Part shown: piece after piece, positions 1 to 38,327 of the stretch
Layout: every line of letters starts with the position of its first letter
How positions within the stretch are numbered: position 1 is the first letter of the stretch
Virus record (IMG/VR): IMGVR_UViG_3300037460_000245
Location: 1-38,327 of that record
Source: a virus
Length of the DNA: 38,327 nucleotides
Reading direction: 5' to 3' (one strand)
Translations under genes and position numbers: made by a program
Notes under the pieces: model-generated
The model's database searches: none
What the model was told of the DNA's origin: nothing
Seen by the model: the letters and a program-made list of their open reading frames with translations, nothing else

Positions 1-126
1 TGTTGCAGTATGAGAGCCACCGCGCCCGCGCCCTCCGTACAAATGAATATATCGGGCTTTCGTTGAGTCCCAATTTTTGCCACACTCGCAATTTATTAGC
101 CCACAATTGAGGCAATGGGGTACGAA
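1..126. repeat. Left copy of terminal direct repeat (circular-genome overlap)
   Basis: These 126 bases recur exactly at 38196-38321. After that the copies differ by one base: the left copy has a T at 127 that the right copy lacks. The left copy keeps the terL reading frame open and the right copy breaks it, so the right-end difference is probably an assembly error. A repeat of this length inside a coding gene fits a circular contig reported with an overlap, rather than biological terminal repeats. The non-redundant genome is then about 38,195 bp. Confidence 0.85.
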
Positions 127-168
127 TAAGGGCGCGTAAACGTCTGATATATTGAATTCAATCTGCAT
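1..168 (-). CDS. terL: Terminase large subunit, 5' part (continues at 38195)
   Basis: This is the N-terminal part of the large terminase; the rest lies at 38195-36993 across the contig join. The ATG at 168-166 overlaps the stop of the preceding 67-residue gene by 11 nt, as expected in a phage operon. The first 42 residues (MQIEFNISDVYAPLF...) hold a Cys cluster, CLNCG followed by NCECG, before the nucleotide-binding loop YGGRGRGGSHTAT. The joined protein would be about 456 residues, normal for TerL. The Cys cluster could bind zinc. The loop lacks the usual Walker A lysine. Confidence 0.8.
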   Translation of the reverse strand, partial: MQIEFNISDVYAPLFVPHCLNCGLINCECGKNWDSTKARYIHLYGGRGRGGSHTAT

Positions 169-361
169 ACAAGTCCTTCGTGATTGTAGCCTCAGAGACA
201 CAAAAAATCTGAGACAATGCAAAAATTAAGTCATTAGTATTTTTACATTTCCTGAGTGCCAAAGCCTCTTGTTCTAATAGTTCAGAGGCTTTTTGTGGGC
301 TTTCGCTTGCTAATTTTACGAATCGTTTTCTTTTGTTTAATAAGGTTTCGTTTCGGTTCAT
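158..361 (-). CDS. Small HTH-like protein upstream of terL
   Basis: A 67-residue basic, helical protein whose C-terminal 20 residues (LSQIFCVSEATITKDLYAD) have the look of a helix-turn-helix. Its ATG overlaps the stop of the upstream small membrane-protein gene (TAATG), and its stop overlaps the terL start, so the three genes are translationally linked. Position just before terL would suit a DNA-recognition subunit, but a better small-terminase candidate sits at 22378 on the other strand. It may be a second DNA-recognition protein or a regulator. Function is inferred from position and the HTH-like segment only. Confidence 0.6.
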   Translation of the reverse strand: MNRNETLLNKRKRFVKLASESPQKASELLEQEALALRKCKNTNDLIFALSQIFCVSEATITKDLYAD

Positions 362-534
362 TAGTGGAATCCACCGCCTCTCTTGCGGCTCTTCATGAAG
401 AAAGTGATGACTCGGCGAATAACTGAAAAAATGTTATCGTCTTTCTTTGTTGGTGTTGCCTGTACAACGATTTCACCCAAAAACAATACTGCGGCAACTA
501 TGCCCGTCCAGTCCAACCCGTTTAAATTTTCCAT
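361..534 (-). CDS. Small holin-like membrane protein
   Basis: A 57-residue ORF that I translated directly. It starts ATG at 534 after an A-rich leader and ends in TAA overlapping the next ATG. The sequence begins MENLNGLDWTGIVAAVLFLG, giving one membrane segment at about residues 9-25. Then follow a TPTKKDD turn, an amphipathic stretch and a very basic tail (KSRKRGGGFH). It lies directly after the endolysin and before the terL operon end. A hydrophobic segment plus basic tail next to an endolysin suggests a holin or lysis accessory, but small membrane proteins of other function are possible. Confidence 0.65.
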   Translation of the reverse strand: MENLNGLDWTGIVAAVLFLGEIVVQATPTKKDDNIFSVIRRVITFFMKSRKRGGGFH

Positions 535-546
535 TTTTATTGTATG

Positions 547-999
547 TTAATTATTAAATTCAATATATTTAGTCTTACCATTAACTTTTATAGCTCTTAA
601 AACTTCACCTCTATTTTTACCCATTGCCGAAATAGAAACATGTACCCATTGAGGTTGATTATCGTCTCCAAATTCCCAAATAAGTTGGTCGAATCTTAAG
701 TTATCTTTAATGAAGTAGAATAGTTTTTTATTATCATTACATTTTAAATCCGAAGCCTCACCCTTTGGATGTTGCGACGTGTCAGAGCCTCCAATAAATT
801 CGTTTAATCGGTCGCTTCTAAATCCAGAAGTAATCCAAATAACCATCTTCAGGAAGTCTCTACATGGCTGCAATATGTTCCCAACAAGGAAAATTAAAGC
901 CTCTGTTTGTTTGTAGTTAGGCATGTTGCCTATTGCGTTATCGATAGCCGTTTTGCTAATGATAAATTCTTTTAGTTCAAAGTTTTTTGAGATTCTCAT
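547..999 (-). CDS. Endolysin, peptidase M15 family (D-Ala-D-Ala / L-Ala-D-Glu type)
   Basis: A 150-residue zinc peptidase. The M15 signature is clear: SQHPKGEASDL contains His77 and Asp84, and QWVHVS supplies His120, the three expected zinc ligands; Glu109 in the segment LIWEFG is a candidate catalytic base. TSGFRS at about residue 57 matches the conserved strand before the active site. M15 phage enzymes cut peptidoglycan stem peptides at lysis. There is no signal peptide, so release probably depends on a holin; candidate membrane proteins flank it on both sides. The start after an A-rich leader is the only sensible ATG. Confidence 0.88.
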   Translation of the reverse strand: MRISKNFELKEFIISKTAIDNAIGNMPNYKQTEALIFLVGNILQPCRDFLKMVIWITSGFRSDRLNEFIGGSDTSQHPKGEASDLKCNDNKKLFYFIKDNLRFDQLIWEFGDDNQPQWVHVSISAMGKNRGEVLRAIKVNGKTKYIEFNN

Positions 1000-1004
1000 A
1001 ATTT

Positions 1005-1241
1005 TTAATTAAAAATATATACTAAAATAGAACTAACTCCAATAGATATTCCTATAATCTTCCACCTCCAATTTTCCAGCTTTGTAACTCGGCCGTTGGT
1101 TTTTATTGTCTGAGTCTCAATCCTATCTAAAGCATCCTTTACGTGCCCATTATGTACGCTTTGAGCCTCTTGATTAGATTTGATAAGTATCATTATACTT
1201 TCAAACTTTAAATCCTGTATTTCCTTATCGGATGAGTTCAT
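1005..1241 (-). CDS. Small coiled-coil protein with C-terminal membrane anchor (lysis-associated?)
   Basis: A 78-residue protein. Residues 1-55 are charged and helical with NGRVTKLENWRWK at the end, followed by one hydrophobic segment (IIGISIGVSSILVYIF) at the C terminus. This layout resembles phage XhlA-like hemolysin or holin-accessory proteins. It lies immediately upstream of the endolysin in the same operon. Upstream on the coding strand is TTAACTTTACG, close to the TAnnTTTG promoter box, but without a clear -33 element. It may help permeabilise the membrane; this is inferred from architecture and context. Confidence 0.6.
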   Translation of the reverse strand: MNSSDKEIQDLKFESIMILIKSNQEAQSVHNGHVKDALDRIETQTIKTNGRVTKLENWRWKIIGISIGVSSILVYIFN

Positions 1242-1263
1242 ATCGTAAAGTTAAACATTATTT

Positions 1264-2010
1264 TTATCCTAAAGGGTGGTTGACTTGCCTATTTAATTTC
1301 ATATAATTAGATACGTTGGTAAATAATATATCAACAGTACACCAATTGGTATCAATTAAGTAATCTGTCAATGCGTCCCAATCGGCCAACGTGGCTTGTC
1401 TGTACCCTCCGCTATTTACTATTAGACCATCAAGAGCGAAACTATTATACAAAGCGCCATATGTGTCTTTATGCACTATGAGATTATCATACCAGCAATA
1501 ACCACCACTTACAGCGTTTTCCCAATCGGTTTGGCCTGTTATGTTTGTTATTGCTCCGCCAGATTGATAATTGGTAGCTTTTATATTAGTCCTTAACCAA
1601 ACCAAATTACCTATAACTACACCGTCATAAGAATTACCCGAACCGTCTGTATACGCGCTAGAAACTAATGTACCATCCGATAAACCTCCGCTATTATCCG
1701 CAACACCTCTTAATGAAAACCCGTCCGTATCATTAAGGCTATTACCAGCGACTATAACAGTGCCTTCGTTTGCGTTTAACCTAATAAATTTATAATTATC
1801 AGCATGGATCCATGCTGCAAATCCAATACCTCCGAAATTACCTTCACTACTTCTAGTTCCAGCTGGGGATAGATCCAATTTAAAATTACCATTACCATAA
1901 TAAGTTGGGTTTGAATCCCATCTAGGGTCTACCGTAGTAGCAACTCCTGAATCAGCGTAAGGAATTATGCTGCAAAATTTTTTCCATTTTAATATATTGG
2001 CTGCTTTCAT
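1264..2010 (-). CDS. Adhesion protein with FISUMP-like (Fib_succ_major) domain in permuted order
   Basis: A 248-residue protein. Residues about 128-219 match the first half of a FISUMP domain: YDGVVIGNLVWLRTNIKATN, YCWYDN, DTYGALYN and ADWDALTDYL. Residues about 30-103 match the second half: LSPAGTRSSEGNFGGIG through DGFSLRGV. In the usual family order the first half precedes the second, so the domain appears circularly permuted, or made from two partial copies. FISUMP belongs with lectin-like extracellular domains of Bacteroidota. The gene starts at the last base of the tail-fibre gene (ATG at 2010), so a role at the tail tip in receptor binding is likely. Confidence 0.65.
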   Translation of the reverse strand: MKAANILKWKKFCSIIPYADSGVATTVDPRWDSNPTYYGNGNFKLDLSPAGTRSSEGNFGGIGFAAWIHADNYKFIRLNANEGTVIVAGNSLNDTDGFSLRGVADNSGGLSDGTLVSSAYTDGSGNSYDGVVIGNLVWLRTNIKATNYQSGGAITNITGQTDWENAVSGGYCWYDNLIVHKDTYGALYNSFALDGLIVNSGGYRQATLADWDALTDYLIDTNWCTVDILFTNVSNYMKLNRQVNHPLG

Positions 2011-4409
2011 TACACTTCTTTAAATCCTGTTAATTGCCACTTTGCTTTTGTACTGTGATATTCAAACCCGCAATACATAGTGGTTCCTATTGTTGTAGTT
2101 GTTGGCAATTCTCCCTCGTAGATTATATTAAAAGATAACGCTCTGCTCGTTCCATCATCATCTATCCTAATGACTAAAGTATTACCGTTTAATGGGGTGG
2201 CGCTTGGAGCGTTTATGGTTAAACTAGACGTTAATGCCGTGATATAATACTCATTTTCTTTGTAATTTCCTGTCGGGGTTATTACTGTATTTGTTGCGGT
2301 GCTTAATTGGTACAATGCAAAAAACTCTCTAATCTCACCAGTTGAGGCTGTCCTAACTAGAAAAGGAGAGTTTAAAAGGTCAGTAGTCGGAGTGTCTGCT
2401 ATTCTCATTGTTCCGAAAAAATCAAAAATACCCGCGTAAAGCCTTAAGTCATTATTTAGATCCTCAGCATTATTAACGGATTGTAAAGATAAAATACCGT
2501 CAATTATTCCAATCCAAAAATTAGCATCAAGTCCAGCCCTAACAGATTGCTTTTTTAATAAACTATTATCAACTTCCGAGCCGATCGATACGTTCCCGTT
2601 TAGTGACGACAAACCATTTACGGATTTTAACCATTTTTCAACCGCGTCAACCCCTGTTTCTAGACCGTTAACTTCTAAATCATAACCTGCTTTCCCCGTG
2701 TAATTACTAATAAAAACATCCTCTAAGGCTAATAATGAAGATACGCCACCACCGCCACCACTACCCCCAGCTACGGTTATGGGTAATTGGCCTCTTAAAT
2801 CCTCGTATCCAGTACTGTAAGTTATAGCCCCGCCTGAAATTCTAAACGTAAAGGCGGCTATTAGTACGGCTTTGGTTTTAAAATTATCAGGAATGGAATA
2901 GTCTGCGTAATTAGCTAAATCTGCAATTGCACTTGCTTCTGAATTATAACCATCAGATGGAAGGTTAAACATTACAGGCGAATATTCACCTGTTTTATTT
3001 CCAACTCTCCAGACTATAATTTTCCCCCATTCATTATTCCATAAAGACCCATCAGAAAATGAAGTAATTGACGTTAAGTTAGTTATTTTAGGTCTACTCC
3101 CTGAGGAATCATTCCATACTCGTATAGAATCGCCCCCAACCATACTAAATGCATCTAATATTTGCAAATGCGCTTGCAACATACTCCCTCCTGATATCTG
3201 CACATACCCATTACCTCCTGTATTATCAAATGAAGATTCACTACCGTATTTTTTACGCATTGTGGCGTATTGCTCCCTTATCCAAGAAAAAGCATGTAGT
3301 ATGTGTCCGTTATCATCTTCTTTTTTTATATGGTCATTCGTGTTTTGATTACCTAATACGCCACCATCTATTTGAGTTGTTAGTGCACTTTGTATATCTA
3401 ATTCTGCAACTCTACAATGTTCGGTAGTTGGGAACCCGCTAGTACTAAGAGTTAACACTTTTGTTTCGATTGGTATATAGACGTAATTTTTTTGCTCTAT
3501 ATCATCAGCCCCTGGCGTCAATTCAATCGTAAGTGGTGCGGTCGTTGTATCTAATGTAAAAAAGACAGCCCCGTCACTAAAAAATAAGGTTAGATTATTT
3601 GCTGGATTTATATTTTCCAATAACCCAGTAATTATTGTGCCGTTTGATGAGGTTGTAAAATTAAACGTTTCTCTTATCGCTCCGTCCCACGAATCGTGGA
3701 ATGTGTCGCCTACTGATTTAGTAATACTAACAAAAATAACGCCCTCTGAGGCATGTTCCTTTAAACTTCCGCCTAATGATATAGAATAGTTTGGAAATTG
3801 AGGTTTCGTCGCTGTAGGTTTTCCACTACCATCACTAGAAAGCCATAATTGAACGCCTGGAGTCCATCCCGTAGAATTTCCACCCCTTGCCTTACCGAAT
3901 CTAGTCGCGAAGCCTAACTCTCCCGCTGGTATGTCGTGAGTTGCGATAGCTAATGTTCCCTCGCATAGCTCCCATTTATGAGCGCTTGCTTTTTCAGGTG
4001 TTGGAACTACAATTCCTCCAACCATAGCCGCCCCTTTTGGGTGCAGTGTGGTGAAGTTATCAATTTGGGCGCCCGTATCATTGTAATACAATAATAAAAT
4101 TTCTTGCCCGACCTGAATAGTCGCGCCTAAGCCTGTTATTATATCGAGTGTATATTCTTTTTTATTCCAGAGGATAGTTCCAGCCTCGGTAAAAACTGGC
4201 GGGTCTGTATTGAATTTTATTGCATCGTAAGTAATATTGCTACCTTCTTTGACTTGTCCATTATTATCAAATGCAGCGGGTGAATTCTCTGTGGCCCCTG
4301 GTACCTTATCCATTTTAGCCGCAACTTTATTCGCCTCATCAATCGCGAGGTTTATTTTATCCCTTGCAACCTTACCTTTATCTCCATTTCCAACTTGTTC
4401 TATAGCCAT
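2010..4409 (-). CDS. Tail fibre / receptor-binding protein
   Basis: A 799-residue protein, large and rich in Ser, Thr, Asn and Gly, with many short beta-prone segments. The N terminus (MAIEQVGNGDKGKVARDKIN) is a short helical region like those that attach fibres to the tail. A flexible linker GGSGGGGGVSS occurs near residue 560 and separates an N-terminal shaft from a C-terminal region ending in a compact beta-rich segment (ITPTGNYKENEYYITA onward). It is followed at once by the FISUMP-like adhesin and preceded by two paralogous tail proteins. I see no catalytic motif, so it is best read as a structural fibre; the precise family is not recognised. Confidence 0.7.
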   Translation of the reverse strand: MAIEQVGNGDKGKVARDKINLAIDEANKVAAKMDKVPGATENSPAAFDNNGQVKEGSNITYDAIKFNTDPPVFTEAGTILWNKKEYTLDIITGLGATIQVGQEILLLYYNDTGAQIDNFTTLHPKGAAMVGGIVVPTPEKASAHKWELCEGTLAIATHDIPAGELGFATRFGKARGGNSTGWTPGVQLWLSSDGSGKPTATKPQFPNYSISLGGSLKEHASEGVIFVSITKSVGDTFHDSWDGAIRETFNFTTSSNGTIITGLLENINPANNLTLFFSDGAVFFTLDTTTAPLTIELTPGADDIEQKNYVYIPIETKVLTLSTSGFPTTEHCRVAELDIQSALTTQIDGGVLGNQNTNDHIKKEDDNGHILHAFSWIREQYATMRKKYGSESSFDNTGGNGYVQISGGSMLQAHLQILDAFSMVGGDSIRVWNDSSGSRPKITNLTSITSFSDGSLWNNEWGKIIVWRVGNKTGEYSPVMFNLPSDGYNSEASAIADLANYADYSIPDNFKTKAVLIAAFTFRISGGAITYSTGYEDLRGQLPITVAGGSGGGGGVSSLLALEDVFISNYTGKAGYDLEVNGLETGVDAVEKWLKSVNGLSSLNGNVSIGSEVDNSLLKKQSVRAGLDANFWIGIIDGILSLQSVNNAEDLNNDLRLYAGIFDFFGTMRIADTPTTDLLNSPFLVRTASTGEIREFFALYQLSTATNTVITPTGNYKENEYYITALTSSLTINAPSATPLNGNTLVIRIDDDGTSRALSFNIIYEGELPTTTTIGTTMYCGFEYHSTKAKWQLTGFKEV

Positions 4410-4419
4410 ATCTTAAAAA

Positions 4420-4920
4420 TTAATCAATCCAAACCGCTGAGTCAACCCAATAAGCATCGTCGTCCCAAAATCCTGTGTCTAAAATCCAAGGAATGCCAAC
4501 ATTTCCGCTATCAAAGAATGGCTCAAATGCCTTTTGACTAGTCACGAAGTTACTAATAACCACCGAATAACTAGCACTAATATTATTATTTTGCTTGCCC
4601 TTGTCCCAATTTAAAGGAAGGGTAATAATTTTATTTTCGCCTGTAGAAAAAAAGCACACCAACATAAACCCATAAATTGAGCGCCTAATTTTTTGAATGG
4701 TTAAAGGGTCTAATTCGGTGAATCCTAAAATGTATTCAAATCCTAATTTACCGTTCAAATTCTTAGCCTCCTGAATTTGTAATGTGAAAGGAAAATGTGA
4801 ATCATAATTAAATACATTTCCACCAGAATCTATAACGACGGTAATTCCGTCCTCTTGATAAAGCTTTGTAACTTCCTTATTCTCTATTAGTCGAATTTTA
4901 TCAATCCCTGCCTGTTCCAT
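4420..4920 (-). CDS. Virion/tail protein, paralogue B
   Basis: A 166-residue protein paralogous to its upstream neighbour. Shared features are the start MEQAGIDKIRLIEN (versus MTQAGLNKITLFEN), a central IRRSIYGF (versus LTQSIYGW) and the spacing between them. It has an extra C-terminal tail rich in Trp and Asp (WILDTGFWDDDAYWVDSAVW). The first 34 nt overlap the end of the upstream paralogue in another frame. Position between the 616-residue protein and the tail fibre suggests a tail-tip component. No enzymatic motif is visible. Confidence 0.6.
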   Translation of the reverse strand: MEQAGIDKIRLIENKEVTKLYQEDGITVVIDSGGNVFNYDSHFPFTLQIQEAKNLNGKLGFEYILGFTELDPLTIQKIRRSIYGFMLVCFFSTGENKIITLPLNWDKGKQNNNISASYSVVISNFVTSQKAFEPFFDSGNVGIPWILDTGFWDDDAYWVDSAVWID

Positions 4921-5267
4921 GAAATCAATTCAAATGTGCGTGAATTACTTGTGTTATTATCTAGCTCTGAAAGTTCAGGCTTAATAAAAGCCCGTTCAAT
5001 TATTTTTGTTGTATTGTCTAAAAAATCAAATTTTGCTATCCAGCCATAAATTGATTGAGTTAATGAAGCGAGTTCGACGGGTTGCAAGTCTAATATTTGC
5101 GCTGAAATACTGTAATTAATGACAATTGCATTCGGATCTATATCTAAAGTGGCAAAATCTGGCAATTCGATTACCTGTCCTGCGGTTGCGATTGCGTGTG
5201 TCGTGTAATTTATCGACAAATCACGGTTTTCGAATAGTGTTATTTTATTTAATCCTGCTTGGGTCAT
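4887..5267 (-). CDS. Virion/tail protein, paralogue A
   Basis: A 126-residue protein related to the downstream gene by its N terminus (MTQAGLNKITLFENRD) and the SIYG core, followed by a beta-rich stretch with TTKIIERAFIKPEL. Its start overlaps the stop of the 101-residue gene upstream by 4 nt. The tandem copies probably arose by duplication and diverged strongly, with copy B gaining an aromatic C-terminal tail. Likely a tail or adhesin-associated structural protein from its place among the fibre genes; function is otherwise unknown. Confidence 0.6.
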   Translation of the reverse strand: MTQAGLNKITLFENRDLSINYTTHAIATAGQVIELPDFATLDIDPNAIVINYSISAQILDLQPVELASLTQSIYGWIAKFDFLDNTTKIIERAFIKPELSELDNNTSNSRTFELISWNRQGLIKFD

Positions 5268-5569
5268 TGTTCGAAAATTTTACGAGGTAAATTAACACAT
5301 TGCTCGCGGGTTAATAAATTGCTTTTCCCGAAATTTTCCTCAGCCTTTTTTAATTGTTCGTCAGTTAATCCCGACCAAGCACAATTCTTATTTGGAGCTT
5401 TTAAATTAACCGATATTAAAAATAAATCATGCGTCAACTCTTCAATGCTCAATACTTTATCTCTTAATATAGACCCTAATTTATAGCCTAGCATTTCGCA
5501 AATATCGTCAGGAATAACGCTATCTAAAGTTTCTAAATCTACAACTATGTATAATCTTAGTTCGCTCAT
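5264..5569 (-). CDS. Hypothetical tail-region protein
   Basis: A 101-residue protein, mixed alpha/beta and mildly acidic, with no motif I recognise. It has an N-terminal strand (LRLYIVVDLE) and a helical middle. It overlaps the ATG of its downstream neighbour by 4 nt, and its own ATG shares a base with the stop of the upstream 616-residue gene. The tight packing supports a real gene in the tail operon. It could be a tail assembly or connector accessory. Confidence 0.5.
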   Translation of the reverse strand: MSELRLYIVVDLETLDSVIPDDICEMLGYKLGSILRDKVLSIEELTHDLFLISVNLKAPNKNCAWSGLTDEQLKKAEENFGKSNLLTREQCVNLPRKIFEQ

Positions 5570-7419
5570 TATCCTTTTTTTACTAATCTTGATACGTAAA
5601 GAGGTGCTACTAATGTTTTTTCGATTATAGTATTATCATCATCTTCTAAATCATGAATATCTTCAAATGTTGCATTCGTTTCTATTCCGGCAACTTGTAC
5701 ACCATCGTATAAAATCTTATTGTTGCTAATTACATTCTTAGGTATTTCAACAGGTGATTCATACCCAATAAAACTTGTTTTTGTTGGTACTCCTAAATCC
5801 GTATAAGGCGCGTAGATGAATTTTGTATCGTCTGCAATTTCCTGAAATCTTGAGTGTCCGTTATTTATTAAGATTGAATCAAACCCGTTAACGAAAGTAT
5901 TTCTAAAATCAGATAATAAGCCTCCGATAAATTCACCATCATTACCAGTTCCATTAGAATCTATTACTGTGGAATCGTCTCCATCTTGGAAGTTCCAAAA
6001 TAATTGATTTTCTACGCGCATATAATTTACCATATAGGTGTAAAATGCCACTTTATTAATAGATCCTACAACCAACTCAATACCTAATGTAGGAGTTATT
6101 ACCCCTGCCGTCATGTCATATGCAAATATATTATCTATGTATAGTATCTTATCAATTATTTCGATTAAGTGCCAGCCGATAGTAACTTCTGGAATACTAC
6201 CCGTAGGTGTTAAGTTTACCACTAAACCGCCGTATCTAATACCCCACTGATTGCCCCTTGCTTGAATGTATAGCGTTTGTCCAACTACAGAAAAAAATGC
6301 ACCATTACTATCCTTCATATCTTGCGTGATATATCCGCATACTCTAAAATTTGTAGTTTCATCGAGGTCAATAGTTCCAGATACGTAATCACCACTACCT
6401 ACAAAATTAGCTACTTGAACATTTTTATAGGTAACATCATTACTGCCTACTTGGTCAATGAACTTTTGGGCTGCTGGTGCTGTTCCGAATACATCTTGAA
6501 TGTACGCTTGGAAATATGCAACAACATCCGTATTATCTAGCATCAGAACCGTCAATGGATTTACGAATTTGTCGTCTCCGTTTTCTGTGAATTTCTTAAA
6601 CAATAATTCTGGATTTGTTTCTATTGCTGTAATCGGGAAAGGGATGCCAGATTCTTTTTGATAAACTCCCGGAGCTGGGTTTGTAGTTCCTTCACTAATT
6701 ACACTAATCGTTAATTGCTTTAGTAAGCTTTCAACAAATTCAGCAAAAGCGCTAATGTCTTTATTCATTTTTACCCATGTAGGGTTTTTATTGTCTTCAA
6801 TTCCATCAATAAGCCATCGATTAAAGCGAAAGCCAGCATTTGCATTTGCATTAATTGCATATGGGTAATTTGCAGGGACTAATTCAGTCCCTTCGAACGG
6901 CTCAGTTATTCCATTTTCGTCGCTTGTTAATGTTAATTCATTCTCGGTAATAATCGGGCCACATTTAACAACAAAGCTAGTACTCCACCGCGCAAGAGAA
7001 ATACAACCAGTTCTAACGCTGCTAAGCTCCTTAATTGTTGGCTTATGGGTCACGCGCCCGTCGCTAAGCTGGCCGTTTACCTCAGTACTTAGATATAAAT
7101 TTTGATAAATCTTTCTTGAAATTGCTTTGGCTTCCTCGACCAATGTGTTTGAATCGGGCGCTTTGTCGGACACAGAAGTACTGTCTGGATTATCAAATTC
7201 AGCCTTTAAAAATACCGATATTTGAATCCGTGTCTGTGTGTAGAAATTTGCATTATCCTTTATCTCGTCGTTATCTTCGAGCATATTGTTTAGAACAATA
7301 TAAGGGCTATCATCCTTTTTTAAACTCTCGTAGTCCGCTTGAAATTCAGAGGCTAGAATAAAATTAGCCTCTGGGTACAAGTTATTGACTATCTGTTCAA
7401 CTTTCTCGGCTAGTGTCAT
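5569..7419 (-). CDS. Multidomain virion protein: neck/tail-like N domain, two InlB-like B-repeats, LamG-like C domain
   Basis: A 616-residue protein. Residues 1-150 look like a phage head-tail or tail-terminator type domain (helix, strands, then VEEAKAISRKIYQNL). Residues about 157-228 and 233-303 resemble divergent InlB B-repeat modules: each has NPTW or NPLTV before a hydrophobic strand and ends AFAEF or AYFQ; the first also has FRFNRWLIDG. Residues about 330-500 look like a LamG/concanavalin jelly-roll (QWGIRYGGLVVNL, GWHLIEI). The combination suggests a tail component carrying carbohydrate-binding modules on its surface. Its ATG overlaps the end of the frameshift extension upstream (ATGA). 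Confidence 0.55.
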   Translation of the reverse strand: MTLAEKVEQIVNNLYPEANFILASEFQADYESLKKDDSPYIVLNNMLEDNDEIKDNANFYTQTRIQISVFLKAEFDNPDSTSVSDKAPDSNTLVEEAKAISRKIYQNLYLSTEVNGQLSDGRVTHKPTIKELSSVRTGCISLARWSTSFVVKCGPIITENELTLTSDENGITEPFEGTELVPANYPYAINANANAGFRFNRWLIDGIEDNKNPTWVKMNKDISAFAEFVESLLKQLTISVISEGTTNPAPGVYQKESGIPFPITAIETNPELLFKKFTENGDDKFVNPLTVLMLDNTDVVAYFQAYIQDVFGTAPAAQKFIDQVGSNDVTYKNVQVANFVGSGDYVSGTIDLDETTNFRVCGYITQDMKDSNGAFFSVVGQTLYIQARGNQWGIRYGGLVVNLTPTGSIPEVTIGWHLIEIIDKILYIDNIFAYDMTAGVITPTLGIELVVGSINKVAFYTYMVNYMRVENQLFWNFQDGDDSTVIDSNGTGNDGEFIGGLLSDFRNTFVNGFDSILINNGHSRFQEIADDTKFIYAPYTDLGVPTKTSFIGYESPVEIPKNVISNNKILYDGVQVAGIETNATFEDIHDLEDDDNTIIEKTLVAPLYVSRLVKKG

Positions 7420-7709
7420 GTCTTTTTAGGATATTTCAACTCCATAAATCTTTTTTCAAAGTTAGCATCTTTTCGCTTACCTAGCAAGTGTTTAGTTACA
7501 TAAGCGTCAGACTTATTTAACAGCTCACTTTCCGAACAGTTCAGAATGTCGCAAGCTAATTGTATTTCAAAGAAATTAGAGTACTCAGAAAGCTCCTCTA
7601 TGCCAGCCTGTTTCTTAAGCTCTTTATCTGGATCATAATCCTGCGAAATCTCCTTATAAAGTTCGCCCCTCTTTGCTTGCCATGCGATAAATTCCGAAGC
7701 AAAAAAAAA
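7416..7709 (-). CDS. -1 frame extension of the 7598-8149 gene (frameshift product)
   Basis: Reading the -1 frame from the T9 run gives an open stretch of about 95 residues, ASEFIAWQAKRGELYK onward, ending KYPKKT-stop at 7416, where TGA overlaps the ATG of the next gene as ATGA. It fills what would otherwise be a 178-nt gap in a tightly packed operon. The fusion would be about 244 residues. A short product plus a -1 extended product is the pattern of tail assembly chaperones (lambda gpG/gpGT). A one-base homopolymer error in the assembly would look the same. Confidence 0.6.
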   Translation of the reverse strand, partial: FFFASEFIAWQAKRGELYKEISQDYDPDKELKKQAGIEELSEYSNFFEIQLACDILNCSESELLNKSDAYVTKHLLGKRKDANFEKRFMELKYPKKT

Positions 7710-8149
7710 GCTTCTGGTAAAACCAAGTGAGCTGGGGAATTAAGAATAAGAGGTATTAATTCGCTGTATTTTTCCGAATCACAAGCAACTGCAAGGATTA
7801 GAATCAACAAGTCGGTCTCACTCATCTTGCGCCCTGACTCTTCAATTACTATCCTTTCACCGATTGTGAAGTCGTCAGATAATTTATAATTAGTGCCATT
7901 AATCACTATGCGTTTTTTAGGCGCTGAAAGTTCGTAGTTTGGAATGTCTCCATACAATTGCTCGGCTAAAAAATTGGGGTTTTTAACTACTAAATCGGAG
8001 GACTTCTTGCGAGAATAACCCAACACGATCGAAAAATAATCAATAAGATTAAAACTTTTTAGCTCCTGAAGCTTCAAAAAGCTTGCGGTTGTAACTTCTT
8101 TAATGGTTGGAACTGGTACTTTGTCGCAGTTAATTTGGAGGTAGATCAT
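7598..8149 (-). CDS. Putative tail-assembly-chaperone-like protein (zero-frame product)
   Basis: Read without frameshift the protein is 183 residues. The first 150 residues look natural: helical, with INGTNYKLSDDFTIGERIVIEE and SETDLLILILAVAC. After PEAFF the zero frame turns into a basic, low-quality tail (LLRNLSHGKQRGANFIRRFRRIM), while the -1 frame gives a natural-looking sequence. So the functional protein is either about 150 residues plus a short tail, or the 244-residue fusion. The gene starts by overlapping its upstream neighbour (ATG at 8149). The chaperone assignment rests on the frameshift pattern; it is far from the tape-measure gene, which is unusual. Confidence 0.5.
   Translation of the reverse strand: MIYLQINCDKVPVPTIKEVTTASFLKLQELKSFNLIDYFSIVLGYSRKKSSDLVVKNPNFLAEQLYGDIPNYELSAPKKRIVINGTNYKLSDDFTIGERIVIEESGRKMSETDLLILILAVACDSEKYSELIPLILNSPAHLVLPEAFFLLRNLSHGKQRGANFIRRFRRIMIQIKSLRNRLA
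7696..7714 (-). promoter_or_regulatory. Candidate -1 slippery site: T9 run inside a 5-bp inverted repeat
   Basis: On the coding strand nine T residues (7709-7701) follow GAAGC and precede GCTTC, so the run is flanked by a perfect 5-bp inverted repeat. Zero-frame codons GCT TTT TTT TTG allow tandem slippage by one base back into TTT GCT TCG, which opens the downstream frame. T TTT TTT is a recognised slippery heptamer type. Confidence 0.5.
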
Positions 8150-8601
8150 CTTTTAACCCCCTTCATTTTCTCATAAGCTTCGGCAACTGTTTCCGCCTGA
8201 ACTTGTTTGAATTTCTCTTGAAAAATATCTAATCGAAATCGACGATCTTTCAATTTCACCGCTAACGAAACACGAATTTCAGCAAGAAAAACGGGTCCGA
8301 ATGTTTGGAGAGCATTCTCAGCACACCAAGTATTCCAGCGCATTACTAGAAAATCAATAAGCTCTTTAGTTTCGAGCGTCCAATCCTTTGTGGATTTATC
8401 GAATTCACAAGTCGCATTAAATTCGTTTGTGAAAACTTTTAATTTCTGGTCTAATTTCTTACGATTTTGCAACGTGTTCCCATCGTCGGAACTCATTTTT
8501 TTATTAATGAGCTCTACATGTTTCCTTACTTCTTCAGGTGAAGCGTCTGTTAGACTTGCAATGTATTTTTCTTGGTCTTCTGTTAATTTAATCTTTGCCA
8601 T
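8146..8601 (-). CDS. Hypothetical helical protein
   Basis: A 151-residue, charged, mostly helical protein (starts MAKIKLTEDQEKYIASLTDA). The middle has WTLETKELIDFLVMRWNTWC and the C terminus a long helix (DIFQEKFKQVQAETVAEAYEKM). No recognised domain. Its stop overlaps the ATG of the following frameshift gene by 4 nt and its start overlaps the upstream gene by 14 nt, so it belongs to this operon. It may work with the putative tail chaperone downstream. Confidence 0.5.
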   Translation of the reverse strand: MAKIKLTEDQEKYIASLTDASPEEVRKHVELINKKMSSDDGNTLQNRKKLDQKLKVFTNEFNATCEFDKSTKDWTLETKELIDFLVMRWNTWCAENALQTFGPVFLAEIRVSLAVKLKDRRFRLDIFQEKFKQVQAETVAEAYEKMKGVKR

Positions 8602-8812
8602 GATACTTGATGTTTATGTCCTCAAAAGAACAGTTTAATATTTCTTTTATTTTCATTCTTGCGTCGTGAGCTTGCATTTTCTTCAAGCATCGACCTATTA
8701 AGTCTTTACCGTATTGGATTTTTTCAGTACCAAACACCTTGGCCAATTGGTCTACTTGTTTGTAAGTAGGCTTTATGTTTGATACTTTGAAATATGTTAC
8801 GTATGTGTTCAT
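8588..8812 (-). CDS. Hypothetical small protein
   Basis: A 74-residue protein (MNTYVTYFKVSNIKPTYKQV) with a helical middle and ILNCSFEDINIKYHGKD at the end. No family recognised. It overlaps the next gene by 14 nt and is separated by 11 nt from the membrane protein upstream, consistent with an operon that runs from the primase to the tail region. Confidence 0.5.
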   Translation of the reverse strand: MNTYVTYFKVSNIKPTYKQVDQLAKVFGTEKIQYGKDLIGRCLKKMQAHDARMKIKEILNCSFEDINIKYHGKD

Positions 8813-8823
8813 GTTTAAAAAAG

Positions 8824-9090
8824 CTATTTAGTGCTATTAACTTTGGTTATATAAACTTTCTCATCAACGTTATAAACGCGAACTTCTATAAAATACCAAA
8901 CAGAATCAACTATAATTCCATCGCATTTGCCTATGTGATTAGACGATTTGTAAATAATTTCATACTCGCTATTGAATACAATTTCTTTAGTCTTAAATCT
9001 ACTGTAAGTAGCGTTAAATGTTAAAACAAATAGAAACACAATCGCCGATAAATACACTACGTCGCTAAATACTTTTTTTATTTTCTTCAT
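8824..9090 (-). CDS. Small membrane-anchored protein
   Basis: An 88-residue protein. A basic start (MKKIKKVFSD) is followed by one hydrophobic segment (VVYLSAIVFLFVLTFNA), consistent with a signal anchor or uncleaved signal. The rest, about 60 residues, is beta-rich with one Cys (HIGKCDGIIV) and would lie outside the cytoplasmic membrane. It sits 5 nt after the primase-helicase stop. Possible roles are superinfection exclusion or lysis timing, but nothing in the sequence decides this. Confidence 0.5.
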   Translation of the reverse strand: MKKIKKVFSDVVYLSAIVFLFVLTFNATYSRFKTKEIVFNSEYEIIYKSSNHIGKCDGIIVDSVWYFIEVRVYNVDEKVYITKVNSTK

Positions 9091-9095
9091 AATAA

Positions 9096-11342
9096 TTATT
9101 TTTTCTCAATTACTCCCGTTGCATCAAAATCAATACCCCAGCCTCTTTGGCTTCCTTGGCGCTTTCTTAAGAAGCCTAGTCTCGTTAAAGTCTTGCCGAG
9201 CTGTACGCTATTCCAAGATATTTTTATCCCTCCTGAGACCTCCTGAACGGCCTTTAATATTTCGGATGAACTCATAAACCTGTCATGGCTCATTTCAAAA
9301 TATTTCTTAATCATTCCCTCTTCAATGTCTTCGATTCTGTATTCCTCGTTGCGCTCGTTCCTTGTGCTTTTTTCCGTATCAGAAAGTTCGTATTCGAACG
9401 ATTCGTCAATAAATAATGCATAGACTTGCTGCCATATTTTTTGAGTATCACAGGCCTTAATATAGCCTTTCCAATCAATTGATTCAATTTTAAAAGGCAA
9501 CCATCGTGTATTTTTATCATTCAACAAAAATTCGGTATGATTAGTTGAGCCAAAAAAACTGCAACGTCTCGGAAAATACGACTTTGATTCGGCATAAGGT
9601 AATCGGTCAGTTACTCCACGAGTGGAAATTGTTGCCTTAAGTTTTGCTGAACCGTGACGATTTAGCCCGTCCAACTCTTCCAAATTATAAATAAAATTTT
9701 CACACAATGCTAAACGACTGTCTTTATTGTCCCTTAAAATTTCGTCAGAATAATACAAATGTTTGAATGGGTTTAGCCACATAAAAAAACGAGACTTGCC
9801 AATCTCTTCGGCTTCACTTGAAAATACTAATACTATACGATTATAATAGTCTGGCTCCAATGCGCATTTTATCGTCCTTACTAGTGCTTTTTTTAGCATC
9901 TCAACAAAATACTCGTCGTCGTCGGTCTTTAAGAATGCGCAAAGTTTTGCAATGTGATCAACTCCGTCCCACTTTTCTATTTTTTCAAAGTACTCAATGA
10001 ATGGGTCGTATCTCGAAACAAAATCAGACTTTAACAAACTCTTAATTCCCTGTAATGAGTATTTTATTTTTGGTTCATCGTGCTGAAGATGTCTGAAAAC
10101 TTCATGCTCGTTTAAATCGACCCAATCTCCTTGTCCTACATTTCGCATTTCGGCAATTCGTCGAACTATATCAATTCTAAATTCGTATTTCTTAGCCAAG
10201 TAATATTCAACCTTTGCAACCTCTGGCCAATTCTCATAATCCTCCAATTCTTTTTGGGATGCTTGCGATTCTTGGACATAGGATTTTACTTCTGTTACGG
10301 GAATATCTAGTTTTTTCGCGACCTCGTTCATTTCCATTGGGGACATTAACCGACCGTCTTTTAACTTCGTTTTTACCGTCTTGTCGATTTGTGTTTTCTG
10401 GCTTTTTGAGAGTTTTTTTTTATCCTTGGATTTGTACCCTTGGGAATAAAGCTCTTTCGAACATGCTTTGAAATCTCCGTTGAATTGGAGCAGTCCGAGT
10501 ATTCGGTAAGGGCCGAATCCAGCCGAAGTTTTATCCGATGGAATTTCAAAGGGGTGAGCGTTACTTGAAAAGACATTTAAAACGCCAGGAGCTACCTGCC
10601 CGAACGTGGCAGAAATTCCGTTTTTAATATTTTTATTAGGCCTAACTAAATGTTTTTTATTCGTCCCTTGCTTCCATCCATGAGAAAGTAAGCAATCTAA
10701 TGCTTTTTGTGCTGCTTCTGGTGAATTGTTAAATATATCGCCTGGTCTTTCGCCTTGTCCATCGCCTCTGATTGGGTCAGCTTCGGTAATTTCGACGTGA
10801 TATTCATTCAATGCCATTGCTGCGGTCAATAACAAATCGCGCTCGTCTACTGTTATAGTTGGGATGTTGTTAAAATCTCCCTGAATAAGTTCATAACCTT
10901 GAGAAGGAGCGCAAACGATATACCCTCCGTCGCCACGGGTTTCGATTAATGCCTCTGGCTTTTTCTTATCATTTAATCGACGAGCAAGTTTTTTATTGTT
11001 CCCAATTTTCTTGCATTTATAAACTAAATGGTAACCACCTGACGGGGTGCTTTCAAGCACACAAGAATTAAGCAACTCGGAAACTCCCTCAATAGCTCCG
11101 AATTCTGAGAGCACAGTTTCAGCATCTCCAAAATGATTGTCAAAATCAATAGCCTCAACCCCTCCTGAGGCATACCCGCAGACAAGACCTATGCTTGATT
11201 TACTTATAAAATGCTCGAATAGTTCAGACTCTTTTATCCGCTCTTTAGGGTTCCAGCTTTTAAGTTTTGGGTGTTTCGCTCCCTCAACAACAGGAATTAC
11301 ATGCAAGCCGGAACTATAATAATTCTCGGCTGTTTTTAGCAT
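9096..11342 (-). CDS. Replicative primase-helicase: Prim-Pol domain fused to VirE-type ATPase
   Basis: A 748-residue protein. The N-terminal bifunctional primase/polymerase domain (about 1-180) shows AIDFDNH (66-70 carries the DxD metal-binding pair), SGGYHLVYK (His105) and IETRGDGGYIVCAPS. The C-terminal half (about 455-690) is a VirE-like ATPase with WDGVDHI, a P-loop ending GKS at 515-517 and Walker B NLEELD at 553-558. The P-loop reads SSEAEEIGKS and lacks the usual first glycine. It would synthesise primers and unwind DNA at the phage fork. The next gene in the leftward order is the small membrane protein, and a 111-residue gene overlaps its start by 7 nt. Confidence 0.85.
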   Translation of the reverse strand: MLKTAENYYSSGLHVIPVVEGAKHPKLKSWNPKERIKESELFEHFISKSSIGLVCGYASGGVEAIDFDNHFGDAETVLSEFGAIEGVSELLNSCVLESTPSGGYHLVYKCKKIGNNKKLARRLNDKKKPEALIETRGDGGYIVCAPSQGYELIQGDFNNIPTITVDERDLLLTAAMALNEYHVEITEADPIRGDGQGERPGDIFNNSPEAAQKALDCLLSHGWKQGTNKKHLVRPNKNIKNGISATFGQVAPGVLNVFSSNAHPFEIPSDKTSAGFGPYRILGLLQFNGDFKACSKELYSQGYKSKDKKKLSKSQKTQIDKTVKTKLKDGRLMSPMEMNEVAKKLDIPVTEVKSYVQESQASQKELEDYENWPEVAKVEYYLAKKYEFRIDIVRRIAEMRNVGQGDWVDLNEHEVFRHLQHDEPKIKYSLQGIKSLLKSDFVSRYDPFIEYFEKIEKWDGVDHIAKLCAFLKTDDDEYFVEMLKKALVRTIKCALEPDYYNRIVLVFSSEAEEIGKSRFFMWLNPFKHLYYSDEILRDNKDSRLALCENFIYNLEELDGLNRHGSAKLKATISTRGVTDRLPYAESKSYFPRRCSFFGSTNHTEFLLNDKNTRWLPFKIESIDWKGYIKACDTQKIWQQVYALFIDESFEYELSDTEKSTRNERNEEYRIEDIEEGMIKKYFEMSHDRFMSSSEILKAVQEVSGGIKISWNSVQLGKTLTRLGFLRKRQGSQRGWGIDFDATGVIEKK

Positions 11343-11671
11343 AAGTCCTTAATTTTGTCGTCAATTAATTTGCAGAAAAAAACACGGTCCTTAATATGCT
11401 TGTAAGACCGAAGCTTACCAGACATTAAGTAAGAAAAAACGGTTTTGTTCACATTCAAAGTGTCAAGCAATTCAACTGCAAGCACTCCGAACATCTTCAT
11501 TTTGCGATTGGCTTCAATGCACAATTCGTTTGCGTAGTCTTGCTTAAGATAATTTAATAATTTATCTTTTGGCATGTTGACAAAATGCGTCTTTGAATAT
11601 TGAAGATTAAAGATTTGCTCGTCTGATTTTTCAATATGAGCAATGAATTTTGCTACTTGTATAGATTTCAT
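11336..11671 (-). CDS. Hypothetical protein, possible HTH
   Basis: A 111-residue basic protein (MKSIQVAKFIAHIEKSDEQI). Residues about 72-95 (LNVNKTVFSYLMSGKLRSYK) resemble the recognition part of a Cro/C1-type HTH, but the match is weak. It overlaps the primase-helicase start, so it is co-transcribed with it and may be a replication accessory or regulator. A promoter candidate lies just upstream at 11695-11725, and its leader shares the 13-mer AACTGATATTATG with the gene starting at 15643. Confidence 0.45.
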   Translation of the reverse strand: MKSIQVAKFIAHIEKSDEQIFNLQYSKTHFVNMPKDKLLNYLKQDYANELCIEANRKMKMFGVLAVELLDTLNVNKTVFSYLMSGKLRSYKHIKDRVFFCKLIDDKIKDLC

Positions 11672-11694
11672 AATATCAGTTTTGTTTAATGGCG

Positions 11695-11725
11695 TAAAGT
11701 TAACGTAATTTTATTAACGCGCAAA
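11695..11725 (-). promoter_or_regulatory. Candidate Bacteroidota-type promoter
   Basis: On the minus strand TTTG (11725-11722) is followed after exactly 19 nt by TAACTTTA (11702-11695), one mismatch from the TAnnTTTG -7 box. It lies at the end of the helicase gene and would drive the 111-residue gene and the primase-helicase. Confidence 0.5.
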
Positions 11726-13252
11726 TGATTTTACTTGAAGTTTTACCCATTTTACAGAATATCCCTTGTGCTTTGCGTATGTTTTCAATCCCTCCTCTTT
11801 TTCATTTGCGTAAATAGTGCGCCAAATCCAATTCGACTTGTAGCCTTTTTGCTGGGCAAATACTTCTAGTTCCTTATGCGACATTTCTTTGCTGTTTATA
11901 GTCCGCGCATTCTGCCCCTCAGTCTTTGCAGCAACTAATTCAATAAATTCAGCTTCTTTTTTTTCTGGATATTCGTACCCGCAAAATTCACATATAACTG
12001 AGGCGACGAATATCAAACTATCACACGTAGGACAGTTTTTATATGGGGTGTTGCCAGTGGAGATTCGTTCATCATGATTCAAAGCCCATTGTCTATTGGC
12101 TTGGTAGTGTCCTAGCCTATCCGCATTACCTCCAAAATCTAATAAAACAAATTGCTCTTTACTTGTATAAATACGGGAGCCGCGCCCGACCATTTGCAAC
12201 CATTTATTTAGTGAGGTGGTTGCAAGTAGTATTGCAACACACATTATTGGCTTATGGTCGAATCCTTCGACGGCAATTCCTGCATTAATTAAGACAGGGA
12301 ACTCGCCTCGCTTCCATTCGTTAATTACATCCTCACGATTTCCGGAATGTTTTGAGAATCCGCTAACGTAAGCGTCGAACTCCTTGGTTTTTCTTCGATA
12401 TTTAGTCCAACTGGCAGGGTCGTCCTCCTCTGAATTCTTTGGGAGGTTCGGCTTTGCTGGCTGGCTTGTAATGAATTTCGCTTTTATTCCTGCCTTGTCT
12501 AGCTCTTCAGCCGTTTTAATACAATGCTGTATGTTAATACAAAACACGATAGTACAAAGCCCATTCGCGTACTTAACCCAATTGTCAACAATACCAGCGT
12601 AACATTTAGTAGTATTGAATTTGTCAAACATGGCCTCGTTTTGGTATTCTCCATAACTGTCCTTTTTTACTCCAGTCATTTCAACAGGCAATCCGACATA
12701 ATAATCTGGCACCAATTTTTTACGCTGGATTAGTTCTTTAACTTGCAATCCTTCAATTAATGCGTCGTACTCACTTGATAACTGAGGCATTTTTCCAGAG
12801 CGTAGGGGCGTTGCTGTGACCCCTATCTTGTATTTACCTTGCTCATAGTCTTTGAGCCAATTAAAATCGCTCCTATGGCATTCGTCAATTATTATCAAAT
12901 CTTGTTTATCCCACCACTTGCGCCAAGAAATCTTGTCCAATCGGTTTTTTAAAGTACCAGTCATTGCAATGGAAACCGAAACGTCATGCACATGCTTTGT
13001 TTTTGCTGTTATTAGCTGTGGATTGATTCCGAATTCCTGCATAGTTCCACCAGCTTGACTAAGTAATTCAATGCGATGTGAGATAATCGTGACCCTTTTA
13101 AATCGCTTTGCAGCCATTGAGGCTATATGAGTAAACACGACGGTCTTTCCTGCGCCTGTGGGCTTCTGTAAGCATACGCGCTTAATCCCGTTTGCAAATA
13201 CTTCATGTACTTGAGCAACGGCTTTTTGTTGGTAGTCGTACAATTCGTACAT
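11714..13252 (-). CDS. SF2 DNA/RNA helicase, DEAD/DEAH superfamily, with zinc ribbon
   Basis: A 512-residue helicase. It has Walker A PTGAGKTVVF (31-40), a DECH box (123-126), the motif III segment GVTATPLR and motif VI QMVGRGSR (about residue 356). After the two RecA-like domains comes a CPTC...CEFC zinc ribbon at about 407-424 and a helical tail. Such phage SF2 enzymes act in replication restart or recombination. It sits in the operon with SSB, exonuclease and primase. No nuclease domain is visible, so it is not a complete restriction subunit. Confidence 0.85.
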   Translation of the reverse strand: MYELYDYQQKAVAQVHEVFANGIKRVCLQKPTGAGKTVVFTHIASMAAKRFKRVTIISHRIELLSQAGGTMQEFGINPQLITAKTKHVHDVSVSIAMTGTLKNRLDKISWRKWWDKQDLIIIDECHRSDFNWLKDYEQGKYKIGVTATPLRSGKMPQLSSEYDALIEGLQVKELIQRKKLVPDYYVGLPVEMTGVKKDSYGEYQNEAMFDKFNTTKCYAGIVDNWVKYANGLCTIVFCINIQHCIKTAEELDKAGIKAKFITSQPAKPNLPKNSEEDDPASWTKYRRKTKEFDAYVSGFSKHSGNREDVINEWKRGEFPVLINAGIAVEGFDHKPIMCVAILLATTSLNKWLQMVGRGSRIYTSKEQFVLLDFGGNADRLGHYQANRQWALNHDERISTGNTPYKNCPTCDSLIFVASVICEFCGYEYPEKKEAEFIELVAAKTEGQNARTINSKEMSHKELEVFAQQKGYKSNWIWRTIYANEKEEGLKTYAKHKGYSVKWVKLQVKSFAR

Positions 13253-13255
13253 AAC

Positions 13256-13507
13256 CTAATTAATAAACTCCTTAAATGCAAGGAAATAAGTATCTCTATA
13301 TTTACGGATAATGTGAAAGACTACATATCCAGACGCTTCGCAAGAATCATCTATGAATAATAAGTTATGAGGGCTTGACTTTCGTTCGTCTAATTTATCA
13401 TACTTAAAAGCAGTTCCTAGCGACGAAAGGATTCGCAATAAAACTCCTTCACTAAGTACTTTAGCTATCTTTTCGGGATTTCTGAGGTTGTATTTCATGA
13501 TGATCAA
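13256..13507 (-). CDS. Hypothetical small protein
   Basis: An 83-residue protein. The start could be either of two Met codons (MIIMKYNLRN); the first overlaps the upstream gene by 47 nt. It contains LLFIDDSCEASGYVVFHIIRKY. No family is recognised. It ends 3 nt before the helicase ATG, so translation is probably coupled. Length and codon use fit the neighbours. Confidence 0.45.
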   Translation of the reverse strand: MIIMKYNLRNPEKIAKVLSEGVLLRILSSLGTAFKYDKLDERKSSPHNLLFIDDSCEASGYVVFHIIRKYRDTYFLAFKEFIN

Positions 13508-13823
13508 TTACATAATTAAGAATACTATCAAAATTTTTATGTTTACCTTCTGGGTTTATCTCGTTATATTCACAATGAATAAACTCTTGAAACGAATCAG
13601 CATCCAATCCTTCTACATCATCATACATATTTAACTTATTCGCTATAAGGCTGCATTTTTTATGCGATTTCCAATGATACAATTCATTATCATGGACGTT
13701 AACCTGATTAGCATAAACCTCTCCTTTTTTAATGATTCCAAAGCAGAAATTACACACATGCTTTTTTCTTGCTTTTGGCTTATTTGTTCTTAGTGTAATC
13801 ATATTATTTTTTATTTCGTTCAC
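13461..13823 (-). CDS. Small zinc-ribbon-like protein
   Basis: A 120-residue protein. KHVCNFCFGIIKKGEVYANQ followed by HDNELYHWKSHKKC gives a CxxC and a later HxxC pair, a likely single zinc site. Small proteins with this fold are common in phage replication regions and may bind nucleic acid. The ATG lies just downstream of a terminator-like hairpin at 13826-13854, so part of transcription may stop before it. Confidence 0.5.
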   Translation of the reverse strand: MNEIKNNMITLRTNKPKARKKHVCNFCFGIIKKGEVYANQVNVHDNELYHWKSHKKCSLIANKLNMYDDVEGLDADSFQEFIHCEYNEINPEGKHKNFDSILNYVIDHHEIQPQKSRKDS

Positions 13824-13825
13824 CC

Positions 13826-13854
13826 AAAAACCCCACTACTCGAAAATAGCGGGG
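13826..13854 (-). terminator. Rho-independent terminator-like hairpin after the SSB-like gene
   Basis: On the minus strand CCCCGCTA (13854-13847) pairs with TAGTGGGG (13838-13831) in an 8-bp stem with one G-U pair and an 8-nt loop, followed by TTTTT (13830-13826). It would reduce read-through from the recombination block (SSB and upstream genes) into the helicase and primase genes. Confidence 0.75.
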
Positions 13855-13865
13855 TGGTGTAAATT

Positions 13866-14213
13866 TTAAAAAGGCAAATCATCAGGAAGTGATCCGTCAT
13901 CAACAGGGTCAGGTTCACTATGTGAGCCTCCACCCCATAAAATCATATTACCTAATATCGGCGTTGCCTTTTTTTGTTCGTCGGTCATTTTGCTGTAAAC
14001 ATCTTTAGGCAAAGATTGCTTAACAATGTGGGTGTCTTTTGAATCGTCTTGTTTGTTTTTAATTTCAAACCCTTGCAAATCCAAATAGATACCTTTCTCT
14101 CCAACGAATAAATGATTGGACTCAACGGCTAATACAATGTATCTCTTGCCGTCTTTTTCTACTACCTTATGCTTCAATTGCCTAAGGTTCACTTTTGCGC
14201 TAATGTTACTCAT
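13866..14213 (-). CDS. Single-stranded DNA-binding protein-like (OB fold, acidic tip)
   Basis: A 115-residue protein. Residues 1-85 form short strands (AKVNLRQLKHKVVEKDGKRYI, IVLAVESNHLF, GIYLDLQGFEIK), compatible with an OB fold. The linker is polar and the C terminus ends DDGSLPDDLPF, the acidic-hydrophobic tip typical of SSB proteins that recruit partner enzymes. It overlaps the exonuclease stop by 8 nt, and a terminator follows. Its place with exonuclease and annealing-protein candidates fits a phage recombination module. The core is shorter than in E. coli SSB. Confidence 0.72.
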   Translation of the reverse strand: MSNISAKVNLRQLKHKVVEKDGKRYIVLAVESNHLFVGEKGIYLDLQGFEIKNKQDDSKDTHIVKQSLPKDVYSKMTDEQKKATPILGNMILWGGGSHSEPDPVDDGSLPDDLPF

Positions 14214-15012
14214 CTTTCTCCGTATTTAATTGTTTCTCATATAACTCATTTATCTCAATAATAGGCCTATTGCTCCAGCCCTCAATTTCGCTCATTAATA
14301 GAACAGATTCAGCAAAATCCAAACGCGCCTCGGCCTGTTCAATCTCTCCAAGGACTTCATTTCTTTGTAGCTCGTGCGGATAAATTACATCGGTGTACGC
14401 ATCATAAACTACATATACAATTTTCTCAGCTTTCGGATGTCCGATAAAATGCCCGATAAATTGCCAGAAATATTCATGATACGAACGTTCCCCGTTTTTC
14501 GCGGTGGTGTACCATATGATTTTTTCGCGTTCCATTTCGATTTTCACACGGTCAACGGGGCATTTTATTTCGCCCGTTAGTACTTCGCTTTCAAAATCTG
14601 GAGAGTCTCCAAATATTTCGCCATATGTGCGAAAGATTATCTCATTCGCTTGAGTACCTGAAATAATGCCCTTGTATTTTTCTTGCGCTAATTCAAAAGC
14701 TCGTGGCTCATGCTCTTTACCCCAACGAAAATTAAATATATCTAATTCCTTTTCAAAAGACTCGCCCGTTCGGCGTTGTCCTTTAATTTGGACGAGGTAT
14801 GCAATGGCTGTTTTGCCGAAATGCTCATTTACTTTTTTCCCAGGAGTCAAGAAAATTTTCATTTTCGAACTGGTAATTCTCTTAAGCCGTTTCTTTTTCC
14901 AGATAATTTCAGCAGCAGAGGCCGCAATTGATTCGTCTAATTTGGTTGGCTGATTGATTCTCTCGGCTTTTTCGATTATGTCGTCGAATACAGTTGGTTT
15001 ACTATTTTGCAT
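14206..15012 (-). CDS. YqaJ/lambda-type exonuclease (PD-(D/E)XK recombinase nuclease)
   Basis: A 268-residue protein. The PD-(D/E)XK core is visible: GKEHEPRA (Glu100), FGDSPDF (Asp136) and LTGEIKCPVD (Glu148-x-Lys150), then YFWQFIGHFIGH as the usual helix with a Gln. This enzyme family resects dsDNA 5' to 3' to give single strands for annealing. It overlaps the candidate annealing protein by 11 nt and SSB by 8 nt, forming a Red-like module. The start MQNSKPTVFDDI is supported by the overlap. Confidence 0.82.
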   Translation of the reverse strand: MQNSKPTVFDDIIEKAERINQPTKLDESIAASAAEIIWKKKRLKRITSSKMKIFLTPGKKVNEHFGKTAIAYLVQIKGQRRTGESFEKELDIFNFRWGKEHEPRAFELAQEKYKGIISGTQANEIIFRTYGEIFGDSPDFESEVLTGEIKCPVDRVKIEMEREKIIWYTTAKNGERSYHEYFWQFIGHFIGHPKAEKIVYVVYDAYTDVIYPHELQRNEVLGEIEQAEARLDFAESVLLMSEIEGWSNRPIIEINELYEKQLNTEKDE

Positions 15013-15643
15013 CTTTCAACCCTTCCATTAATTCTTGTAAACATTGCAATAAACGCTCGTTCTCTTTGAACGTCTTTTTGTTCAACTGGTATACTTTTGA
15101 TATTAAATAACGAGTTTGAGACAGTCCGTTCAGATAAGCGGAAATTTTATCGTTCTCGTAAATTGTGCCGATTAATTCTCCTTTGTCTGTGTAGGCTTTT
15201 TTATCTTTTACGGTTAGCCATTTTTCAGTAACGGAGGCAGGAACCATTAAACCGAGCCATTCGGCGCATGACTTTATAGTGTCGGCGACATTACCTTTAA
15301 ACTTGACCTTGTCTCTCTTTTCTTGGTCTTTTACGTTTTTCCCCTCCTTCTCAACTCCTATAGCTGTATAGTACTGCATTTCAGTAGGAGTGTGTGAAAA
15401 ACGGATACCGAGACGACCAAGAGCATAACGTTCTTGGTCTTTCTCCAATATGAATTCCATATTTTCAGCACCAAGAATATCAAACAATCTTGGTTTAACA
15501 AAATCAATAGGTAAATAAGGGAAAAATAATTGTTTCCCTGGACTTACTTTGTCCGGCTTCCATCGGATATTTTCAAGAATTACTTTTTCATTAGCAAGCT
15601 CTGCCAACATTTCGGGCGTTACACCCGTGATTTTTGCTTCCAT
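15002..15643 (-). CDS. Putative single-strand annealing protein (Rad52/Sak-like?)
   Basis: A 213-residue protein. LGIRFSHTPTEMQYYTAIGV followed by a charged loop and FKGNVADTIKSCAEWLGLMV resembles the region of Rad52-type annealing proteins where a strand pair is followed by a conserved helix (typically DAxKRA). It would coat and anneal single strands made by the adjacent exonuclease. The residues I can see are only a partial match, so the call leans on its place directly before exonuclease and SSB. Its ATG follows the shared leader AACTGATATT. Confidence 0.5.
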   Translation of the reverse strand: MEAKITGVTPEMLAELANEKVILENIRWKPDKVSPGKQLFFPYLPIDFVKPRLFDILGAENMEFILEKDQERYALGRLGIRFSHTPTEMQYYTAIGVEKEGKNVKDQEKRDKVKFKGNVADTIKSCAEWLGLMVPASVTEKWLTVKDKKAYTDKGELIGTIYENDKISAYLNGLSQTRYLISKVYQLNKKTFKENERLLQCLQELMEGLKDAK

Positions 15644-15659
15644 AATATCAGTTATTTAT

Positions 15660-15866
15660 TTATCGCTCTTTCAATAACGCTATTTGTTGTTCAACAGTAT
15701 ATCCGTTTTTGACACCCACCTCTAAATCGTCAGAGAGTTTCTGCTTAGTGATTCCCATTGTTTTAAAGGTCATTTCTACAATTTTTTCATGTTCGAGGTC
15801 ATTCATCCAACCCTCTTTAGGTATTAGTTGGTTAAGTAAATCGTTTATTTCTTTTTCGAATTTCAT
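15660..15866 (-). CDS. Hypothetical small acidic protein
   Basis: A 68-residue helical protein (MKFEKEINDLLNQLIPKEGW) with GITKQKLSDDLEVGVKNGYT, a possible short HTH-like or coiled segment. No family recognised. It lies 16 nt upstream of the annealing-protein gene in the same direction and is probably co-transcribed. Confidence 0.5.
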   Translation of the reverse strand: MKFEKEINDLLNQLIPKEGWMNDLEHEKIVEMTFKTMGITKQKLSDDLEVGVKNGYTVEQQIALLKER

Positions 15867-15889
15867 GGCTTTTACTATTTATTAGACCA

Positions 15890-16276
15890 CTAAGTTAATA
15901 ATCTTTTATTAATAATCCTTAATCCGCAAGGATATTTTTTATTTTTTTCACATAAAAGCATATATGCCCTATTCTCCTGAAGACCTAAATTAAAAGAAAT
16001 CCACGTGTCGCATATTTTTCGCTTACCTGTGTTGATATGTTCGAAGTCGATGAAATTGGCATATTCTGTTTTACTTCGAATTTCTAAGCCTCCGCAAAAT
16101 GCTGGAAATATAAACTTTTCACCCTCTCGAAGGATCTCAACTTCTTTGAATTCAACTACTCGGACTGTTCCATATTGGCTTGTTTGAACAGTTTCCCCCT
16201 CAAGAAAAGGAGCATGATTTAAAAATGCGCCCCTATCCGCGTCTAACCATTGGCCGTTTCCGATTCGTCTATACAT
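15890..16276 (-). CDS. Hypothetical beta-rich protein
   Basis: A 128-residue protein (MYRRIGNGQWLDADRGAFLN). It has many short strands and Cys residues at CGGLE, ICDTW, LLCEK and PCGLR, but not in a zinc-finger spacing. Its ATG overlaps the stop of the membrane-HTH gene by 8 nt, so it may function with it. No recognised domain. Confidence 0.5.
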   Translation of the reverse strand: MYRRIGNGQWLDADRGAFLNHAPFLEGETVQTSQYGTVRVVEFKEVEILREGEKFIFPAFCGGLEIRSKTEYANFIDFEHINTGKRKICDTWISFNLGLQENRAYMLLCEKNKKYPCGLRIINKRLLT

Positions 16277-16697
16277 CGCGAACCTTCTTTAGTGCTCGGC
16301 TAATTTTCGACTCACTGACCCCAAGTTCCTCCGCTAGTTTTCTTTGTGAGAATCCCTCGTCTTTCTTTTTTATTCTAAACGCTATCGTGCTGGAAATAAT
16401 ACAGAATGTATAAATCATGAAATAAAATGCCCCAATCCATAGAGGGATCTTTGTAAAATAATACAATAGTACCCCCATTGCATCAAGAAAAGCGTATAGA
16501 TATATTAATATTGGGTTTGGTTGCTTGTACAATATTATTGCCGTTGCAATAGAGTAACTAATCGCAAAAATAATGGACAATATACCCTGCTCATCTAACG
16601 ACAAATAACTGAAGTTAGATCCTCCATTTAGCAAATAAAGCAATTTTGTTTGAATAACGTAAATGTGTACTGATAGAATGATAATAAGTGTTTTCAT
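16269..16697 (-). CDS. Multi-pass membrane protein with C-terminal HTH domain
   Basis: A 142-residue protein. Residues 1-110 hold about four hydrophobic segments (around 2-22, 38-57, 63-82 and 87-109). The last 30 residues form a canonical helix-turn-helix: FSQRKLAEELGVSESKISRA (about 114-134), preceded by the basic RIKKKDE cap. So a DNA-binding module is tethered to the membrane, facing the cytoplasm if the basic cap is inside. It lies 3 nt after the tyrosine recombinase stop and overlaps the next gene by 8 nt. A membrane-linked sensor controlling the lysis-lysogeny genes is one possibility; this is inference. Confidence 0.65.
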   Translation of the reverse strand: MKTLIIILSVHIYVIQTKLLYLLNGGSNFSYLSLDEQGILSIIFAISYSIATAIILYKQPNPILIYLYAFLDAMGVLLYYFTKIPLWIGAFYFMIYTFCIISSTIAFRIKKKDEGFSQRKLAEELGVSESKISRALKKVRDV

Positions 16698-16700
16698 AAT

Positions 16701-17495
16701 TTAAAAGATAGGTAATTTTTCTAATGATGTTTTTGAAACATGAGTGTAAATTTCTGTTGTTTTACTGCTTGCGTGTCTTGCAAGCTTCTGGATTAATCTT
16801 TGATTCACTCCCTTGTCCATTAAATGGGTCAAGCACGAGTGGCGCAAGGTGTGGAAAGTATATCTTTCCCCGAAATAACGCTTTACTATTTTATTGCAAC
16901 TATTGGCACTATATTGTGCTTTTGATTGTCCGTTGAATAAATACTCTTTTGGCTGGTACGCTTTGAAATACTTGCGGAGTAAAAATAATATATTCTCAGA
17001 AAGTGGCAAATAAGCATCTTTATTGCCTTTCCCTTGGATTACTTTTATTTGCATACTGTCGGAATTGATATCCTTAATTTTAAAATTAACAATATCAGAA
17101 ACTCTCAACGCGTCAGAATAAGCAAGAGCAATAATTGCTTGATGCTTTAAATTAGTAATTGAATTTATTTTACTCCTAATTATTGATTCAGGTATAACAT
17201 CAGGGAGCTTTCTTTCTTTTCTTGGGCGCTCGAATTTTATTTTTCCATACTTACGATTTAAAACCTTTTCATAAAAGAATTTTAAAGCGTTGATTATTTG
17301 GTTTTGTTGAGAACCTGAAGAGAATTTATAATTTTCAAGGAATAATTGAAAATCTTTCCCGGTTAAATGCTGTGAGTACTTGCGTGTAAATATCAGAAAC
17401 TTTTCAATATAATGACAATATGTTGAAATCGTATTTTCAGAATATCTAAAATATTTAAGTTTTTGATTCGTAATTCTTAAAATTGATTCGTGCAT
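16701..17495 (-). CDS. int: Tyrosine recombinase / integrase
   Basis: A 264-residue enzyme with an N-terminal SAM-like core-binding domain (1-90) and a catalytic domain. The catalytic residues are all visible: Arg131 (ALRVSD), Lys156 or Lys159 (QGKGNKDAYLP), His215 and Arg218 (HTLRHS), His241 (LARHAS) and Tyr250 (TEIYTH). The gap between the LP strand and HTLRH is of Xer length, so the extra I2 domain of integron integrases is absent. It could integrate the phage or resolve multimers. It directly follows the cassette-like block, with 53 nt from the last small ORF. Confidence 0.88.
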   Translation of the reverse strand: MHESILRITNQKLKYFRYSENTISTYCHYIEKFLIFTRKYSQHLTGKDFQLFLENYKFSSGSQQNQIINALKFFYEKVLNRKYGKIKFERPRKERKLPDVIPESIIRSKINSITNLKHQAIIALAYSDALRVSDIVNFKIKDINSDSMQIKVIQGKGNKDAYLPLSENILFLLRKYFKAYQPKEYLFNGQSKAQYSANSCNKIVKRYFGERYTFHTLRHSCLTHLMDKGVNQRLIQKLARHASSKTTEIYTHVSKTSLEKLPIF

Positions 17496-17548
17496 TTGTT
17501 TAATATTTAGCTAGTTATTGTATTGGTTTTTTATATGGTAGTTAGGCA

Positions 17549-17848
17549 CTATAGTTTCTTTTTATCACACCATTCTTTAAACATATCCTCGTAAGTTGTA
17601 GTATAACTACCCTTACCATAATTTCCAACGTATCTAGCAAAAGAAACATACAGTTCGCTTTGCTGCCTAACAATATTTAAAGGCAATGCTTGTTCCTGCT
17701 CTTTATTATCACCATTCGCTTGGTACTCTCTAATAACTTGCACAGCTTTCAATAATCCTTTATTGTAACCGCTCCAATATTGAGTAGCTGTTTCAACTTT
17801 TTCACTTTTTATTTCTTCAACCATTTTATCAATATTCAAATCGCTCAT
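17549..17848 (-). CDS. Cassette-like small ORF, last before the recombinase
   Basis: A 99-residue acidic helical protein (MSDLNIDKMVEEIKSEKVET), with YWSGYNKGLLKAVQVIREY and the motif ALPLNIV that recurs in the next ORF upstream. No family recognised. Right after the stop is GCCTAAC, which matches the RYYYAAC inverse core of integron cassettes. It is separated from the next upstream ORF by 85 non-coding bases, unlike the overlapping genes elsewhere. Confidence 0.6.
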   Translation of the reverse strand: MSDLNIDKMVEEIKSEKVETATQYWSGYNKGLLKAVQVIREYQANGDNKEQEQALPLNIVRQQSELYVSFARYVGNYGKGSYTTTYEDMFKEWCDKKKL

Positions 17849-17933
17849 TATTTCCGTGTGTTAAAATTTATATTATCAATTATGTTTATCTCAATCCGTA
17901 GCACTGCCTTTAAAATTAACGTTGTAGCTAATA
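17849..17933 (-). repeat. Cassette spacer A with AACGTT boundary
   Basis: An 85-nt non-coding spacer between two same-strand small ORFs. On the coding strand it starts right after a TAG stop with TATTAGCTACAACGTTAATT. The plus-strand block CCTTTAAAATTAACGTT (17907-17923) is nearly identical to that in spacer B. Confidence 0.6.
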
Positions 17934-18281
17934 CTAGTCACAACTATCTATACTGCAAACGTATTCCCATGTTTGCCCTGGGTAAAGTTGCTCTACCTTC
18001 ACGCATGCAGCGGTATAATTATCTTCAGTAATAATCCGATTCACACCATTTACTTCGAAAAAGAAAGTACTAGCTACAACAATATTTAAAGGCAAAACTT
18101 CCTTTTCGCTTGTTTTATTTTTGGCTTGCGCTGCAAATTCTGTTAACCATCCTGCAATTGGTATCTGCTGCAAAAAGTCTCCACTCGTATCAAAAATTGT
18201 ATAGTTCTCTAAGTTTAGTCCTTTTGCTTCTAAAAAGTCACCAGCTTCTTTTAATTCTTCAATCTCATACTTTCTATCCAT
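17934..18281 (-). CDS. Cassette-like small ORF with LPLNIV motif
   Basis: A 115-residue acidic protein (MDRKYEIEELKEAGDFLEAK), with VLPLNIV and a C-terminal TWEYVCSIDSCD. The shared motif lies in an otherwise different protein, and the DNA under it (CAATATTTAAAGGCAA on the plus strand) is also shared with the 99-residue ORF. Spacer B lies before its ATG and spacer A after its stop. No recognised domain. Confidence 0.55.
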   Translation of the reverse strand: MDRKYEIEELKEAGDFLEAKGLNLENYTIFDTSGDFLQQIPIAGWLTEFAAQAKNKTSEKEVLPLNIVVASTFFFEVNGVNRIITEDNYTAACVKVEQLYPGQTWEYVCSIDSCD

Positions 18282-18370
18282 CGCTCTAAATTTGTTAAAT
18301 TTCTATTTCACGTTTAAAATTCTCAATAATCCGAAGGGCGTTCAGCCCTTAAAATTAACGTTATATGCAA
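18282..18370 (-). repeat. Cassette spacer B with AACGTT boundary and hairpin
   Basis: An 89-nt spacer. On the coding strand it begins after TAA with TTGCATATAACGTTAATTTT and then a perfect hairpin, AAGGGC-TGAAC-GCCCTT (18350-18345 with 18339-18334). The boundary is close to that of spacer A. Its GCATATAAC is the exact complement of GTTATATGC next to the downstream end of spacer C. Confidence 0.6.
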
Positions 18371-18568
18371 TTAGCACACGCTCATTACTTGGTCATCATT
18401 CATGTGTGCAATTTCTAGCATCTTACTAGCAATAAAATCAAAGTGTTCTTTATCATAAGCTTGCGAAAATCCTTCATTTGCGTTTTGCTCATTCGCCGCA
18501 ATCATTCCCTGAACCTCTGTTTCTAACGCCGTAACTAATATTAATCTTTTTACTCCTACATCCGTCAT
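18371..18568 (-). CDS. Cassette-like small ORF (65 residues)
   Basis: The protein starts MTDVGVKRLILVTALETEVQ and ends DDQVMSVC; mostly helical with a middle EGFSQAYDKEHFDFIASKML. I chose the ATG at 18568 because the sequence before it (TTGAGCGGTGGCAAAATATA) matches the leader before the 19115 and 19948 genes; a GTG at 18610 could add 14 residues. No family recognised. Non-coding spacers flank it on both sides. Confidence 0.5.
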   Translation of the reverse strand: MTDVGVKRLILVTALETEVQGMIAANEQNANEGFSQAYDKEHFDFIASKMLEIAHMNDDQVMSVC

Positions 18569-18704
18569 GTTTTCTATATTTTGCCACCGCTCAATAAAAG
18601 CATATAACACGTTGTCAAACGCAATTACTTGTTAATAAGCTGTGTATGTTTATAATTAAATCCTGTTCATTCTATTTGGTTCAACTGCGTTTACAACAAA
18701 TCCA
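18569..18704 (-). repeat. Cassette spacer C with long bulged inverted repeat and shared leader
   Basis: A 136-nt spacer. Arms at 18683-18697 and 18611-18626 form a 15-16 bp inverted repeat with one mismatch and one unpaired base, 56 nt apart. An unpaired base in a long stem is a hallmark of integron attC hairpins. Past the stem on the coding strand lies GTTATATGC and then the shared leader TTGAGCGGTGGCAAAA. Confidence 0.6.
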
Positions 18705-19115
18705 TTATACTTTATTTGCCACCCGCACAAACTCGTTTAGTCCAGCTTGGCTATCAATATGGTAAAAGCCAATAAATCCGTTCTCTTCCCATTCCTTTGG
18801 TGGTGGGCATCCACAATGCCCAGTTACTCTAATTTTATTACCATATTTACCCACACGGCTATGGCTGTCAAACATTTCGTCAGGGTATTGTTTTTCATGC
18901 ATCTCCGTAGCTTCTTTTAACGGTATCCCGTTGCCGTCTGCCACCGCTACCCAATAGTACCAAGCCCGTGTAAGTGTCCAATTACCAACCTTACCAATTA
19001 ATGTATAAGGCACTTCACTTCTTGCGAGTTCTTGTTTTACGGGCTTTAATCCAGCCCTTTCAAGTTCAATTCTAATCTGCTCGTCACATCCTTTTACTCC
19101 TGCTAAATTCTCCAT
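18705..19115 (-). CDS. Cassette-like ORF, unknown phage protein with CGCPP motif
   Basis: A 136-residue protein (MENLAGVKGCDEQIRIELER) with SEVPYTLIGKVGNWTLTRAW, VTGHCGCPPPKEW and FYHIDSQAGLNEFVR. I set the start at ATG 19115, after the leader GAGCGGTGGCAAAACTTAAC; a longer reading from GTG at 19133 would translate the leader itself. The domain is not recognised by name. The Trp-rich and CGCPPP segments suggest a compact fold. Confidence 0.6.
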   Translation of the reverse strand: MENLAGVKGCDEQIRIELERAGLKPVKQELARSEVPYTLIGKVGNWTLTRAWYYWVAVADGNGIPLKEATEMHEKQYPDEMFDSHSRVGKYGNKIRVTGHCGCPPPKEWEENGFIGFYHIDSQAGLNEFVRVANKV

Positions 19116-19280
19116 TTTGTTAAGTTTTGCCACCGCTCAAAAACAAAGTATAACAACAACTAAAAATAAAAGCTGTCACATAAGTTATACCAGTCATACT
19201 GCGGAGTTGGTTAATATTTACTATTGTTTAAATTCTCTTAGTCACATACGCTTCAATTCTTAGCTAAACGTTAGCGGTAA
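19116..19280 (-). repeat. Cassette spacer D with AACGTT boundary, GTATAAC/GTTATAC pair and shared leader
   Basis: A 165-nt spacer. On the coding strand it begins after TAA with TTACCGCTAACGTTTAGCTA. Further on, GTATAAC (19200-19194) and GTTATAC (19154-19148) are exact complements 39 nt apart, like the R'' and R' pair of an attC. The shared leader TTTTTGAGCGGTGGCAAAAC follows. Confidence 0.6.
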
Positions 19281-19628
19281 TTAAACCACCAACTCAGCTC
19301 TTTTTAAGTTTAGGTTATTACCCTCCTTATTATAAAGGAAACAACCCCACGGCATTATTTCTATTTTTACCACCAAAAATTCATCGCCAATATGCCATCT
19401 TAAGTGGTCTTCAATTGCACAAGAATCATCCAGCCTATCCTCTTTTATAACTCGTACAGTTTTACCAACAACATCATTAACAATATTTTTAACTTGCTCT
19501 CGGTGGTACTCTTCAGCGTATATTTGCATTGCCTCAAGTATGTACGGCTTTAATTTTTCTTCACCAATTACAGCCCAAGGCATTTCCTCACGCATTGCTT
19601 TAAATATAGTTTCCTTACTCATAATCAT
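19281..19628 (-). CDS. Cassette-like ORF, hypothetical
   Basis: A 115-residue protein (MIMSKETIFKAMREEMPWAV), helical for about 55 residues, then a beta-rich end: GKTVRVIKEDRL, WHIGDEFLVVKIEIMPWGCF and LKRAELVV, which looks like a small SH3/KOW-like barrel. The start could be Met1 or Met3. No catalytic motif. The flanking spacers D and E separate it from neighbours on the same strand. Confidence 0.5.
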   Translation of the reverse strand: MIMSKETIFKAMREEMPWAVIGEEKLKPYILEAMQIYAEEYHREQVKNIVNDVVGKTVRVIKEDRLDDSCAIEDHLRWHIGDEFLVVKIEIMPWGCFLYNKEGNNLNLKRAELVV

Positions 19629-19738
19629 TCGTTCTTTTAATTCATTAAAATTACTGTGAATAGCCTCATACTGTTGTAGTTCATTAAAACGAAACTACAA
19701 CACATAATATAAATAATGCGCTGTAGCTCGTATCAACT
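19629..19738 (-). repeat. Cassette spacer E with perfect 10-bp hairpin
   Basis: A 110-nt spacer. TGTTGTAGTT (19672-19681) and AACTACAACA (19693-19702) form a perfect 10-bp stem with an 11-nt loop. On the coding strand, AGCTACAGCGCAT occurs 9 nt after the stop, a degenerate version of the GCTACAACGTT boundary in spacer A. No T-run follows on either side, so it does not look like a terminator. Confidence 0.6.
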
Positions 19739-19948
19739 TTATTCCTCCCCACGCAATTCTTTAAGGTCAGCAACTTCACATTTTTCTGTGTAATTATCTA
19801 ATAATGCTGCACCTATTTTGTCCCATGAAACCCACATTGAAGTTCCTTTTACATTTCCAGTTTTTAATTTTGCTGGAATATTTGTGTGTAATGTAACACC
19901 TTGTTTACCTGCGTTGCTGAATCCTGTAATAATTACTTTATTTGCCAT
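19739..19948 (-). CDS. Cassette-like ORF, hypothetical
   Basis: A 69-residue protein (MANKVIITGFSNAGKQGVTL) with KGTSMWVSWDKIGAALLDNY. It is short and beta-rich at the start. The FSNAGKQG stretch resembles a P-loop, but the protein is too small for an NTPase, so this is probably chance. The leader GCGTGGGCAACACTTAAATA matches those before the 19115 and 18568 starts. Confidence 0.5.
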   Translation of the reverse strand: MANKVIITGFSNAGKQGVTLHTNIPAKLKTGNVKGTSMWVSWDKIGAALLDNYTEKCEVADLKELRGEE

Positions 19949-20053
19949 TTTATTTAAGTGTTGCCCACGCTCGCAAACGTGGAGGTTTATATCTCGTATG
20001 TAATGTAGTGCGTATGCGAGGGCGCACTATTCATATTATTATACGTTACTCCC
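19949..20053 (-). repeat. Cassette spacer F with nested inverted repeats and shared leader
   Basis: A 105-nt spacer. TAGTGCG (20006-20012) pairs with CGCACTA (20023-20029), and outside it CGTAT (19995-19999) pairs with ATACG (20041-20045), giving two stem blocks with an uneven internal loop. CCACG and CGTGG (19965-19982) form a smaller hairpin. On the coding strand GAGTAACGTATAA follows the upstream gene's stop. Confidence 0.55.
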
Positions 20054-20419
20054 CTAAAGAACCCCCTCCACAATATCAATAAACTCCTCCAGCGAACGAA
20101 TTTCGAAGCCCTTTCCTCCTTGTTTTTCTACTTGTTGGATGTGTGCCTTTTGCTCCTTACTCATTCGGTCATTTCCGACCTTGAAATCCATTACATACAA
20201 TACCCCTGCGTAATAGAATGTAAAATCAACAATACCCTTAACCATTCCAAGACCTTTCATTAAGCTAAGTATTATCATGCGCTTTTTGTTGCCTACATTA
20301 CCGACTATCTTCTCGACCTGCTTAATGTCGTTGAAATTAGCCCAGAATAAGCCTCTTAATTCGGGGTGAGTGTTCCAGAGCCAGCGAAAGCAGAATCCTT
20401 GTAATTGGTCGTGTTTCAT
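20054..20419 (-). CDS. VRR-NUC domain nuclease
   Basis: A 121-residue protein, all nuclease domain. GMVKGIVDFTF (Asp65), YVMDFKVG (Asp78-x-Lys80) and MSKEQKAHIQQ (Gln90) give the PD-(D/E)XK pattern of the VRR-NUC family. Stand-alone VRR-NUC proteins are common in phages and probably act on branched or damaged DNA in replication and recombination. It starts 1 nt into the stop of its upstream neighbour and is the first gene before the cassette-like block; spacer F follows it. Confidence 0.8.
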   Translation of the reverse strand: MKHDQLQGFCFRWLWNTHPELRGLFWANFNDIKQVEKIVGNVGNKKRMIILSLMKGLGMVKGIVDFTFYYAGVLYVMDFKVGNDRMSKEQKAHIQQVEKQGGKGFEIRSLEEFIDIVEGVL

Positions 20420-20796
20420 TACTTAATTAGATTAGTTGCTTCTAAAATTCCAGCTTCAAGGGCTTCGTCGTAGGAATTAAATTCCTTCATTTCGTCATGA
20501 GCTTCAAAAAACGGGGACATACAATCCTCTGCTAGTATTTTAAAAACCCAATTATCCCAAGAATCAAATGGAATTACTTGTATTATTAATTTATGATCAT
20601 CCATCAACCATTTTTGAGCGAGGGCTAATGTCGGCGCAGGGAATCTACATTGTTCAACTCTTCTCGCCTGTTGTCTTAATGGAATAACCTGTCCATTAAT
20701 ATCATATGAGTCGTTCCATGTACTAAAACCACATATATACAATTTCTTTGCCGTCTCGAATCCTACTATTTTCAATACTGTATCGCTATGTCCCAT
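20419..20796 (-). CDS. Hypothetical phage protein
   Basis: A 125-residue protein (MGHSDTVLKIVGFETAKKLY). It contains IPLRQQARRVEQCRFPAPTL, ALAQKWLMDDHKLIIQVIPF and a C-terminal helix. The pattern of an apparent substrate-like loop followed by PAPT-LAQKWL recurs in phage proteins of unknown function. I chose the ATG at 20796, which overlaps the previous stop as TGATG; a TTG one codon earlier is less likely. Confidence 0.55.
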   Translation of the reverse strand: MGHSDTVLKIVGFETAKKLYICGFSTWNDSYDINGQVIPLRQQARRVEQCRFPAPTLALAQKWLMDDHKLIIQVIPFDSWDNWVFKILAEDCMSPFFEAHDEMKEFNSYDEALEAGILEATNLIK

Positions 20797-21359
20797 CAAA
20801 CACTAATTTTAAATTCAACAATCTTACCCAATTTTTCAAGAGGAATATTTCCACCAGAAACAAATAAATTTACAGTAGCGGAATTAATTCCAGTTCGTTT
20901 CGATATACTGTAAACGGTTTCATTCGCTATAATTTCACGAGCTTCGTTTTGCATCCATAATTGAACGTCGTTAAAATCTCCAATCTTGAAACTGCCATTA
21001 ACGTTAATTTTCAATTTCAACTCGTAAGCTCTGAATAGTTTCTTCAGATTAGTATCGGATATTTCACTAAATTCAACGAATGAGCTAATTTTAATCTCAC
21101 TAATGCCTGTTTTCTTACTCAACCTTCGAAGATCCTTACCTTGGAATGTCTGAATAAAATAATCCTTGACCTCTTTATATGACTTTTGAAAGTCTACCCG
21201 GTTATAAAATCGGTTCCAAAAGTCCTCGAAATCTGGTTTTTGCTCATACTTAAACGAATAAGTATCATGAATTACCAACACTGTACCCTCGACTTTTATG
21301 TAATCGATTGGCTTCTCATCTCTCTCTAGATGAATGATTAAGTTTCCTTTTATTTTCAT
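20796..21359 (-). CDS. Double-HTH protein, possible phage regulator
   Basis: A 187-residue protein. Two segments look like Cro/C1-type HTHs: DLRRLSKKTGISEIKISSF (about 76-94) and VYSISKRTGINSATVNLFVS (about 149-168), each followed by LKKL or LEKLGKI as in repressor families. The first 70 residues (MKIKGNLIIHLERDEKPIDY) are beta-rich. It is the third gene of the leftward arm, close to the divergent control region with its repeats, so it could bind there as an early regulator. The target is not shown. Confidence 0.6.
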   Translation of the reverse strand: MKIKGNLIIHLERDEKPIDYIKVEGTVLVIHDTYSFKYEQKPDFEDFWNRFYNRVDFQKSYKEVKDYFIQTFQGKDLRRLSKKTGISEIKISSFVEFSEISDTNLKKLFRAYELKLKINVNGSFKIGDFNDVQLWMQNEAREIIANETVYSISKRTGINSATVNLFVSGGNIPLEKLGKIVEFKISV

Positions 21360-21361
21360 AA

Positions 21362-21589
21362 CTACAAAGGTATAATTAACTGAATTTTGTTGATACTAAC
21401 GGAATAATTCAAATAAGAACTAATCCCAACAGCATACAGGGCCGTAATAATTTCAACGCCTCCGAATTTACCGCTCATACATTTATCATCCCAAACTTCA
21501 ACTTGTTCTTCATGAAGAAAAACGGAATAATTTTCATTATCCTTGTTAAATTTGTCAATAATCGCCTTTATTAATTTTTTATTTTCCAT
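21362..21589 (-). CDS. Hypothetical small protein
   Basis: A 75-residue protein (MENKKLIKAIIDKFNKDNEN): one helix, then strands (YSVFLHEEQVEVWDD) and a hydrophobic end (YSVSINKIQLIIPL). No recognised domain. It is 2 nt upstream of the double-HTH gene and 7 nt after its own upstream neighbour, an early operon position. Confidence 0.5.
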   Translation of the reverse strand: MENKKLIKAIIDKFNKDNENYSVFLHEEQVEVWDDKCMSGKFGGVEIITALYAVGISSYLNYSVSINKIQLIIPL

Positions 21590-21596
21590 GATAAAA

Positions 21597-21902
21597 TTAA
21601 TAAAGTGATTGCATTGATTTATCTACCTCTGAAAATCTATCATCGTTCGTTACGTTTTTCACTTCCAGTTCAAAGTAAGCCAAGGCAGGATTGTAATTTG
21701 AATCGGCCGAAATTAATGAATCTCTGTTACTAACAATCTCATAAAGCAAGACATTTCCTCTCTCCCTTTTGTTGTGCGACATAATTAAATCGCCAATTTC
21801 TGGTTTTTCTTTAAAAAAACTATCTACGATTTCGTTATCAGTGTGCTTGTAAATGCAGATATCTGCATTTCGAAACCTGTGTTTTAAAATTTTTCGTGCC
21901 AT
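21597..21902 (-). CDS. First gene of the leftward arm, hypothetical
   Basis: A 101-residue protein starting MARKILKHRFRNADICIYKH. An upstream ATG at 21923 would give 108 residues, but it sits only 2 nt after the TATCTTTG promoter box, so transcription should begin after it; the ATG at 21902 then has a leader of about 18 nt. The protein is basic at the start and beta-rich in the middle (GDLIMSHNKRERGNVLLYEI). No family recognised. Confidence 0.55.
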   Translation of the reverse strand: MARKILKHRFRNADICIYKHTDNEIVDSFFKEKPEIGDLIMSHNKRERGNVLLYEIVSNRDSLISADSNYNPALAYFELEVKNVTNDDRFSEVDKSMQSLY

Positions 21903-21925
21903 CTCTATAATTTTTAAATTCATTC

Positions 21926-21933
21926 CAAAGATA
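21926..21933 (-). promoter_or_regulatory. -7 promoter box for the leftward arm
   Basis: TATCTTTG on the minus strand matches the Bacteroidota TAnnTTTG consensus. No clear TTG box is seen 19 nt upstream, so it may need an activator. It decides the start of the first leftward gene. Confidence 0.55.
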
Positions 21934-22230
21934 GTCTTTTATTTTAATACATAGCGAATTTCTACATGTGTTTTTCTCCTTTTATTCATATTTACCTATT
22001 AACCCGCTCAAATCTGCGTCACCTTTGTACAGATGGGTGGCATTTTATGTACACTTAAAAAAATCATCTGTACGAGGCTAGAGCCTCTGATAATGCATCG
22101 TTTCAGCTTTTATGTACAGATTGTACACTTAAAAACGCTTTAAACTATTTTAGGATTTATTAAACATATATATACTACTATATATATATAATTATATTTA
22201 TTTAGAAGTATAGTAATTAAGTGTACAAAG

Positions 22231-22258
22231 TGACTATGGTCTAGTAATCAAGCAGTTA
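22231..22258 (+). repeat. 28-bp direct repeat, copy 1
   Basis: Begins TGACTATGGTCTAGTAATCA. It matches 22294-22321 at 24 of 28 positions. The copies are 63 bp apart, about six helical turns, so proteins bound to both would sit on the same DNA face. Confidence 0.75.
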
Positions 22259-22293
22259 GCTCAATAATTAGCAAAAAACTTTGCCGCTTCATC

Positions 22294-22321
22294 TGACTAT
22301 AGTCTGATAATCAAGTAGTTA
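22294..22321 (+). repeat. 28-bp direct repeat, copy 2
   Basis: Begins TGACTATAGTCTGATAATCA and contains the perfect 10-bp palindrome GACTATAGTC. Copy 1 has the imperfect form GACTATGGTC. It ends 45 bp before the terS promoter box, a plausible operator distance. Confidence 0.75.
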
Positions 22322-22365
22322 TAGTGGTCACGTTATGCGTAACGAGTGGTTAAATAAAAAATGCT

Positions 22366-22373
22366 TAATTTTG
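22366..22373 (+). promoter_or_regulatory. -7 promoter box for terS (possibly leaderless)
   Basis: TAATTTTG matches TAnnTTTG and ends 4 nt before the ATG at 22378. Transcription should begin about at the start codon, so the mRNA would be leaderless or nearly so. No -33 TTG is seen at the usual spacing. Confidence 0.5.
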
Positions 22374-22377
22374 TGGT

Positions 22378-22854
22378 ATGGCAGCACCGATAAATAATAA
22401 ATTTTGGAAAGCACGTTCGAGACATGGACGTGATAAAATATTTAAAACACCTGATTGTTTATGGGATGGTGCTTGCGAGTATTTTCAAATGTGTGATGAT
22501 AATCCAGACTATGAGGTTAAGATATTTCAATTCCAAGGTGAGATAGTAGAAGGAAAACTACCTAAGAAAATGCCTTACACTCTTGAAGGACTCACTCTTT
22601 TCCTTAATGTTAATAGGAAGTATCTAGACGATTTAACAGATGATTTTTCACTAGTCGTAGAGCAAATTAAACAAACTTGCCATAATCAAAAGCTTACTGG
22701 AGCCGCACAAGGGTTCTTTGATTCTGGAATTATTGCAAGGGATTTAGGACTAAGAGATAAGACTGATAACGAGCATAACGTCAATATCGATTCTAAAATC
22801 TCCCTGAACGTAAACTTCAAAAACTTCGGAGCCGATGAATCAAAATCAAAATAG
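22378..22854 (+). CDS. terS: Terminase small subunit, P22 gp3-like DNA-packaging protein
   Basis: A 158-residue protein. It has the family layout NKFWKARSRHGRDKIFKTPDCLWDGACEYF, then a variable loop, MPYTLEGLTLFLNVNRKYL (the HTH-like helix set) and a C-terminal helix with TGAAQGFFDSGIIARDLGLR. TerS binds the packaging site and feeds DNA to TerL. Here terL is on the opposite strand about 14.6 kb away, an uncommon arrangement. It is the first gene of the rightward arm and is followed by a large repeat-bearing non-coding region that could hold the packaging site. Confidence 0.75.
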   Translation: MAAPINNKFWKARSRHGRDKIFKTPDCLWDGACEYFQMCDDNPDYEVKIFQFQGEIVEGKLPKKMPYTLEGLTLFLNVNRKYLDDLTDDFSLVVEQIKQTCHNQKLTGAAQGFFDSGIIARDLGLRDKTDNEHNVNIDSKISLNVNFKNFGADESKSK

Positions 22855-22905
22855 TTTGTAATTTTTATGTAAAAATCTTGTTTTCTATTGGATTTGCAAA
22901 AACGG

Positions 22906-22935
22906 ACCCTCTGCAAGCCCCTGCTTATAAGGGGG
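22906..22935 (+). repeat. Left flanking repeat of the tandem array
   Basis: Begins ACCCTCTGCAAGCCCCTGCT and ends in GGGGG. CCCCT and AGGGG inside it can form a 5-bp hairpin. A close copy lies at 23295-23322, so the pair brackets the 48-bp array. Confidence 0.7.
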
Positions 22936-22968
22936 TATGAAAACCTTTTTTAAGAAATTACAAAACCT

Positions 22969-23256
22969 TTTTAGCAAACTAAAAGTTCAAACTAAAAGTT
23001 GAAAATTTTAAAAGTGAAATCAAAAACTAAAAGTTCAAAGTTCAGGTTCAAAATTTTAAAAGTGTTTTTGAAAACTAAAAGTTCAAACTAAAAGTTCGAA
23101 AAATGAAAAGTGATTTAAAAAAGTAAAACTTTGTAAATCCAATTTCGAAAATGGAAAGTGTTTTTAAAAAGTTTAGGTTTGAACTTTAGGTTTGAAAAAA
23201 CAAAAGTATAATTTTGAACTTTAGGTTTGAAAAAATGGTTTTGAAAAATGAAAGTG
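22969..23256 (+). repeat. 48-bp tandem repeat array, six degenerate units
   Basis: The block ending AAAGTG recurs with its last base at 23016, 23064, 23112, 23160, 23208 (as AAAGTA) and 23256: five exact steps of 48 bp. Units contain one or two CTAAAAGTTCAAA-like words in the first half of the array and TTTAGGTTTGAA in the second. Sequence drifts but the period holds exactly, which points to selection on spacing or to young slippage. Stops occur in the frames I checked, so it is not coding. It fills most of a 598-nt gap between terS and the protease. Confidence 0.85.
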
Positions 23257-23294
23257 CTGGAGCAAAGTAAAAGTCTGACGAAAAGGTTTTGTCA

Positions 23295-23322
23295 ACCCTC
23301 TGTAAGCCACTGTTTATAGGGG
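23295..23322 (+). repeat. Right flanking repeat of the tandem array
   Basis: Begins ACCCTCTGTAAGCCACTGTT and ends TATAGGGG. It differs from 22906-22935 by a few substitutions and a short gap. It is followed by a T-rich stretch. Confidence 0.7.
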
Positions 23323-23440
23323 TCTATTTTTTAACTTTTACACTTTTTTGAAAGTTTGTAATAAAAACATAAAAAAATGAATAAGCGAAATTTCCCATTA
23401 CTAGTTTTCGTAGTTATAGAAATGATAATTTTTTTATGCC

Positions 23441-23448
23441 TAGTTTTG
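23441..23448 (+). promoter_or_regulatory. -7 promoter box for the protease gene (possibly leaderless)
   Basis: TAGTTTTG matches TAnnTTTG and ends 4 nt before the ATG at 23453, the same geometry as terS. No -33 box is visible. Confidence 0.5.
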
Positions 23449-23452
23449 TGAT

Positions 23453-24481
23453 ATGGATATATTTCTAGAATCCCGCATATGGTCAGATAGTTTTGATTTC
23501 TTCAAGTGGCAAGTAGACAACGCCACGGACAAGCAAGTCGACATTTACATTGCCGGAGTAGGTGGTAATGTTGATGCTGGTTTTGCAATCGCTAACTATA
23601 TAAAGTCGGTTAATGCAAGCGGTAAGAAAACTATTAACACGCATATACTATCCAATGCAGATAGTATCATGACCGTAATATTCCTTGCAGCACCCAAAGA
23701 GAACAGGACAATCGTTCAGAGTTCTACTATGTTTGTGCATGACCCTAGATTCATGGATTTATGGGACGTGACCAGCGAGGTAGCAGAGCAAGCAGCCGAG
23801 GCATTAAAGGTTCAAGAGGAGCGAATCGCTAATTGGTATGTCGGACAGGTCGAGGGGCTGTCTTATGACGAGGCCAAGGCCTTAATGAAGGGTGAAAAAA
23901 CATTATCCGCAAAGGATATGCTAGGCTATAAAATTGTATCGGACGTAAAAGAACACTTCGATATTGCAGCATTAAAAACTAATATAAAATCAAATATGTT
24001 TGGAAAAAAAGAACCAGTAAACGTGGTGTCCTTGAAGCAAGGCAGCGTTGAAGTTCAGGCCATTCACGAGGGAGTGTTGGCCGAAAAAACAGAGCTTAAG
24101 CGAGTAGGCTCTATGGAAGCCTTAACTGGCGAGTTTGTTATTGACAATAAGAAAGTTACCATTGCTGATAACAAGGTTACTGCTATTGTTAACGAATTTC
24201 CTCCTAAGAAGGAAGACGACGACGAGATTGAAGACCGTATCACTTCAGCAGTAGAAGCGGCAACGACTCCAATGTTGGAGACTATTGAGAACTTGACCAA
24301 TTTGGTTGAGAAAATGACGAATCAAAAGTCAACTCACACGCCTAAGAAAACTAACGTGAATAACGGTAGTGAAAGTAAGGACGAGACAAAAGAGGCTCGC
24401 AAGGCTTCAAGAGGTCGTCAGACTGACGCATTGAAAACGCGTCGTGAGAATGTTAATAAGCGAATTTCTAAAATCTCTTAG
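23453..24481 (+). CDS. Head maturation protease, ClpP-type, with scaffold-like C terminus
   Basis: A 342-residue protein. Residues 1-170 are a ClpP-like (S14) serine protease: IAGVGGNVDAGFAIANYI (about 33-50), ILSNADSIMTV with candidate Ser71, and MFVHDPRF with His96. Residues about 170-342 are charged with a coiled-coil stretch (EIEDRITSAVEAATTPMLET, LTNLVEKMTN) and a basic tail, as in protease-scaffold fusions. It would cleave itself and process head proteins during assembly. The major capsid gene follows after 2 nt. Confidence 0.8.
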   Translation: MDIFLESRIWSDSFDFFKWQVDNATDKQVDIYIAGVGGNVDAGFAIANYIKSVNASGKKTINTHILSNADSIMTVIFLAAPKENRTIVQSSTMFVHDPRFMDLWDVTSEVAEQAAEALKVQEERIANWYVGQVEGLSYDEAKALMKGEKTLSAKDMLGYKIVSDVKEHFDIAALKTNIKSNMFGKKEPVNVVSLKQGSVEVQAIHEGVLAEKTELKRVGSMEALTGEFVIDNKKVTIADNKVTAIVNEFPPKKEDDDEIEDRITSAVEAATTPMLETIENLTNLVEKMTNQKSTHTPKKTNVNNGSESKDETKEARKASRGRQTDALKTRRENVNKRISKIS

Positions 24482-24483
24482 TC

Positions 24484-25425
24484 ATGGTAGATGTATCAAA
24501 TTCAGCTTATAACGGTGGCTATTTAGATTTAATCTATTTAGTTTTTGACACCGAGAACGAAGTGGCGCAAAATGCGTTGGCTCATATAATGACAGGGATT
24601 AAAAAGAAGAAAGCTCTTCCAATCATGTCAACGACTGACAGTCCGTTTGGTGATTACACAGCGGATGTGCCTTCAGCAGCAACAGCAACTACAACTTATG
24701 ACGAACGCTCGGTTGAGCCTTTGCCTATGATGCTGTACGAGGAGTTTTTACCTGAAGACTGGAACGATGTTTGGGAAGAGTGGCAACCTGATGGTGACTT
24801 CACCAATGCAATGATTAAGCCTGAGGTATTAAATGCAATCTTAGCATTGTATTCAAATTCAATGGGTAGCCAAATTGCCGCTTTATTTTTCCAAGGCGAT
24901 ACAACTTTATTAGCAGACGACCCATTGAATAAATTCAACGGTATCGTTACTCGCGCTATTGCAGACGTGAACGTGCCTAAGGTGACACCCGCAGGAGTTA
25001 TTATTGCTGGTAATGTTGTAGCAGTTATTAAGGCTTTTTGGGCGGCAATTCCTGACAAGTATTTCAACAATCCGGATTATCTTATCATGATGAACATGAC
25101 AGATTATCGTTTGCTTCAAACAGCAAATATTGCTCTTAAAGAAGCGTTTGACGGTGTGTTGAATCAGGCGGAATTGAATGTGTACATTAGCACAAAAATT
25201 ATAGGGTTAGTTTCAATGCCTAAAGATTACGTTTTAGGTGGTGTTGCAACTTCCGATAGGGCATCGACTCAATTCTTTATGGCAATGGATCAGGATGAAA
25301 ATTCCGAAAAGCCACGTATTGAGCGAAAAGCTAATGGTTCTAAATACTTTTTCATCCGTATCGATGTTAAAGCTGATGCGAATTACAGAGAAGCTACTGA
25401 GGTTTTACTTTACGAACCAGCATAA
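24484..25425 (+). CDS. Major capsid protein (HK97-like)
   Basis: A 313-residue protein directly after the protease. The sequence suits an HK97-fold capsid protein: no catalytic motif, long helix (WNDVWEEWQPDGDFTNAMIK onward), beta-rich P-domain-like parts and a C-terminal strand (YFFIRIDVKADANYREATEV). TDYRLLQTANIALKEAF lies in the typical mid-region. I see no N-terminal delta domain, so the scaffold is probably the protease C terminus. It would form the icosahedral shell. The next gene overlaps its stop (TAATG). Confidence 0.78.
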   Translation: MVDVSNSAYNGGYLDLIYLVFDTENEVAQNALAHIMTGIKKKKALPIMSTTDSPFGDYTADVPSAATATTTYDERSVEPLPMMLYEEFLPEDWNDVWEEWQPDGDFTNAMIKPEVLNAILALYSNSMGSQIAALFFQGDTTLLADDPLNKFNGIVTRAIADVNVPKVTPAGVIIAGNVVAVIKAFWAAIPDKYFNNPDYLIMMNMTDYRLLQTANIALKEAFDGVLNQAELNVYISTKIIGLVSMPKDYVLGGVATSDRASTQFFMAMDQDENSEKPRIERKANGSKYFFIRIDVKADANYREATEVLLYEPA

Positions 25426-25991
25426 TGAGTTGCAAGTTAACTAAAGATATTTTGTTTGATTGCGACAATCCCGTTCAGGGTGGTATCGAGGGATATGAGT
25501 ACATCATGGATTTTTCAGCATGGAGACAGGCTAAAATTGATGGACTCATAACCGTTGATGGTGTAACAAATGAAATAAGCGCAATTGTTCTACCTCCAGG
25601 AGGTGAACGCGCATGGAAATTCAGCGTAAGTAAAGCAAGCCAAATTGTTGCAACTGCTCCTATTCGTCAGGTTGACGGAGTGGACGGGTTTGACCATACG
25701 GTACAAACTAGAGTTGCAACCGTTGAACAGCTTGACGTTGAGGAGATTTCAAACATGCGATTTAACAAAGTTGTTATTATCGTGGTATTATCTGAAGGTC
25801 GTGCAAGAGTTTACGGTGATAACATTGGGTTGAGACTCAATGAATTTGACCTAAACGAGGGCGACGCTGGAACCGCTGGAACAATAGCATTCACAGCCGC
25901 AACCGATTCGAGAACAGCCCCAGAGATTGACGCGCCAGCATTAGTTGCTAAGGACGTTGACCTTGAGGCTTTATTAACACCAACCGCTTAA
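25425..25991 (+). CDS. Virion structural protein after the capsid gene (decoration or tail tube?)
   Basis: A 188-residue protein (MSCKLTKDILFDCDNPVQGG), beta-rich, with YEYIMDFSAWRQAKI and a Thr/Ala-rich acidic end (GTIAFTAATDSRTAPEIDAP). Position right after the major capsid gene suggests a head decoration protein or a tail tube; the sequence does not settle which. Codon use and the TAATG overlap fit the head operon. Confidence 0.5.
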   Translation: MSCKLTKDILFDCDNPVQGGIEGYEYIMDFSAWRQAKIDGLITVDGVTNEISAIVLPPGGERAWKFSVSKASQIVATAPIRQVDGVDGFDHTVQTRVATVEQLDVEEISNMRFNKVVIIVVLSEGRARVYGDNIGLRLNEFDLNEGDAGTAGTIAFTAATDSRTAPEIDAPALVAKDVDLEALLTPTA

Positions 25992-26001
25992 TTAAACAAA
26001 A

Positions 26002-26472
26002 ATGAGTGAATTAAATAATTTATTAAAACCTCAGCTAATTGAATTGGCTGAGGATATTTTAAAAATCGACTTAAAGTCGGATGATACAAAGAACGAGATT
26101 ATCGCAAAAATTGATGAGTCTCAAGTGGAAAACAAGAATGCTTTAATCGACGAAGCCATAGAGTTGATTAGGAGTAAGCCTGTAAAGGAATTGCTCCCAG
26201 ACCAAAAAGACTTCAATATTAAAGCCTATGACCGCTTTTCGTTCTTAACTCTTGATAAGTTAAGACGCACTAAGCAAGTGCTAGGTAAAGGAGAGCAGGA
26301 AGAACTTGACAAGCTTAAAAAAGTAGTACTCAAGCAAGAGGGGAAAACTCCTCTAAAGAGTAATACTTACAAAGTGGCTTCAAAACTTATTCGATTAGTC
26401 GAAGGGGTGCCGGTTCCAAATGCTGTTTATAACTCATTTTCGGACTACGCGAAAGAAAAACTTTTTGTTTAA
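26002..26472 (+). CDS. Hypothetical head-region protein with SAP/Rho-N-like N terminus
   Basis: A 156-residue acidic-to-basic protein. The first 35 residues (LLKPQLIELAEDILKIDLKS...TKNEIIAKI) fit a helix-extended loop-helix of the SAP/LEM/Rho-N kind. The rest is helical and Lys-rich (LDKLRRTKQVLGKGEQEELD). It may bind nucleic acid or cap a head vertex. A strong terminator follows. Confidence 0.5.
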   Translation: MSELNNLLKPQLIELAEDILKIDLKSDDTKNEIIAKIDESQVENKNALIDEAIELIRSKPVKELLPDQKDFNIKAYDRFSFLTLDKLRRTKQVLGKGEQEELDKLKKVVLKQEGKTPLKSNTYKVASKLIRLVEGVPVPNAVYNSFSDYAKEKLFV

Positions 26473-26505
26473 TAAGTTTCGTATTAAGTTACGTAATATC
26501 AGTTT

Positions 26506-26542
26506 AATCCCTATCTATTTAATTAGATAGGGATTTTTTTTT
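26506..26542 (+). terminator. Strong rho-independent terminator
   Basis: AATCCCTATCTA (26506-26517) pairs perfectly with TAGATAGGGATT (26524-26535) around a 6-nt loop, and nine T residues follow (26534-26542). It separates the capsid genes from the portal gene. A promoter box begins on the last T. Confidence 0.9.
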
Positions 26543-26549
26543 AACTTTG
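26542..26549 (+). promoter_or_regulatory. -7 promoter box for the portal operon
   Basis: TAACTTTG matches TAnnTTTG and lies directly after the terminator. Initiation would be near 26556, 9 nt before the ATG at 26565. Confidence 0.6.
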
Positions 26550-26564
26550 TTTCAAATTAATGAT

Positions 26565-27956
26565 ATGGACAATAGCGACGGGGCAGACGTAAAAAATCAA
26601 GGAGACAAAAAAACGTACACTATTAATACGGTTCAGCACTCGGCATACATCAAGCGACTGGCTGTTGAAAGGTATAGGAATTATCAATGGTATATCCCTT
26701 ACGACCTCGATAATCTTTACCCGAATAAAATAAAAGCAATAGCGGAGCGTTCGACTACTACCTCGGCATGTATTGTAACTCATTCGGATTTTTTAAGCGG
26801 GTTGGGATTTGGTGATGATATTAATAAAATCATTATAAACCGTGAAGGATGGACGCTTGAAGGATTATTAAAAGACAAGACGGCTGACTATTCAGAGTAT
26901 AAGGGATGCGGATTCCATTTTAATTACAATCGACTAGGTGTAATTGTTGAGATTAACGAAATTCCATTCGAGGGGTTAAGATGGGCGAAAGCTCAAGCTG
27001 GTTTGTATTACTCTGACGAATGGGATGAGGTTGGAATGATAAGTAATCGGGTGATTAAATACAATAAATTCAACCCAGCAAAAGCCATTGACGAAATTAA
27101 CGAGGTCGGGATTGAGAATTACAATGGCCAAGTACTGTATTTTATTCCTAAAAAGAGGGATATTTATACCGTGTGTCGTTTCGACATGGCTGTGAATGAT
27201 GCTCAATACGAGGACGAGGCGACAATTGGAAGACTTCGAGGTATACAGAACGATTACGCAATGGGTGGTATTATAAAGCTGCCAATGGCATTGCTTGACG
27301 ATGAGCAATTTGCGGACACAAAAGACAAATTACAAGGGAATCACAAAGGCGCGAAAAATACCCAGTCATGGGCGTTAGTTCCAGCCGTCAATGAGGACAT
27401 GTTTAAGGGTAAAATGTTTGAACCAAACGTAAGACAAAACATTGACCGCTTAACGGAAAACCAAGAAAACAGAGCAGAGGCGAACATATTCAAAGCATAC
27501 CAGATGCCCCCTATATTGTGTGGGGTTTCAAAAGACGGAATGTTTAATCAAGACCAATTTGCTGACGCTTTCGACTACTACAACACCAAGACAGAAGACG
27601 AGCGCACATTGATTGAGAAAGTTTTTAATATGTTTTGGCCTTTTACCGAGTGGTACAATGGGAAAGAGTTAGAGATATTGCCGAAGGAGTATATCTCAAG
27701 ACGCGAAGGTTCTGGAGGCGGAGAAATTGAAAGCGACGACCCTGCAATTGCAGAAAAAGAGGCGCTAAAAATTAAACAAGAGGCTCAAGCAAAACTAAAG
27801 GGAACAGCCAGCGGCACTGAAAGTTTGTTGTCTATACAGCAAAGTGTAAAAGACGGAGTGACGACATACGCCGCCGCATTAACGATGCTTGACGAATTGT
27901 TTGGATTCGATGAGGAAACAGCTAAAAAATTATTAGGAGAGGAGTTCGCAAAATGA
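26565..27956 (+). CDS. Portal protein
   Basis: A 463-residue protein starting MDNSDGADVKNQGDKKTYTI. An in-frame TTG at 26547 lies inside the promoter box, so I use the ATG. The protein has the portal layout: LYPNKIKAIAERSTTTSACI and LSGLGFG near the start, GLRWAKAQAGLYYS in the wing, a stem region with RLTENQENRAEANIFKAYQM, and FNQDQFADAFDYYN before an acidic C terminus. It forms the dodecameric DNA channel and docks TerL. It lies downstream of the capsid gene, the reverse of the common order, and overlaps the next gene as ATGA. Confidence 0.8.
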   Translation: MDNSDGADVKNQGDKKTYTINTVQHSAYIKRLAVERYRNYQWYIPYDLDNLYPNKIKAIAERSTTTSACIVTHSDFLSGLGFGDDINKIIINREGWTLEGLLKDKTADYSEYKGCGFHFNYNRLGVIVEINEIPFEGLRWAKAQAGLYYSDEWDEVGMISNRVIKYNKFNPAKAIDEINEVGIENYNGQVLYFIPKKRDIYTVCRFDMAVNDAQYEDEATIGRLRGIQNDYAMGGIIKLPMALLDDEQFADTKDKLQGNHKGAKNTQSWALVPAVNEDMFKGKMFEPNVRQNIDRLTENQENRAEANIFKAYQMPPILCGVSKDGMFNQDQFADAFDYYNTKTEDERTLIEKVFNMFWPFTEWYNGKELEILPKEYISRREGSGGGEIESDDPAIAEKEALKIKQEAQAKLKGTASGTESLLSIQQSVKDGVTTYAAALTMLDELFGFDEETAKKLLGEEFAK

Positions 27957-28456
27957 CACTACTAACACTAGAAAGAATAAGACAGACGAGGGGAATTAGT
28001 CGAACGTTTGAATCGACTAGGTTTGATTCATTCGAAAAGGAGGCAAGAAAGACACATTTAAAGCAAGTTATTGGTGCCTCGTTGTATACTGACCTAATTA
28101 ACAATCCAACCGATGCAAAGTATGTAACTTTGCTTAATGGAGAGGATTACGTTAAGGATAAAAAGACTATTGAGTTTTCTGGAGTACTTGAGTATTTAGC
28201 TTACGCCTGGCTATTTATTAATGCGACTGAGGGAGACGATTTTCAATCTAATATTGGTACGGTAAATTTCAACCAACAAAATCAATTTACTCAAAGACCT
28301 GGAAGCAAATCACGCACTTTTAGTAAGTATCAGGATGCTATGATAATCTATAAAAATGAAATTATTGATTATTTAAGAGAAAAAAAATCAATATATCCTC
28401 TATGGGAGGGCAACGACAAGGATAAAAGGGGCAAATATATTTTTATTTCGATATAA
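27953..28456 (+). CDS. Head-tail connector-like protein
   Basis: A 167-residue protein with TFESTRFDSFEKEARKTHLK, LLNGEDYVKDKKTIEFSGVL and a long C-terminal helix (KYQDAMIIYKNEIIDYLREK). This pattern and the position after the portal fit the adaptor (gp6-like) proteins of siphoviruses. It is translationally coupled to the portal gene. Assigned by context and shape. Confidence 0.55.
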   Translation: MTLLTLERIRQTRGISRTFESTRFDSFEKEARKTHLKQVIGASLYTDLINNPTDAKYVTLLNGEDYVKDKKTIEFSGVLEYLAYAWLFINATEGDDFQSNIGTVNFNQQNQFTQRPGSKSRTFSKYQDAMIIYKNEIIDYLREKKSIYPLWEGNDKDKRGKYIFISI

Positions 28457-28917
28457 TGACCACCGCAAAAAAAATAATACTCAATAGTCTTGAAGAGTTT
28501 AACGACTCTTTAAGGGATGAATTTGTCCGAAAGGGCATAAATGACACGCGTCATGCTTCGGATTCGTTAAGAGCCATACAGGAGAGCGAGAAGGTGTTCC
28601 AATCGGTTGGGTCTGATTACATTGAGGTACTTGATAAAGGTCGAGGGCCGGGCACTGGCATTCCAGTGGATAATTTAAGGCAGTGGATAATAAGCAAGTT
28701 AGGTATTACAGAAGACAAAGACATTGCAAGGGTTAATTATTTTGTTCAGAAGAAAGCTGTTGAAAAAGGGTCTGACATTTTTCTTAACCCATCCAAAGGC
28801 CTTGAGATTGATGAAAAAATACCAGATTTCACAAAGGATTTAACAAAAAAATTGCAAATTCATGCTGTTGCAGACGTAAAAAAACAGTTAAACTTTTTTA
28901 GTAGCCAAAGAATATGA
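28456..28917 (+). CDS. HK97 gp10-like neck protein
   Basis: A 153-residue protein with SDYIEVLDKGRGPGTGIPVD, NLRQWIISKLGI and a further helix set with FVQKKAVEKGSDIF. The GRGPG plus W-helix pattern is characteristic of the HK97 gp10/tail-completion family. It would act at the head-tail joint. Coupled to both neighbours. Confidence 0.65.
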   Translation: MTTAKKIILNSLEEFNDSLRDEFVRKGINDTRHASDSLRAIQESEKVFQSVGSDYIEVLDKGRGPGTGIPVDNLRQWIISKLGITEDKDIARVNYFVQKKAVEKGSDIFLNPSKGLEIDEKIPDFTKDLTKKLQIHAVADVKKQLNFFSSQRI

Positions 28918-29846
28918 GCGTATCAGTAATAGATTATCCAGTTAAGATAGCAGGGCAAAATATATTCCCTGGCAATTCTCCGCTTGAAGTGACATTTAAG
29001 CGGGAGGATTTGCAGATAACGTCCATAGAACAGGGTGCAGGCAATACTATTGTTATAAATGTGCCTATCGATGTAACTAGTAGCTTAAATGTTGGCGAAT
29101 ATATATTTTTAAATTCCTTTACGTTGAATGTGACCGCCGAAGTGTTGGAAATTAGTACAACACAAATCAGAATAAACAGTCAATGGTTATTTAACAACGA
29201 CGACGGATATATAAATTACAAGCAAAATTATTATTTAGAAATTGATACGGTAAGCGATGTTAATGTCAATATTAAAATACTTCCTTTCACTTTGACCGAC
29301 GACGGGAAAGCTAACGGGGAAATAATATTTGATTTATCTATAATTAACGATTTGAATCCTGTTAATTTTCCAAAATTCACGGGGTCTACGGGCTTAGGTG
29401 GAGATACTGCTATTAAATTTAATATTCGTTATCGTGAACAATGGAGGGAATTAAATGGAGGAGCCTATGCTTTTATTAACAACCCAATGATTATAACTCC
29501 TGCCATAATACTTGGAGAGGTTGAACAGTTTACCAATGCATTTTCAGAGCCTCAGTATTATGTGGGTTATCCTAACGGCGCGGTCTACTTGCATTCAGAC
29601 AGTGACCCAGCAGGAGGGGAGTTTTATAATTTTTATTACGACGAATTGGATTTAAATAAAGATTCTATCAGGAACAATATGCCTTTCGGAACTTTTTTAT
29701 CTGTAAATTATGGCAAAATATTTGCGCTAATGTATAATTTAGATTTACTTGAAGGTACTGAATATGTGCAGATAAGGGCAGAGGTTGGAACTCTTCCAGA
29801 ATACAACCCTGAGGAATATAGTGAGGAATATAATATAGGACAATAA
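28914..29846 (+). CDS. Virion structural protein, beta-rich
   Basis: A 310-residue protein (MSVSVIDYPVKIAGQNIFPG) of repeated beta strands, with Asn/Asp-rich turns and an aromatic C-terminal half (GGEFYNFYYDELDLNK). Order before the tape measure suggests a tail tube or tail-tip protein. No recognised motif. Coupled with the next gene (TAATG). Confidence 0.5.
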   Translation: MSVSVIDYPVKIAGQNIFPGNSPLEVTFKREDLQITSIEQGAGNTIVINVPIDVTSSLNVGEYIFLNSFTLNVTAEVLEISTTQIRINSQWLFNNDDGYINYKQNYYLEIDTVSDVNVNIKILPFTLTDDGKANGEIIFDLSIINDLNPVNFPKFTGSTGLGGDTAIKFNIRYREQWRELNGGAYAFINNPMIITPAIILGEVEQFTNAFSEPQYYVGYPNGAVYLHSDSDPAGGEFYNFYYDELDLNKDSIRNNMPFGTFLSVNYGKIFALMYNLDLLEGTEYVQIRAEVGTLPEYNPEEYSEEYNIGQ

Positions 29847-30631
29847 TGAGCAACAATAGAGCAGAGCAACAGGCAATAATAGACGGATTGACCGCTACGG
29901 TCGATTTAATCGAAGACAAAGCGGCAAGAAGTCAGGACGGATATGTGTTCAAAAAAGACATGGTAGGCACGAAATCCATAAGCGGCACAGGCAGCGAAAT
30001 CCTGTCGTTTGCGGCTATTGACCAGTTTACCGTGACATTAACAGGCGCAGGGGTTGCAACTATAACTATTCAGGATTTAGAGATTGGGCAAAAAGGCAAA
30101 ATCTTAATCACCAAGGCAGTTGCTAGCATGAATATTATCATACAAGGATGCGACAATGTGGATATTGGGGAGCTTTTAAGAACTGGGAGTTTTTATCTTG
30201 AGGTTGTTAATATTGGTGGTGAGGTTGTTATGACGCAATTGGGAGAGGGCAGAAAAGGAACCATTGCTTCAGTTTCAAGTACTACTAATTTTACAGTTGC
30301 TCAAGTATTTTACATTAGATATGAAATTATTGGAAATAGATGCATAGTTGATGCTAGAATATCGGGAACAGTGACCAGTGCAGGGGATGATTTTGCTTTA
30401 AAATTTACAGGGAGAGAATTCGGCACGTTATTATATGATAATGACGACACCTTCGACGGGATTTCAGGCTCGGCATACGTCGCTAGGTCGTCAGGCTCAT
30501 TAACAAATTCAGGCACCGCAGCAATACAAGACGATTTAACCACCCATACGATTCGTGTATTCGGTTCTGAATTGTTCACGTCGGCAGAAATGACTATCGT
30601 TAGTATTCATTTAGATTTTGAAATAAAATGA
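29846..30631 (+). CDS. Virion protein with fibre-like beta structure
   Basis: A 261-residue protein. The first 30 residues are a coiled helix (SNNRAEQQAIIDGLTATVDL), then beta-rich repeats of Gly/Thr/Ser (TLTGAGVATITIQDLEIGQ), ending STTNFTVAQVF onward in a compact C domain. It resembles a short tail fibre or knob-shaft protein. Overlaps the next gene as ATGA. Confidence 0.5.
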   Translation: MSNNRAEQQAIIDGLTATVDLIEDKAARSQDGYVFKKDMVGTKSISGTGSEILSFAAIDQFTVTLTGAGVATITIQDLEIGQKGKILITKAVASMNIIIQGCDNVDIGELLRTGSFYLEVVNIGGEVVMTQLGEGRKGTIASVSSTTNFTVAQVFYIRYEIIGNRCIVDARISGTVTSAGDDFALKFTGREFGTLLYDNDDTFDGISGSAYVARSSGSLTNSGTAAIQDDLTTHTIRVFGSELFTSAEMTIVSIHLDFEIK

Positions 30632-31053
30632 TATACAAAGTAATAACCCCCGAATCCGAAGCCGATCCGAATTACGCACAGTTCGAATACATGCTCGGCT
30701 GGTATGATTTTAATGGTAATTGGCAACAGTACTTGTTTACCGATTGGGATAATAAGCGGAAATATGACAATGAGGTCTTTAATAATAAGCAAAAAGAGTC
30801 AGGCAGTGTTATAGGGTCAATCTTGAATGACGAAGAGGACAGGGTATTATTGACCGTCGAGGATTCAACGCTTCAAGATGTTCAAGTATTTTTATCTATA
30901 TTCAGAAATGAGCGAGTCATAAGGATTTTCAAGGATGGGACTACTCAAGCAGTGGCTCCCGATAGTAATTCTGTTACTTATCCACAAAGAGGGATAAGAT
31001 ACCAGTTTGGATTTGAATTAATACAGGTTCCTAGTTATGAAATTAGAGGTTAA
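30628..31053 (+). CDS. Tail protein, hypothetical
   Basis: A 141-residue protein (MIYKVITPESEADPNYAQFE) with FEYMLGWYDFNGNWQQYLFT. A beta-sandwich look and place just upstream of the large tail protein suggest a distal tail component. No named family recognised. It overlaps the following gene by 17 nt. Confidence 0.5.
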   Translation: MIYKVITPESEADPNYAQFEYMLGWYDFNGNWQQYLFTDWDNKRKYDNEVFNNKQKESGSVIGSILNDEEDRVLLTVEDSTLQDVQVFLSIFRNERVIRIFKDGTTQAVAPDSNSVTYPQRGIRYQFGFELIQVPSYEIRG

Positions 31054-32662
31054 TAATAAAGATGCTGATTATTTCGGAGTGATTGCTATTAGTCGTCGAG
31101 GTTTTGACATTGAGGATATTGATTCCCGATTTATTGATATAACCAATAAATTCGAAATACCTCCGTCTGATAAGAATAATAAAATATTCAATATCCCAAA
31201 TCGCCTTGAATCGTCGGCCTTAGATGATGTTTACAAGGCTAAAGTCATTGATTCAACTATATTATTTAATGGCACGGGTACGCTTACGCAGTCGGGAGCT
31301 AAACGCATGTTTCAGATTACGGACGATAGCAAGGTTTTTTTTAATGACCTTAACCAGCAGCTTAAAGAATTGGATTTAGAAAGTGATGATTTTATTTATA
31401 CGACTGCAAATTATAATATTTTAAGAGAAAAAACCTCATCTGTTTGGGTGTGGCCTATTGTGCAAATGCATGAAAGTATTTCGGCAAGCGATTTGCAATA
31501 CTTGCGACCTCATTTCAGAATGTGGAGTTTGTTGCAAAATATTTTTGAATCAAGAGGTTGGACATTAGAAATGGACACCACGCTAATCGAAGACGTTGCG
31601 ATTCAGGCCAATTCGGAAAACTTTTATTTTACCAGTTATGAAAAAACACTGAATGGATCCTCTGTTGGAGATTTGACGATTAACGACTTTGAACATGCGG
31701 TTACGGTTGCTTTAGATTCGGTAAATGTAGGGACAAATAAGACCTCATTTAGAATTAGGGGAGTTATTAAATCCATCGGAGTTTCGACAATGACGTTTGG
31801 TGATGATATTTTTACCTTCCAAGATGGTGAGCATTACTATGATTTGACCACCTCAGAAAACGAGGGAGTAGTTTTAATTTCTTCGTCTGGGACATTGGAG
31901 TTTAAAAACACATTACTATATACGACTATTGCGGAAAAATCTTTTGATGATTTGGACTCGTTCGACCCTACGAGCTTTAAAGTTAAGACATATGACAATT
32001 TACCCGATTTAAATCAAATCGACTTATTCCGGGACGCGATAAAATACACATTGTCTATTATTACGCCCGATAGTCTTAATCGAATAGTTAAGCTAAGAAC
32101 ATTGGCCAACCTATCTACTCAAAACCGATACGATTGGACAGAAAAATACATCGAAGATTCTGAAACAATATCCTCCAATATTGGTGGCATTAGTAAGAAA
32201 AATTTAATTACTTACATAAATAAAGTAGGCGACGGTTTTTTTAATAGCTCTATTGATTATTTGAAAGATGAAAGTACTTATTTAGCATTCAGATACGCGG
32301 GCAGTGCGGACAAGGCCAATCATGCAGTGTATAATACTTACGAGGTCGATTCCGATGGAAACAATGTTCGAAAATCAAGCGAAGGAATCCGAGTTGTGGC
32401 GATCGATGTGTATAATGGAAAATTCACTCCTCTCAATTGGGATAATTTGACCGTTAATTATTACAATGATTATTTCAAAGCCTTAAATAAACCTAGACAG
32501 ATAGTTTGTAATTTCAATCTTAGTAAATTGGATGTATTAGGGTTTGATTTTTTAAAAATGGTGTATTTAAGACAATACAACGCTATCTTTGTAGTGCAGG
32601 TAATTGAAAACTTTATACCAGGAGAGAAAACAACAGTAAAATTATTGAGGTATGGCAGATAA
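31037..32662 (+). CDS. Large tail protein (baseplate/hub-like)
   Basis: A 541-residue protein. It has DITNKFEIPPSDKNNKIFNI and RLESSALDDVYKAKVI near the start, WSLLQNIFESRGWTLEM, and a C terminus DFLKMVYLRQYNAIFVVQVI. Proteins of this shape in Bacteroidota phages lie before or after the tape measure and form the tail tip; the exact family is not recognised. It overlaps the tape measure by 11 nt. Confidence 0.55.
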   Translation: MKLEVNNKDADYFGVIAISRRGFDIEDIDSRFIDITNKFEIPPSDKNNKIFNIPNRLESSALDDVYKAKVIDSTILFNGTGTLTQSGAKRMFQITDDSKVFFNDLNQQLKELDLESDDFIYTTANYNILREKTSSVWVWPIVQMHESISASDLQYLRPHFRMWSLLQNIFESRGWTLEMDTTLIEDVAIQANSENFYFTSYEKTLNGSSVGDLTINDFEHAVTVALDSVNVGTNKTSFRIRGVIKSIGVSTMTFGDDIFTFQDGEHYYDLTTSENEGVVLISSSGTLEFKNTLLYTTIAEKSFDDLDSFDPTSFKVKTYDNLPDLNQIDLFRDAIKYTLSIITPDSLNRIVKLRTLANLSTQNRYDWTEKYIEDSETISSNIGGISKKNLITYINKVGDGFFNSSIDYLKDESTYLAFRYAGSADKANHAVYNTYEVDSDGNNVRKSSEGIRVVAIDVYNGKFTPLNWDNLTVNYYNDYFKALNKPRQIVCNFNLSKLDVLGFDFLKMVYLRQYNAIFVVQVIENFIPGEKTTVKLLRYGR

Positions 32663-35117
32663 AGAACAGGTAATTATAAAGGTTATATATGACACTACGG
32701 AGTCACAGAAGGACGTTGATGATTTGACGAATTCAATTGTTGGGCTTGAAAATGCAAACAAAGACCTCAAAAAGCAACTTAAGGCGGGCGAAATATCCCA
32801 AGAGGAATACTCCAAAGCTGTTGAAGCCAACCGCATCACCCTGCAAAAAAATAAAGCCGAGAGAAAAGATAATATTAAATTTCTTCAAGCAGAAGAAAAG
32901 AGTCAAGACAAGTTGGGGAAACAAGTGAAGCTACTTACCAATAAGCGTAAGAAATTAAACCTTGAAACGGAAGAGGGTAGGGAAAAAGCAAAGAAACTCA
33001 ATAAGCAAATTGACGAGCTTAGAGCTACAACGAACGAGCATTCAAGCGACTTGGAGCAGAATAAAAACAATGTTGGTAATTATACCGAGAGCATAAAAGA
33101 GGCCATTAGTGGTAGCGATTTGTTCGGCGGGTCGTTGGAAAAAGTCGGTAGTGCTGGCGATGGTGCTGCGGGTGGATTGTTCCAAATGGCTAAAGGTATT
33201 GGAGGAGCTACAAAGGCAGCTTTAAAATTCATCCTTACCCCATTAGGCGCATTGATTGCGGTGCTTGTTATAGGCGTAAAATTATTATCCGAAGCAATAA
33301 GCCGAAACGAGGGTATAATGGACACTTTCTCCGAAGTATTCGAGGGCATTTCAAATGTGATGGAAACGGTGATAGGGAGGGTTCAACGCCTTGTTAACAT
33401 TGCGGCTAAATTCCTTAAGGGTCAGATTAGTTTAAATGAAGCAATCGACGAAGGAAAGGGAGCATTTAAAGGAATGGGCGAGGAAATGAAAAATGCTTAT
33501 GATGAGGGGGTCAAGCTTAAAAAATTGCAAACAGAGATTGAAGAGGCAGCAATCTCAAGCACTAAAGAGATTGCCCGTCTTAATGCAGTGTATGAGGAGC
33601 AATCGGCTATTGCTGACGACGCGACACTTTCCTTCAAGCGACAAAAAGAAGCCTTAGAATTGGCCGCAAAAGCATCTAAGGAGGCCGCAGAGATTCAAGT
33701 TAAAGGTTCTCAAAGAATACTGAAGGAAGTAAATAAACGAATTGAAATAGCTAAGCGTAATGGAGCCATAAGTCGCGAACTTAGAAAAGAACAGGCCGAA
33801 GCAATGGCCGCCGAAATTGAATCACAAACGCGACTTGTTCAGGTGACATTTGAGAGCGCAAAAAAGAGGCGTGAAATTAGGCTGGATGAATTCGAGCAGG
33901 AATTGGACTTTGTTTTTGATGTTGGCGACAAGCGTAAAACAGCTAATGAGATTTTAATCAAGGATGATTTAAAGACATTCGAAGAGAGGCAGAAAATATT
34001 TGAAAAAACCGACGAGCTTCTTCAGGAAAGTTTCGACCAGCAAATAGAACTCTTTGAAGATAATTATCAAATACAAGTAGACACAAACGAGCTGTTAAGG
34101 TTGAATAATAAGGAGTCAGCGGCCTATGCATTTGGTTTGGGATTGTCTGAAAGAGCAACAAATAGATTGCTTGAAGTAATTAGAGAGAGGATTGCAGCAG
34201 TTTCCGACATGGAAGAGGCTGAAAAGGAATTAAATGCGGCCAGAAAAAAATTCTCAGACGAGGATAATGCACGAAGGGAGTCCGATTTGGACGCGGAATT
34301 AGCTGCGATTGACACCGAAATGAACGCTCATTTAATGGCGGCAAATGCTGTTTTTGAGGACAACATGTCGAAGATGGCTCAGCTTAACGAGGCAGAAGCC
34401 GAGGCTGCTTTATTTCGTCAACAACAAGTACAACAAACAGGAATGATTGCCGTGGGAGTATTTCAGGACGTGTTGAATTTCAGATTACACACTTCGGAAC
34501 AGGAAAAACAAAAGCTATTAGCTAATGAGAATTTAACAGAAGAGGAAAAGCTTCAAATAAGAAAAAAATACGCAAAAAAACAACAACGCATCGCAATCAC
34601 TCAAGCTATTATTAGCGGAGGTATTGCAATCCTCAACGCTCTTTCGACAGTTCCGTTTGTTCCCGCAGGAGTTGCGGCAGGTGTTGCGGCTGGAATATCA
34701 ACAGGCTTGCAAATTTCTGCAATTAAAAACCAATCATTCGCAGCGGGTGGACAAGCAAAAATGGGAACATTTGGCGGTAGTTCTCACGCAAGCGGTGGCA
34801 CAAAGGGGGTATTTTCTGACGGGACAAGGATTGAGGTTGAGCGGGATGAGAATTTCTACGTACTTAAGAAAGATGCATCCGACCGAATTAATGCGCTTAG
34901 TGCTATTAACGAAAGTTTTGGAGGTAGAGCCTTTGGCAATAGGTCAGTAACTCACGCCGCTAGAGGGGGTGAAATAGCGACGAATAGTAGTCAAGGTAGT
35001 ACAACGCCAAACGATGTGCAGGACGAGATTAGGCGCACTCCTATTGTTGTTAAAATAGTAGATGTTGCTGCAGGACTTACGGCGCATCAAAATGCTGTTG
35101 GTGCTAGTGTTGTTTAA
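32652..35117 (+). CDS. Tape measure protein
   Basis: An 821-residue protein, the longest in the window. It is highly charged and helical (QTKSKSN-free; QKDVDDLTNSIVGLENANKD), with a hydrophobic segment near 190-215 (LKFILTPLGALIAVLVIGVK), long coiled coil across 280-640, and a second hydrophobic region with ALSTVPFVPAGVAAGVAAGI near 660-690. The end has Gly-rich GGSSHASGGTKGVFSDGTRI. This is the standard tape-measure layout, setting tail length and helping DNA entry. A promoter for the next gene lies across its 3' end. Confidence 0.85.
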   Translation: MADKEQVIIKVIYDTTESQKDVDDLTNSIVGLENANKDLKKQLKAGEISQEEYSKAVEANRITLQKNKAERKDNIKFLQAEEKSQDKLGKQVKLLTNKRKKLNLETEEGREKAKKLNKQIDELRATTNEHSSDLEQNKNNVGNYTESIKEAISGSDLFGGSLEKVGSAGDGAAGGLFQMAKGIGGATKAALKFILTPLGALIAVLVIGVKLLSEAISRNEGIMDTFSEVFEGISNVMETVIGRVQRLVNIAAKFLKGQISLNEAIDEGKGAFKGMGEEMKNAYDEGVKLKKLQTEIEEAAISSTKEIARLNAVYEEQSAIADDATLSFKRQKEALELAAKASKEAAEIQVKGSQRILKEVNKRIEIAKRNGAISRELRKEQAEAMAAEIESQTRLVQVTFESAKKRREIRLDEFEQELDFVFDVGDKRKTANEILIKDDLKTFEERQKIFEKTDELLQESFDQQIELFEDNYQIQVDTNELLRLNNKESAAYAFGLGLSERATNRLLEVIRERIAAVSDMEEAEKELNAARKKFSDEDNARRESDLDAELAAIDTEMNAHLMAANAVFEDNMSKMAQLNEAEAEAALFRQQQVQQTGMIAVGVFQDVLNFRLHTSEQEKQKLLANENLTEEEKLQIRKKYAKKQQRIAITQAIISGGIAILNALSTVPFVPAGVAAGVAAGISTGLQISAIKNQSFAAGGQAKMGTFGGSSHASGGTKGVFSDGTRIEVERDENFYVLKKDASDRINALSAINESFGGRAFGNRSVTHAARGGEIATNSSQGSTTPNDVQDEIRRTPIVVKIVDVAAGLTAHQNAVGASVV

Positions 35118-35139
35118 TTGGGGAATAGTTGTATATTTG
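35110..35139 (+). promoter_or_regulatory. Promoter of the secreted-protein moron
   Basis: TTG (35110-35112), a 19-nt spacer, then TATATTTG (35132-35139), a full match to the Bacteroidota -33/-7 pattern. It begins at the last codons of the tape-measure gene. Confidence 0.7.
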
Positions 35140-35173
35140 AATTCAAATTAATATTAATTAAAAATTCAATTAG

Positions 35174-35533
35174 ATGAAAAATTTGATTATGATCATGTTA
35201 TTCGCTTTTGTTTTTTCCATTCAATCCTTCGCGGTTGAGAAAGTGGCCGAAACAAAAGCAAATGTTTGCATCAATCAAGAATCTTCGGACATTGTGGCCT
35301 ATGAAGGTGTGTCTTTTGACTGCCTGAATAGTGTTAATGTAGTAGAAAACTTTATTGATTACGAGAGCGCAATGATAAACCGCGTTATCGAAGAGAAGAC
35401 AAAAGAAAAAAAGACCTACTTGAGGAAAGGACGGAATGTAGATTACTCAATTTTAGATATTGACAACTCTACCTCTAATAATAAAACTGTAGGGTTTGAT
35501 TACAGCATGAATAAGCTATTAATGCAGAGTTAG
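35174..35533 (+). CDS. Secreted protein of unknown function (moron-like)
   Basis: A 119-residue protein with a clear signal peptide: MKNLIMIMLFAFVFSIQSFA with cleavage likely after FA. The mature part, about 99 residues, has Cys residues at NVCIN and DCLNS, a charged middle (VIEEKTKEKKTYLRKGRNVD) and an Asn-rich C terminus. It has its own promoter and terminator, unlike the neighbouring operon genes, so it may be expressed from the lysogen or early. Possible roles include altering the host envelope or blocking other phages; no homologue is recognised. Confidence 0.65.
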   Translation: MKNLIMIMLFAFVFSIQSFAVEKVAETKANVCINQESSDIVAYEGVSFDCLNSVNVVENFIDYESAMINRVIEEKTKEKKTYLRKGRNVDYSILDIDNSTSNNKTVGFDYSMNKLLMQS

Positions 35534-35546
35534 CACAAATATTTTT

Positions 35547-35576
35547 AAAACCATTCTTAACAGGGATGGTTTTTTT
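35547..35576 (+). terminator. Rho-independent terminator of the moron
   Basis: AAAACCATTC pairs with GGATGGTTTT around a short loop (one G-U pair) and is followed by a T-run to 35576. It ends the secreted-protein unit and possibly the tail operon. Confidence 0.8.
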
Positions 35577-35609
35577 ATGTACTTTTAAGTAATCTTTATA
35601 CATTGTTTC

Positions 35610-35660
35610 CCGTAAAATAAGAGTTAGGGCGGTAACTGTCACTTATTTTACGGTTTTTTT
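35610..35660 (+). terminator. Long hairpin with T-run, second terminator or structured RNA
   Basis: CCGTAAAATAAG (35610-35621) pairs perfectly with CTTATTTTACGG (35642-35653); inside the loop AGTTA and TAACT can pair as well. Seven T residues follow. It has terminator form but the nested loop is more elaborate than needed. Confidence 0.75.
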
Positions 35661-35670
35661 ATGCTTTCTC

Positions 35671-35700
35671 TTGGTGGTTAATAAAATTTGATTAACTTTG
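35671..35700 (+). promoter_or_regulatory. Promoter for the small accessory operon
   Basis: TTG (35671-35673), exactly 19 nt, then TAACTTTG (35693-35700). This is a full match to the Bacteroidota promoter pattern and stands between two hairpins. Confidence 0.75.
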
Positions 35701-35753
35701 AACTGTCCGAAAAGACAAAAACTAAGGTTCTTATTTATTTAACGCTAAAAATG

Positions 35754-35785
35754 ACAATCCCGTTCTGAAAGGCGGGGTTGTTTTA
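35754..35785 (+). terminator. Leader hairpin, possible attenuator
   Basis: ACAATCCCG (35754-35762) pairs with CGGGGTTGT (35773-35781) with one G-U pair, followed by TTTTA. It lies between the promoter and the first gene. ATGACAATCCCGTTCTGA just at the stem (35751-35768) would encode a five-residue peptide. Confidence 0.5.
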
Positions 35786-35801
35786 TTAACACAGAGAACC
35801 C

Positions 35802-36011
35802 ATGCCAAAAACAAAAACAGACCTTAGGCTCGAATTTAATATTTCAGAAGACAAAAAAACAATGAAGAGGTGCTCCGATGGTGATGTCGAGTTTGTAAGG
35901 GAGTATGTCAATTATCTTGAAAATATAATATTAACACAAAGCAATCATGCCAAAAGCAAACCTAACAATTCAGGGCGAATCGAGAGAACACAAAGTGAGC
36001 GTCTTTTTTAA
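35802..36011 (+). CDS. Accessory operon gene 1, hypothetical
   Basis: A 69-residue basic/acidic protein (MPKTKTDLRLEFNISEDKKT). Its last 22 codons overlap the next gene in another frame, so the true C terminus may be less important. The first 35 bases of the gene and leader resemble those of the next gene (ATTAACACA...CATGCCAAAA), which suggests a duplication of the start region. No family recognised. Confidence 0.4.
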   Translation: MPKTKTDLRLEFNISEDKKTMKRCSDGDVEFVREYVNYLENIILTQSNHAKSKPNNSGRIERTQSERLF

Positions 36012-36153
36012 GTCTCGCGAAGCTTTCGGAGTCCTTGAGAATCGAACGCCTGATAATGATTATATTGAAATCCTTGAGGTGTCGGGAGACTTACCAGCGG
36101 ATTTCAACGAGTATATTGAAGAGTATGAAAACGAATTAATTGAGCAGTTATGA
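35947..36153 (+). CDS. Accessory operon gene 2, hypothetical
   Basis: A 68-residue acidic protein (MPKANLTIQGESREHKVSVF). A beta-rich N half with KSREAFGVLENRT is followed by an acidic helix (DFNEYIEEYENELIEQL). It overlaps the next gene as ATGA. It may be a small inhibitor or DNA-mimic type protein given its acidity; this is speculation. Confidence 0.5.
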   Translation: MPKANLTIQGESREHKVSVFFKSREAFGVLENRTPDNDYIEILEVSGDLPADFNEYIEEYENELIEQL

Positions 36154-36476
36154 AATCGATAGAACAGATTTTGAAAACGTATACAGAAACCCATGATAAT
36201 GGTGGAAATTACATCGATATGAATGGTGGGAATGCAGAATTGAAAAAGGAATTGAATGATTCCTGTGATTACCGACTTCTTTGCGTTAAGTGGGAAGAGG
36301 TTTTAGCTAGTTCTAATTTTGCGCTTTCGGATGAGTCTAGAGAAGTATCTATAATGAGGTACTATATGAAGAAATGGAATTTAAAAGAATCAGAGATAAT
36401 TAACTGTAAAATAGTCGGATTTCACTTCATGGCACATATAGAGGTTGAGGCATTACTTAAAAATTTATCGTTATGA
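36150..36476 (+). CDS. Accessory operon gene 3, hypothetical
   Basis: A 108-residue protein (MKSIEQILKTYTETHDNGGN), alpha/beta, with two Cys (DSCDYRLLC) and IMRYYMKKWNLKESEIINCK. No domain is recognised. It is coupled at both ends by 4-nt overlaps. Confidence 0.5.
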   Translation: MKSIEQILKTYTETHDNGGNYIDMNGGNAELKKELNDSCDYRLLCVKWEEVLASSNFALSDESREVSIMRYYMKKWNLKESEIINCKIVGFHFMAHIEVEALLKNLSL

Positions 36477-36805
36477 ACGGAGACGAAGCAAATAAGAAAA
36501 TCGAGGACTGGGAGAATGAGAAGAAAATCAAGCATGAAACTTTTTGTCCAGTAACTGGTGAGCGTAAAGTTTCTTTTGAAAAGTTCCCCGAATGCTCAAG
36601 TGAAAAAACTATTGCTGACTATTTCAGAGAGCGCGCCTCGTTGTATCTTCAACATACAATGAATCCGCCGTCACTAGAAGAGCAGATAAGAATAGAAAAA
36701 AACCGCCCAGTAATCATGGCTCAGTGGCAGTATGATGAATTACAAGCCAAGGCGAAAGAGGGATGGTTTAAGAGGTTGGTTAATTTAATAATGAGGAAAC
36801 GATGA
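36473..36805 (+). CDS. Accessory operon gene 4, hypothetical
   Basis: A 110-residue charged protein (MNGDEANKKIEDWENEKKIK) with IADYFRERASLYLQHTMNPP and an amphipathic basic end (GWFKRLVNLIMRKR) that could touch membrane or nucleic acid. No family recognised. Confidence 0.5.
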   Translation: MNGDEANKKIEDWENEKKIKHETFCPVTGERKVSFEKFPECSSEKTIADYFRERASLYLQHTMNPPSLEEQIRIEKNRPVIMAQWQYDELQAKAKEGWFKRLVNLIMRKR

Positions 36806-36996
36806 CCAAAACGGAAGCGATTGCAGAAATGGAGAAGGGTAAAAAAATTAAACATATAGGTTTTTCAAGTGATGAATGGATGACTATTCAGGGCGGAAAA
36901 ATACTACTAGAAGATGGTGTAATATGTGACCATTATGAATTTTGGAGATGGAGAAGAGAAGATTATTGGAAAGATGGATATTCTCTTTGGAACTAA
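36802..36996 (+). CDS. Small Trp-rich protein, possible DUF2829/Tad2-like
   Basis: A 64-residue protein (MTKTEAIAEMEKGKKIKHIG). The layout EAIAEMEKGKKIKH, then DEWMTIQGGKILLEDG, then FWRWRREDYWKDGYSLW resembles the small DUF2829-like fold that includes the Thoeris anti-defence protein Tad2. If so it could bind a signalling nucleotide. The match is by remembered pattern only and other small phage proteins share it. Its stop codon overlaps the terL stop on the opposite strand. Confidence 0.4.
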   Translation: MTKTEAIAEMEKGKKIKHIGFSSDEWMTIQGGKILLEDGVICDHYEFWRWRREDYWKDGYSLWN

Positions 36997-38195
36997 CCCT
37001 TATACCGATACCCATAATTTTTATCATACCATTCAAGCCCGTAGCGTTCGGCATCATTTCCATGTTTCCACGCGTCTACGGGCTTTCCTGTTGGCTTTCC
37101 ATCGGAAGTCATTTCCCATACGAAATTTTCTTTTTCCTTAATATACTTTTTGCTATTTTCTTGAATAAATACGTCCCAAGATTTAACGATTTTAATTCCT
37201 GCACCAACCGAACCAGGGAATTTTTGCGACTTCTCAACATTTAATCCGAGTCCGCACATCTCGTTTTTTTCTCTTTTCTCAGCTGAGTCACAAATAATCA
37301 TTTCTTTTTTTACGCCGTGAGCTCTGCATAAATCGACTATTTCCTTTGTTGAAAGTTCTGGCTCCCTGAATAATTCACGTTCATAAACACGCTTCCTTTT
37401 CTTATCTATATTCAATTCAATTAACACGGTCGGGTCTGGATCGTAACCAAAATCCATTCCATACATTTTGTAAAACTCCCTATCTGTTGGTATATTTTTA
37501 TAAATCTCCCACAATCTATACACTCGACCTTTTGCACCAGAGGAAACCAACCCCAATATATCGCTTAGAAAGTGTTCGATTGTCTTTTCGTCCTTGGAGT
37601 AGTCCATAAAGTTGCGAATAGTGGATTTATCAAGGTTTTTAACATTATCGTGGTAGTCGCTAAAGATAGCAAGGAAATCGTCCCTCTTTTTTGGTACAGC
37701 CTCAAAGAAGTCGTCCAGATACTCTTTAAATTCTGGCGCAACTATATGATCATAATCTTCATAAACGCACGGGGTTAAATTATACCAATCAGCATGTAAA
37801 TGATGGTCTTTATTTTGCATGTTAAACAGTAAGTACAAATGCACCCCGTCAGCTTTTGACGTTCTCAACGAGTCGTCAAGCTTTCTCAAATCGTCCCTGT
37901 CTACTTCTTCGGCCTCTTCGATTAATACGTCAGTAGCTCCAGCAATAGACTTTAATTTTGCCGTGGACTTGCCAGAGGACTTTTTAAATCCCTTCGAATT
38001 GATTTCATTGCCAGTTAATAAGCATTTAATATACATGCTCGACTCATTGATGTGGAACAATTCTTTTGGGAGCTCCTTTTCTTCAATCCTATCCATTAAA
38101 TCTTTCCACAAGGACCCGCGAATATCATGAAAAATTTCACGCATGAAATATCCACGAAAATATTGAGGAGATAAAAGCTTCTGAAGAAAAATTTC
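36993..38195 (-). CDS. terL: Terminase large subunit, main part (5' end at 1-168)
   Basis: Joined across the contig ends, this is a protein of about 456 residues. The nucleotide-binding loop YGGRGRGGSHTAT lies near residues 44-56, Walker B LIEEAEEV follows in the ATPase domain, and the nuclease domain shows MDFGYDPDPT, IICDSAEKREKNEM and the final HGNDAERYGLEW. TerL packages DNA into the prohead through the portal and cuts it. The P-loop has Gly where Lys is normal. The gene ends at 36993 facing the rightward accessory operon. Confidence 0.87.
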   Translation of the reverse strand, partial: EIFLQKLLSPQYFRGYFMREIFHDIRGSLWKDLMDRIEEKELPKELFHINESSMYIKCLLTGNEINSKGFKKSSGKSTAKLKSIAGATDVLIEEAEEVDRDDLRKLDDSLRTSKADGVHLYLLFNMQNKDHHLHADWYNLTPCVYEDYDHIVAPEFKEYLDDFFEAVPKKRDDFLAIFSDYHDNVKNLDKSTIRNFMDYSKDEKTIEHFLSDILGLVSSGAKGRVYRLWEIYKNIPTDREFYKMYGMDFGYDPDPTVLIELNIDKKRKRVYERELFREPELSTKEIVDLCRAHGVKKEMIICDSAEKREKNEMCGLGLNVEKSQKFPGSVGAGIKIVKSWDVFIQENSKKYIKEKENFVWEMTSDGKPTGKPVDAWKHGNDAERYGLEWYDKNYGYRYKG

Positions 38196-38321
38196 TGTTG
38201 CAGTATGAGAGCCACCGCGCCCGCGCCCTCCGTACAAATGAATATATCGGGCTTTCGTTGAGTCCCAATTTTTGCCACACTCGCAATTTATTAGCCCACA
38301 ATTGAGGCAATGGGGTACGAA
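38196..38321. repeat. Right copy of terminal direct repeat
   Basis: Identical to 1-126. Just beyond it one T present in the left copy is missing, which shifts the terL frame; the left copy is therefore the better reading. Confidence 0.85.
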
Positions 38322-38327
38322 AAGGGC

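Follow-up and report, generated by a model that had tools for sequence, protein, structure and literature searches.

The array described here, part of a viral DNA of 38,327 nt (the window), is very probably an integron-like cassette platform of a Bacteroidota tailed phage, in which a recombinase without an I2 domain would move cassettes at an attI-like site. Sequence comparison reveals repeated units with attC-type sites, matched R' and R'' boxes, a conserved putative attI and a dedicated I2-less recombinase family, together with breakpoints and duplicated-cassette edges exactly at the AAC box. The locus appears integron-like in its working (recombination is inferred, there being no assay data), yet it fails the test of IntI membership, which is the presence of I2. 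The initial annotation had suggested an integron-type array in a phage with an I2-less recombinase, and covariance matches and cassette exchange in relatives support this; its integron-cassette reading of the array stands, but the inversion of the ORFs, the attI-like site, the ORF starts within attC and the Bacteroidota family had escaped it. The window carries terminase, portal, protease and tape measure genes, as expected of a tailed phage.

Six small ORFs adjoin the recombinase gene on the minus strand (Table 1), as had been proposed. Of the claimed ORF spacing of 85-165 nt, only the lower end holds: the gaps measure 85-147 nt, with a further 53 nt before the recombinase. AAC-type boxes do lie just past most of the stops, as claimed (TTACCGCTAAC, GCATATAAC, TTAGCTACAAC and GCCTAAC), and GAGTAAC follows the gene preceding the array. 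The end of ORF4, AAAGTATAAT, differs from an AAC box by one base, and no clear box follows the stop of ORF6. A 5' box belonging to ORF5 was looked for and not found. The mechanically called GTG start of ORF3 falls within the R' box, and translation probably begins further downstream. ORF4 matches PHROG 35792, of unknown function (2.2e-14); a search of IMG/VR for relatives of ORF2 and ORF4 gave none or one weak match, and an Rfam search of the window gave no match. The flanks of ORF6 (20048-19946 and 19760-19683) enclose a different ORF in another phage (L012). That the region is a misannotated single operon was considered and rejected.

Table 1. Coordinates of the recombinase gene, ORFs, cassettes and putative recombination sites in the window
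Feature	Position	Strand	Description
Tyrosine recombinase	16701..17495	-	264 aa; SAM_4 N-domain and catalytic domain
attI-like junction	17531..17547	-	GCCTAAC/TACCATATAA; final base of AAC = 17541; 35 nt before recombinase start
ORF1	17549..17848	-	99 aa; no family; start within attC d loop
ORF2	17934..18281	-	115 aa; no family; start within attC c loop
ORF3	18371..18610	-	up to 79 aa
ORF4	18705..19133	-	142 aa, or 136 aa from ATG 19115
ORF5	19281..19628	-	115 aa; end at R'' box TTACCGCTAAC of attC a
ORF6	19739..19948	-	69 aa
Cassette 1	17542..17921	-	attC d and ORF1; R' TGTTAGGCA matches R'' TGCCTAAC
Cassette 2	17922..18360	-	attC c and ORF2; R' TGTTGTAGCTA matches R'' TAGCTACAAC
Cassette 3	18361..18704	-	attC b and ORF3; R' TGTTATATGC matches R'' GCATATAAC
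Cassette 4	18705..19270	-	attC a and ORF4; R' TGTTATACTTTG matches R'' AAAGTATAA(T)
attC a	19151..19272	-	122 nt; covariance model 39.7 bits, E 2.9e-9; scan score 28
attC b	18605..18706	-	one-base bulge (wider extent 18599..18711); E 0.08; scan score 20
attC c	18077..18362	-	286 nt; TTGCATATAACG / TTAATTTTAAGGGCTGAAC ... GAAGTTTTGCCTTTAAATAT / TGTTGTAGCTAG
attC d	17668..17923	-	256 nt; scan score 34; TTAGCTACAACG / TTAATTTTAAAGGCAGTGCT ... AGCATTGCCTTTAAATAT / TGTTAGGCAGCA
Relic short-type attC hairpin	19672..19702	-	TGTTGTAGTT-TCGTTTTAATG-AACTACAACA

A systematic scan of the array region detected exactly four attC-type sites, each of them on the strand of the ORFs; the opposite strand has none. 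Three score at least 28, where shuffled sequence gives 0.015 sites scoring at least 26. An attC covariance search, which had been recommended, was made with a model (R1) built solely from chromosomal sites of Bacteroidota and placed its best two matches in the 38-kb window inside the array (attC a and attC b). The sites of the window and its relatives have what is required of an integron attC, i.e. R''/L''/L'/R' arms and a non-conserved centre, although attC b is a weak site with a mutated left box, AAT in place of AAC. Hairpins had been reported in the spacers, one with an unpaired base; the bulge is there, in attC b, but not every site stays within its gap. Both attC c and attC d extend into the next ORF, and their right halves are not lost but lie inside ORFs; thus ORF2 and ORF1 begin inside an attC loop, and the R' box is coding. 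A complete attC is missing from the gaps on both sides of ORF6, where there is just a relic hairpin whose 11-nt loop is identical to that of the short attC of three other loci (L008, L013 and L016). The folding of spacers that had also been suggested gave no support: DNA-fold z-scores for attC a and attC b are 0.00 and 0.40, no better than shuffled sequence, and are uninformative for AT-rich sites such as these. Simple terminators or REP hairpins were considered and rejected.

Four cassettes can be delineated in the window, each flanked by its own matching R' and R'' boxes. The match is general: within one cassette 4.9 of 6 bases agree, versus 1.8 in shuffled sequence (n=196 cassettes). The R' box of cassette 1, GTTAGGC, fits the integron consensus GTTRRRY, and GTTATAC, GTTATAT and GTTGTAG do not. 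The putative attI is conserved beside the recombinase gene, as TAACTAnnATATA or a close variant precedes it in nearly all relatives, and it qualifies as a site next to the integrase gene where cassettes enter. An IMG/VR scan with the attI motif alone returned one locus with a recombinase relative, the rest being chance-like.

Are whole cassettes exchanged? In related phages, where this had been proposed as a check, they are, and the breakpoints lie exactly at the AAC box. Four loci (L257-L260) are 98.5-100% identical from the TAAC/attI boundary onward, and ahead of that base they carry three different cassettes; in L316 and L317 near-identity likewise begins at TAAC/attI and the cassettes differ. 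L253 and L295 have one complete cassette in common, with edges at TAACG. In locus L006 a 388-nt cassette is present in two copies, one in mid-array and the second at attI, which are 100% identical over 394 nt and end at AAC. The recombinases of the relatives showing exchange are ~50-60% identical to that of the window. The window is one record without a close sister, and therefore unit-wise exchange, as expected of integrons, is shown in relatives; none was observed for the window phage itself. Nearly all the phage loci are metagenomic contigs, in which repeats can be misassembled.

Temperate phages as a rule carry a tyrosine recombinase next to attP. Could this one be an ordinary lysogeny integrase, with the TAACTAnnATATA site as attP and with accessory genes set between terminator-like hairpins, without any cassette movement? 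Sense-strand G.T hairpins would also fit RNA terminators, but R' and R'' match within the same cassette, near-identical phages differ exactly at TAAC, a duplicated cassette sits at attI, and in chromosomes the same sites are on the antisense strand. An attP serving lysogeny only was rejected, and the reading as a whole is hardly credible.

The recombinase of the cassette platform matches PF00589 (3.7e-32) and PF13495 (1.1e-13). Residues R131, K159, H215, R218, H241 and Y250 are present, and the catalytic columns are invariant in relatives. The absence of I2, asserted in the initial annotation, was confirmed against ten genuine IntI: an HMM of the family runs uninterrupted through the window, chromosomal and Xer proteins, with no I2 insertion, whereas in 10 of 10 IntI it is broken by ~47 extra residues. 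With 131.6 bits against the TIGR02249 IntI model (cut-off 265), the protein is not an IntI with the additional I2 domain. Nor does it belong to the XerC/XerD clade, as it falls below the TIGR02224/02225 cut-offs and a tree splits it from XerC/XerD with support 99. Its predicted fold is closest to IntI4.

The distribution of sites in relatives is one-sided. Across 80 viral loci with the recombinase, attC-like sites number 310 upstream of that gene and 3 downstream, with 0 on the reverse strand and 0 in shuffled sequence; at least one such site occurs in 58 of the 60 viral loci having at least 1 kb upstream of the recombinase. The chromosomally trained covariance model R1 has 15 of 15 stem pairs covarying and gave 65 matches, without exception on the predicted strand, in the 19 sources searched. 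It gave no matches on classical IntI loci and hence is specific to the I2-less family, not a general attC model. The AACG...TGTTA layout is also visible in an aadA2/dfrA12 cassette and in phage M16-3. Phage stems contain 72 G.T versus 5 A.C, which points to the AACG strand as the selected strand, and one side of the stem has a surplus of 2-4 nt in 209 of 212 sites.

Might the recombinase instead use double-stranded dif-like sites in the Xer style, the hairpins being incidental or regulatory? It does resemble XerA and XerD, and dif-like inverted repeats are common in chromosomal attI. Yet the covariation, the one-sided surplus and the strand-specific G.T bias are characteristic of a single strand that folds and has polarity, and we regard a Xer-style use of these sites as very unlikely.

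The window recombinase is a member of a Bacteroidota family whose chromosomal representatives run arrays of up to ~70 sites. Of 118 Bacteroidota genomes sampled, 65 contain R1 sites, which suggests a large unrecorded cassette pool; the sites are found in 40 of 43 genomes with the recombinase versus 25 of 75 without it (p 5e-11). Among 19 array-bearing genomes none has a classical IntI above the TIGR02249 cut-off, the gap being at model 180-240, and the four array genomes checked have XerC and XerD as distinct proteins, in a different clade. Chromosomal and phage arrays share the recombinase family (40-46% identity) and the attC model, but in chromosomes the array is 3' of the gene, with attI, often with inverted repeats like dif, right after the gene's stop. 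Phage cassettes are inverted: of 37 phage units, 35 have the ORF on the folding (AACG) strand, versus 2 of 24 chromosomal units, which have the classical orientation, and the phage ORF reads towards the recombinase, sometimes starting in the attC loop. For Bacteroidetes proper, IntegronFinder 2.0 recorded one complete integron, in Salinibacter ruber, where earlier there had been only In0 (PMC9024848).

Related integrases are carried by hosts, and integrase-less phage attC clusters have been published, some of which recombine with IntI1 (PMC9892861). R1 sites occur without such a recombinase in Polaribacter phage P12002L. Do phages merely carry passive cassettes, moved by a host integrase (I2-less Bacteroidota or IntI), with an ordinary phage integrase adjacent? 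This is unlikely, though not to be dismissed: recombinase, attI and array are conserved together in a phage clade (tree support 94), the junctions are at the recombinase's own attI, 35-90 nt from its start, and the inversion of phage arrays relative to chromosomal ones is not explained by host attI orientation.

How would a phage-borne platform with its own recombinase work? A cassette would consist of one small ORF and one attC, inserted or removed by the recombinase at attI beside its own gene. The AACG...stem...TGTTA strand is inferred to fold as single-stranded DNA, with only the indirect support of the G.T versus A.C bias. The recombinase, presumably a multimer, would then join the folded box, between AA and C, to the attI box, and the product might be resolved as in integrons; both steps are inferences. 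As the folding strand is the ORF sense strand in phages, cassettes would enter with the ORF towards the recombinase, in line with the operon. ORFs read in that direction could not be served by a promoter at the recombinase end, and phage transcription could replace the integron Pc promoter; in some cassettes the start codon comes from within the attC loop. Phages would probably benefit by trading small accessory genes rapidly, and they gain a targeted route for exchanging small genes of unknown function.

The literature holds I2 to be necessary for attC recombination and for the capture of cassettes, derives integrons from a Xer-like ancestor by gain of I2, with no intermediates, and speculates on a viral origin (PMC7790495, PMC4792948). 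If I2 is necessary, another enzyme could be doing the work here. How is single-strand recombination achieved, and second cleavage avoided, without I2? An I2-less family on working-looking attI/attC arrays makes the I2 question directly testable. In the open-access PMC literature nothing was found that describes I2-less integrons of Bacteroidota or of phages (preprints and closed journals were outside the scope). It is possible, and we offer this only tentatively, that an I2-less integron lineage is widespread in Bacteroidota chromosomes and phages, either an ancestral survivor or an independent single-strand solution, with its own inverted phage pool and with phages perhaps a source of integrons.

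XerC/XerD and archaeal XerA, which act on dif, resemble the window recombinase in domain layout, length and lack of I2. Integrons, including sedentary chromosomal ones, share with the locus a tyrosine recombinase, attI beside its gene, arrays of ORF plus attC, the AACG...TGTTA strand, R/L arms with an asymmetric spacer, matched R'/R'' per cassette and junctions at the AAC box. They differ in that the phage-family recombinase lacks I2 and scores far below the IntI cut-off, phage ORFs are inverted in the cassette, towards the recombinase, the attI consensus is TAACTAnnATATA and the R' box is often not GTTRRRY. The classical integron of Shewanella phage M16-3 likewise has an integrase beside a small-gene array with attC in a phage, but there it is a true IntI with I2 and a LexA site, and the attC strand is opposite to the ORFs. 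The CALIN of P12002L (PMC9892861), likewise from a phage of Bacteroidota, has attC of the same model, for the most part on the strand of the ORFs. It has no linked recombinase of the I2-less family, whereas the window, with recombinase and attI linked, is not a CALIN (at least two attC without an integrase) and carries its putative machinery beside the array.

The six small minus-strand open reading frames, ORF1 to ORF6, their order and the adjoining tyrosine recombinase are as described in the initial annotation, which also pointed to structured gaps and AAC boxes, and its proposal of an integron-type array is supported: a pattern scan of window positions 17401-20500 (AAC/T-G, then a stem, then TGTT-A/G) finds four attC-type sites, all on the ORF strand. 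The same scan of the opposite strand of this region gave no attC-type site, and shuffled sequence yielded 0.015 sites with a score of at least 26. The carrier is a tailed phage, with helicases, primase, head protease, portal, tape measure and terminase that match PHROGs.

Recombinase gene and attC-type sites of the phage array
Feature	Coordinates	Strand	Details
Recombinase	16701-17495	-	catalytic domain and SAM_4 domain; full set of catalytic residues
Site a	19272-19151	-	pattern scan score 28
Site b	18706-18605	-	one-base bulge; pattern scan score 20
Site c	18362-18077	-	pattern scan score 29; ORF start within loop
Site d	17923-17668	-	pattern scan score 34; ORF start within loop

All four cassettes have matching ends (GTTATACTTT/AAAGTATAA(T), GTTATATGC/GCATATAAC, GTTGTAGCTA/TAGCTACAAC and GTTAGGCA/TGCCTAAC), and the final AAC of the array (17541) directly joins TACCATATAA, 35 nt ahead of the recombinase. 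The right arm of sites c and d and their R' box (R' and R'' are the cassette-end boxes) are coding sequence. No recognisable site lies 5' of ORF5 or ORF6, at the far array end, and plain folding of the window sites was unremarkable.

How general is this arrangement? Among 80 viral loci with the recombinase, nearly all metagenomic, 310 attC-like sites lie upstream of it and three downstream, on the same strand; these three form a second array in L242, on the contig of L004. Neither the reverse strand of the 80 loci nor shuffled sequence gave an attC-like site. At least one site is present in 58 of the 60 viral loci having at least 1 kb upstream, and between box and stem the 5' side is 2-4 nt longer than the 3' side in 209/212 distinct sites. 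R' and R'' of one cassette share a mean of 4.9/6 bases (perfect in 132 of 196 cassettes), as against 1.8/6 for shuffled partners and likewise 1.8/6 between both boxes within a single attC. The attI-like junction (attI), TAACTAnnATATA or a close variant, stands ahead of nearly every recombinase: 56/76 by the strict pattern, most others by eye. At L004 8901-10983, downstream of the first recombinase copy, the second array leads into another attI and the beginning of another recombinase copy. L015 (946-1722, on the contig of L303) has a related recombinase with no canonical attI and no attC in the available sequence; loss of attI and attC, or another use of the recombinase, is possible. Short attC sites with unrelated stems carry an identical 11-nt loop, TCGTTTTAATG (L008 5569, L013 285, L016 4561 and window 19692-19682, minus strand).

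Model R1, a covariance model of attC, was built from 35 sites of Bacteroidota chromosomes, with phage sites kept out of training, and has compensatory changes in 15/15 predicted pairs. With both strands searched and filters off, its top two matches in the window are site a (E 2.9e-9) and site b (E 0.08). There are 65 matches in 19 sources (phage-type loci L004-L022 and the window), 65/65 on the recombinase strand. R1 matches occur in 65/118 Bacteroidota genomes and in 2/94 genomes of the class of G016, a Methylophaga-binned MAG, which is one of the two; its contig with the matches has a phage-type array. L022, from a MAG labelled Methylophaga, combines such an array with a Bacteroidota-family recombinase on one contig, which is probably misbinned.

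Which strand is under selection? If only Watson-Crick pairs count as attC stem, the phage sense strand has 72 G.T versus 5 A.C mismatches (p 3e-16) and the chromosomal antisense strand 93 versus 23 (p 4e-11); the G sits in the 5' arm in 67/72 phage and 88/93 chromosomal cases (A3 columns 22/128, others). The AACG...TGTTA strand is therefore under selection in both. It corresponds to the bottom strand that classical integrons use, and its layout is also visible in classical attC sites. The polar G.T pairs are possibly a strand or polarity signal replacing extrahelical bases. Chromosomal ORFs lie opposite this strand in 22/24 cases, like those of classical integrons, whereas phage ORFs lie on it in 35/37; the phage cassettes are thus inverted and read toward the recombinase. 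Codirectionality with the phage operon may be the reason, an inference.

Are single cassettes gained or lost? Near-identical relatives differ in cassettes exactly at the attI box. L257, L258, L259 and L260 are 98.5-100% identical across 2.35 kb beginning exactly at TAACTATCATATATC, ahead of which they carry three different cassettes; from TAACTATTATATATA on, L316 is identical to L317, and before it the two differ. A stretch of 394 nt is present twice in L006 at 100% identity, mid-array and directly at attI, the identity stopping at AAC, and L246, a separate contig with an identical recombinase, terminates within this repeat. L253 and L295, with distinct recombinases, have one cassette in common, both edges at TAACG. 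One family of cassette proteins (42-56% identity) recurs in L004, L014 and L022, each time beside different neighbours. Little of the cargo resembles known families: a scan of 47 cassette proteins matched three Pfam families, two of them DNA methyltransferases. L257 (376-731) and L259 (803-1158) have a common attI-proximal cassette and diverge beyond its attC, suggesting that exchange may occur deeper in the array as well. Cassette exchange is shown, by sequence comparison and without an assay, in relatives only and not in the window phage, and the phage loci are nearly all metagenomic. The flanks of ORF6 (window 20048-19946 and 19760-19683) are 94-95% identical to L012 4277-4378 and 4546-4626, between which L012 has a completely different ORF; in both, the left flank starts directly after an AAC box and resembles an attI variant. 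ORFs may be swapped here in a second way, or the platform may have degenerated.

Chromosomal relatives of the enzyme, 40-46% identical, precede arrays of the same attC sites, one Bacteroidota genome having about 70 sites, mostly in one 37-kb block starting at the recombinase. Sites occur in 40/43 sampled genomes with the enzyme versus 25/75 without it (p 5e-11). IntI above the family cut-off was found in 0/19 genomes examined (18 with R1 sites) and in 35/94 genomes of the class of G016. The recombinase had been said to lack I2, the extra domain specific to IntI, and this holds: about 47 extra residues stand at the I2 position in 10/10 IntI and none in the window protein, nor in chromosomal relatives and Xer proteins. 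A quick tree places IntI in one clade (support 99) and array-bearing phage enzymes in another (94), IntI and the I2-less family being separate from Bacteroidota XerC/XerD (99), with weaker internal order; the nearest structure to the predicted recombinase (pLDDT 82) is IntI4. Long chromosomal arrays follow I2-less integrases in L081 (Flaviramulus), L055 (Gillisia limnaea), L095 and L053, and many Bacteroidota contigs end just past such an integrase, an expected effect of arrays. N-terminal extensions are seen in L045 (9155-10807), L053 and L081 (9650-10792), with open frames of 376-582 aa versus 264 in phages. A recombinase with 47% identity across residues 60-261 is common on Acinetobacter plasmids (e.g. 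NZ_CP104735.1 1516-2136; FJ012881.1 'TnpF').

Judged from sequence, with no recombination assay and exchange seen in relatives only, the phage platform works like an integron. As integrons are usually defined, it does not belong to them, since a test for the IntI-specific domain showed it to be absent; this domain has been called a defining characteristic (PMC9668308) and is held to be necessary (PMC7790495). The literature searched, which did not cover preprints, yielded no description of a phage form that is I2-less, attI-linked and inverted. Clusters of attC in phages are already known, and one site from the Bacteroidota phage P12002L recombines with IntI1 (PMC9892861). This phage has R1 matches too, mostly on its ORF strand, but the I2-less enzyme is absent from it, whereas the window phage has its recombinase.
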